From positions 1-33,853 of the IMG/VR virus record IMGVR_UViG_3300030328_000116: DNA of 33,853 nucleotides; one strand, 5' to 3'. Under the pieces are notes generated by a model, which was not told where the DNA came from, did no database searches, and saw only the letters and a program-made list of their open reading frames with translations. Made by a program: the position numbers and the translations under genes. This DNA is from a virus. Positions 1 through 33,853 of this stretch are shown here, piece by piece (position 1 is the first letter of the stretch; every line of letters begins with the position of its first letter).

Positions 1-373
1 GTAGTTTTTTAACATCTTCTGGACGATCAAGAGCAAGGAAGATTACCTCAAGGTCTATGTCACCTTTCTTTATGTGATGTGTATAAGGCACAGACCAAGT
101 AAACTTACCCCATTCATTTTCTGGAAACCAATCAAGCCAAGTCTTAATAGTAGTTGTTCTAAGCTGTGGGTTTGTATTTCTTATTATTGCCCACCGACTC
201 TTCCTAACACCATCAGGACTTTTCTCTTGAGCAAGCGATCTTCTAAATACTTCGATGCAGCAGCCGACAGACTTGCCAGATCCTACTGGTCCTCTTATGC
301 CGCGAAAGAAAGTGTTGTCTTTCATAAACTTCTTTAAGACTTCACCATCAGGTTTGTATTTAAAGTTTATCAA
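1..373 (-). CDS. terL: Terminase large subunit, N-terminal ATPase part (gene continues at 33776)
   Basis: This is the N-terminal quarter of the DNA-packaging motor, which cuts concatemeric DNA and pumps it through the portal using ATP. Reading leftward from a TTG at 373-371 gives MINFKYKPDG and then a Walker A loop GPVGSGKS at residues 28-35. The frame stays open to base 1 and continues at 33776 on the circular map, giving 509 residues in total, usual for this family. TTG is chosen because it overlaps the TGA of the upstream gene (TTGA), leaves no gap, and places the conserved NFKYKPDGE opening at the start. An alternative is the ATG 48 nt further in, which would still keep the Walker A loop. 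Identity is very secure; the start is less so. Confidence 0.93.
   Translation of the reverse strand, partial: MINFKYKPDGEVLKKFMKDNTFFRGIRGPVGSGKSVGCCIEVFRRSLAQEKSPDGVRKSRWAIIRNTNPQLRTTTIKTWLDWFPENEWGKFTWSVPYTHHIKKGDIDLEVIFLALDRPEDVKKL
2..78. repeat. 77-bp direct terminal overlap, left copy
   Basis: Bases 2-78 equal bases 33777-33853 exactly. Because the repeat lies inside terL and joins its two parts in frame, it marks assembly closure of a circular map, not a functional terminal repeat. A 77-base overlap equals a common assembly k-mer size. Confidence 0.93.
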
Positions 374-561
374 CGCAATCCCTTATCTACGCCAAACCTA
401 ATCATTTTCTCTATAGTTTCTGGCGCAATACTTTCTATCAACCTATCGCATTGCTCATCGGTTGCTAATCCTTTTGCATCGACATGTGCCAGATGGACTT
501 TACGAACTATGCCTCTAAGCAAAGCCAGATCCTGTTGAGATATAGTACTTATAAAACTCAT
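370..561 (-). CDS. Hypothetical protein, 63 aa
   Basis: I do not recognise this small protein. It is mostly helical in character, with acidic and basic residues alternating and one cysteine, and it has no membrane segment or signal peptide. Its ATG overlaps the stop of the upstream nuclease-like gene (ATGA at 558-561) and its own TGA overlaps the TTG of terL, so it is translationally coupled on both sides. That tight packing is the main evidence that it is real. Its place directly before terL suggests a packaging-accessory role, but this is inference only. Confidence 0.72.
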   Translation of the reverse strand: MSFISTISQQDLALLRGIVRKVHLAHVDAKGLATDEQCDRLIESIAPETIEKMIRFGVDKGLR

Positions 562-977
562 TTGAATATCGTAAACTTCTCTATTGGTATTTCTGCTACG
601 GCCTCAATATCCGCAGGATCTCCCCTATCTGTTCTGCCGCCTATTGTTATTTTATACATCTCAGTTAGGGATACCCACCCGATACAATCTTTCCATCCGA
701 CTAAGAATATACACGGTAAGCCAGTGGCAAGACGCATAGAAAAGGCAGCTTGCACTTTGTTAGCTGATACAAAGCATGTCGGGTAAGTACCTCTTGTGTG
801 TGTCCTTGTTCTGATTTCTACAAAAGCTTTTACGTCCTTTCCCTTTATTATCAGGTAATCAAACTGATTGTACTTATCTTGCTTACGCATAGCGCAACCC
901 CACTTACGCGCTGCATATCTAGCAATGTTCTCTTCTCTACTTAGGTCAGCCTCAGTCTCATATGTGGGTCTAACCAT
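558..977 (-). CDS. PD-(D/E)XK-like nuclease, putative
   Basis: The 139-residue protein has the layout of a small restriction-endonuclease-fold enzyme: acidic residues in the first helix (Glu15/Glu16), then FDYLI with Asp40, then FVEIRTR with Glu54-x-Arg56 in the position of the catalytic E-x-K/R. A helix with Ser71 and Lys74 follows. Such folds serve as resolvases, nicking enzymes or restriction-like nucleases. Here the gene sits in the late block two genes upstream of terL, so trimming branched DNA before packaging is a reasonable guess. It differs from the resolvase-like protein at 5582-5935. Start at 977 overlaps the previous stop (TAATG). The fold is inferred from motif spacing only; the substrate is unknown. 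Confidence 0.6.
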   Translation of the reverse strand: MVRPTYETEADLSREENIARYAARKWGCAMRKQDKYNQFDYLIIKGKDVKAFVEIRTRTHTRGTYPTCFVSANKVQAAFSMRLATGLPCIFLVGWKDCIGWVSLTEMYKITIGGRTDRGDPADIEAVAEIPIEKFTIFK

Positions 978-1210
978 TACTTTTTCTTAGAAGTCCTTTT
1001 GGGCTTGGGTTTCTCATACGCCTCGTTTATATCAATCGTGGAGGGGTCATCACCTTTGAGTCTGCCATTAGAGCTTCTGGCTCTCGTTGGTTCTGGCCCT
1101 TCCACGAGTCGACGTGACTCAGGGGTTCTTGTCTTACCAGTATAAGATGTTCCTGCTAGAACGTGAGTTTCGCCTTCATACAATTCACCACTCGTTAAAT
1201 ATAAAGCCAT
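977..1210 (-). CDS. Hypothetical basic protein, 77 aa
   Basis: I do not recognise this protein. It begins MALYLTSGELYEGETHVLAG, is rich in Gly, Thr, Arg and Ser in the middle, and ends in a strongly basic tail (KPKPKRTSKKK). The composition suggests a largely unstructured, possibly nucleic-acid- or virion-associated protein. It is joined to both neighbours by TAATG overlaps (977-979 and 1210-1212), which supports it as a real member of the late transcription unit. No enzymatic motif, membrane segment or zinc site is visible. Confidence 0.7.
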   Translation of the reverse strand: MALYLTSGELYEGETHVLAGTSYTGKTRTPESRRLVEGPEPTRARSSNGRLKGDDPSTIDINEAYEKPKPKRTSKKK

Positions 1211-1332
1211 TACTTCGAACTTCCTTTCATAAGACTTTTGCTTTTAGGTTTCTTAGTTTCTTCCTGCGCTTTCTTAGCCGCAGCTATTCCCTTCTTAGTG
1301 TAGGGAAACTTCTTTCCATTAACATTAGGCAT
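1210..1332 (-). CDS. Small lysine-rich protein, 40 aa
   Basis: This short gene starts at ATG 1332 with a clear ribosome binding site (AAGGAGATATAGAA before the ATG) and ends at a TAA overlapping the next start. The product opens MPNVNGKKFPYTKKGIAAAK and is almost entirely Lys, Ala, Gly and Ser afterwards. Tiny proteins with a similar MPxVxGKKFPYT opening recur, from memory, beside terminase genes in marine phage genomes; their function is not known to me. The strong basic character would suit DNA binding during packaging, but nothing in the sequence proves that. Confidence 0.75.
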   Translation of the reverse strand: MPNVNGKKFPYTKKGIAAAKKAQEETKKPKSKSLMKGSSK

Positions 1333-1369
1333 TTCTATATCTCCTTACCTTGTTAGCAGTCTTCTTCGA

Positions 1370-1507
1370 TTAAGCCACAAACTGTTTACCCTTTGCCTTA
1401 CCCTCTCGTTTGGCTCTGGTTGTAACGCAATACTCAGAATCACTAAGAGCAGCGATAGCTTTAAAAGAAAGGTCACGTTACAAGTCTTTCATCCCTTTAG
1501 CTTTCAT
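1370..1507 (-). pseudogene. Small gene interrupted by an in-frame TAA
   Basis: The ATG at 1507 overlaps the stop of the upstream gene (ATGA), as for most genes here. The reading frame gives MKAKGMKDL, then a TAA at 1480-1478, and then continues in the same frame for 35 codons (RDLSFKAIAALSDSEYCVTT and a basic tail ending KGKQFVA) to a TAA at 1372-1370. The second part has the lysine/alanine-rich composition of neighbouring small proteins but no in-frame start codon of its own. It may be a nonsense-mutated gene, a read-through product, a sequencing or variant error, or only a 9-codon leader followed by non-coding sequence. The stop is followed by C (TAAC). Confidence 0.45.
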
Positions 1508-1779
1508 GGAAACATTCCTTCATCTGGATCAGGCAAATCCATTATCCTGTCATTCAAAAAACCCCACCTCTTTAAAAGCTTCTCTTTCTCAGGGGTCATA
1601 TCACTCGGCCCACTTATCTCAGCGTTGCCAGTAACAAAGTCAAAAAGCTTTTTGAAGAAACTATCAGGTTTTATTTCTGGGTCAATCTTCTTTTCAATCT
1701 CACGCATCTCATTAATGTACTTATCTCTTAATTTAAGTTGCACACTACGGTTCACTAAACTCTGACTCTTCTTTTTCAC
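1504..1779 (-). CDS. Hypothetical charged helical protein, 91 aa
   Basis: I do not recognise this protein. It is highly charged, with an amphipathic helical N-terminal half (KLRDKYINEMREIEKKID), a short hydrophobic stretch around FFKKLFDFVTG, and a Pro/Asp-rich C-terminus. It contains no zinc site, catalytic motif or signal peptide. It starts at ATG 1779, after a 117-nt gap with two hairpins that separates it from the small terminase. Its stop overlaps the following start (ATGA). Coupling and position suggest an accessory late gene. Confidence 0.68.
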   Translation of the reverse strand: MKKKSQSLVNRSVQLKLRDKYINEMREIEKKIDPEIKPDSFFKKLFDFVTGNAEISGPSDMTPEKEKLLKRWGFLNDRIMDLPDPDEGMFP

Positions 1780-1796
1780 ATCGGACCTCTCTAACT

Positions 1797-1876
1797 AAAA
1801 AATATTTTTCAAGGTTGTTGTAAACCTTTTTGAAGAAAAATGCTAGTGAGGGACTACTGACACGTAACAACTAGCA
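1797..1876 (-). terminator. Two hairpins between terS and the next late gene, possible attenuator
   Basis: The gap 1780-1896 holds two inverted repeats read on the minus strand. The first pairs 1870-1876 with 1841-1847 (TGCTAGT/ACTAGCA, 22-nt loop) and is followed by TTTTTCTT. The second pairs 1823-1828 with 1811-1816 (AAGGTT/AACCTT) and is followed after a short A-rich stretch by six Ts at 1802-1797. Neither is a textbook terminator, because of the long loop in one and the displaced T-run in the other. They could reduce transcription from terS into the downstream genes. Confidence 0.4.
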
Positions 1877-1896
1877 AGTTTTGACCCCCACCCCCT

Positions 1897-2274
1897 CTAT
1901 GACAGATCAATGGACACTTTAATATCTCCTGCAACTTGTACCTGAGAACGATCTATCGGTTTATATCCTGCACGATCAAGTAAATCCTTCGCAGCCTCAA
2001 GCTGTACGTATTCGCTCTTAGCTCCCGTCACCAGTCTGCGTAACTGTCCTGCGGCTACTGTAGCACTGAGTCCAAACTCCTCTCCCATCCTTTGCATCAT
2101 ATAGTGCTGCACATGAGGGAGCTTTAACGCCTTGGACGCAGTGACTCTTCCGCTTTCGCCACTCGCATACCCAGCTTGCGTGGCTGCTTCTGTAATACTA
2201 CACCCACTTGCTACGATGGTGTCTACTAAAGCAGTCTGTTTATCAGTCAGCTTTCTCTCAGTGAATTGACTCAT
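1897..2274 (-). CDS. terS: Terminase small subunit
   Basis: The 125-residue product has the layout of small terminase subunits. An N-terminal helix-turn-helix region (residues about 8-55: KLTDKQTALVDTIVASG, then SITEAATQAGYA, then KALKLPHVQHYMMQ) is followed by a helical oligomerisation segment and a short C-terminal tail. The small subunit recognises packaging sites on concatemeric DNA and hands them to the large subunit. The pattern of a TEAA-x-x-AGYA recognition helix and a KALK-x-PxVxxY helix is typical of terminase_2-type proteins. It is the first gene of the leftward late block, next to the control region. Start ATG 2274 has an upstream AAAGGATG. Length is usual. Confidence 0.8.
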   Translation of the reverse strand: MSQFTERKLTDKQTALVDTIVASGCSITEAATQAGYASGESGRVTASKALKLPHVQHYMMQRMGEEFGLSATVAAGQLRRLVTGAKSEYVQLEAAKDLLDRAGYKPIDRSQVQVAGDIKVSIDLS

Positions 2275-2292
2275 TCAACATCCTTTCTATGT

Positions 2293-2322
2293 TCTGTAAG
2301 CTTTACATTGAGCCTAAGTCAA
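2293..2322 (-). promoter_or_regulatory. Possible late promoter upstream of terS
   Basis: Reading leftward, TTGACT (2322-2317) matches five of six bases of a sigma70 -35 box. The best -10 candidates at 17-18 bases are TTACAG or TACAGA (2299-2293), which are weak. A weak -10 would suit a late promoter needing an activator, but no dedicated activator or phage RNA polymerase was recognised. The TTGACT lies within the CTNAGTCAAG repeat that recurs twice near the early promoter. Confidence 0.3.
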
Positions 2323-2401
2323 GCAAGCGTTACATCTACTATATCGAGGCAAGCATCAAAACAATCATCTAGTGTGAATTATCCATTGCTACCATCGCTT
2401 G

Positions 2402-2424
2402 CCCCCCTCTCCCTCTCTCCCCCC
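2402..2424 (+). repeat. Polypyrimidine near-mirror repeat (H-DNA / G-quadruplex candidate)
   Basis: Twenty-three consecutive pyrimidines: six Cs at each end, with a C/T stretch between that is almost mirror-symmetric. Homopyrimidine mirror repeats can fold into intramolecular triplex DNA, and the complementary strand, with G6, G3 and G6 runs, could form a G-quadruplex. It lies between terS and the hairpin cluster, in the likely 5' leader of the late transcript. No function is proven. Confidence 0.6.
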
Positions 2425-2461
2425 ATTGATGCCAGTTTTGTTGAGAGCTTGTCAATATCTT

Positions 2462-2492
2462 ACGTGGCGTCACTACCAAAGTGACGTAGCGT
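2462..2492. other. Hairpin 1 of the control region
   Basis: A 12-base arm on each side of the loop TACCAAA. The inner six pairs (CGTCAC/GTGACG) are perfect, and the outer part contains mismatches and G-T wobbles. The sequence TGACGTA in the right arm recurs in the three-way junction at 2830-2836, so the two structures share a motif. Confidence 0.55.
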
Positions 2493-2493
2493 T

Positions 2494-2721
2494 CTATGGG
2501 TTGACAGGTATGGGACAATTCAAGGTGCGTACCGCCATAGCGGTATCGCAGAACATTGAAGATGTTCTTCCGTTGCACCCTTCATCTACCATATGTTTGT
2601 GCTCTGGGCAGTAAGCCCTCCATTCTAGCTGAGAAAAGCACGGAGCACAGACTTTGTTCCAAAGCTCTTTTGCTCTTAGCTTTTCGTAGCCTGAATGGAG
2701 CCTGATGCTTACCGCCCTCAC
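2494..2721 (-). CDS. Doubtful Cys-rich ORF inside the structured region
   Basis: A GTG-started frame on the minus strand encodes 75 residues with KVCAPCF, YCPEHKHM and further Cys residues. The spacing could suggest a small zinc-binding protein. Against it, most of the frame lies inside the 137-nt inverted repeat and two smaller hairpins, which explain the sequence without coding. No strong ribosome binding site precedes the GTG, and the frame is not coupled to terS. I regard it as more likely fortuitous, but it deserves a homology search because a real gene here would change the reading of the region. Confidence 0.25.
   Translation of the reverse strand: MRAVSIRLHSGYEKLRAKELWNKVCAPCFSQLEWRAYCPEHKHMVDEGCNGRTSSMFCDTAMAVRTLNCPIPVNP
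2527..2568. other. Hairpins 2 and 3 of the control region, back to back
   Basis: Two hairpins abut exactly. The first pairs GCGTACCGC (2527-2535) with GCGGTATCGC (2540-2549) around the loop CATA, with one bulged A. The second pairs AGAACAT (2550-2556) with ATGTTCT (2562-2568) around the loop TGAAG. There is no T-run after either on the plus strand, so they do not look like terminators. Confidence 0.6.
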
Positions 2722-2729
2722 ACAAACAT
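2593..2729. ncRNA. Candidate structured RNA: 137-nt rod-like imperfect inverted repeat
   Basis: The ends pair over a long imperfect stem: 2593-2601 with 2721-2729 (9 bp), 2606-2609 with 2714-2717, 2611-2616 with 2707-2712 (GTAAGC/GCTTAC), 2618-2625 with 2693-2700 (CTCCATTC/GAATGGAG), 2628-2630 with 2688-2690 and 2633-2639 with 2679-2685 (GAAAAGC/GCTTTTC). Inside is a further hairpin (2643-2646 with 2664-2667 and 2653-2656 with 2660-2663). About 37 pairs in the outer rod, with small internal loops, cannot be chance. It could be a non-coding RNA, a leader structure on either strand, or a single-strand initiation site in DNA. I cannot match it to a known RNA family, and its transcribed strand is unknown. 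Confidence 0.55.
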
Positions 2730-2778
2730 TTATCTAATCACACACACATGACTTCCAATAGTAACTTCCAGTTGGGCT

Positions 2779-2891
2779 ATCAAATCTAGACTGAGTCAAG
2801 CAGAACAGTTACGCAACGTCAGGCGTGGCTGACGTAACGTAACTATTCCCGACGTAGTCGGCTGCGTACTTGACTAAGCCTAGATTTTGAT
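2779..2891. other. Three-way-junction (cruciform-like) element
   Basis: An outer imperfect stem pairs 2779-2800 with 2869-2891 (about 19 of 22 positions, one bulge; core CTNAGTCAAG on both arms). It encloses two hairpins. One pairs 2808-2822 with 2829-2843 (GTTACGCAACGTCAG against CTGACGTAACGTAAC, 13 of 15) around a 6-base loop. The other pairs CCGAC (2849-2853) with GTCGG (2857-2861) around GTA. The whole lies about 75 bases upstream of the first early gene. It may be an origin structure, an operator array or part of an RNA. Confidence 0.6.
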
Positions 2892-2905
2892 TGCGAGATT
2901 AATCC

Positions 2906-2922
2906 TATACTTACAGAAGTAT
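2906..2922 (+). promoter_or_regulatory. Palindrome with -10-like box ahead of the first early gene
   Basis: ATACTT-acag-AAGTAT (2907-2922) is a perfect 6-4-6 palindrome that overlaps a -10-like TATACT (2906-2911). The matching -35 is weak (GATTTT at 17 bases). The same 6-4-6 architecture is seen at the next two early promoters, so this is probably an operator at the first early promoter. Confidence 0.4.
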
Positions 2923-2965
2923 GTGTGAGTATCAGATATATAGATAATTCAAAAAGGAGATACTA

Positions 2966-3475
2966 ATGTCTATAGTAAAATTAATCGAAGCAATTACACT
3001 TGAAGCAGAAGTTTACAATACTTACGAGGACAAGTGGGAGCAGAGAGATCAACTATCTTTCGCAAGAAAGATAATAGCTGAAGCGATGATGGACAAACTA
3101 TACTGGCTAACCAAAGGCAAGAAAGGTTCAGAGAACTACGTTGAGATGAAGAAAAGAGATGTCGCTTCAGCGCAGTCGGCCTATCGGGGCGACGAGTTGA
3201 GCACTCTAGAGCTACGTGGTGCGACAGCTAACTGCAAGGCAGCTTCCGACAAGCACGACATGTTGATGCAAATGATGTCGGACTTACAGCAGATGTATCG
3301 CACCACGATGTCCGAGGATGCGGACGAGTATTTACCTTATGGGTCGCCTAAAACTGGTAACGTACCAGAACAGGCATCTGAAATACCAGAAGATATACGC
3401 CAACAACTTGAGGCGTTGGGTATGGCGACCCCTGCTAACGAAGTGATTGAAACCAAAGCTAAGAAGAAAGCGTAG
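2966..3475 (+). CDS. First early protein, 169 aa, unknown function
   Basis: I do not recognise this protein. It is mostly helical: residues about 1-110 are rich in Glu, Lys, Met and Ala (for example LIEAITLEAEVYN and MLMQMMSDLQQMYR). A Pro/Glu-rich linker follows, then a basic end (ETKAKKKA). A coiled-coil or helical-bundle fold is likely, and there is no membrane segment. A strong ribosome binding site (AAAAAGGAGA) lies before ATG 2966, and a strong intrinsic terminator follows 7 bases after the stop, so this is a monocistronic, probably highly expressed transcript. Position next to the control region suggests a role in early takeover or replication, but this is inference. Confidence 0.85.
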   Translation: MSIVKLIEAITLEAEVYNTYEDKWEQRDQLSFARKIIAEAMMDKLYWLTKGKKGSENYVEMKKRDVASAQSAYRGDELSTLELRGATANCKAASDKHDMLMQMMSDLQQMYRTTMSEDADEYLPYGSPKTGNVPEQASEIPEDIRQQLEALGMATPANEVIETKAKKKA

Positions 3476-3482
3476 ATCACAT

Positions 3483-3514
3483 GGGTTGAGGCCAAAGGCC
3501 TTGACCCTTTTTTT
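3483..3514 (+). terminator. Rho-independent terminator after the first early gene
   Basis: GGGTTGAGGCC (3483-3493) pairs fully, counting two G-U wobbles, with GGCCTTGACCC (3497-3507) around the loop AAA, and is followed by seven Ts (3508-3514). It isolates the first early gene from the next promoter. Confidence 0.92.
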
Positions 3515-3555
3515 ATGTTGCAGAGGCAGGGGCAGGGCGGCTCTTGGTGATTAGT

Positions 3556-3570
3556 CAGTAGCCGCTACTG
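3556..3570. other. Short palindrome upstream of the second early promoter
   Basis: CAGTAG-ccg-CTACTG is a perfect 6-3-6 inverted repeat about 33 bases upstream of the -35 box at 3603. It may be an accessory operator site. Nothing else is seen in the 3515-3602 interval. Confidence 0.35.
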
Positions 3571-3602
3571 CAATCTTGTTGTGAAACATGAATGAAAAAT
3601 GT

Positions 3603-3631
3603 TTGACTTACTGCAACTATGCAGTTACTAT
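3603..3631 (+). promoter_or_regulatory. Sigma70-like early promoter with operator in the spacer
   Basis: TTGACT (3603-3608) and TACTAT (3626-3631) are separated by exactly 17 bases. The spacer contains a perfect palindrome ACTGCA-acta-TGCAGT (3610-3625), placed so that a bound protein would block RNA polymerase. The promoter lies 32 bases upstream of the gene at 3663 and probably drives the small-gene cluster to 4979. Confidence 0.75.
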
Positions 3632-3662
3632 CACTTTGATACCAATAGAAAAGGAGAAGTTT

Positions 3663-3914
3663 ATGTTGGAATCAGCTACATCAAAACAACTATGGAAAAT
3701 TAATCGACTAGCTTGGGAATACGCAGAGCTTGTTGAAAATTTGCAAGACAAAGGAGAATTGGAATTGACTCGACGGATTCCGTTTCCAATCAGTAAAGTT
3801 TTTGCAATTGATATTATCAAGAGTTGGATTGAAATGAATCTTAAACTTGCTGAGTTGGTTCAGCTTGAACAAGATCACGCAAAAGAAGTGGAGCAATCAA
3901 ATGTTAATGCTTAA
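3663..3914 (+). CDS. Hypothetical early protein, 83 aa
   Basis: I do not recognise this protein. It is helical and charged (MLESATSKQLWKINRLAWEY at the start, then alternating acidic and hydrophobic residues), without membrane or zinc features. ATG 3663 is chosen because it follows AAAAGGAGAAG at the right distance and lies just downstream of the promoter at 3603-3631. The earlier in-frame ATG at 3588 precedes that promoter. It is the first gene of a cluster of six short genes with overlapping ends, a common arrangement for host-takeover or anti-defence proteins. No specific function can be assigned. Confidence 0.8.
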   Translation: MLESATSKQLWKINRLAWEYAELVENLQDKGELELTRRIPFPISKVFAIDIIKSWIEMNLKLAELVQLEQDHAKEVEQSNVNA

Positions 3915-4245
3915 TCCAGATACTGATGCACCTGCGGATCGCATTGTTGAGGCATTAGGTTTCTTGCCCTATTGGGTGAGAGATTTCTGCCATCAATCAG
4001 ATGATGAACATAAGCAATGCGATTTGGTTGAGTACATGACGGAGCAGTATGGCTTTGGCAAACTATATAAGTTTGGCTCAAAGCTAGTCGGCAAGAAACT
4101 TGTATCAGAATACGAAGAGGATGATGATCTGGATTATCTTGCTGCATACGATACGCCAGTGGGAACAGTTTACTTTTTCGAATACGCTATCGTTGCACTG
4201 CCAGTACCAGAAGAGAATGATTATTTTATTACGAGGATGGACTGA
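3901..4245 (+). CDS. Acidic hypothetical protein, 114 aa
   Basis: I do not recognise this protein. It is strongly acidic, with clusters such as SEYEEDDDLDYL, and has aromatic residues through the C-terminal half (GTVYFFEYAIVALPVPEEND). Small acidic early proteins are sometimes DNA mimics that block restriction or host DNA-binding proteins, but nothing here proves that. ATG 3901 (or ATG 3907) is chosen over an upstream TTG because it follows a GTGGAG site and overlaps the previous gene by only 14 bases. Its stop forms TGATG with the next start. Confidence 0.75.
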   Translation: MLMLNPDTDAPADRIVEALGFLPYWVRDFCHQSDDEHKQCDLVEYMTEQYGFGKLYKFGSKLVGKKLVSEYEEDDDLDYLAAYDTPVGTVYFFEYAIVALPVPEENDYFITRMD

Positions 4246-4415
4246 TGAACAAAGATCAAGAAAGAGCTTATCGTAATTTATATGATGCTGTGAATACACT
4301 CTTTGATACTTGGGATAACATTGAAGATATTTATTTATCTGACTTCATTGCAATTAGAAAAGCAAAGATAAAAGTTTGGAGAGAGTTCCATAAACAATGG
4401 GAAAAGGAAAAGTAA
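4245..4415 (+). CDS. Small hypothetical protein, 56 aa
   Basis: The frame starts at ATG 4245, overlapping the previous stop (TGATG), and ends at TAA 4415. The product (MNKDQERAYRNLYDAVNTLF at the start) is helical, Trp- and Lys-rich at the end, and has no recognised domain. Coupling to the upstream gene and the next ATG two bases after the stop support it. Function unknown. Confidence 0.7.
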   Translation: MNKDQERAYRNLYDAVNTLFDTWDNIEDIYLSDFIAIRKAKIKVWREFHKQWEKEK

Positions 4416-4416
4416 A

Positions 4417-4557
4417 ATGAATAAATTAGAAAAGCTTTTGAAAGAAAAGTGCTTAAAAGAAATAGGCAACACAAAAGAAAATAAACAATGGCTTGATGAT
4501 AAGCTTATTGTTGTAATGCCAACCAAACAGGAGAAAACAAATGGCGCGTTGGACTAG
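4417..4557 (+). CDS. Small lysine-rich hypothetical protein, 46 aa
   Basis: The frame runs from ATG 4417 to TAG 4557 (MNKLEKLLKEKCLKEIGNTK at the start) and overlaps the next gene by 17 bases. It is very rich in Lys, Glu and Leu and probably forms a single amphipathic helix. The start lies one base after the previous stop and is preceded by an AAAAGGAAAAG site. Function unknown; as a very short frame it is less certain than its neighbours. Confidence 0.6.
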   Translation: MNKLEKLLKEKCLKEIGNTKENKQWLDDKLIVVMPTKQEKTNGALD

Positions 4558-4756
4558 ACAAGACTTTGAATTTATTGCTGATGAAATAGCGCCAATGATG
4601 CATTGGCCTACTCACATTGAAGAGCTTGCTGATAAACTGCAAGCACTCAATCCTGATTTTGATAGAGATAAGTTTATACCTCGAGCAACAAATGCTTGGG
4701 AAGAAAACTATCAAGAAAATAGAACGGAGCAAATCAATGACAAAATCCCATATTGA
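4541..4756 (+). CDS. Hypothetical protein, 71 aa
   Basis: I do not recognise this protein. It begins MARWTRQDFEFIADEIAPMM and contains conserved-looking aromatic, acidic and basic residues; two short helices are likely. The ATG follows CAGGAGAAAACAA, a good ribosome binding site. The C-terminus overlaps the next gene by 20 bases. Compact early-protein style; function unknown. Confidence 0.78.
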   Translation: MARWTRQDFEFIADEIAPMMHWPTHIEELADKLQALNPDFDRDKFIPRATNAWEENYQENRTEQINDKIPY

Positions 4757-4979
4757 TGCAATGGATCACATGTTGAATGACATCTTTAGAAAAGTTTTCT
4801 GGAAACCTTTAGATGAATTTGATGATCTGTTCTGTGACGAATGTGATGGAACAGGTCGTATTCAAGTTGAGGTAGTAAGACCTCATGGATTCGGTCGAGA
4901 CGTTGGTGTTCTTGATGTAAAAGAAATCGAGTGTTCAAAGTGTATTGGCTCTGGACAGAACATAAAGAAAGGAGAATAA
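4737..4979 (+). CDS. Small protein with DnaJ-like double CxxCxGxG zinc motif
   Basis: The 80-residue product carries two cysteine knuckles: CDECDGTGRI (about residues 33-42) and CSKCIGSGQN (about residues 66-75). Each has the CxxCxGxG pattern of the DnaJ zinc-finger domain, and together they should bind one zinc ion. There is no J-domain, so it is not a co-chaperone by itself; isolated domains of this kind occur in small phage proteins. ATG 4737 (MTKSHIDAMDHML) is chosen, because the longer frame from 4617 would overlap the previous gene almost fully and its N-terminus looks like an out-of-frame shadow. It is the last gene before a strong hairpin. Confidence 0.75.
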   Translation: MTKSHIDAMDHMLNDIFRKVFWKPLDEFDDLFCDECDGTGRIQVEVVRPHGFGRDVGVLDVKEIECSKCIGSGQNIKKGE

Positions 4980-4985
4980 TAAAAT

Positions 4986-5022
4986 TGTTAAGGGTGGTTC
5001 GACCTCAATACCACCCTTGACA
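4986..5022. terminator. Strong hairpin ending the small-gene cluster, contains the next -35 box
   Basis: TGTTAAGGGTGGT (4986-4998) pairs with ACCACCCTTGACA (5010-5022) over 13 positions with one G-U, around an 11-base loop. No T-run follows on the plus strand; on the minus strand it is followed by AATTTTATTATT. It may act as a pause or termination site. The right arm contains the TTGACA of the next promoter. Confidence 0.55.
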
Positions 5023-5046
5023 TCTTACTTTATGTTGCTCCATATA
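5017..5046 (+). promoter_or_regulatory. Promoter for the HTH regulator genes, probable leaderless start
   Basis: A perfect -35 TTGACA (5017-5022) is followed after 18 bases by CATATA (5041-5046), or after 17 by CCATAT. The expected transcription start falls at or just before the ATG at 5053, and no Shine-Dalgarno sequence precedes that ATG. The palindrome AGTATG-caaa-CATACT (5050-5065) overlaps the start codon and would suit autorepression. Confidence 0.65.
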
Positions 5047-5052
5047 TGCAGT

Positions 5053-5337
5053 ATGCAAACATACTTAGATACAGTCAGAGATCAAGCAAAGCTTAAGGGT
5101 ATAGATTTATTCCATGCATTTAAGATGGCAGGACTTCCGACTTCTACATACTACCGAACAATCAATGGGCAAACAGAAATGCGATTCGATACTGCGTGTT
5201 CTGTTTTAGATGCGATAGATGAGCAGCACAAAAGAGACGAAGCAGCCAAGCGTACCAAACAATTACGAGACTCTGGTCAGGTTGTTGATAGACGCTCGGC
5301 ACGAAAGGGGCTTAAGCCAAGAAAGCTTAGCGCGTAA
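5053..5337 (+). CDS. HTH transcriptional regulator, repressor-like, 94 aa
   Basis: The product begins MQTYLDTVRDQAKLKGIDLF and contains a Cro/C1-type helix-turn-helix (about residues 13-52: FHAFKMAGLPTSTYYRTING and onward), followed by a basic tail (RRSARKGLKPRKLSA). It likely binds DNA as a dimer. ATG 5053 is chosen; upstream starts would lie inside the promoter. A 6-4-6 palindrome covers the start codon, and no ribosome binding site is present, so a leaderless, autoregulated message is likely. The last 119 bases overlap a second HTH gene in another frame. With no integrase in the genome, whether it maintains lysogeny or only times early expression is open. Confidence 0.78.
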   Translation: MQTYLDTVRDQAKLKGIDLFHAFKMAGLPTSTYYRTINGQTEMRFDTACSVLDAIDEQHKRDEAAKRTKQLRDSGQVVDRRSARKGLKPRKLSA

Positions 5338-5458
5338 GATTGGTTGCACTGAATCTTTGGTTCACAAGTGGGAGCAGTTCAAGCGGATGCCTTCTGGGTT
5401 TATGTTAATGTGTTGGTTAGAGGCACTAGAATATGACATCGAAGCAATTAAGAGGTAA
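5219..5458 (+). CDS. XRE-family HTH protein, 79 aa
   Basis: Residues about 20-75 form a classic XRE helix-turn-helix (LLIDARHERGLSQESLARKI, then CTESLVHKWEQF, then a C-terminal helix), as in Cro/C1 proteins. The domain proper begins near 5282, so translation may start at TTG 5282 or 5285 rather than ATG 5219. The ATG would make a 119-base overlap with the preceding regulator. Two adjacent HTH genes resemble a repressor and its partner, but both lie on the same strand. It overlaps the next gene by 26 bases. Confidence 0.78.
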   Translation: MSSTKETKQPSVPNNYETLVRLLIDARHERGLSQESLARKIGCTESLVHKWEQFKRMPSGFMLMCWLEALEYDIEAIKR

Positions 5459-5753
5459 GGCTGCGGTATGCAAATTATGTGGAGACAAAACATATTGGTA
5501 TGTCGCAATACTAAAAGGCAATCACGAACAGACAATGGTGAAGCATTGGTTTATTTGTTTGCATTGCTATGAGGATGAGTCATGGTCAATAGAAACAAAA
5601 ATAAAGGAACTTACCATGAGAAATGGTTCGTCAAGTGGCTTACGGAAATCGGTATCAAAGCGAAAAGACAACCACTCTCAGGCAGCTTGGGAGGAGAGTA
5701 TTCGGGAGACATCAAGCTCGAACTCAAAGGAAAAGAATTGGTGGGAGAAGTAA
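5433..5753 (+). CDS. Zinc-ribbon-like protein, overlaps the resolvase gene
   Basis: The first 50 residues carry CKLC (about 13-16) and CLHC (about 42-45), a spacing suited to a small zinc ribbon, with aromatic residues between. After that the frame enters the resolvase gene in another register. The remaining half is Ser/Lys-rich and looks like a shadow of that gene, though no stop occurs before 5753. The overlap of 172 bases is unusually long. Either the C-terminus is dispensable low-complexity sequence, or a stop has been lost. Function unknown; a nucleic-acid-binding role is typical of such ribbons. Confidence 0.6.
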   Translation: MTSKQLRGKAAVCKLCGDKTYWYVAILKGNHEQTMVKHWFICLHCYEDESWSIETKIKELTMRNGSSSGLRKSVSKRKDNHSQAAWEESIRETSSSNSKEKNWWEK

Positions 5754-5935
5754 AGTATAGGGATGTATCAAACTTCCCAAGCCCATTCAAAGTATTAGAA
5801 GGTAGAGACATAGCCTTTTATAAAAGACGGAGAGGAACTCCGCAAACTTTAGTCATTATGTCTGGTGAAATGTTTGAACAATTAATGGAGAACCAAGATG
5901 GAATCACAAAACAAACAGATCAAAGCTTACCTTAA
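5582..5935 (+). CDS. Holliday-junction-resolvase-like PD-(D/E)XK nuclease
   Basis: The 117-residue protein has the archaeal-type/VRR-like resolvase layout: GTYHEKWFVKWL helix with Glu13, KRQPLSGSLGGEYSGDI with Asp43, then LVGEVKYRD with the E-x-K pair Glu56/Lys58, and a C-terminal helix. These residues match the catalytic core that coordinates metal for cutting branched DNA. Its likely role is resolving recombination and replication intermediates made by the nearby exonuclease and annealing protein. ATG 5582 follows GAGGATGAG. Length is typical for small phage resolvases. The fold assignment is firm; the exact substrate is inferred. Confidence 0.8.
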   Translation: MVNRNKNKGTYHEKWFVKWLTEIGIKAKRQPLSGSLGGEYSGDIKLELKGKELVGEVKYRDVSNFPSPFKVLEGRDIAFYKRRRGTPQTLVIMSGEMFEQLMENQDGITKQTDQSLP

Positions 5936-6098
5936 AAAAGGTAAAAGCATCAATGCAATACAAGCACTAGAAATGTTTGGCTGCTTTCGATTGGCAGCAC
6001 GTATCAAAGATCTAAAAGAAAGTGGCATGGTCATTGATAAAGCCATGATAGCTAACGAAGAAGGCAAGCATTATGCTTTGTATTGGGAGGTTAGCTAA
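5898..6098 (+). CDS. Winged helix-turn-helix protein (HTH_39-like), 66 aa
   Basis: The product is a compact DNA-binding domain: an initial helix (KQIKAYLKKG), the conserved stretch INAIQALEMFGCFRLAARIK, a recognition helix (KDLKESG) and a short wing ending in YALYWEVS. This pattern is shared with small phage winged-HTH proteins. The start overlaps the resolvase end by 38 bases and the stop forms TAATG with the next gene. It probably regulates transcription or assists replication; no target can be read from the sequence. Confidence 0.78.
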   Translation: MESQNKQIKAYLKKGKSINAIQALEMFGCFRLAARIKDLKESGMVIDKAMIANEEGKHYALYWEVS

Positions 6099-6247
6099 TG
6101 ATACAGTTTCAAGTTAAAAATATTGAAGTTCTTTTAGACTGGTTAAAGACTTGCCCGCATGACTTTGCAATATCATCAATGCAAGGTGGGTTTGTTCACG
6201 TAAAGTTTTTTGTCAACGGTGAAGGGAACGATAGTGGCTCAGTTTAA
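6098..6247 (+). CDS. Small hypothetical protein, 49 aa
   Basis: The frame starts at ATG 6098, overlapping the previous stop (TAATG), and ends at TAA 6247. The product begins MIQFQVKNIEVLLDWLKTCP and ends GEGNDSGSV; the first part looks like a helix followed by beta strands (GGFVHVKFFV). It overlaps the next gene by 14 bases if that gene starts at GTG 6234. Function unknown. Confidence 0.65.
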   Translation: MIQFQVKNIEVLLDWLKTCPHDFAISSMQGGFVHVKFFVNGEGNDSGSV

Positions 6248-6533
6248 AAGACTATCAGGTAATGCTCCGTCTTGGGATGCACATGTTAAACGAGCAAGCA
6301 CCTCGCCAAGTCTTGCTGCTGAATATCGCACCTCAACTTGGCGTATTGATACTCACAAGATAATGGCTAACCGAATCAAAAATGGTGAAGGTGTTGGTCA
6401 TTACTGGCTCGAAGGTAAACTCAAGAAAGAGTTGCTTGAGATGACAAATATAACTGAAGATGACTTTAAAAAATATCTTGACCCCACTGCACAAACGCAG
6501 TACACAAGACCTTACAATGATGGAGATAATTAA
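6234..6533 (+). CDS. Hypothetical protein, 99 aa, upstream of the exonuclease
   Basis: I do not recognise this protein. It is basic in the first half (MAQFKRLSGNAPSWDAHVKR) and acidic in the second, and ends in a Pro/Tyr/Asp-rich tail. GTG 6234 is chosen because GAAGGGA lies at the right distance before it; an earlier TTG at 6210 lacks such a site. The stop overlaps the exonuclease start (TAATGG at 6531-6536), so it is probably coupled to it and may act with the recombination set. Confidence 0.7.
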   Translation: MAQFKRLSGNAPSWDAHVKRASTSPSLAAEYRTSTWRIDTHKIMANRIKNGEGVGHYWLEGKLKKELLEMTNITEDDFKKYLDPTAQTQYTRPYNDGDN

Positions 6534-7306
6534 TGGAACGTAAGGGTTTTATCGGTGGCTCTGACTGTGTAAAAATTATGCAGGGCAACTGGCTAGAGTT
6601 ATGGCAAGTCAAGACTGGTCGTGTTGAACCTGACAATTTGTCTGACAATATTGCGGTGCAGCTTGGTGTGCATACTGAACAGTTCAACTTGGATTGGTTT
6701 GCAAAGCAACATGATTGTGTCCTTGGTGGCTTTCAATTTTGTTACGAAAGAGAGATTGGAATTGTGCCTGTCAAGGGCACGATTGACGCAATGTATAATC
6801 ATATAAATCCAGTAGAAGCAAAACATACTAATGCTTACAACAACATGGATGATGTAATTAAATACTACATGCCGCAATTGCAAACATACTGCAAGCTGTC
6901 TGGTGCAGAAGGCATATGGATGTCAGTAATTTTTGGGAACAATAAATGGGAGTCAGCATTTGTCTCATATGACAAGGAGTATTTCGATTCAATGTGGGCA
7001 GTGGTGTCAGACTTCTGGGGTTACGTGTTACGCAATGAAGAGCCGATTGGTATTGACACACCGACACTCAGCACAAACCACATCCCGATTGACAACATGG
7101 TTGTGCGAGACGCAAGCAGAGACAACCAGTTCTGCTATGCCGCAATTACATACGTCAACTACTACGAAAAGAATAGGGTCTTTGACAACGCAAAGAAAGA
7201 CCTTAAGCAAATGGTCGGTGATAACGAACGAGAAGTATACAACGACCAGATCTCGGTGAAACGAGACAAACGTGGATCACTTAGGATAACAAGGAGAAAT
7301 CAATGA
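6533..7306 (+). CDS. YqaJ-type viral recombinase / lambda-exonuclease-like nuclease
   Basis: The 257-residue protein matches the YqaJ family of 5'-3' exonucleases that resect double-stranded DNA ends for annealing. Visible motifs in order: GGSD (8-11), LGVHTEQ with Glu49, KGTIDAM with Asp85, VEAKHT with the catalytic Glu95-x-Lys97, and YMPQLQTYC (about 112-120), the conserved Gln-containing motif. Together they form the PD-(D/E)XK active site. It is directly followed, with a 4-base overlap, by an ERF-type annealing protein, the usual partner. In a genome with no recognised polymerase, this pair probably supports recombination-dependent concatemer formation. Length is usual for the family. Confidence 0.88.
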   Translation: MERKGFIGGSDCVKIMQGNWLELWQVKTGRVEPDNLSDNIAVQLGVHTEQFNLDWFAKQHDCVLGGFQFCYEREIGIVPVKGTIDAMYNHINPVEAKHTNAYNNMDDVIKYYMPQLQTYCKLSGAEGIWMSVIFGNNKWESAFVSYDKEYFDSMWAVVSDFWGYVLRNEEPIGIDTPTLSTNHIPIDNMVVRDASRDNQFCYAAITYVNYYEKNRVFDNAKKDLKQMVGDNEREVYNDQISVKRDKRGSLRITRRNQ

Positions 7307-7734
7307 AAGACCACATAAAATTATTAATCAAAGTACGCAATGAAATACAGCCTATCAAAAAGAAAGGCAGCAATCCTCACTTCAAGAGTCAATACGCTAC
7401 ATTAGAAGATGTTATCGAAGCTGTTACTGAGCCACTACAAAACAATGGCTTCTTCCTCAGCCATATCTGTGGCAAGGATGAGTTCGGTGCGTATGTATCT
7501 ACTGAACTATTCCATGAGAGCGGGTTTACTTTGCAGACCAAAGTACCTGTTGTCTTAAGCAAACAAGATATGCAGGGCTTGGGCAGTGCTATTACTTACG
7601 CTAGACGCTATGGTATACTATCCATTCTTAATCTTCCTACTGAAGATGATGATGGTAACGATGCTTCCCGAAAGGTGAGCGGCTCCCCAAGTAAGCCGCG
7701 AACAGGAGGGAATGTTCAAGAGATTAATTTCTAG
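7303..7734 (+). CDS. erf: ERF-family single-strand annealing protein
   Basis: The 143-residue protein carries the ERF signature: SNPHFKSQYATLEDVIEAVT near residues 23-42, followed by PLQNNGFF, and GLGSAITYARRYGILSIL (about 91-108) before an acidic EDDDGND stretch. ERF proteins bind single-stranded DNA and anneal complementary strands, acting with an exonuclease. The gene starts within the end of the exonuclease gene (ATGA overlap). The C-terminus is a short Ser/Pro/Gly tail. It is slightly short for the family but contains both conserved blocks. Confidence 0.9.
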   Translation: MKDHIKLLIKVRNEIQPIKKKGSNPHFKSQYATLEDVIEAVTEPLQNNGFFLSHICGKDEFGAYVSTELFHESGFTLQTKVPVVLSKQDMQGLGSAITYARRYGILSILNLPTEDDDGNDASRKVSGSPSKPRTGGNVQEINF

Positions 7735-7740
7735 ATTGCA

Positions 7741-7826
7741 GGAACGAGGGGGGTTTAAGTTGGTTCCCTCCTAGTGGCGCAAAGGGGTGGTGCGTGTTCC
7801 TGTTTCCACCCCACTTAACTTAACAA
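7741..7826 (+). other. Hairpins between erf and the SSB-like gene
   Basis: The 105-base gap holds GGGGTGG (7784-7790) paired with CCACCCC (7806-7812) around a 15-base loop, and an outer pairing TTAAGT (7755-7760) with ACTTAA (7813-7818). A GAGGG/CCCTC pairing at the left is an alternative. No T-run follows, so it is not a classical terminator; it may stabilise or pause the transcript ahead of an abundant protein. Confidence 0.4.
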
Positions 7827-7839
7827 AGGAGTCAGAAGC

Positions 7840-8208
7840 ATGACAGAATACGACAACACAGATACAGGCGCAGCTTTCACACCATTCACGACACAAAGAC
7901 TTATCTTGCAGGGCAAGATTAATAGTGGAGGCACTGACATGAAAGTTACCTGTGTTATGGATGAAACAAAAGATGGCAAGCAAATCATTGAAATATACCA
8001 GAAGGTCGGTGTATTATTTCAGAATGAAGGTATGAAAGAAGGAGCACCAGATTATACTGGCCCACTCTTTGATGATAAAAGACTTGCAGCTTGGAAAAAA
8101 ATGAAGGATGAAAAACCTTACATGTCTTTCTCTGTTTCAGATAAACTGGACAAGGGTCAGTACAAAGAGGGGAAGTCTTCAATTGGTGAGGATAAGATCC
8201 CATTCTAA
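7840..8208 (+). CDS. Putative single-stranded-DNA-binding / DUF736-like protein
   Basis: The 122-residue product begins MTEYDNTDTGAAF and contains a PDYTGPLFDDKRLAAW block and a KPYMSFSVSDK block, similar to a family of small phage and plasmid proteins (DUF736-like). It ends GEDKIPF, closely resembling the acidic tip (DDDIPF) by which bacterial SSB recruits partner proteins. The position right after exonuclease and ERF genes fits an SSB role. A strong ribosome binding site (AAAGGAG) precedes ATG 7840, and hairpins lie on both sides, consistent with high expression. The DNA-binding role is inferred from tail and context. Confidence 0.6.
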   Translation: MTEYDNTDTGAAFTPFTTQRLILQGKINSGGTDMKVTCVMDETKDGKQIIEIYQKVGVLFQNEGMKEGAPDYTGPLFDDKRLAAWKKMKDEKPYMSFSVSDKLDKGQYKEGKSSIGEDKIPF

Positions 8209-8221
8209 TAGCGGTCACGCT

Positions 8222-8262
8222 TAGTAGGTTTTCTTCTCCGTTCCCTACTAGTTGACACAACT
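8222..8262 (+). other. Two consecutive hairpins after the SSB-like gene
   Basis: TAGTAGG (8222-8228) pairs with CCTACTA (8244-8250), and AGTTG (8250-8254) pairs with CAACT (8258-8262). They precede the terminator at 8263 and may protect the 3' end of the message. Confidence 0.4.
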
Positions 8263-8291
8263 GGCCTCCCTTTAATCGGGGAGGTCTTTTT
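8263..8291 (+). terminator. Rho-independent terminator after the SSB-like gene
   Basis: GGCCTCCC (8263-8270) pairs with GGGAGGTC (8279-8286), one G-U, around an 8-base loop, followed by five Ts (8287-8291). It closes the recombination gene group. Genes from 8311 onward need read-through or a promoter I did not identify. Confidence 0.85.
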
Positions 8292-8310
8292 AAATCTTAA
8301 AGGAAAGATA

Positions 8311-8562
8311 ATGGAAACATATGCACAAATGAAAGTACGCCATGAGCGTGAAGTAAAAGAACTTATATTAAAGTTTAGTAAAGACCATACGATTGCTGCG
8401 GCAGCAAGAAAAATTGGTATGGACAAGGATAAGCTTAGACGCTTTGCACACTATCACGGAGTATCATTCAAGAAAAAATATGGGGACGATATTACAAAAT
8501 GTGATACAGTATACAGAAAGAAGTCAGTTACACTTTCAGCAGCACCTTGGGAAATACAATGA
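8311..8562 (+). CDS. Small HTH protein, 83 aa
   Basis: The product begins METYAQMKVRHEREVKELIL and contains a homeodomain-like helix-turn-helix (TIAAAARKIGMDKDKLRRFA, about residues 28-47), as found in Fis-like and resolvase-type DNA-binding tails. The rest is basic. It likely acts as a regulator or nucleoid-type protein. AAAGGAAAG precedes ATG 8311, and the stop overlaps the next start (ATGA). No close family is recognised. Confidence 0.7.
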   Translation: METYAQMKVRHEREVKELILKFSKDHTIAAAARKIGMDKDKLRRFAHYHGVSFKKKYGDDITKCDTVYRKKSVTLSAAPWEIQ

Positions 8563-8804
8563 TTAATTTATTCTGGACATTTCTTGTTATTACTTACTGG
8601 GTAGAAGGGGAAAGATTATCAACAAGCATCCTCTTCCCAAGCGAAGAACAATGTTACTCTGCTATGAACAGGGGAATATTAGATGATGTATACTTTGAAT
8701 TGCTTAACACCTACGGCAAAAAAATAATTATGAATTGTCAACGCACACCAATTCTATCAAAGCAGTTAATCAAACCAATGCCAAGACCAACCGATGCCGA
8801 TTAA
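8559..8804 (+). CDS. Small protein with hydrophobic N-terminus, 81 aa
   Basis: ATG 8559 overlaps the previous stop. The product begins MINLFWTFLVITYWVEGERL, a short hydrophobic segment that could be a signal peptide or membrane anchor, followed by a soluble part with two Cys residues (EEQCYSAM and IMNCQRT) that could form a disulfide outside the cytoplasm. The layout resembles the 53-aa protein at 10415-10576. Possible roles are envelope-located superinfection exclusion or a lysis accessory, but nothing is proven. Its end overlaps the HNH gene. Confidence 0.7.
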   Translation: MINLFWTFLVITYWVEGERLSTSILFPSEEQCYSAMNRGILDDVYFELLNTYGKKIIMNCQRTPILSKQLIKPMPRPTDAD

Positions 8805-9144
8805 AGATTTAGAAAAAAGAAAAGAATATGCAAAAGAATACGGACGCAAATGGTATCGACGCAATAGAGAAAAAGTTATTGCAGCAAATAAAATAAACAA
8901 AAGAAAAAGACATGATGCTTGGTTAGAATTTAAAGCTTCACTTAGTTGTCAGCATTGTGGTATACAGCATCCTGCTTTGATTGATTTCCACCATAGAGGT
9001 GACTCAAAAAAAGAGGCAGAGGTAAGCACGTTTGTAAATCAGGGGCAGTACGCTCGCGCTTACAAAGAAGCAGCAAAGTGTATACCGCTCTGTCCCAATT
9101 GTCATAGAATATTACATTGGAATGAGAGACATGGAACTACCTGA
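8794..9144 (+). CDS. HNH endonuclease
   Basis: The 116-residue protein has a highly basic N-terminal arm (KRKEYAKEYGRKWYRRNREK) and then a zinc-bound HNH core. CQHC (52-55) and CPNC (100-103) hold the zinc, with HH at 66-67 and CHRILH (103-108) contributing active-site histidines. HNH proteins of this size nick or cut DNA and may be free-standing homing nucleases or packaging or recombination helpers. There is no intron next to it. It is at the end of the early block, far from terL, which makes a packaging role less certain. Confidence 0.85.
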   Translation: MPIKDLEKRKEYAKEYGRKWYRRNREKVIAANKINKRKRHDAWLEFKASLSCQHCGIQHPALIDFHHRGDSKKEAEVSTFVNQGQYARAYKEAAKCIPLCPNCHRILHWNERHGTT

Positions 9145-9340
9145 GTACTTTAAGACCGCAAATAAAATTATTGAAAGAGCACACAGAGGCTTACCACATG
9201 ACCGGTGGATGATTGGCAACAAAGAGATGGAGCACTTTCTTAAGGCTTACATGGATCTATTAGATGTATGCCACACCATGAACAAAGACATGATACAACG
9301 TGGCATAGACTCAATGAGTACAGATCCAGATAATACTTAG
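9122..9340 (+). CDS. Hypothetical protein, 72 aa, last early gene
   Basis: I do not recognise this protein. It is helical and charged (MRDMELPEYFKTANKIIERA at the start), with His, Met and Asp residues and no membrane segment. ATG 9131 is a possible alternative start. The stop codon overlaps that of the convergent endolysin gene on the other strand, leaving no room for a terminator between the blocks. It overlaps the HNH gene by 23 bases. Confidence 0.7.
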   Translation: MRDMELPEYFKTANKIIERAHRGLPHDRWMIGNKEMEHFLKAYMDLLDVCHTMNKDMIQRGIDSMSTDPDNT

Positions 9341-9810
9341 ATTATCAATTCAAAGTGTGGCCCATCAATGAATGGTCTGCGTCCTTGCGATCTTCTCAGA
9401 TCAACGTATGCGTTCATCGCATCTTCCATTGATCCATTCCATTTAGATATATCCATTGGGTATGGATCAGATGGTGTTGCCCATGCAGCGCCCCAACATA
9501 CACCGATGTCAAACTTACGTGCAGCTTCTGCCATTGCGTCAGCAATATCATCATATAGATTAAGTTCCCAACTAGCTCTTGACCCTACGTAAGCCATGAG
9601 GTCAACGGCTATTCCGTCAAGGTGTTTGCTTTTCATTGTTTGACTTGCACCAGACTCAACTAATTTACGCTGTTCTCCCTCAGTTCGCTTGCCGCATATT
9701 ACTCCAAAGTCAATCTTAGTTACCTTGATTGCTTCCCGAACAACATACTGCATACGAGGATCAACAGTGTTTAGTTTGTTGTTACTTCTTTTTGATAATT
9801 CAAATCCCAT
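9337..9810 (-). CDS. Endolysin, peptidase M15 (VanY / L-alanyl-D-glutamate peptidase type)
   Basis: The 157-residue enzyme should cut the peptide stem of peptidoglycan. Zinc ligands and catalytic residues typical of M15 are visible: SKHLDGIAVD with His63 and Asp70, and GPHFEL with His152. The early GKRTEGEQRKLVESGAS stretch is also characteristic. No signal peptide is present, so export should depend on a holin, and putative holin genes lie directly upstream. ATG 9810 is chosen because AAGGAAG precedes it; a longer frame to 9852 would run into the holin gene. Its stop overlaps that of the last early gene. Confidence 0.9.
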   Translation of the reverse strand: MGFELSKRSNNKLNTVDPRMQYVVREAIKVTKIDFGVICGKRTEGEQRKLVESGASQTMKSKHLDGIAVDLMAYVGSRASWELNLYDDIADAMAEAARKFDIGVCWGAAWATPSDPYPMDISKWNGSMEDAMNAYVDLRRSQGRRPFIDGPHFELII

Positions 9811-9811
9811 T

Positions 9812-10198
9812 TTACTTCCTTTTAAAAAACTTGGTAGCAGAACGCACTGCAAAGCTACTGGCTACGATAACACCTAATGTGTACTGATACCACTCTGGCA
9901 TCTGTTCAAGTGCTACAAACCCCTCTCCAACGACTGTACGCCCCCACTCACCAGTGAACACAAGTATCAGTGGTATGCTAAAAAGAATTACTAGATACTC
10001 ATCTTTCCACGAGTTCATAGTCCCTTGAGCCATAAGCTTTTCCCACTCAGCCTCGCTTGTAGCGGCAGACTTCATGATAGTTGCTTTGGCTTCAGCCTCT
10101 ACAAGTTTTAGATTAGCAGAAGCAGCTTGGGAAGCGGCCTTACCTTTAAGCCAACCTCCTGCTAGTTCAGTAATCGGTCCGATCAGTGCTTGTAACAT
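9812..10198 (-). CDS. Holin-like protein of the GTA 3-TM type
   Basis: The 128-residue protein begins MLQALIGPITELAGGWLKGK, continues as a long charged helix (EAEAKATIMKSAATSEAEWE), then has hydrophobic segments (YLVILFSIPLILVFTG and LGVIVASSFAVRSATKFF). This matches the 3-TM holin family described for gene-transfer-agent release. Holins permeabilise the inner membrane to let the endolysin out. ATG 10198 is chosen because AGGAGGAAG precedes it. The endolysin start follows one base after its stop. Two other membrane proteins in the cassette could share or modulate the role. Confidence 0.75.
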   Translation of the reverse strand: MLQALIGPITELAGGWLKGKAASQAASANLKLVEAEAKATIMKSAATSEAEWEKLMAQGTMNSWKDEYLVILFSIPLILVFTGEWGRTVVGEGFVALEQMPEWYQYTLGVIVASSFAVRSATKFFKRK

Positions 10199-10406
10199 TT
10201 CTACTTCCTCCTGTTGATTCCTTGCCCATCCAAATTCCAAAGCATCCTGTTAATGCACCCATGCACACCGACACTAATCCAGATTGCTCTAAGCTTGGGG
10301 AAGGTAAGGACATATACCAATGCACAGCTTGGTAAGTTAAAACTGTAACAGCTAACATCATTAACCGTGGGATTATTTTCCAATCATCTACTACAGTATG
10401 CGCCAT
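10167..10406 (-). CDS. Small two-TM membrane protein, second holin candidate
   Basis: The 79-residue product (MAHTVVDDWKIIPRLMMLAV at the start) has two hydrophobic segments, about residues 12-34 and 45-63, joined by a short Pro/Ser loop, and a polar tail. The size and two-segment layout fit a class II holin or an antiholin. It overlaps the 3-TM holin gene by 32 bases. ATG 10406 is chosen for its upstream GAGG. The family is recurrent in phage lysis regions in my experience, but the role is unproven. Confidence 0.7.
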   Translation of the reverse strand: MAHTVVDDWKIIPRLMMLAVTVLTYQAVHWYMSLPSPSLEQSGLVSVCMGALTGCFGIWMGKESTGGSRNVTSTDRTDY

Positions 10407-10414
10407 ATTAAACC

Positions 10415-10576
10415 TCACTTATTAGTATATAAACAATGAACAGAGGAGTTGTCATTAGTAATTAAAACAGAGGCTTCCGCCTTTTCCAACTCGCATGTTT
10501 TCTCAGAACCATAAGTTCCAATCTGATAATAAGTAAAAGTTCCATTCAGGAATTGCATCCAAACTAAAAACCACAT
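10415..10576 (-). CDS. Small protein with hydrophobic N-terminus, 53 aa
   Basis: The frame starts at ATG 10576, overlapping the previous stop (TGATG), and ends at TGA 10415. The product begins MWFLVWMQFLNGTFTYYQIG and has two Cys residues (KTCELEKAEA and VHCLYTNK). A membrane-anchored or exported peptide with a disulfide is likely. The length and Cys pattern recall the early protein at 8559-8804. Its position within the lysis cassette suggests an envelope function, perhaps spanin-like or inhibitory, but it lacks a lipobox. Confidence 0.7.
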   Translation of the reverse strand: MWFLVWMQFLNGTFTYYQIGTYGSEKTCELEKAEASVLITNDNSSVHCLYTNK

Positions 10577-11052
10577 CACCATCTACCCTGATACTTGCCA
10601 AGAAAATAAAACAAACAAAACAAAATACCACCGCCAATAAAAAAAATAACAAAACCAATAGCAAGGTTAATAGCTGCATCTACTTGTTCCTGTTTTTTGT
10701 ATAACTCCTGCTTTCTTTTCTTACGCATCTGTGCTTCTATCTGTAAAACTTCCTTCCAAGCACTAGGTCCGTATGTCCAAGAGATATGATCTTTGATTTC
10801 ATTTCTCATTTGTTCCATTTTCTTTTTATGTGCAAAGATTTCTAAAGCAGTTTCTTCATCAGAACCTTTAAATGTTTTCTTCCAAAACGGAGGATTCTTT
10901 TCTCTTTCTTCTAAGTTAGTAAAGTCAGAGAAAGCTTTGCCCCAATTAGCAAGCTGTCCTGTCATATCTTGGAAATCTTTACCTGCACCAATGGCAGCTT
11001 TCAGTCCTTTGAAAGCACCAGTTGCCATCATAACACAAGAAACTGGGTCCAT
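10576..11052 (-). CDS. Membrane-anchored phage protein of unknown function, 158 aa
   Basis: The product has an Ala/Gly-rich N-terminus (MDPVSCVMMATGAFKGLKAA), a central charged region with a conserved-looking block (HISWTYGPSAWKEVLQIEAQ), a basic coiled-coil stretch (RKKRKQELYKKQEQ) and a C-terminal membrane segment (AIGFVIFFIGGGILFCLFYF). I have seen this general layout in many phage genomes beside lysis and tail genes, but the function is not known to me. It could be a membrane component used at lysis or DNA entry. It is coupled by TAATG and TGATG overlaps to its neighbours. Confidence 0.75.
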   Translation of the reverse strand: MDPVSCVMMATGAFKGLKAAIGAGKDFQDMTGQLANWGKAFSDFTNLEEREKNPPFWKKTFKGSDEETALEIFAHKKKMEQMRNEIKDHISWTYGPSAWKEVLQIEAQMRKKRKQELYKKQEQVDAAINLAIGFVIFFIGGGILFCLFYFLGKYQGRW

Positions 11053-11285
11053 TACTCAGCCGCCATTTTCTCCAAAGTTTCACGGATAGACTTTATGTTC
11101 TCATCAATACGAGCAGAAATTAAAGCTTGTGACTGCGCTGTGTCTTCTAGCTTTTCAATACTAATTTCATGGCGAGCAATCTCTCTAGTGTTTGTGTCAA
11201 CATTATTATCAAGGGTACTTACATACCAAACAAGACCACCAAACTGCACAGAAATTGCAATTATGATAGCAGCCCTTTCCATCAT
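11052..11285 (-). CDS. Single-TM coiled-coil protein, XhlA-like
   Basis: The 77-residue product starts MMERAAIIIAISVQFGGLVW, one membrane segment, followed by a coiled coil with Asn/Asp/Glu heptads to the end. This is the mirror layout of haemolysin XhlA-type proteins (coiled coil plus one membrane segment), which assist holins, but the family match is not secure. Start is ATG 11285 or 11282, both overlapping the stop of the upstream gene. Confidence 0.65.
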   Translation of the reverse strand: MMERAAIIIAISVQFGGLVWYVSTLDNNVDTNTREIARHEISIEKLEDTAQSQALISARIDENIKSIRETLEKMAAE

Positions 11286-11782
11286 GGAGCCACAGGCCAA
11301 TTGGCATCTTCCAAGTTAGGCCAATTTTTATGAGTAGGTAAATCACGCAATGCTTGGCGGTACGTTGTCATTTCGCTCGACATTGTAACGTCTGACATGC
11401 CATGCCAATCTGTCTCTGCAAGCTTGCTGTCTCTAGTTGCTCTATGACCTAATGCTGTGTTAGCATCTAGCGTAGCCTGATACGCAGCCTCATGTTCTGC
11501 TTTCGTAGTCTTTTTACCATCTTCGTCTGTAGTGTCAGCAAACATATCTTTTGCTACATACTTCTCAACCCAGTTGCCGTTTGCATCTTGCTCTACACCA
11601 TCACGTACACTTGTTTGATATGCTGTTGTCGTAGCGGCAGGGGATGCCAATACTGGGTCAACATTAAGAGCATCACACACACCACTTGTCCACACTCTAG
11701 GCAGTGACATATTAGGATTGGCTGCTCTTACCTCGCCTTGCGATAAAACCTCGCCTGAGGTTCTGTTTCTATATTCACCCAT
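11282..11782 (-). CDS. Tail-fibre assembly chaperone-like protein (Phage_tail_APC type), 166 aa
   Basis: The C-terminal 60 residues (RDSKLAETDWHGMSDVTMSS, then TTYRQALRDLPTHKNWPN) match the phage tail assembly chaperone-like domain that ends many fibre-cluster proteins. The N-terminal part is fibre-like. It follows the 648-residue fibre gene immediately, as expected for a chaperone or a minor fibre component. A shorter gene with the same domain lies at 14494-14778. Role in folding or attaching the neighbouring fibre is inferred. Confidence 0.7.
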   Translation of the reverse strand: MGEYRNRTSGEVLSQGEVRAANPNMSLPRVWTSGVCDALNVDPVLASPAATTTAYQTSVRDGVEQDANGNWVEKYVAKDMFADTTDEDGKKTTKAEHEAAYQATLDANTALGHRATRDSKLAETDWHGMSDVTMSSEMTTYRQALRDLPTHKNWPNLEDANWPVAP

Positions 11783-11809
11783 TAGATTGATCCTTTCATA
11801 TGAGTTTGA

Positions 11810-13756
11810 TTATGCGATTGCGTAGAAGATGTAACCATCAGTATTAGAGTTTGTATTGCCGTCAATTACAGTAAAACCAGTTGCATGTGGGTCTATTGAA
11901 TCCGCACTTGAATTTTGTGCATCAGTTTGATTTAAAAGTAAAGCTGCGTCACCACCTGCAACAATGCCTCGATGAGTGTCATAATAACGCCAATTTCCAG
12001 TTCCGTTAATAGCTTTTTTAATTAAAATAAATCTTGGCGCAAAACCACAGTTTATAACCTTTGACCCATCTGTAGTCCCATCACCAGTGTAGCTTCCTAC
12101 CTTAGATACACCTTCTATGGAAGCGAAAAGGTAGGCTATGTAGGTTCTACTAGCATCATTTACTGAATCATCAGTGCCTAAAGTAAACACTGAAGATGTA
12201 GGTGTTGTGTCATTCCATCGTGCAGAGTTTGTATTCGCTAGGCTGGTATTATTTAACTCTATATATTTAGTATTTCCTAATGCTGAATGATAAACTTGCC
12301 AATGACTAGCATTACTTCTGCTTTTTATCCACATCATTTCAGGCACTGCACCTAAATTATGAGTTATAGTTCTATTGCTTCCGTTACCTGAGTATGCCAA
12401 AACGTCAAAAAAGCCTTTGGCTCTTTTCCACATCCATGATGTCCAAGTCGTACTGCCTAAATACCAACCTGTATTAGCTGCAAAACTAAAGTCTGTAGCA
12501 TCAGTTACTTCGGCTGCAGTCGAGTTGGTTGACAAGTATTTATTTGCAGTAAGTCTTGAATATAAATTATTGTTTGCTGTTCCCGTTGCTGATCTAATTA
12601 AGGCCGTATCGACAGGAAAACCAGATGCAAATTGTGGGGTAGTGGAATCGCCATTACCATCGCCTGTAAGAACAGAAAAAACCTTAGTAGCATCATCTGG
12701 TACAGCTAGTGGGCCTCTGCGAATTGCCATGTAGATGTAGTTGCCGCCAGATGCGTTCCATCCACCAAAGTCATCCTCTAACTCAAATCCAGTTGCGGTT
12801 ACTTTTAAAACTTCTGAAACAGTAGCTTCAGCACCAGATGTATTAGCATATAAATAAGTGTCATTACCTGCACTCGTCACTATACCTCTCATAGTGTCAA
12901 GAATATACCAGTTATCAGCACTATCTGTTCTTTTAATCATAAGAAACTGTGGCTCAAACCCAAGATCAATACTAGGTCTAGTAGAGGTATTACCAGTATA
13001 ACTCCCACACTTAATAATATCAGCATTACCATCAGGGCCGAACTCACCGTCATCATCGTTGTGTGCGAATAGGTAAGCTACGTACTCTTTACCAGTTTGA
13101 TTAACTGCATTGTAACTCATTATCTGAAAATGTGTACTGGTAACACCTGACTCATAATACGTTTGACCTCCAACTTGAGCATCAGTTTTATCCAGTTGCA
13201 ATATGTACGGAAAATCTCCTGTTTCAATAGGTAAACTTCTATGGAAAACATTCCATGAAAAGGTAGTATCTAAACCTTTAATGAGGATCATGCCCGGACG
13301 TGAACCTAGTGAATGGCCTATACTTCTATTTGCTGCACCTGTTCCAGTGTATTTAACAACATCAAAGAACTTTTTGGCTTTGCGAAATGTCCAAGAGACA
13401 TATTCTTTAACGTAAGAATTACTAACATTCCATATCCAAGTGTTATCTGCTCCAAGAGTGTAACCATTATTATTAAAAGCTGTTATACCTACAGAAGAAC
13501 TAGCTTCAGCACTTGTATTGTGCGACTGAAGATACTTTGTATTACCTCTAACTGTGTCAACAAGCGCATGATCAACAGCATAAGCCCTTGATTTAGTCCA
13601 AACCATGCCTCCTTCGCCACTCAAGTCAATTGCGTTGACAATACTCTGCCCTGTATTATTTCCATCATACAAAAACGTGCTGAACACCTCGTCTACATCA
13701 AGACCTGCACCCCCTGCACTAGAGGCTGCTGCTGCTACTATTTTAGATACTGACAT
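11810..13756 (-). CDS. Tail fibre / receptor-binding protein with internal repeats, 648 aa
   Basis: The protein consists of repeated beta-rich modules. The block FFDVVKYTGTG...HSLGSRPGMILIK recurs later as FFDVLAYSGNG...HNLGAVPEMMWIK, and GFEPQFLMIKRTDSADNWYI recurs as GFAPRFILIKKAINGTGNWR. Each module ends in an EYVAYLFA-, NYIYMAIR- or TYIAYLFA-like strand. This repeat type (DUF7483-like) is common in fibre proteins of marine phages, and the module likely binds the host surface. No catalytic motif is apparent. Its place among fibre genes supports the assignment; exact receptor unknown. Confidence 0.78.
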   Translation of the reverse strand: MSVSKIVAAAASSAGGAGLDVDEVFSTFLYDGNNTGQSIVNAIDLSGEGGMVWTKSRAYAVDHALVDTVRGNTKYLQSHNTSAEASSSVGITAFNNNGYTLGADNTWIWNVSNSYVKEYVSWTFRKAKKFFDVVKYTGTGAANRSIGHSLGSRPGMILIKGLDTTFSWNVFHRSLPIETGDFPYILQLDKTDAQVGGQTYYESGVTSTHFQIMSYNAVNQTGKEYVAYLFAHNDDDGEFGPDGNADIIKCGSYTGNTSTRPSIDLGFEPQFLMIKRTDSADNWYILDTMRGIVTSAGNDTYLYANTSGAEATVSEVLKVTATGFELEDDFGGWNASGGNYIYMAIRRGPLAVPDDATKVFSVLTGDGNGDSTTPQFASGFPVDTALIRSATGTANNNLYSRLTANKYLSTNSTAAEVTDATDFSFAANTGWYLGSTTWTSWMWKRAKGFFDVLAYSGNGSNRTITHNLGAVPEMMWIKSRSNASHWQVYHSALGNTKYIELNNTSLANTNSARWNDTTPTSSVFTLGTDDSVNDASRTYIAYLFASIEGVSKVGSYTGDGTTDGSKVINCGFAPRFILIKKAINGTGNWRYYDTHRGIVAGGDAALLLNQTDAQNSSADSIDPHATGFTVIDGNTNSNTDGYIFYAIA

Positions 13757-13759
13757 CTA

Positions 13760-14497
13760 TTATCCCATCGCCTGACCAAGAGTGAAGCCATAGTAATTTG
13801 TACCGCCATCCACTGTAATAAACGCAAACACATCCACCCCTGCATTAGTAGCTGTTATCGTGGGTGCTGTGGCTGCAGCCCAGTCAACAGTGTTGGGCCA
13901 AGTAATTGTTCTTGCACTACTGTCTTGCACTACCTTCAAGATAAATGCTGAAGCTCTGCCATTGGCGGCAGGGTTGCTAAACGTATAGGTTACATTTTCA
14001 GAAAGTGTGTGTGTAAACACGTTGCCATCACGCAAATTTAATGTTGCAGCATTAGAGCTAGAAGTAATCGCTGTGCTTTCTTCTATTGTGCCATTGTCAA
14101 AACTTACAACACCATTTGCGTCTGCCGTTACAGCTTTGGATGCTGCTGTTAAACCTAATGTTGCAATGTCTAAATAATTAAGTTCAGCCGTTGTTGCAGT
14201 TACACCGTCAAGTATGTTTAGTTCAGCCGTTGAAGCTGTCACGCCATCAAGTAGGTTTAGTTCTGTTGCTGTTGCCGTTACACCATCAAGAATATTAAGC
14301 TCTGCTGCTGTTGATGCTATTGCTACGCCACCTATTTGTAAAGCCGTTGAAGCGTTTATAGTGGGTGCAGCTAAAGTTCCTGTAAACGTAGGGCTTGCAA
14401 GTGGGGCTGCACCAGTTACCTCTGCAACGGCTATTGCACCATCAGCGAGAGGATTACCTGTGCTTATTAAGTCCGCTAAGTCTCTTGCTTTTGTCAT
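13760..14497 (-). CDS. Tail fibre protein with tandem ILDGVTA repeats, 245 aa
   Basis: The centre (about residues 60-115) has four tandem copies of a 12-14-residue unit of the form AELNILDGVTAT, a repeat common in marine phage fibre proteins and likely to form a trimeric stalk. The C-terminal half is a beta-rich domain (TLSENVTYTFSNPAANGRAS, later GGTNYYGFTLGQ). ATG 14497 (MTKARDLADLISTG) is chosen, overlapping the previous stop (ATGA); the frame to 14533 would cut into the chaperone-like gene. It probably forms part of a branched fibre with its neighbours. Confidence 0.75.
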   Translation of the reverse strand: MTKARDLADLISTGNPLADGAIAVAEVTGAAPLASPTFTGTLAAPTINASTALQIGGVAIASTAAELNILDGVTATATELNLLDGVTASTAELNILDGVTATTAELNYLDIATLGLTAASKAVTADANGVVSFDNGTIEESTAITSSSNAATLNLRDGNVFTHTLSENVTYTFSNPAANGRASAFILKVVQDSSARTITWPNTVDWAAATAPTITATNAGVDVFAFITVDGGTNYYGFTLGQAMG

Positions 14498-14778
14498 AAA
14501 GTTGGCTCCTCTGGAAAGGTTACATTTGGCCAATCAGAGCTAGACGGCAAGTCACGCAACGCAGTCCTATACGTTGCCCATTCTATTTTCTTATCGTTTG
14601 CCAATGGGCTGTCGTTTGCTTGTGTCCAATCCGATGCTGCGAGTAGAGCATCCCGTTCATTTCTGTTAAGTTCAGCCGCTAATGCATTTCTGTCGGCTGC
14701 AATTTGTTCTGTTGTTTTTTCAACATATCCAAGAGGTGTTTCTTTAAGCAATACACCATCTAAATAATGATTAGCCAT
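14494..14778 (-). CDS. Second tail-chaperone-like protein, 94 aa
   Basis: The product has a short N-terminal part (MANHYLDGVLLKETPLGYVE), a helical stretch (EQIAADRNALAAELNRNERD) and the same C-terminal signature as 11282-11782: RDALLAASDWTQANDSPLAN, then YRTALRDLPSSSDWPN. This is the Phage_tail_APC pattern. Two paralogous copies, each next to a fibre gene, suggest duplicated fibre-chaperone pairs. Confidence 0.7.
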   Translation of the reverse strand: MANHYLDGVLLKETPLGYVEKTTEQIAADRNALAAELNRNERDALLAASDWTQANDSPLANDKKIEWATYRTALRDLPSSSDWPNVTFPEEPTL

Positions 14779-14779
14779 A

Positions 14780-15412
14780 TTACGACCTCCTCAATAATCT
14801 AATTCTAGAAGCTTGAAACTGTCCACTATTGGGCAGTAACCTTAATCTGTTAATACTATCTGTAGATGTTATTTTACTAAACGATCTAATAAACTGTGGA
14901 TAATTAGCTGGTGGATCAACATTTTGAACAGGTTCATTCATCCATCCGACATGATTTGGAAAATATCCTGTTCTTTGTGTAAAATACATTACTCCAAATA
15001 CAGAGTCATCATCATGGGTAGTCACACTTCCGTAAGTTAATCTTGCGTAAGCTTGTGTGCCAGCAGTATGGTTTTGACTTGCTTTATTACCACCGATGTT
15101 ACGCCTTACAGCCGCCCATTGAAAAGTGCTTGTTGTAGAAAAAGCGTCAGAACTAGCGGTAAGGTGTAACTCTGAACCACCAGCGGTTATATCTAATCCA
15201 TTAAATTCAAGTATATACATATAGTCTGGCGCTACTGTAAATGTAACACTGCTAGTATCACTAGTATAGGCAGCGTCTGATATTACTTCATAAGCACCTC
15301 CACCAACGCCAGCCGTTCCAAGTGCAGTCACCGTTGTAGCATCTACACTAGCAATATTACTAAGCTGTCTAGCATTAGTAATTACTTCTGTTCCACCTAC
15401 TTTTAAAGCCAT
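14780..15412 (-). CDS. Tail fibre protein with short attachment-like N-terminus, 210 aa
   Basis: The N-terminus (MALKVGGTEVITNARQLSNI) is a short motif that recurs at the start of marine phage fibre proteins and probably docks the protein on the preceding fibre. The remainder is beta-rich (YMYILEFNGLDITAGGSELH) and ends in a conserved-looking stretch (INRLRLLPNSGQFQASRIRL). It likely forms a receptor-binding tip. A ribosome binding site is weak (AGGAGTATCCGAAG). No enzymatic motif is visible. Confidence 0.7.
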   Translation of the reverse strand: MALKVGGTEVITNARQLSNIASVDATTVTALGTAGVGGGAYEVISDAAYTSDTSSVTFTVAPDYMYILEFNGLDITAGGSELHLTASSDAFSTTSTFQWAAVRRNIGGNKASQNHTAGTQAYARLTYGSVTTHDDDSVFGVMYFTQRTGYFPNHVGWMNEPVQNVDPPANYPQFIRSFSKITSTDSINRLRLLPNSGQFQASRIRLLRRS

Positions 15413-15427
15413 CTTCGGATACTCCTA

Positions 15428-17638
15428 TTAGCTAATCGTTGCATTAGAATTGACTGAGCCAACCACATCTAAGTTGCCGCTTGCATCCAGTTTCATTTTG
15501 TTCACACCACCAGTTGCGAAATATAAACTTCCACCAGTTTCTGTGATAGTCCAACCGCCTAGTCCTATAGGTTTGTTGAATAGAAATTTGTCACCAGAAG
15601 ACTGATAGAGAATGGTTGCACTAGCCCCATCTACTGTAAGCCCTGCACCGTTAGCCGCAGCCGCATCAGCCGCACCAGAAGCAACAACAATATTCTTATC
15701 ATCTACAGTTAAAGTAGTGCTGTTGATTGTAGTTGTAGTTCCATCAACTTGTAAGTTACCTGCAATAACTACAGTTCCAGTATTATCCCCATGTGTAGCA
15801 GGGTCGATTGTAAAGCTTGCAGGACCACGCAAGTAACCAGATAGAGTGGCATTCGTACCGCTTACATCACCAGTGAAGGTTGCCCCAGATAACTGTGCAT
15901 ATCGAGCATCTGAAGCAGTCTTGCTGTAATGGTCAGCTAAAACAAAAGTACCATATCCAACAACGCCAACTGTATCACCAGAAGTTGCTGCACTGCCTAA
16001 TGTAACAGATGTACCATTTGTTGCAGTAAAATCAGCAGGGTCTAAACGAACACCATTTAAAAATACATCTAAGAAACCTGCGTCATATGTTGCAGGGAAT
16101 ACAGTAGTAGAACCATTGTAAGAACCAGAAGATGAGCCAACTACATAATTCGATCTATTAGTTGTTCCGTTTACACTTGACCCTGCGTTCTGAAAACTAG
16201 AACCATTGTAAACTTTCATAGTGTCTGAAGATGTATCAAACCAGAGCAAGCCATCAGAAGGACTACTTGGTGCACTAGCAGATATAACATACTGATTACC
16301 AAAAGCATTAACGCTTGTTAAATTATTGGCAACAATATTTACGTTAGCTATTGAACCACCAGTATTATTTACATTAGCAATAGCACCTGCAACAGTTCCT
16401 ATATTATTAGTTCCAGATATATCTGTGGCAACAGTATTAATATTAGTAGTTGCTCCTGCAACTGTTGTAACATTTGCACTAATACCTGCAACAGTGGTTA
16501 CGTTAGATGCGATTCCTGCAACAGTAGTTACATTTGCTGATATACCACCAACTGCATTTACATTAGATATATTTGAAGCAACTGTTCCAATGTCAGTAGC
16601 GTCAGCAGCAACAGCATTAATATTAGAATTATTAGAAGCTACTGTATTTACGTTAGTAATATTATTACCAACAGAATTTACATTAGCAATATTAGTAGCA
16701 ACAGTATCAATCTCAGAAGTGGACTCAGCAAGATCATTAGCAACAGTTTCTATTTCAGATACAGTTTCAGCAAGATCAGAAGCAACAGCAACTACACTAG
16801 CAATGTTTGTAGCTACTGAATTAACACTAGCAATATTTGTAGCTACTGTATTTACGTTAGTAACTGCTCCTGCAACTGTAGTTATATTAGAACTTATTGG
16901 ACCTAATGCTTGTATATGCGTTGTATCTCCTGCAACTGTAGTAACATTAGATGCTATACCTGCTACTGTCGTTACGTTTGCACTAATTCCTGCTACTGTT
17001 GTTACATTTGAAGATATTCCTGCAACTGTAGCAATATTAGCATTATTACTTGCAGCAGTAGTAATGGCATTACTTGCTGTAGTACCGTCTTGTATATCAG
17101 CAAGTAATGCTATGTCAGCGGACGCAGCAGAAACAGTTTGAGTGTCAGAAATACTTGGACCTGCTTCTACTGCGCCACTTGATGCATTGAAAGCGAGCGT
17201 CTTTCCTTTACGAGTGTCAACTTCTGGGAGGACAAGTGACACCGCAGCATCAAAATCTGTAAGCTGCAACGCACGATTAGCCTGATCCTCAAGGTCAGCA
17301 GCAATAGCAACTATTCTGTCTAACTCTGTATTTAATGCAACAATGTTAAATGCACCAGAAACAGGAAAATCAGTAGTTCTTTCTAATTCAATATCACGGG
17401 TAATAACAACAGTAGACCCACCAGTGCCACCTGTGACAGACATAGAAACAGTACCAGTAGAACCATCGCCACCCGAAACAGTGTAGTGAGAAGTAATTGT
17501 TTTAAGTGTGCCATCTACATATACATTCAGATCTGCATTATCAAAAAACTCAAATGGTACTGCAAAGCTTGTTTGCGTTTGGCCTTGCGCTACTGTGTAA
17601 GAAATACGCGGTGAATTATCTGCAATATTAATCGTCAT
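15428..17638 (-). CDS. Main tail fibre with T7 gp17-like N-terminus and decapeptide repeats, 736 aa
   Basis: Residues 1-130 (ISYTVAQGQTQTSFAVPFEF, then RDIELERTTDFPVSGAFN and LNTELDRIVAIAADLEDQAN) match the N-terminal domain by which T7-type fibres attach to the tail. Residues about 190-440 consist of roughly ten-residue repeats of the form ISANVTTVAG/IASNVNTVAT, likely a trimeric beta or coiled shaft. A module with SPSDGLLWFDTSSDTMKVYN follows near residue 460, then a LDVFLNGVRLDPADF domain and a Gly/Thr-rich end. It anchors the fibre cluster. A candidate promoter lies just upstream. Confidence 0.88.
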   Translation of the reverse strand: MTINIADNSPRISYTVAQGQTQTSFAVPFEFFDNADLNVYVDGTLKTITSHYTVSGGDGSTGTVSMSVTGGTGGSTVVITRDIELERTTDFPVSGAFNIVALNTELDRIVAIAADLEDQANRALQLTDFDAAVSLVLPEVDTRKGKTLAFNASSGAVEAGPSISDTQTVSAASADIALLADIQDGTTASNAITTAASNNANIATVAGISSNVTTVAGISANVTTVAGIASNVTTVAGDTTHIQALGPISSNITTVAGAVTNVNTVATNIASVNSVATNIASVVAVASDLAETVSEIETVANDLAESTSEIDTVATNIANVNSVGNNITNVNTVASNNSNINAVAADATDIGTVASNISNVNAVGGISANVTTVAGIASNVTTVAGISANVTTVAGATTNINTVATDISGTNNIGTVAGAIANVNNTGGSIANVNIVANNLTSVNAFGNQYVISASAPSSPSDGLLWFDTSSDTMKVYNGSSFQNAGSSVNGTTNRSNYVVGSSSGSYNGSTTVFPATYDAGFLDVFLNGVRLDPADFTATNGTSVTLGSAATSGDTVGVVGYGTFVLADHYSKTASDARYAQLSGATFTGDVSGTNATLSGYLRGPASFTIDPATHGDNTGTVVIAGNLQVDGTTTTINSTTLTVDDKNIVVASGAADAAAANGAGLTVDGASATILYQSSGDKFLFNKPIGLGGWTITETGGSLYFATGGVNKMKLDASGNLDVVGSVNSNATIS
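16326..17060 (-). repeat. Degenerate ~30-bp tandem repeats encoding the fibre shaft
   Basis: The shaft-coding part contains many diverged direct repeats of about 30 bases (encoding the ten-residue unit with NVTTVAG or NVNTVAT). The repeats also keep the opposite strand open for about 270 codons, which is a by-product. Such arrays can vary in copy number by recombination. Confidence 0.75.
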
Positions 17639-17659
17639 AATAAATCCTCATTTGAGTGC

Positions 17660-17688
17660 AGAATATAAATCAATTAAAAAAGCTGCAA
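17660..17688 (-). promoter_or_regulatory. Possible promoter for the fibre module
   Basis: Reading leftward, TTGCAG (17688-17683) and TATTCT (17665-17660) are separated by exactly 17 bases in the 78-base gap upstream of the main fibre gene. Each matches four of six consensus bases. It would allow separate expression of fibres and lysis genes. Confidence 0.45.
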
Positions 17689-17716
17689 CGCACAAAAAGC
17701 GATTCTATCCGCACAA

Positions 17717-20700
17717 TTAAAAAGAACGAGAAAGACCTAATGAGAACGAGTTCATCTCATCTTTCCATAGCCAAAGCCTAGCAAAAGGCAAACTTCTCAT
17801 AAAATCTTTAGCACCTTCGCCATAATCTCCATTAAGAAAATCAACGGCAGGGTTAATTGTAAGATCAGTTGTTATGCTCGGCCCTGCTCCCATAATACCA
17901 GTAAAAGCTGCAAGAGCGTCTGGGTCTTGGGGAAACTTAGCAGACACTAATCCTTCCATGTAATTACCATGACCAAGTGCCATTGAAGTAGAAATAGATG
18001 TATACAATAAATCAGAATAAAGAGCTAAAAGTCCACTTTGGTCAAATGCCCTAGTAAACCTATCTGACATATCCATATCTTCCCAAGCAAAATCTGGGGT
18101 TTTAATTTTAACAGAAAGATAACCAAGACCCATTGCAGCAAGAACACCCGACATTCTATTTTTAATTTGATTTTGAGAATAAGCACCAGTTACTTTATTC
18201 ATTGCTGCAAAAGAATAACTCATAAACTGAAATGGTAGCCCAAGCAATCCAGACTCAACTTTTGAATAACCCTTTACAATATTATCTTCACTATAACCAA
18301 ATGTTCTAGCAATTTTGTAAGGCACATAAACAACACCATCTGTAATAATTGGTTTATCAGCAGGAGTACCCATCATTACTGTGTTTAATATACCACTTGA
18401 AAGAGCACTTCTAAATGTTTCTGTAGCTTCTGCATCTGTCCATTCAGTAGTATTTGCTAAGAAAAGCTCTCTTCCAGATTTTTGATATGGCATTTTTGCT
18501 ATGCGTTTTGCCATAGCTTTATCAATATTATATCTAGCTAAGTATGTTACATCTTTATTACTTATTGACTCATTGTTTGCTAACTTTAGAGAAAGTTTCA
18601 TTAGAGTATGGCCTCTAACAATACTGTCTAGCTCTTTAGCTATAACAGTCATTGGGCCTAATAAGTTTGCAATACTGTATACATTTCTGGCTACATCCCA
18701 TACGCCATTCTGCATAGGATTGTTGCTCATATGTTCTGTCATACGCAAGTGAGAGCTACCAACCATAAGGTCTAAACCTTCTCCTGCCGCTTCCCTATCA
18801 GCTTTGGTAAGCTTCATAGCATTTTCATCTAAAATAGAAGTTAAGCCTTTAACAACATCACCAATCTCATGTTCCATAATAATTCTAGAAAAATCAGGAA
18901 TAGCTGAAAAACCTGCGGAACCTAAATAATTTAGATACGCAAAATCTTTCATAACATTTACTATTTTGTTATCCCACCGACTAGGATCGCTCATTGGTGA
19001 ACCAACAATCCTATCGTACATAGCCTTAAAATCTTTTCTAAAAACATTAATATCTTTTTGAGATTTGCCTTCTATAAGCATATCTTCTTCAAGATCCTCA
19101 AGAACATCTACAATACCACGATTACCAAATTCTTTATAGAATTGATAAACACCTGCTGTTTTATGAGCATAGGTTCTCATAATAGCCATTGGGTCTTGAA
19201 CAATAAAATCATAGACAAGCTTATTAGGTATATCTAGCTCTCTATGCCTAAGATGCTTTGACTTACCATAACCATAAGCAACTACTTCTGGATCTGCTAT
19301 ATCCTTAATGCCAAGAATATTATCAACAGTCTGCCTAGCTCTTTCATTAATACTATCTGGATCTGGGTCTAAGTCTTTACGAACATATTTTCCGTTTACT
19401 TTTGCATAGACATATGGATGTCGTGAATACCAATTAGCTATAATTTGTTCTAACCTTGCCCTATCTTTTTTGATTGCAGAGATATTCCAATATCTAGGCA
19501 TAAAAACATCTTCATTTGCAGGTTTTAAATCATAATCTTTTAAAGTTTCTATTGTAAGTTCTTTTTCTTCTATTTCTTCTTTTAATCTAGAAATTTTATT
19601 TTTGTAAAAAGTTTTAAGTTTTTTGCTTTTGTATTTAGCTTGTTTTAATTCAAGCCTATCAATTTTTTTTCTTAGATAATCTATATCGTCAGAAAGTTTT
19701 CCAGAAGATCCAAGTAAACCTATATCCTCTAATCTATCTTCCCAGTTTTTGTAAAAATCATTCATAGCTTGGATAGATTGTTTTTCGTAATCACTACTAC
19801 CCTTTATGCCATTTATTCTTTTTTCATTAGCCTGTTTAAGAAAATCATTATAGGTTCTAGATTTGTCAGTGCCAGTAAACTTACCTTTTATTTTTGAACC
19901 ATGCTCAATAACATCAGTAAAGTTTATACCTAACTTAACTTTTGGAGCTTCCCCAATACTTTCACCCCATAATCTTTTCAATACAGCATCAGTCTGTACC
20001 CATTCAGCTTCCATTAACTTTGCTTTTTGGTACACAGATGGACCAACAATTTTACCAAATCTATTAACAGCAAGAGCTAATCCGCTATCATTTGCCAACT
20101 TTAACATTGATTTCTTAGCGGATTGACTAATGTCAGACTGAAGAACTCTCTTAAATGGTGTAGTAACAAATTTAAAAAATGGACTATCTATAAACAAATT
20201 AGAATCTAAGCTATGAGGGTCATTCACACCTTTAACATTTGCATCTTCAAATGACCTAATACTTCTTTCTTTTTTTAGTCCATTAATTATTTCTGATGAT
20301 TCTTGTTGAGCTTTACCAAAAGAAATTCTTTTCTTTTCAAGAGCTTTTAGCTCTCTTTCAAAACCTATTCTTTCAGCAATAGATACATCATTTTTTAATG
20401 CATTATCTAAATCTAACTGAGCCTTTTTAATTTCTGCATCAAGAGGAGGTATATTTTTATTAATTCCAAATAATGTTTTTTCTTCTGCATTAATGTAGTC
20501 CATTACCTCTTGTTGTTTAAGGCCACCATATTTTCTATCTTCTCTGTTAAGTTTACTGGCAAGATCATCTGCGGTTATATTGCCTACATCTTCAGATATA
20601 TCTAAAGCTTCCATAAACTCTTTGTGAGTTTGCTCATGCTGTTGAAAAGCCAAAGCTCTTTTAGTTAATGGTATACTTGTTGCGCCAGAGATCATACTGC

Positions 20701-21241
20701 CAAAGACAGTAGTCGCTGCAATGTTTAATCCTGCTTCTGGGCCTGTTGCAGTAGGGTCGCTAAGTAATCGCGGTACTTCGATTGCAGCTTGAGTAAGACC
20801 TGCGGCTGCACCACCTCTAGCTAGAGACCTAGCAATACCAACAGTAGGGCCACCAAAAGGTAAAGCAATAAGATTAACAGGATCAATAATACCTGCGGCT
20901 AGATTTTGTATCAAGCTTGCTTGAGCCAAAACTTCTCTAGATTCATTACGTTCATCTATTTGATTTTTAAGAATAGACATATGATCTTTGTTCTTTGCAA
21001 AAACAAGAGAATCAAAGTACTCTTCATATCCTTCTATATCTTCTAATGGATTGTATTCCAAATCCATATCAAGATGCCTAAACCTTGACTCATTTCTAAT
21101 TGAGTCAATAATTCCACCATAACTATAATCTAGTTGGGCTTTTACCGTATCCCATGTTGTTGGGTTATACTCATACTCTTCAACAGCAACCTCTGGCAAA
21201 GTTGTCAAAGGAGCAATAGTATATCTTAAATCAACAGCCAT
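17717..21241 (-). CDS. Internal virion (ejection) protein, gp16-like position, 1174 aa
   Basis: This very large protein lies last of three genes between tail tubular protein B and the fibre, the place of T7 gp16, which is ejected into the host envelope to guide DNA entry. It has an Ala/Gly-rich, possibly membrane-active segment (about residues 110-185), long charged coiled-coil regions (about 225-330 and 500-600) and many aromatic helical stretches. No lytic transglycosylase motif like that of gp16 is evident by eye. Three bases separate it from the next upstream gene. Assignment rests on position, size and composition. Confidence 0.72.
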   Translation of the reverse strand: MAVDLRYTIAPLTTLPEVAVEEYEYNPTTWDTVKAQLDYSYGGIIDSIRNESRFRHLDMDLEYNPLEDIEGYEEYFDSLVFAKNKDHMSILKNQIDERNESREVLAQASLIQNLAAGIIDPVNLIALPFGGPTVGIARSLARGGAAAGLTQAAIEVPRLLSDPTATGPEAGLNIAATTVFGSMISGATSIPLTKRALAFQQHEQTHKEFMEALDISEDVGNITADDLASKLNREDRKYGGLKQQEVMDYINAEEKTLFGINKNIPPLDAEIKKAQLDLDNALKNDVSIAERIGFERELKALEKKRISFGKAQQESSEIINGLKKERSIRSFEDANVKGVNDPHSLDSNLFIDSPFFKFVTTPFKRVLQSDISQSAKKSMLKLANDSGLALAVNRFGKIVGPSVYQKAKLMEAEWVQTDAVLKRLWGESIGEAPKVKLGINFTDVIEHGSKIKGKFTGTDKSRTYNDFLKQANEKRINGIKGSSDYEKQSIQAMNDFYKNWEDRLEDIGLLGSSGKLSDDIDYLRKKIDRLELKQAKYKSKKLKTFYKNKISRLKEEIEEKELTIETLKDYDLKPANEDVFMPRYWNISAIKKDRARLEQIIANWYSRHPYVYAKVNGKYVRKDLDPDPDSINERARQTVDNILGIKDIADPEVVAYGYGKSKHLRHRELDIPNKLVYDFIVQDPMAIMRTYAHKTAGVYQFYKEFGNRGIVDVLEDLEEDMLIEGKSQKDINVFRKDFKAMYDRIVGSPMSDPSRWDNKIVNVMKDFAYLNYLGSAGFSAIPDFSRIIMEHEIGDVVKGLTSILDENAMKLTKADREAAGEGLDLMVGSSHLRMTEHMSNNPMQNGVWDVARNVYSIANLLGPMTVIAKELDSIVRGHTLMKLSLKLANNESISNKDVTYLARYNIDKAMAKRIAKMPYQKSGRELFLANTTEWTDAEATETFRSALSSGILNTVMMGTPADKPIITDGVVYVPYKIARTFGYSEDNIVKGYSKVESGLLGLPFQFMSYSFAAMNKVTGAYSQNQIKNRMSGVLAAMGLGYLSVKIKTPDFAWEDMDMSDRFTRAFDQSGLLALYSDLLYTSISTSMALGHGNYMEGLVSAKFPQDPDALAAFTGIMGAGPSITTDLTINPAVDFLNGDYGEGAKDFMRSLPFARLWLWKDEMNSFSLGLSRSF

Positions 21242-21243
21242 AT

Positions 21244-24200
21244 TTAATTACCCATTGAAGGAAACTCTGAACCAGCAGGTGCAACACCAGTAGGTGTAGT
21301 TCCTGTTCCTGTTACACCAACATTAGCTCTCTCTTCTACACTAGCCCTAAGATCAAATATTTCTTGTTTAGTTGGCAATTCATTAAACTCTTTTACAGAA
21401 AGCTCTTCTGCCTTTTTAACAACATCTGGCTCTGATGTGCTAAACTGAAATGGTATTCCTTTTGTTGGATCAGTAACAGAGCTTATTCCACCACTCGTTT
21501 GCTCAACAAGCATATAATTAACTATACCTGATGATGACGGTATAGGCATTAAGTATGCTCTGTTTTTCCTATCAGAGTTAGAAATTGTTTTTGCAACTGC
21601 GGTTGTTTCCCTTGTAGCCATAATAATTTCTGTATTTACTTTATTTATAAAATAAGTTTTTAACTCTTCATTTCCTCTGAAAACAGCATCTAAAGAAAAT
21701 TTAGATCTATCGCCAGTAGAATGATTATAGTCAAGTATATAACCCTCACTTGGCAAAAATGCTTTTTCATAAAACGCTTTTATAGCCGTAGCTAACTTAC
21801 CTTTTTTCTGTTCTGTAGCATACAAGTATTTAACTAATGGAGTAAGCATCTTAGAGGCTTCAGCATTATTAGCAGCTTCTGGTATTTCCGATAGAATAAA
21901 TTCTTGTATAGTGCCACCTAAGTTTTCTTTTCGACTTTTTGCTACAGCAGCATCATCAGCTTGATTAAGTTGTTGATATATTACAGATATGTCTGCATTA
22001 GCAGATTGAGCTACTAATCTTATTGCTTCAAGCCTAGCTTGAGTATCGTTACTTAAATCAGTATTTTGCCACATATTTGCATAACCTCTTTCGCGAGGTT
22101 GGTTTGCAAAATGAGAATAAAAAGCTAACAAATTCCTAGCTTCTTCATCACTCATATCAGATGTTCCGTTAGCTATCCTATCTAAATCTTCAGCCATACT
22201 TTCGGGAATAACACCAGACTCTATTGATCTATAAAGAATTTGTGTAGCAGGATTTCTGTTATTTGTTATCTCAACACTTCTAAAATAGTTTGGGTCATTG
22301 TTTGCTTGCTGAAGTATTACCTCTTCTACATATTCTCTATTTGTAGCTGAGTCTTTTACTGGCAAGCCGTTGTATAAAGATCTATTTATTTCTGCCTTTT
22401 CTCTTCTTACTTTTTCTTTTGATTCTTTTACAGAAAGTCTGCTTGTCATTTGAACAAGTCTTGACTCAACAGCAAAGCTGTCAGACCCTATAGTTTTGGC
22501 GCGATCAACCATGTCTATTATTTCTTGAGGGACGCCTTCTTTGTCATTTGGGTTTGCAGCATAAGCGGCAGCAGCAGCCATAGCCGCAGAGTTCATGCCT
22601 AACTTTGTAGCCTCTTTGCCCATATAAACACTAGCCGCAGCATCCCTAGCTCTATCTATATAAGCAGATTTTTGTGTAGCACTAAGGAAATCAAAATCTC
22701 TAACCTTTCCTTCAAACTCAGAAAGAAGCTCAGAGGCAGTAACGAAACTAGATGATTGTGAAATATTCTTTACATAACCATTAGATAGCTGTTGCTCAAA
22801 TAAACTTCTATCTGCTCTAAATCTTTCTGAAGTTCTTTCATCTACATTAGAGTATTTACTAGATATTTGAGTAAGCATACCTCTATGTTCTATAGTAGTA
22901 ATGTCTTTTAAAGCATTAGCGATACCTTTAGCTTTACCAGTTAAACTACCTGCATCCCTATCAATAATTATTTTATTTATAAGTTTTTCTCTATCATTTG
23001 GAGAACCTTCTATTTCATCATATAATTCTATTATAAGTTTAGTAGCATATGCTTTTCTTATAGTATCTCTATAAGATAAAAATTGTGGTGCTGATAAATC
23101 TAAGTCTTTAGACTTATCTAATAAAATTTCAGTATCGGCTGTAAATCTCCCTGCAACATTTTCTCTTGCAGTTTGTGGGTCAAACTCATCAAAATCATTT
23201 ATAACAGCTTCAACATCATTTACATTATCAGTAACAAATCTTTCTATTTCTATTTGTCTTGAATATCGGGTAGCATTCATATCTCTTTGAAAATTATTTT
23301 CTTCTACAGCAGCAGATTGATTTGCATATGTAGCAACACCTGCCAAAGCCTCAAAGTCTAAAGTTTTTACAATTTCATTATTACCTGCATCCACATCTTG
23401 CATCATGTATTTTGTAATGTCGTTATAGATAGCCAACTCAGCTTCATCTAAATCAGTAGTGTCTTGAACTTGTATTGCGTCAGCAATTCTGGCTGCGCTC
23501 TCTCTACCTATTTTGTTAAACTCCCTGTCAATAACACCTTCAGCATGGGATATAGAAGTAATCTGTCTCCACTTATCTATAGTACCCCTATCAACAAGAG
23601 CGCCCTCTTCTAAGTCAGCAATGCTAACCTTAACAGAATTAATAAGCTCAGAAACATCTTTCCCTTCTTTTGAATATTGTCTAATTAGGTCTAACCTACC
23701 TGCGTTTTTCTGTAGTACTTCGTTTGCAGTCTTTGCTCTTTCCCTTCTATTTTGCTGCTGCATCATATTTAGCTTGGTTGCTGTAACATATTGAACACCA
23801 GTATCAGCAATATAATTTGTATACGAAGTAGCTTTGCCATCTCTTTCTGAAGCTCTTAGCATACCATCAAGATATGTGTTCATTTCCCTTTCATATGATT
23901 GAAAAGCATCAGGATCATTTTCATATTTAAGGGCAACTTCAGTAGCTTTAGTTTTTATTTCATTTTCTATTGAAAACTGAAATCTTTCAGCAACAGCTTT
24001 TTCATAAGCTTCTGCGCCAGTTCTTCCAATAAATCTATTATCACCAATCCAATCCAAAGCTTCTGGCTTACCAGTTTTAGGATTAATTGTAGTAATCTTT
24101 TCTATATCAAGTTGCTGTGCTTTTTCAGTTGCACTTATCTGGGCTTGCCTACCCATTTCACCAATAGCAAGTTGAGTTAGCTTATCAGTAGCGTTAGCTA

Positions 24201-24294
24201 ATCTTCTATATCTTTCGGCATCGCCCCCTCTAGAGCTAACAACTCCTATTGGCCCTATACTGCCTACTTGTCTTTTTTCCCTAACTATTGGCAT
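21244..24294 (-). CDS. Internal virion (ejection) protein, gp15-like position, 1016 aa
   Basis: The protein begins MPIVREKRQVGSIGPIGVVS and is otherwise a long, highly charged helical chain (for example EKAVAERFQFSIENEIKTKA), as in T7 gp15, the middle core protein. Gln/Asn-rich coiled stretches occur throughout, and a Gly/Thr/Pro-rich tail closes it. There is no membrane segment or enzyme motif. It sits between the gp14-like and gp16-like genes, with 3-base gaps on both sides. Its function is presumed to be the internal core and trans-envelope DNA channel. Confidence 0.72.
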   Translation of the reverse strand: MPIVREKRQVGSIGPIGVVSSRGGDAERYRRLANATDKLTQLAIGEMGRQAQISATEKAQQLDIEKITTINPKTGKPEALDWIGDNRFIGRTGAEAYEKAVAERFQFSIENEIKTKATEVALKYENDPDAFQSYEREMNTYLDGMLRASERDGKATSYTNYIADTGVQYVTATKLNMMQQQNRRERAKTANEVLQKNAGRLDLIRQYSKEGKDVSELINSVKVSIADLEEGALVDRGTIDKWRQITSISHAEGVIDREFNKIGRESAARIADAIQVQDTTDLDEAELAIYNDITKYMMQDVDAGNNEIVKTLDFEALAGVATYANQSAAVEENNFQRDMNATRYSRQIEIERFVTDNVNDVEAVINDFDEFDPQTARENVAGRFTADTEILLDKSKDLDLSAPQFLSYRDTIRKAYATKLIIELYDEIEGSPNDREKLINKIIIDRDAGSLTGKAKGIANALKDITTIEHRGMLTQISSKYSNVDERTSERFRADRSLFEQQLSNGYVKNISQSSSFVTASELLSEFEGKVRDFDFLSATQKSAYIDRARDAAASVYMGKEATKLGMNSAAMAAAAAYAANPNDKEGVPQEIIDMVDRAKTIGSDSFAVESRLVQMTSRLSVKESKEKVRREKAEINRSLYNGLPVKDSATNREYVEEVILQQANNDPNYFRSVEITNNRNPATQILYRSIESGVIPESMAEDLDRIANGTSDMSDEEARNLLAFYSHFANQPRERGYANMWQNTDLSNDTQARLEAIRLVAQSANADISVIYQQLNQADDAAVAKSRKENLGGTIQEFILSEIPEAANNAEASKMLTPLVKYLYATEQKKGKLATAIKAFYEKAFLPSEGYILDYNHSTGDRSKFSLDAVFRGNEELKTYFINKVNTEIIMATRETTAVAKTISNSDRKNRAYLMPIPSSSGIVNYMLVEQTSGGISSVTDPTKGIPFQFSTSEPDVVKKAEELSVKEFNELPTKQEIFDLRASVEERANVGVTGTGTTPTGVAPAGSEFPSMGN

Positions 24295-24297
24295 AAC

Positions 24298-24777
24298 TTA
24301 ATCCTTTGGAGTCATGTCTATATTTTTTAATAAACTAGATAGATTACTTAATAAATTTATATTAGCTTCTGCCCTTATTCCTGATGCAGCGCCTTGTCCA
24401 TATTTATAATCAAGAGTAGCAGCCGTTGCATATTTAGCAGATTGCAAGTTAGACATCTTTTCTAAATCTTCCATATCTGCAAAAACAGTATCTCTATTTG
24501 CTTTAAGGTATGCATCAACAGATCTATCTGAAGCAGCAAGCTTACCACTAAACATAGCAATGTTTTGGTTCTCAGCCCTTTCCATATCTTCCAATCTACG
24601 ATTACCTTCGCTTATTGCTTGAGCTTTTGCTAAGAAAAGTTCATTAACTTTTTGCCTAGCATCAAATACACCAAGCTCTGCTCTTCTTTCAGCTTCTGCT
24701 TTTTGATAGTCATAGGTTTTTTTTGTACCTAAAAGACTAAGACCAGTAGCAACAACAGTAAGAGGATTAATACCCAT
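24298..24777 (-). CDS. Internal virion protein, gp14-like, 159 aa
   Basis: The product begins MGINPLTVVATGLSLLGTKK, a short hydrophobic segment, and then forms an Ala-rich helical chain with EAERRAELGVFDARQKVNEL and AQAISEGNRRLEDMERAENQ. This is the usual architecture of gp14-like internal proteins, which form the outer-membrane part of the ejection channel. The ATG overlaps the stop of tail tubular protein B. Length is close to the family norm. Confidence 0.75.
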   Translation of the reverse strand: MGINPLTVVATGLSLLGTKKTYDYQKAEAERRAELGVFDARQKVNELFLAKAQAISEGNRRLEDMERAENQNIAMFSGKLAASDRSVDAYLKANRDTVFADMEDLEKMSNLQSAKYATAATLDYKYGQGAASGIRAEANINLLSNLSSLLKNIDMTPKD

Positions 24778-27047
24778 CAGAAAGATACCTCCGCGACTAA
24801 ACCATTAACTTGAATAAACATAGGTGCAGTTTGCGTTACTGTAATCTGAGGATCTTTATTATATCCCAGTAAGTAGAACTCCCTTTTCCCTGTGACCGCT
24901 TGCCTTGGTTGGCTAAAGTCATTGTTTACTTTTCTTATTATTAACTTCTTATTATTTACCGAAACAGAGAGAGTCTCTGATAAATCTAAGATTACTCTAG
25001 ATAAACTTCTAGGCTGCCCTGTTTCTGGGCCGATTGCAGTATTAACATCTATAGGATTAGTCTTTAACTCTACATCAAAACCAAAACCTACCTGACAGCT
25101 TGAGAGAGAGGCGTCCACAGACGAAACATCAATCTGACCACCTGACACTGTAAATTCACCTAAGTAGTCTGTAGCACTTATTACGTCGACCTTTGCACCA
25201 TTCTCAAAAAAGTTTGATACAGTGAAGACACCATTACTTCCTGAGTATGTATTTCCAAGATCTAAACTTACGTTTTGATTTAGTTCAGTAAATACAAAAC
25301 TTTTAGTTCCTGATCCAAGGTCAGTTTTAATAACAGCAAACACACGATTACCAATGGCAGTAACAGAATGAAATGACCCATTAGTTTCAAACCTTGTCCA
25401 TCCTGCAACTCCTTCAATACGATTGAGATTATAGACAGCAATCTCACCAGTAAAATTCTGAGCAAAGACAAATGATTCAGCAGTATTTACAGCACCGCTA
25501 ATAACACACATTTGAACAGGATCGCTTATTAAATGAGAAGAAAGCAATGAAATAGGATCAGCCTTATAAGCTTGCTCACTATCATCAAACACAAACTGAC
25601 GTATCATCTTGCCGCCAATCTGACTAAAGATAGTAGCACCATAGAAAGGTTGCGGTCTAACAAACGTAGAGCCAAAAGATGTTTGCCTTTTTACCCTAGC
25701 ATTTGTGGGGGTAATTGGTTGGTTCTCAAATGTAGGAATAAAAAACTCAGAACCTGCCGTAAAAATATGTATGTCTCTGTTAGAAACAAAATGGCGTATG
25801 GTAGCCACCTCACCAATACTCATTACAAGTTCTAGAGAATCATCATCAGCAGCTTCACCAATATCAAAGTTATAATACAACCCAGACTTACTAGCCCATA
25901 CAGTATCAGGTTGTGCAAGCGTACCACCAAACCACAACCTATTCTCATGGAAACCAACAGCAGCAGGATAACCTCGCAATGAAGAATATGATTGCTCCAT
26001 CCATTCTTGTGTAGGCGCATGAGTTACAATTTGTATATTACCACCACCATCTTCAGTAGTATTTGCAGTATTGCCGCCAGTAATTGTGTATCTATTTTCA
26101 TCAATTACTTTTTGAATCGTTCTAGAACCATTTAAATGAACAGCATCTAATCCACCAACAGCAGATGCATTTCTTATAGTAATAGAATCATTAGCTGTCA
26201 TACCATGATTTACATGAGTAATTTCTACTGTTGTGGAACCATCAATAGTTCTTGCAGCATTTGGATCTAATTCTACAAACAACTCATCAACTACATTCCC
26301 AGTTGCTTGTGTAGAAGATTGAACAGAAGTAATTAAAATTTCAGCATCATGGTATAATAAAGTAAGGCCGACATGCTTAGAATCAGCGTAGTTACCTCCA
26401 GACTGACTACCAGTTGTATCAAAATATGCTGCACTTGAGGTAATAGTAATACCAGTTCCAGTAGTAGCAGAAGGATTTAAAGTAACACCAGTAGCATGGA
26501 AAGGATAATATGGTTGATAAGTCTTAGCATTTCCTGCTTGAAGTTGAAAAGTAAACTGTTCTACTTGAAAACTATTTAAACCAGTTCTTACTAATTGTTG
26601 GCACATAAAAGTATTATGACAAAGAAATAAAACGTCACCGCCTTGAGCATATGTAAGTTCATGAAGATATGCCTGATCCCATTGAAGTGTTGCACTATCT
26701 ACATCTTGAGTAAGCGTAGTTGCTAAACTTAATGCACCAGTAGTGGGGTTGATAAAAAATATCTCACACTTCTGATGCGATAAAGCTACTACATATTGCT
26801 CATCATCTGAGAATATAAAAGGTATTAACCTTACTTGCTGACGTATTGCAGTGTTTTCTGTAACGCCAGTAAAATCATGCAAGGCTTGAAAACCACCACG
26901 TTTAGCAACACCTCCCTCAGTTCTTATAAAAAAATTCTTAACACTTTGAGCAGAGGAGTTATAAATAGCAGAATCCGTCCTTGAAACTAAAGACGGACTT
27001 ATTTCACCATACTGAAAGTTTGTAAGTGGTATTCTTGCTTTTTGCAT
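24777..27047 (-). CDS. Tail tubular protein B (nozzle), gp12-like, 756 aa
   Basis: The N-terminus (ARIPLTNFQYGEISPSLVSR, then VKNFFIRTEGGVAKRGGF) is the diagnostic opening of gp12-type nozzle proteins. Beta-propeller-like blocks follow (RLIPFIFSDDEQYVVALSHQ, GYPAAVGFHENRLWFGGT, and VWASKSGLYYNFDIG with similar strands later). The protein forms the distal tail nozzle and contacts the fibres. Size matches the family. It overlaps tail tubular protein A by one base. Confidence 0.93.
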   Translation of the reverse strand: MQKARIPLTNFQYGEISPSLVSRTDSAIYNSSAQSVKNFFIRTEGGVAKRGGFQALHDFTGVTENTAIRQQVRLIPFIFSDDEQYVVALSHQKCEIFFINPTTGALSLATTLTQDVDSATLQWDQAYLHELTYAQGGDVLFLCHNTFMCQQLVRTGLNSFQVEQFTFQLQAGNAKTYQPYYPFHATGVTLNPSATTGTGITITSSAAYFDTTGSQSGGNYADSKHVGLTLLYHDAEILITSVQSSTQATGNVVDELFVELDPNAARTIDGSTTVEITHVNHGMTANDSITIRNASAVGGLDAVHLNGSRTIQKVIDENRYTITGGNTANTTEDGGGNIQIVTHAPTQEWMEQSYSSLRGYPAAVGFHENRLWFGGTLAQPDTVWASKSGLYYNFDIGEAADDDSLELVMSIGEVATIRHFVSNRDIHIFTAGSEFFIPTFENQPITPTNARVKRQTSFGSTFVRPQPFYGATIFSQIGGKMIRQFVFDDSEQAYKADPISLLSSHLISDPVQMCVISGAVNTAESFVFAQNFTGEIAVYNLNRIEGVAGWTRFETNGSFHSVTAIGNRVFAVIKTDLGSGTKSFVFTELNQNVSLDLGNTYSGSNGVFTVSNFFENGAKVDVISATDYLGEFTVSGGQIDVSSVDASLSSCQVGFGFDVELKTNPIDVNTAIGPETGQPRSLSRVILDLSETLSVSVNNKKLIIRKVNNDFSQPRQAVTGKREFYLLGYNKDPQITVTQTAPMFIQVNGLVAEVSF

Positions 27048-27634
27048 TAGCTGCGCCTATTCGTAATAAACCTCGATGTTGTAACTTTTCTTGTTGTTTG
27101 TTGTTGCGAATCAGTTGATCTAGCTTTTGCTAAAAGTCTTGTATACTGGTTTTCCATTAAACCTGCGAGTGATGGATCTCTTATTAATGCAGTAGCAAAA
27201 ACAACAGCCATTGCATATTCTACACACACAGAAAAATAAGAAGGCCAATCAACCTCACTGGCTCTATAAGTATAATCTAATATTAATTCATCAGAAGCGG
27301 CAGCATCGCAGAATATCTTACTACCATAGATATTATATTCTATTTGAAGATCTCTTATTGTTACAGCGTGAACAAATAAATAATCAGGTAATTGGTACGC
27401 TGCATCAAATCTCCCAGTAGGAGCGTCAGACAATCTATTTAATACAGCTTGGTTAGTTGAGAATCTCCACCTAGTAGATGTAAGATTAGTTCTTGCAATA
27501 TCTTCATACATATTACCTGCAATCAATGCCTCTGTAGTATCATCATCAAAAGACGTAATAGGCTCTGCACCAACTAAGATGAGAGCACGACTACAAATAT
27601 CAATTGCGCTATTAGCAGGAGTACTGAGTGCCAT
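27047..27634 (-). CDS. Tail tubular protein A (adaptor), gp11-like, 195 aa
   Basis: The sequence shows the gp11 pattern: SAIDICSRALILVGAEPITS at the start, ARTNLTSTRWRFSTNQ, then LPDYLFVHAVTIRD, and a C-terminal helix with YAMAVVFATALIRDPSLAGL. It forms the ring between portal and nozzle. Length and position right before the nozzle gene are typical. A G/C-rich hairpin lies in its 5' leader. Confidence 0.92.
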   Translation of the reverse strand: MALSTPANSAIDICSRALILVGAEPITSFDDDTTEALIAGNMYEDIARTNLTSTRWRFSTNQAVLNRLSDAPTGRFDAAYQLPDYLFVHAVTIRDLQIEYNIYGSKIFCDAAASDELILDYTYRASEVDWPSYFSVCVEYAMAVVFATALIRDPSLAGLMENQYTRLLAKARSTDSQQQTTRKVTTSRFITNRRS

Positions 27635-27654
27635 TACAAACCTCTATGTAAAGA

Positions 27655-27671
27655 GGGGGGCTTTCGCCCCC
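27655..27671 (-). terminator. GC hairpin with GAAA loop between capsid and tail genes
   Basis: On the minus strand GGGGGC pairs with GCCCCC around GAAA (27671-27656), followed by CCTCTTTACAT. The stem is very stable and the T-run is short, so it may be a partial terminator that lowers tail gene expression relative to capsid. Confidence 0.65.
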
Positions 27672-27677
27672 ACCCTA

Positions 27678-27941
27678 TTAGTCACCATCGGTTTCTGCAA
27701 CAGCAGTACCGTCCGATACATCTACTACTGAACCAGTATTAGAAAGAACGGTACAGAAGTTAGTTGTTGGAACATTTGTATCGCAAACAATAATCAAGTC
27801 ACGAACAGCAAGCATATTAGCTGCACTGTTAAAATAACCTGATGTGTTTACAGTAGCAATCGCATCCGCAGATGTATACATCCACAAACTGCCGTTTGAG
27901 TCGCCACCGATACGAGCAAGACCACTTGCACTATAAGCCAT
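27678..27941 (-). CDS. Small virion protein next to capsid, possible decoration protein, 87 aa
   Basis: The product begins MAYSASGLARIGGDSNGSLW and is Ser/Thr/Gly/Asn-rich and beta-prone (GYFNSAANMLAVRDLIIVCD). Similar short proteins follow the capsid gene in many marine phages and are probably head decoration or head-fibre proteins. A strong ribosome binding site (AGAGGAGGA) precedes it, and it shares the capsid transcript upstream of a GC hairpin, consistent with high copy number. Exact role unproven. Confidence 0.72.
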   Translation of the reverse strand: MAYSASGLARIGGDSNGSLWMYTSADAIATVNTSGYFNSAANMLAVRDLIIVCDTNVPTTNFCTVLSNTGSVVDVSDGTAVAETDGD

Positions 27942-27955
27942 TTTAGATCCTCCTC

Positions 27956-28765
27956 TTAGTTATTGTCTAGGACTTCGTAGATACCGTTATCGTCGATAGC
28001 TACTGATCCCATTGACATCATTGATGTTGCTAAGTGAGATACTTTCTCAGCAACATAGTTTACTTCAGTTTGAACATCAGAGTTAATACCAATGCCCATA
28101 GCACTTGTATGATAAGCAAAGTTCTTACCACCTGCTACAGCAGACGTTGAGAAGATCTTGAAGCCCAAGAACTCTTTCATTGTCATGCCACCTGCGAATG
28201 GTAGGTTTTGCGGTCCAACAAAGTCTGATGATGCAAACTCATTGATTTGAAACAAATCAGCATAACCTGCTGGAGACATCGCAAGATAGCGTTGTCCGTC
28301 CTCTGGAACATCTGCCGTACCCATTGTTTCAAACAATGATAGAAGATCTGCTTTAGCAAGAGCAGAACCAGTATCATGTATTTGAGTAGAGTTAGCACCT
28401 GCATCCATAGCAGCGATGATAAGCTCATCTGTTTTTCTACCAAGAGCAGCAGCAGCAGATTGTGCTACAGCTTGTCGCTCGTTGATATTTGTTTTCAACT
28501 CATCAAGCTTGTCGATATATTCAGCAGCGTAATAGTCGCTCATTGATACTTCGACATTGGTATGTGCAAGATCCATTGGAGTTACATTACCATTGCGTGA
28601 TTTAGTTGTTGCTGATCCAGTGCCTATTTTCTGGAATCGTGCAGTTGACCCTGACACATTTGTAGAACGAATAGTATTCCGTAGCTTAGAACCCATACGC
28701 TGATACGCCATGTGAACTTCAGTTTCAAACTGCTTTATAAAGGCTTGGTCTATTGTATTAGCCAT
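27956..28765 (-). CDS. Major capsid protein
   Basis: The 269-residue protein forms the icosahedral shell. It begins MANTIDQAFIKQFETEVHMA, with SKLRNTIRSTNVSGSTARFQ, then YYAAEYIDKLDELKTNINER and RKTDELIIAAMDAG, a pattern shared by HK97-fold capsid proteins of podoviruses. The C-terminal AYHTSAMGIGINSDVQTEVN block is also typical. Position after scaffold fits the T7-like order, though a GNAT-like gene intervenes. AAGGACTG precedes the ATG. Confidence 0.9.
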   Translation of the reverse strand: MANTIDQAFIKQFETEVHMAYQRMGSKLRNTIRSTNVSGSTARFQKIGTGSATTKSRNGNVTPMDLAHTNVEVSMSDYYAAEYIDKLDELKTNINERQAVAQSAAAALGRKTDELIIAAMDAGANSTQIHDTGSALAKADLLSLFETMGTADVPEDGQRYLAMSPAGYADLFQINEFASSDFVGPQNLPFAGGMTMKEFLGFKIFSTSAVAGGKNFAYHTSAMGIGINSDVQTEVNYVAEKVSHLATSMMSMGSVAIDDNGIYEVLDNN

Positions 28766-28843
28766 TTTACAGTCCTTAATTGAGTTTCTGATTGCTACGA
28801 GTGTCCACGTTTACATATCAATTCGGGTATCCATAAGGGCCGA

Positions 28844-29377
28844 TCAATGCACTATGGGTCGTAATGTTTCACTATTAACATCAAATTCTTTAGAATTGCA
28901 ACGCACAAATTCAACAAATCTACTGTCATTGCTCATTTCTACAGGCTCAAAGCCAAGCCAACATGCCCAATTTAGCATATGTTCATTCTTAGAAAGGATA
29001 GTCATAGTAATTATTGGGTGCAGTTTATCAAACAAATTAAGCAAAGCTTTAGACATCTTTGCGGTTAATACAACATTATGCTCTAAGCTATTTGCAAATA
29101 CAGTAAACATTTGTGGAGTATCTTCTGAAAAAGATAAGCCGCCTACGAAAACTATATTACCATTTTTATTCCTGCAAACATATGATTCAGTTGTATTAAA
29201 TATCTCAAGAAGAGCTTCATTTACAGAATCGTAACCAAAGCTTCTAACTTCTCTCTTGTTAGAAGGGTGCATAATACTTTCAAATTCTTTTATATGATAG
29301 TGTTTCATTGGGGTAAGATATGCTTTACCCCTCTGAATTATTTTCTTTTCATCCATTATAAAGCTTTTGGAAGCCAT
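28844..29377 (-). CDS. GNAT-like protein (T7 gp13-type), 177 aa
   Basis: The product has features of an N-acetyltransferase fold: SVNEALLEIFNTTESYVCRN, then GNIVFVGGLSFSEDTPQMFT, and a helix-strand end with HMLNWACWLGFEPVEMSNDS. T7 gp13, a virion-assembly protein, and related phage proteins show this pattern and may lack acetyltransferase activity. Here it lies between scaffold and capsid rather than after the nozzle gene. ATG 29377 (MASKSFIMDEKK) is chosen because AGAGG precedes it; it overlaps scaffold by 29 bases. ATG 29356 is an alternative. Confidence 0.68.
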   Translation of the reverse strand: MASKSFIMDEKKIIQRGKAYLTPMKHYHIKEFESIMHPSNKREVRSFGYDSVNEALLEIFNTTESYVCRNKNGNIVFVGGLSFSEDTPQMFTVFANSLEHNVVLTAKMSKALLNLFDKLHPIITMTILSKNEHMLNWACWLGFEPVEMSNDSRFVEFVRCNSKEFDVNSETLRPIVH

Positions 29378-30098
29378 CGTTGACCTCTTGTATGAAGTCA
29401 TTATTTCTTCTGGCAGGATGCCAATACCTTTCGTCTTGCATCATTTCTCTTAAGCCCTGCTCGGTAATCTTACCTGATGGAGTACTATCACTGCCCATAG
29501 AAGGAGACTGTAGTTTTTCCATAATAAACTCAAGGGTCTCTAGCCCCTCGGCTGTTTCGGTAAGTCTTTCTATGGAATCCATATGTTGTTCTGAGAAAAA
29601 CTGTTTAGAAAATAAAGAAGCGGCCTCTATTCTAGCATTAGCATTATCACCAAGTTTTTCTATCTCAGCATCGGTATCTATCATTTCCGCCTGAGTTGCT
29701 TGCATTACTTTAGCAATTCCTTCCTCAAACTCAGATTGACTAAAGCCGTAAGTAAATGCATGATCCGCCCACCACTTCAAAACATCACTGTCTATAGCAC
29801 TTTCTTCATCTATATAATCAGGAAGTTGATATTCACCTGCACTGTCTGGTCTATCTTTAAAGCTCTCAGCCTCAATCTCTTTTAGCACTTCAGCACGAAT
29901 ATCTTCGTCCTTAGTGCCTAACTTAGACTCAAGCTCCTTATATGCTTTAGCTAAGTCCTCACCAGATTTGTATTTCTCAGGCAACCATTCTGGTCGATCC
30001 TCTGTCTTAGTCTCTAGATCTTCTGCTACTACAAAATCTCTTTCCTCTTGTGGAGGTAGTTCTGTTGTTGCTTCTGTTTCTTGAACTTGTTCATTCAT
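29349..30098 (-). CDS. Scaffolding protein, gp9-like, 249 aa
   Basis: The protein is highly acidic and helical: TEDRPEWLPEKYKSGEDLAK, the hallmark opening block, then AYKELESKLG, and a C-terminal basic segment (DERYWHPARRNNDFIQEVND) that would contact capsid subunits. Scaffolding proteins guide procapsid assembly and leave. Position before the capsid gene and the acidic composition are typical. Its start overlaps the preceding gene by 8 bases. Confidence 0.92.
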   Translation of the reverse strand: MNEQVQETEATTELPPQEERDFVVAEDLETKTEDRPEWLPEKYKSGEDLAKAYKELESKLGTKDEDIRAEVLKEIEAESFKDRPDSAGEYQLPDYIDEESAIDSDVLKWWADHAFTYGFSQSEFEEGIAKVMQATQAEMIDTDAEIEKLGDNANARIEAASLFSKQFFSEQHMDSIERLTETAEGLETLEFIMEKLQSPSMGSDSTPSGKITEQGLREMMQDERYWHPARRNNDFIQEVNDGFQKLYNG

Positions 30099-30354
30099 TA
30101 TTCTTTACCTTATGTGATCTCTGAATATGACGCTCTATCAAGCCAACTAAATAACGCTGACCTTCTAAATGACGCAACTCATCAGTAGAAATATTAGGAC
30201 CGCTAACCATTTCTATAGTAACACTACGCAAGTATTTAAGAATTTCTTGACCAGTAGGTTCAGAAAATAAAGAGCCAAAGTTAAGGCTTATTCTATCTTC
30301 TTCTGTTTTCTTTCTTGCTATTCCGTCTAAACCAATATGACTATTCTGCGGCAA
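30091..30354 (-). CDS. Bbp19-like small structural protein, 87 aa
   Basis: The central block FGSLFSEPTGQEILKYLRSV and the later EGQRYLVGLIERHIQRS match the short family represented by Bordetella phage Bbp19, found between portal and scaffold genes. Role in the virion is not known to me. It overlaps the portal gene by 14 bases and the scaffold gene by 8. A Met at 30354 is taken as start. Confidence 0.6.
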   Translation of the reverse strand: MPQNSHIGLDGIARKKTEEDRISLNFGSLFSEPTGQEILKYLRSVTIEMVSGPNISTDELRHLEGQRYLVGLIERHIQRSHKVKNNE

Positions 30355-31885
30355 TAGGTGGTCCTGCTATTTGTTCCTGTTGTTGCATTTGTTGCATTTG
30401 CTGCATCATTGCAACTATCTCTCTACGCTCTTCTCTGTCACGAATCAACCCATCAGGTACACCAAACTTCTTAGCTAAGTGAATAGCAGTCTCTTCAGAG
30501 TTAATAAGTACATTGGTTGTATCAGGACCAAAGTAAGCATTAACAAGCTCTAGGAATCTAGATACAGCAGTAATATCTTGGTTTGATTGCGCCTGTGCCA
30601 ATGGTGACGAGGATCTTATTTTTACTTCTCGACCATTAACAGTTGGCATTTCTATACGCCCCTGTTTCTTAAGAATGTAAATTACTCTTTGCAAGACAGG
30701 CTGCACTAACTCAGCTTGCAGTCTACCAAATGCTGATCCTATCCTGCGTGACAAATCTGCCATACGTTCAGCAACTTCTGTAGCAGATGCAGGAGTTCTG
30801 TCTGGATTTCCTAGCATATCATTGTATAATGCGCGTTTTATATTCAAGCGCATATCGCTCAAAACTATGTCAGCAACATCAAATCTTCCTGCCGATTGGA
30901 TTGGCTGCAATCCACCAGATTGAGGTGACTTTGGTATTATTGTGCCAGGGACTAAATTGATAGTATCTGGGTTAATTATGCCATCATCATCCATCTGGTA
31001 AATGCCAGAGATAGCCATTTGTGCATTTTCCAAGATTAGCTGAATAGTTAAGTTAGTAGTCTTGATGGCAGATAAAGCATTGATTAATGGGCCTCTGCCG
31101 TATACTTCACCTGCACACTTAGACCACCTAAAGCAAACATATGGATTAGAACCCACACCTTTAAACTTTTGCTCCTTAACATAAGTCTTAGTAGACATAT
31201 CTATTACATAAAGAAGATAGGCTTCTTCATTCTTCTTACTGTAATCTTTGCAAAGAACTTCTAGTAAAGTACACTTACCTTCTGGGTCTCTCTGCGCTCT
31301 TTGCTGCACTTTCGGATCAAGCTTTGCATCAGGATAAAGTATTGTTATCTCAGAGTTTCGTATACCTTTACGTTCTCTAAACACATGATCTATCTTATCA
31401 TCAGGCCCAGTATCTAAAACCACATGCGGCAATGGTATCGCAGAAAACCTAACAGGGTTTATTGCATCCCCTTCATCTACACATAGTACACCAGTGCCTA
31501 CTGCTAGATCCATAAATGCTTCATGTACTTCCTGAGAAAAGTTTGAGTTCTGTAATATTTCAAATACATACTCAGTAATCTCATCAAGATCATTGTCCAC
31601 AAAATCACGTTCTTCTTTTGGTATTTCAGATCCTGCAATCAAATCTGCCCAACGTGCAAAGTTTGGAACTAATCCCGATTGAAGCCTCGAAGCAAACTCT
31701 TGAACGCCAACCACTGCCGTTTCATCAAAGATCTTATCATCTCTACGCTGACCCGCAGTTTCATAATAAAAAGACTCACGCTGCGGTAGAGCATACTCAT
31801 AACATTCTTCAAAAAGGTCAACAAAGTTTTGCCTGTGTGCTTTAGCTTTTTCATATCGTTCTAACTTCTGTTTTGGATCATGCAT
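30341..31885 (-). CDS. Portal (head-tail connector) protein, gp8-like, 514 aa
   Basis: The dodecameric portal is the DNA gate of the head. The N-terminal RQNFVDLFEECYEYALPQRE, then DETAVVGVQEFASRLQSGLV, and the central PYVCFRWSKCAGEVYGRGPL are conserved portal blocks; ATEVAERMADLSRRIGSAFG, further on, is part of the stem helix. The C-terminus has a Gln/Met-rich tract (MMQQMQQMQQQEQ). Size is typical. It is coupled to the upstream gene by one base of overlap. Confidence 0.95.
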   Translation of the reverse strand: MHDPKQKLERYEKAKAHRQNFVDLFEECYEYALPQRESFYYETAGQRRDDKIFDETAVVGVQEFASRLQSGLVPNFARWADLIAGSEIPKEERDFVDNDLDEITEYVFEILQNSNFSQEVHEAFMDLAVGTGVLCVDEGDAINPVRFSAIPLPHVVLDTGPDDKIDHVFRERKGIRNSEITILYPDAKLDPKVQQRAQRDPEGKCTLLEVLCKDYSKKNEEAYLLYVIDMSTKTYVKEQKFKGVGSNPYVCFRWSKCAGEVYGRGPLINALSAIKTTNLTIQLILENAQMAISGIYQMDDDGIINPDTINLVPGTIIPKSPQSGGLQPIQSAGRFDVADIVLSDMRLNIKRALYNDMLGNPDRTPASATEVAERMADLSRRIGSAFGRLQAELVQPVLQRVIYILKKQGRIEMPTVNGREVKIRSSSPLAQAQSNQDITAVSRFLELVNAYFGPDTTNVLINSEETAIHLAKKFGVPDGLIRDREERREIVAMMQQMQQMQQQEQIAGPPIAAE

Positions 31886-32571
31886 TATAAAAACCTACTG
31901 TAGTAGCCGATTCCACCAGTAGAACCAGTAATTAAAGATCTTCTGCCAGTGCCGCCTCTACGACCTGTTCCTGCTTGTCTAGTCTGCACATTTAATTCTC
32001 TTTCAGATCCAGACAAAACTCTTCTTCCAGATCCGACCTCTCTATCTCTTTCTATTCTTCTTCTTAGCAAAGATTGTTTTGCTCTAGCCCTTTTTATTCT
32101 TTGTCGCCTTAATTCATCTTGAGCCAAAAGCTCTTGTGCTCTCATAGCATCATCTGGATCTTGGGTATAAATACTTTCTGGGGTAACAGATGTATCACCA
32201 ACATTATCACCTATAACTCTAGTATCAGTAGTGGTATCTGTAGTCGTGTCAGTAGTAGTGTCAGTAGTAGTGTCAGTAGTAGTATCAGTAGTAGTTGTAG
32301 TTTTCTTATCGTTTTTCTTTTTTCTACGTGCCTTCATATCAGCAAGGGCTTTTTTACTTTTTTCACTACGTTTAGCAAGATCTCGATAATACGCTGTGTT
32401 TCTTTCTTTAGCCCCAATATCCATCTTTAAATTATCAAGGTCTGAATTTGCTTTCATACGCATTGTTTCATAAGAACCACGCCCACCTTTGGGTATATCA
32501 ACACGAATTTTACTACCTTTATATTTTGTGCTTGTTCCTGTTTTCTTAGCTTTTGCTTTTGGGGTACACAT
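31885..32571 (-). CDS. Basic protein with Thr/Asp tandem repeat, 228 aa
   Basis: The product begins MCTPKAKAKKTGTSTKYKGS and is strongly basic, with a Thr/Asp repeat (TTTD repeated five times or more, about residues 90-117) in the middle and Arg/Gly-rich sequence towards the end, closing with TGSTGGIGYYSRFL. Proteins starting MCTPK and lying between terL and portal are recurrent in marine podoviruses, but the function is not known to me. Low-complexity, intrinsically disordered sequence is likely. AAGGAG precedes the ATG. Confidence 0.75.
   Translation of the reverse strand: MCTPKAKAKKTGTSTKYKGSKIRVDIPKGGRGSYETMRMKANSDLDNLKMDIGAKERNTAYYRDLAKRSEKSKKALADMKARRKKKNDKKTTTTTDTTTDTTTDTTTDTTTDTTTDTRVIGDNVGDTSVTPESIYTQDPDDAMRAQELLAQDELRRQRIKRARAKQSLLRRRIERDREVGSGRRVLSGSERELNVQTRQAGTGRRGGTGRRSLITGSTGGIGYYSRFL
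32221..32300 (-). repeat. 12-bp tandem repeat (Thr-Thr-Thr-Asp codons)
   Basis: Near-identical 12-base units (GTAGTAGTGTCA and variants on the plus strand) repeat in tandem. The unit is a multiple of three, so copy-number change alters protein length without frameshift. Confidence 0.85.
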
Positions 32572-32618
32572 AACAAAACTCCTTGTTACCTATTGGTAAA
32601 CACAATTCAAAACAAATT

Positions 32619-33853
32619 TCAACGCACAAGTGACCAAACACTAGGTTTGTGTGCCGCACTTTTAGGTTTTCTTTTAAAAACATCATAGTCTTTTTTAGCT
32701 TGCACTACTTGTGCAGGTTTCTGATTTGACATCAAAGCACGTCCTTCTCCTGCGCCTAATAACAAATATTGTAGTGCATCATGTATATGAGAGTACATAT
32801 TTTTATCAGGTTTATCTGCGTATCGCTCACCACTTACTTCCATACGTTTGTAAGAATAGCCACCTTCAAAACCCTTAATAAGCTGTTGGCATCTTCTGTC
32901 CATCAAAAACGCAGGTTTACCTTCAACCATCTTGTTAAGTTGCTGCGCCACTGACTCCAAGCGAAGATCCACAGAATTGCTCGGGGCGGGAAATGCGCGT
33001 AGGCCAGCACCTCTAAGTATGTGAAAAGGGGTAGATTCGTCCGTCTGCGCCCTAAAATCCCCCGCAGGATCACCATATATATAGACATCGGAAGCTTGAG
33101 AAAAACGAGTAGCGATTTCATTTCTTAACACCTCTGCAAATCTAACGATGCCCATATCAAAAGCAACTACCTCAGATTGAATTAGCCACCTGTTTCTAAC
33201 CTTTTGACCTATAACAGCCGCAGGAGTAAGGCCAAAGTCTATTCCTATATACAAAGGAAGCCCCGAAGCTACTGGTATTTCCTCTTTAGCAATATGCGTT
33301 TCACTAGCAAACATTGGATATACTGGCTTTCCGTCTTGTATCGTGCCTAGTTTATTCATAACATAGACATCAATCCAAGACTTTGTTTTACCTTGTACTA
33401 AGTTTTCATAGTAATTACCAAGCATGTTCTTTTTATTCTCTGCGTAATCACTTGCTTTGTAATTCTCTACCTCACCATCTTCATTGTATATTTCTTTCAT
33501 GCCAGATGGTTGTGTGAAGAACTGCCAATTGTCAGGCTTAACCAACATCTTAGCTTGCTCTCTAGGAATATGATCTGGTACTGGAACTTCACCAGACATG
33601 ATAGGCCACCAATGATCCTCCTCTGGTGCGTTCGTATCTGCAATAACTCCTGTCCAACTCGGCCCACCATCACGCATAGAAGGAAAACGGCCAACTCTCA
33701 TAGTACAAGCATCAATAATACTTTTAGGAATCTCCCTTGCCTCATTTATCCAGATGCCTGTTAGTTCGAGGGACAATAGTTTTTTAACATCTTCTGGACG
33801 ATCAAGAGCAAGGAAGATTACCTCAAGGTCTATGTCACCTTTCTTTATGTGAT
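32619..33853 (-). CDS. terL: Terminase large subunit, C-terminal part with nuclease domain (gene continues at 373)
   Basis: This is the larger part of the gene that begins at 373. The Walker B element lies at LELTGIWINEAREI (full-protein residues about 127-140, catalytic Glu136), and the C-terminal nuclease domain shows YIGIDFGLTP with Asp304, VYIYGDPAGD with Asp360 and HIHDALQYLL with Asp457, the three acidic metal-binding positions of terminase nucleases. The codons across the junction fit without frameshift: bases 2-78 and 33777-33853 are identical. A TTG at 33776 could be mistaken for a start, but upstream codons are clearly coding. It ends at TGA 32621-32619, and the upstream gene order (terL, T/D protein, portal) is typical. 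Confidence 0.95.
   Translation of the reverse strand, partial: HIKKGDIDLEVIFLALDRPEDVKKLLSLELTGIWINEAREIPKSIIDACTMRVGRFPSMRDGGPSWTGVIADTNAPEEDHWWPIMSGEVPVPDHIPREQAKMLVKPDNWQFFTQPSGMKEIYNEDGEVENYKASDYAENKKNMLGNYYENLVQGKTKSWIDVYVMNKLGTIQDGKPVYPMFASETHIAKEEIPVASGLPLYIGIDFGLTPAAVIGQKVRNRWLIQSEVVAFDMGIVRFAEVLRNEIATRFSQASDVYIYGDPAGDFRAQTDESTPFHILRGAGLRAFPAPSNSVDLRLESVAQQLNKMVEGKPAFLMDRRCQQLIKGFEGGYSYKRMEVSGERYADKPDKNMYSHIHDALQYLLLGAGEGRALMSNQKPAQVVQAKKDYDVFKRKPKSAAHKPSVWSLVR
33777..33853. repeat. 77-bp direct terminal overlap, right copy
   Basis: Second copy of bases 2-78. The flanking base differs (G at 1, A at 33776), which changes a Leu codon synonymously (CTG against TTG on the coding strand). 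Confidence 0.93.

Follow-up and report, generated by a model that had tools for sequence, protein, structure and literature searches.

The noncoding region at positions 2275–2965 of an uncultured marine phage appeared to be a bipartite element, in which the left third resembled the late terS promoter together with operator dyads in the DNA, and the remaining two thirds, on the right, looked like a folded RNA (or single strand). The right part (2524–2901) was best read as a cis-encoded structured RNA of ~380 nt, which lies on the minus strand and reads leftward. The conserved structure of the region was well supported, and, judging from the double substitutions found in relatives, it is selection and not odd folding alone that maintains it. 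The favoured interpretation, which is put forward tentatively, was that the structured minus-strand RNA leads into a G-run R-loop element, and that the two form a bipartite control element at which the host would start replication of the phage.

The window, which is the whole stretch of DNA analysed here, was the complete viral record of 33,853 bp. Its ends (1–78 and 33776–33853) overlapped by ~78 bp and were near-identical when compared from the sequences, so that the window is probably a circular assembly. The region divided the leftward terS from the rightward early block, which encodes RusA-like, RecE-like, Erf, and SSB-like recombination genes (PHROG), and the structural and lysis genes lay leftward of terS, around the circle. 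The features of the region and its bordering genes were as follows.

1897–2274, minus strand: terS, terminase small subunit, the first gene leftward of the region (Pfam Terminase_2, E=1.2e-7; PHROG terminase small subunit)
2402–2424, minus strand: paired G-run tract (plus CCCCCCTCTCCCTCTCTCCCCCC; minus GGGGGGAGAGAGGGAGAGGGGGG), a candidate R-loop or hybrid G-quadruplex element
2450–2455, minus strand: -35-like TTGACA box (plus reads TGTCAA), 31 nt before the G-run tract, a probable late/terS promoter
2460–2492, no strand assigned: two TGACGT/ACGTCA dyads, probable operator sites, recurring beside the tract in class-1 loci and more stable on the plus strand
2501–2506, plus strand: TTGACA box, the inverted partner of that at 2450–2455, recurrent in relatives, with no good -10 found
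2530–2545 and 2550–2568, minus strand: two small hairpins of the minus-strand fold, the second with three double-substituted pairs in the group-1 alignment
2593–2729, minus strand: rod hairpin of exactly 137 nt (-70.4 kcal/mol on minus versus -67.0 on plus), with double-substituted pairs in the rod alignments
2739–2778, minus strand: conserved unpaired linker, containing TAACTTCCAGTTGGGCT (plus) at 2762–2778
2779–2891, minus strand: three-way junction (-61.6 kcal/mol on minus versus -50.6 on plus), supported by a covariance-model match and a covariation control
2803–2848: palindromic arm of the three-way junction
2907–2922, no strand assigned: small leader hairpin ahead of the first early gene (ATACTTACAGAAGTAT), with the plus fold more stable
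2966–3475, plus strand: first early gene, of a family without known function, which often adjoins the junction in relatives

The original prediction had described about 690 bases without a convincing gene, which carried a polypyrimidine tract, small hairpins, a 137-nt rod, a three-way junction, and a palindrome. All of these features were present at the positions mapped above, and no ORF of the region was convincingly conserved in relatives; conservation of a protein-coding kind had been named as a pattern that would count against the prediction. The short ORFs were not kept in the L005/L006 relatives, with the exception of a 51-residue rod frame (0.77 similar), which was without an ATG start. 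A protein-coding region was rejected on the lack of convincing ORF conservation and on the replacement of stems, which argues against coding. The stretch was not uniform and seemed to be composed of two different parts, a probable terS promoter side and a folded side.

Both strands of 2275–2965 were predicted to fold strongly, with -228.1 kcal/mol (z -9.57) on the plus strand and -258.8 kcal/mol (z -11.85) on the minus strand, and none of 20 shuffles was as stable in either case. The region had no match in Rfam at the gathering score, and relaxed thresholds gave chance-level matches only. No tRNA or tmRNA was found in the region, and the conserved 25-nt pattern of the junction was not found in cellular genomes. 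In the searches made among named phages, neither the DNA of the region nor gene 2966 had a match, although one of the DNA searches was probably blinded by the low-complexity filter. No description of the element was found in the part of the literature that was covered by the search.

About two dozen distinct relatives were recruited through gene 2966 and the linker, whose 17-mer TAACTTCCAGTTGGGCT occurred exactly in 37 viral stretches. The relatives formed groups; the rods and junction stems were often wholly different in sequence, and the folds were alike. In the three junction groups, 5, 5, and 1 pairs had changed on both sides and were still Watson–Crick; for the rod sets, the numbers were 5, 1, 5, and 13. 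A junction alignment of 22 sequences contained double changes at 11 of the 21 pairs. The covariation in a junction alignment of 14 loci, which excluded the window's own group, was 0.200; shuffling the columns gave 0.100 ± 0.008, and sliding the structure gave 0.057 at most. The covariance model built from these 14 sequences matched the junction of the window at 2775–2901 on the minus strand with 59 bits (E=1.5e-10). Compensatory substitutions, as looked for in a structured cis-encoded noncoding RNA, were therefore present beyond the controls. The option of a structured noncoding RNA, which the original prediction had held equally open, passed its covariation check, with helices covarying across relatives and the minus strand folded. 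As for a core shared by all structured modules, only short k-mers were found.

A strand that is selected to fold is expected to carry its one-sided changes as wobble pairs on that strand. The consensus helices were predicted without G-U pairs, and the distinct mismatch types were summed. The one-sided types comprised 21 A·C on the plus strand, which are G·U on the minus strand, versus 4 G·T on the plus strand (p=0.0009, an optimistic value given that the sequences are related). The predominance of minus-strand G·U among the one-sided changes indicates that the strand that folds is read leftward, toward terS. In two independent sets, with 68 and 29 clusters, the 350 nt adjoining the tract were strongly structured, with z averaging about -4.6. 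Among the matches listed, the minus strand was more stable than the plus strand beyond composition in 53 of 68 sequence clusters of the tract family (p=4e-6), and it was favoured in 20 of 29 further clusters of the variant-tract set (Wilcoxon p=0.015), both p-values again treating relatives as independent. The coding flanks, used as the control, had no structure (z about -0.5) and no strand bias. Wobble pairs and stability thus pointed to one strand, as in a structured noncoding RNA, with the exceptions of L013, L024, and L042, whose junction areas were more stable on the plus strand. The dyad part (2447–2510) was also more stable on the plus strand, which fits DNA operators rather than RNA. 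The wobble and stability data do not separate RNA from DNA, so that a folded single-stranded DNA is compatible with them.

The search for a minus-strand promoter upstream of the junction gave nothing convincing, and near gene 2966 there was one weak match only. On the plus strand, the leaders of L028, L008, and L025 can pair with their own Shine–Dalgarno sequences ahead of the first early gene (CCTTATG...CATAAGG in L028; TCTCCTAT...ATAGGAGA in L008), and the pairing was partial at 2901–2960 of the window; it is possibly a translation switch. The first early gene was followed by a strong intrinsic terminator at 3483–3517, with an 11-bp stem and a T7 run. Gene 2966 itself had no PHROG or Pfam match and was rejected as an initiator, as its model (pLDDT 77.6) gave no significant PDB match and only uncharacterised viral proteins were similar.

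In the left part, the 23-nt tract was the longest purine/pyrimidine run in the window (the next was 18), and no C6 runs other than the two within it occurred on the plus strand. The exact tract occurred in at least 116 distinct viral contexts, of which at least one (L092) resembled a chance match. Among the matches listed, the left neighbour of the tract was terS in nearly all relatives, and in 104 of 109 loci a TTGAC on the minus strand began 30–32 nt ahead of the tract. This distance suits a -35 box; no good -10 accompanied the minus-strand TTGACA box. Strict invariance of the 23-mer was rejected as partly a product of ascertainment. In a degenerate scan, whose matches included some GC-rich or homopolymer chance matches, the constant part was two C6-7 runs flanking a short T...T spacer that varied in length and sequence (TGTAAT, TATAAT, TATGAT, and TTGTGTT). 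A G-quadruplex or R-loop element should allow its spacer to vary freely, which is less to be expected of a rigid protein-binding or cutting site. Furthermore, in L175, L196, L208, L210, and L225, TTGACA followed by two G6 runs was located upstream of a different terS-bearing gene set, which indicates that the G-run element is wider than the family of the window; no named relative was found for this group.

The left side and the structured side recombined among the relatives, with 18 pairs sharing the left side only and 18 the structured module only, these counts being of pairs and not of independent events. In L008/L151, L037/L072, and L041/L145, terS sides that were near-identical continued into structured modules and early genes that were unrelated, and the point of change lay close to the dyads or TTGACA. 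In class-2 loci such as L073, L096, L052, and L099, the TGACGT dyads were replaced by TGTCAACGCACAAA and repeats of TACTACAA or TACTATAA, which are possibly iterons or operators. The regulator candidates for the dyads were a Cro/CI-type HTH protein (5219–5455, plus strand) and a winged-HTH protein (5898–6095, plus strand). A small cysteine-rich protein (4737–4976, plus strand) had weak matches to Q-like antitermination proteins (phrog_6060, E=2.9e-4; phrog_127, E=0.0068).

The nearest named phage was Pelagibacter phage Hodr, with 64% identity in the portal and 52% in TerS. A plain sigma70-like promoter, TTGACA-17-TATACT, preceded its terS, and the gap between terS and the early genes contained neither paired G-runs nor a rod or junction of the window's kind. 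The same gap of Hodr (L163, 2665–2790) had a long inverted repeat of its own. According to the original prediction, relatives that kept promoter boxes and had lost the structures would speak against it; this pattern was absent from the large tract-bearing family but was found in the distant Hodr.

In the favoured interpretation, host RNA polymerase would transcribe leftward through the structured domain, and the purine-rich G-run RNA would stay hybridised to the C-rich template, where a hybrid G-quadruplex formed with the displaced G-rich strand would keep it in place. Host replication proteins would find both a primer and an open duplex in the R-loop, and the phage could do without an initiator, primase, or helicase of its own. 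The RecE/Erf/SSB/RusA-like genes would then amplify the DNA by recombination-dependent replication. Transcription of the RNA, R-loop formation, priming by host enzymes, and origin function are the steps that we infer. A role as origin would be in keeping with the lack of replication genes and with the presence of G-runs prone to R-loops. The absence of polymerase, primase, and helicase that had been claimed earlier held for DNA_pol_A, DnaB_C, Toprim_2, and reverse transcriptase (RVT_1) in the window and the relatives searched, whereas the RNA_pol profile search carried no information, its control being silent. For the families tested, then, no initiator, helicase, primase, or polymerase was recognised, and a G-rich non-template stretch was present downstream of the RNA as a sequence feature, both as expected of an R-loop origin. 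Several points counted against this interpretation, among them the lack of a convincing promoter upstream of the junction and the plus-strand folds of L013, L024, and L042. With a TTGACA box directly before the G-runs, some transcripts may begin at that box and bypass the structured RNA; replication functions could come from protein families outside the tested set; and Hodr, a relative, was without the whole element. The cumulative GC skew did have a local minimum, with its steepest change, in this region, which the original prediction would have taken as support for an origin, but the minimum coincided with the divergence of gene orientation and therefore says nothing about an origin. A retron msr-msd was rejected, as no reverse transcriptase was nearby.

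The main rival, which was considered rather unlikely but only slightly less probable than the favoured interpretation, is that the region controls late transcription, acting as a switch for the long late operon, which runs leftward. In that case, the dyads would be operators, and TTGACA together with the G-runs would act as a late promoter of a specialised type that includes an early pause site; host RNA polymerase would be made termination-resistant either by the structured minus-strand RNA or by a Q-like protein. The fixed distance of TTGACA ahead of the G-runs and terS, the promoter of Hodr at the same place, the HTH regulator at 5219–5455, and the weakly Q-like zinc protein at 4737–4976 are all consistent with it, and antitermination by RNA alone exists in putRNA of HK022, a cis-acting phage RNA that needs no phage protein (PMC9378689). 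However, putRNA has ~70 nt with two stem-loops and acts on early transcripts, whereas the structured RNA here has ~380 nt and lies upstream of the probable late promoter. The structure was on the right strand upstream of terS for a leader of this type, but the TTGACA box lay between them, and a transcript from this box would start after the structured RNA, which would not be its leader. In addition, the structured modules were wholly different among relatives that share the promoter side.

The other explanations were given less weight. A trans-acting noncoding RNA, in which the released minus-strand RNA would act on a host or phage target such as RNA polymerase or a host defence, was judged improbable; the element is large, stable, and modular, and an arms race would be expected to give such rapid change of sequence under a kept structure, but in all cases it went with the terS side and the G-runs, and it had neither an Rfam match nor a common core across modules. 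Marginally less probable still was a folded single-stranded DNA, with the minus strand exposed in replication as a primosome-assembly site or single-strand origin. The wobble and stability data fit DNA equally well, the dyad part was without minus bias, and a phage without primase and helicase matches would suit such a site, whereas the tolerance of G·U-type pairs (G·T being weaker in DNA) and the promoter-like box mildly favour RNA, and no nickase or rolling-circle protein was recognised in the scans made. The least probable, and quite doubtful, was a packaging site, in which the G-run tract would be the pac or cos of the terminase and the structured part would be linked to packaging. The tract was strongly conserved and always beside terS, and a few contig ends were near it (L017, L059, and L090). 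However, its positions were scattered in near-full-length contigs, which counts against cos and not against a circularly permuted pac, the spacer between the runs varied in length and sequence, Hodr was without the tract at 52% TerS identity, and the dyad class did not track the N-terminal type of TerS by inspection.

The ColE1 plasmid offers a comparison for the proposed RNA-primed origin, as its RNA II is a preprimer RNA with a structured part, a G-rich stretch comes after it, and host enzymes are used. The order of preprimer RNA and G-rich stretch and the use of host enzymes would be alike, whereas the G-run element here consisted of two runs with a variable spacer. RNA-based origins are known in phages and plasmids, RNA II being the primer of Pol I (PMC7157519). 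The RNA origins of cluster A mycobacteriophages (RedRock, Alma, and LadyBird; PMC7157519) resemble the region in being noncoding, ~600 bp long, and located between gene blocks with no initiator recognised, and their fast divergence (41–71% identity; PMC7157519) is similar to that of the region. They differ in being prophage origins beside parABS in temperate actinobacterial phages, demonstrated by plasmid replication, whereas no parABS was seen here and both the RNA and the origin are putative. Among the systems compared, the proposed model would especially resemble mitochondrial CSBII. In mitochondria, R-loops that form at two-run G-tracts serve as primers of DNA replication (PMC6317783), and the CSBII R-loop is held by a hybrid quadruplex, with help from SSB (PMC6317783, PMC5027508). 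LSP-CSBII (PMC6317783, PMC5027508) likewise has a promoter followed by non-template G-runs, but it uses a single-subunit polymerase and has no large structured RNA upstream, and the R-loop of the phage is a putative one. At T4 oriF and oriG (PMC3016281), an R-loop made from a transcript also primes, with recombination-dependent replication later; in contrast, T4 has its own replisome and middle promoters, with no requirement for G-runs or structured RNA. GOLLD and ROOL (PMC12286853) are also large structured RNAs that are in part phage-linked, whereas the region matched nothing in Rfam at gathering or relaxed thresholds.

How replication starts in small marine phages without polymerase genes is an open question, and it has been raised explicitly for the MPP-C cyanopodoviruses, which lack DNA polymerase and still carry helicase/primase (PMC9860041). 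The region offers a concrete candidate for which the boundaries, the strand, a covariance model, and a widely conserved G-run signature are available, and the question can thus be tested on one ~700-bp fragment. It is conceivable, though rather unlikely, that marine phages of an undescribed but widespread group, in which no replication genes are recognisable, replicate from a protein-free RNA origin, in which a large fast-evolving preprimer RNA would lead into a paired G-run R-loop with a hybrid quadruplex beside terS, comparable to CSBII and ColE1. Only if the paired G-run R-loop origin is true would the element go beyond a variant of known RNA or origin types. Even if it serves late-gene control, it would be an undescribed structured nucleic-acid element, present in more than 100 marine viral contigs and outside Rfam.
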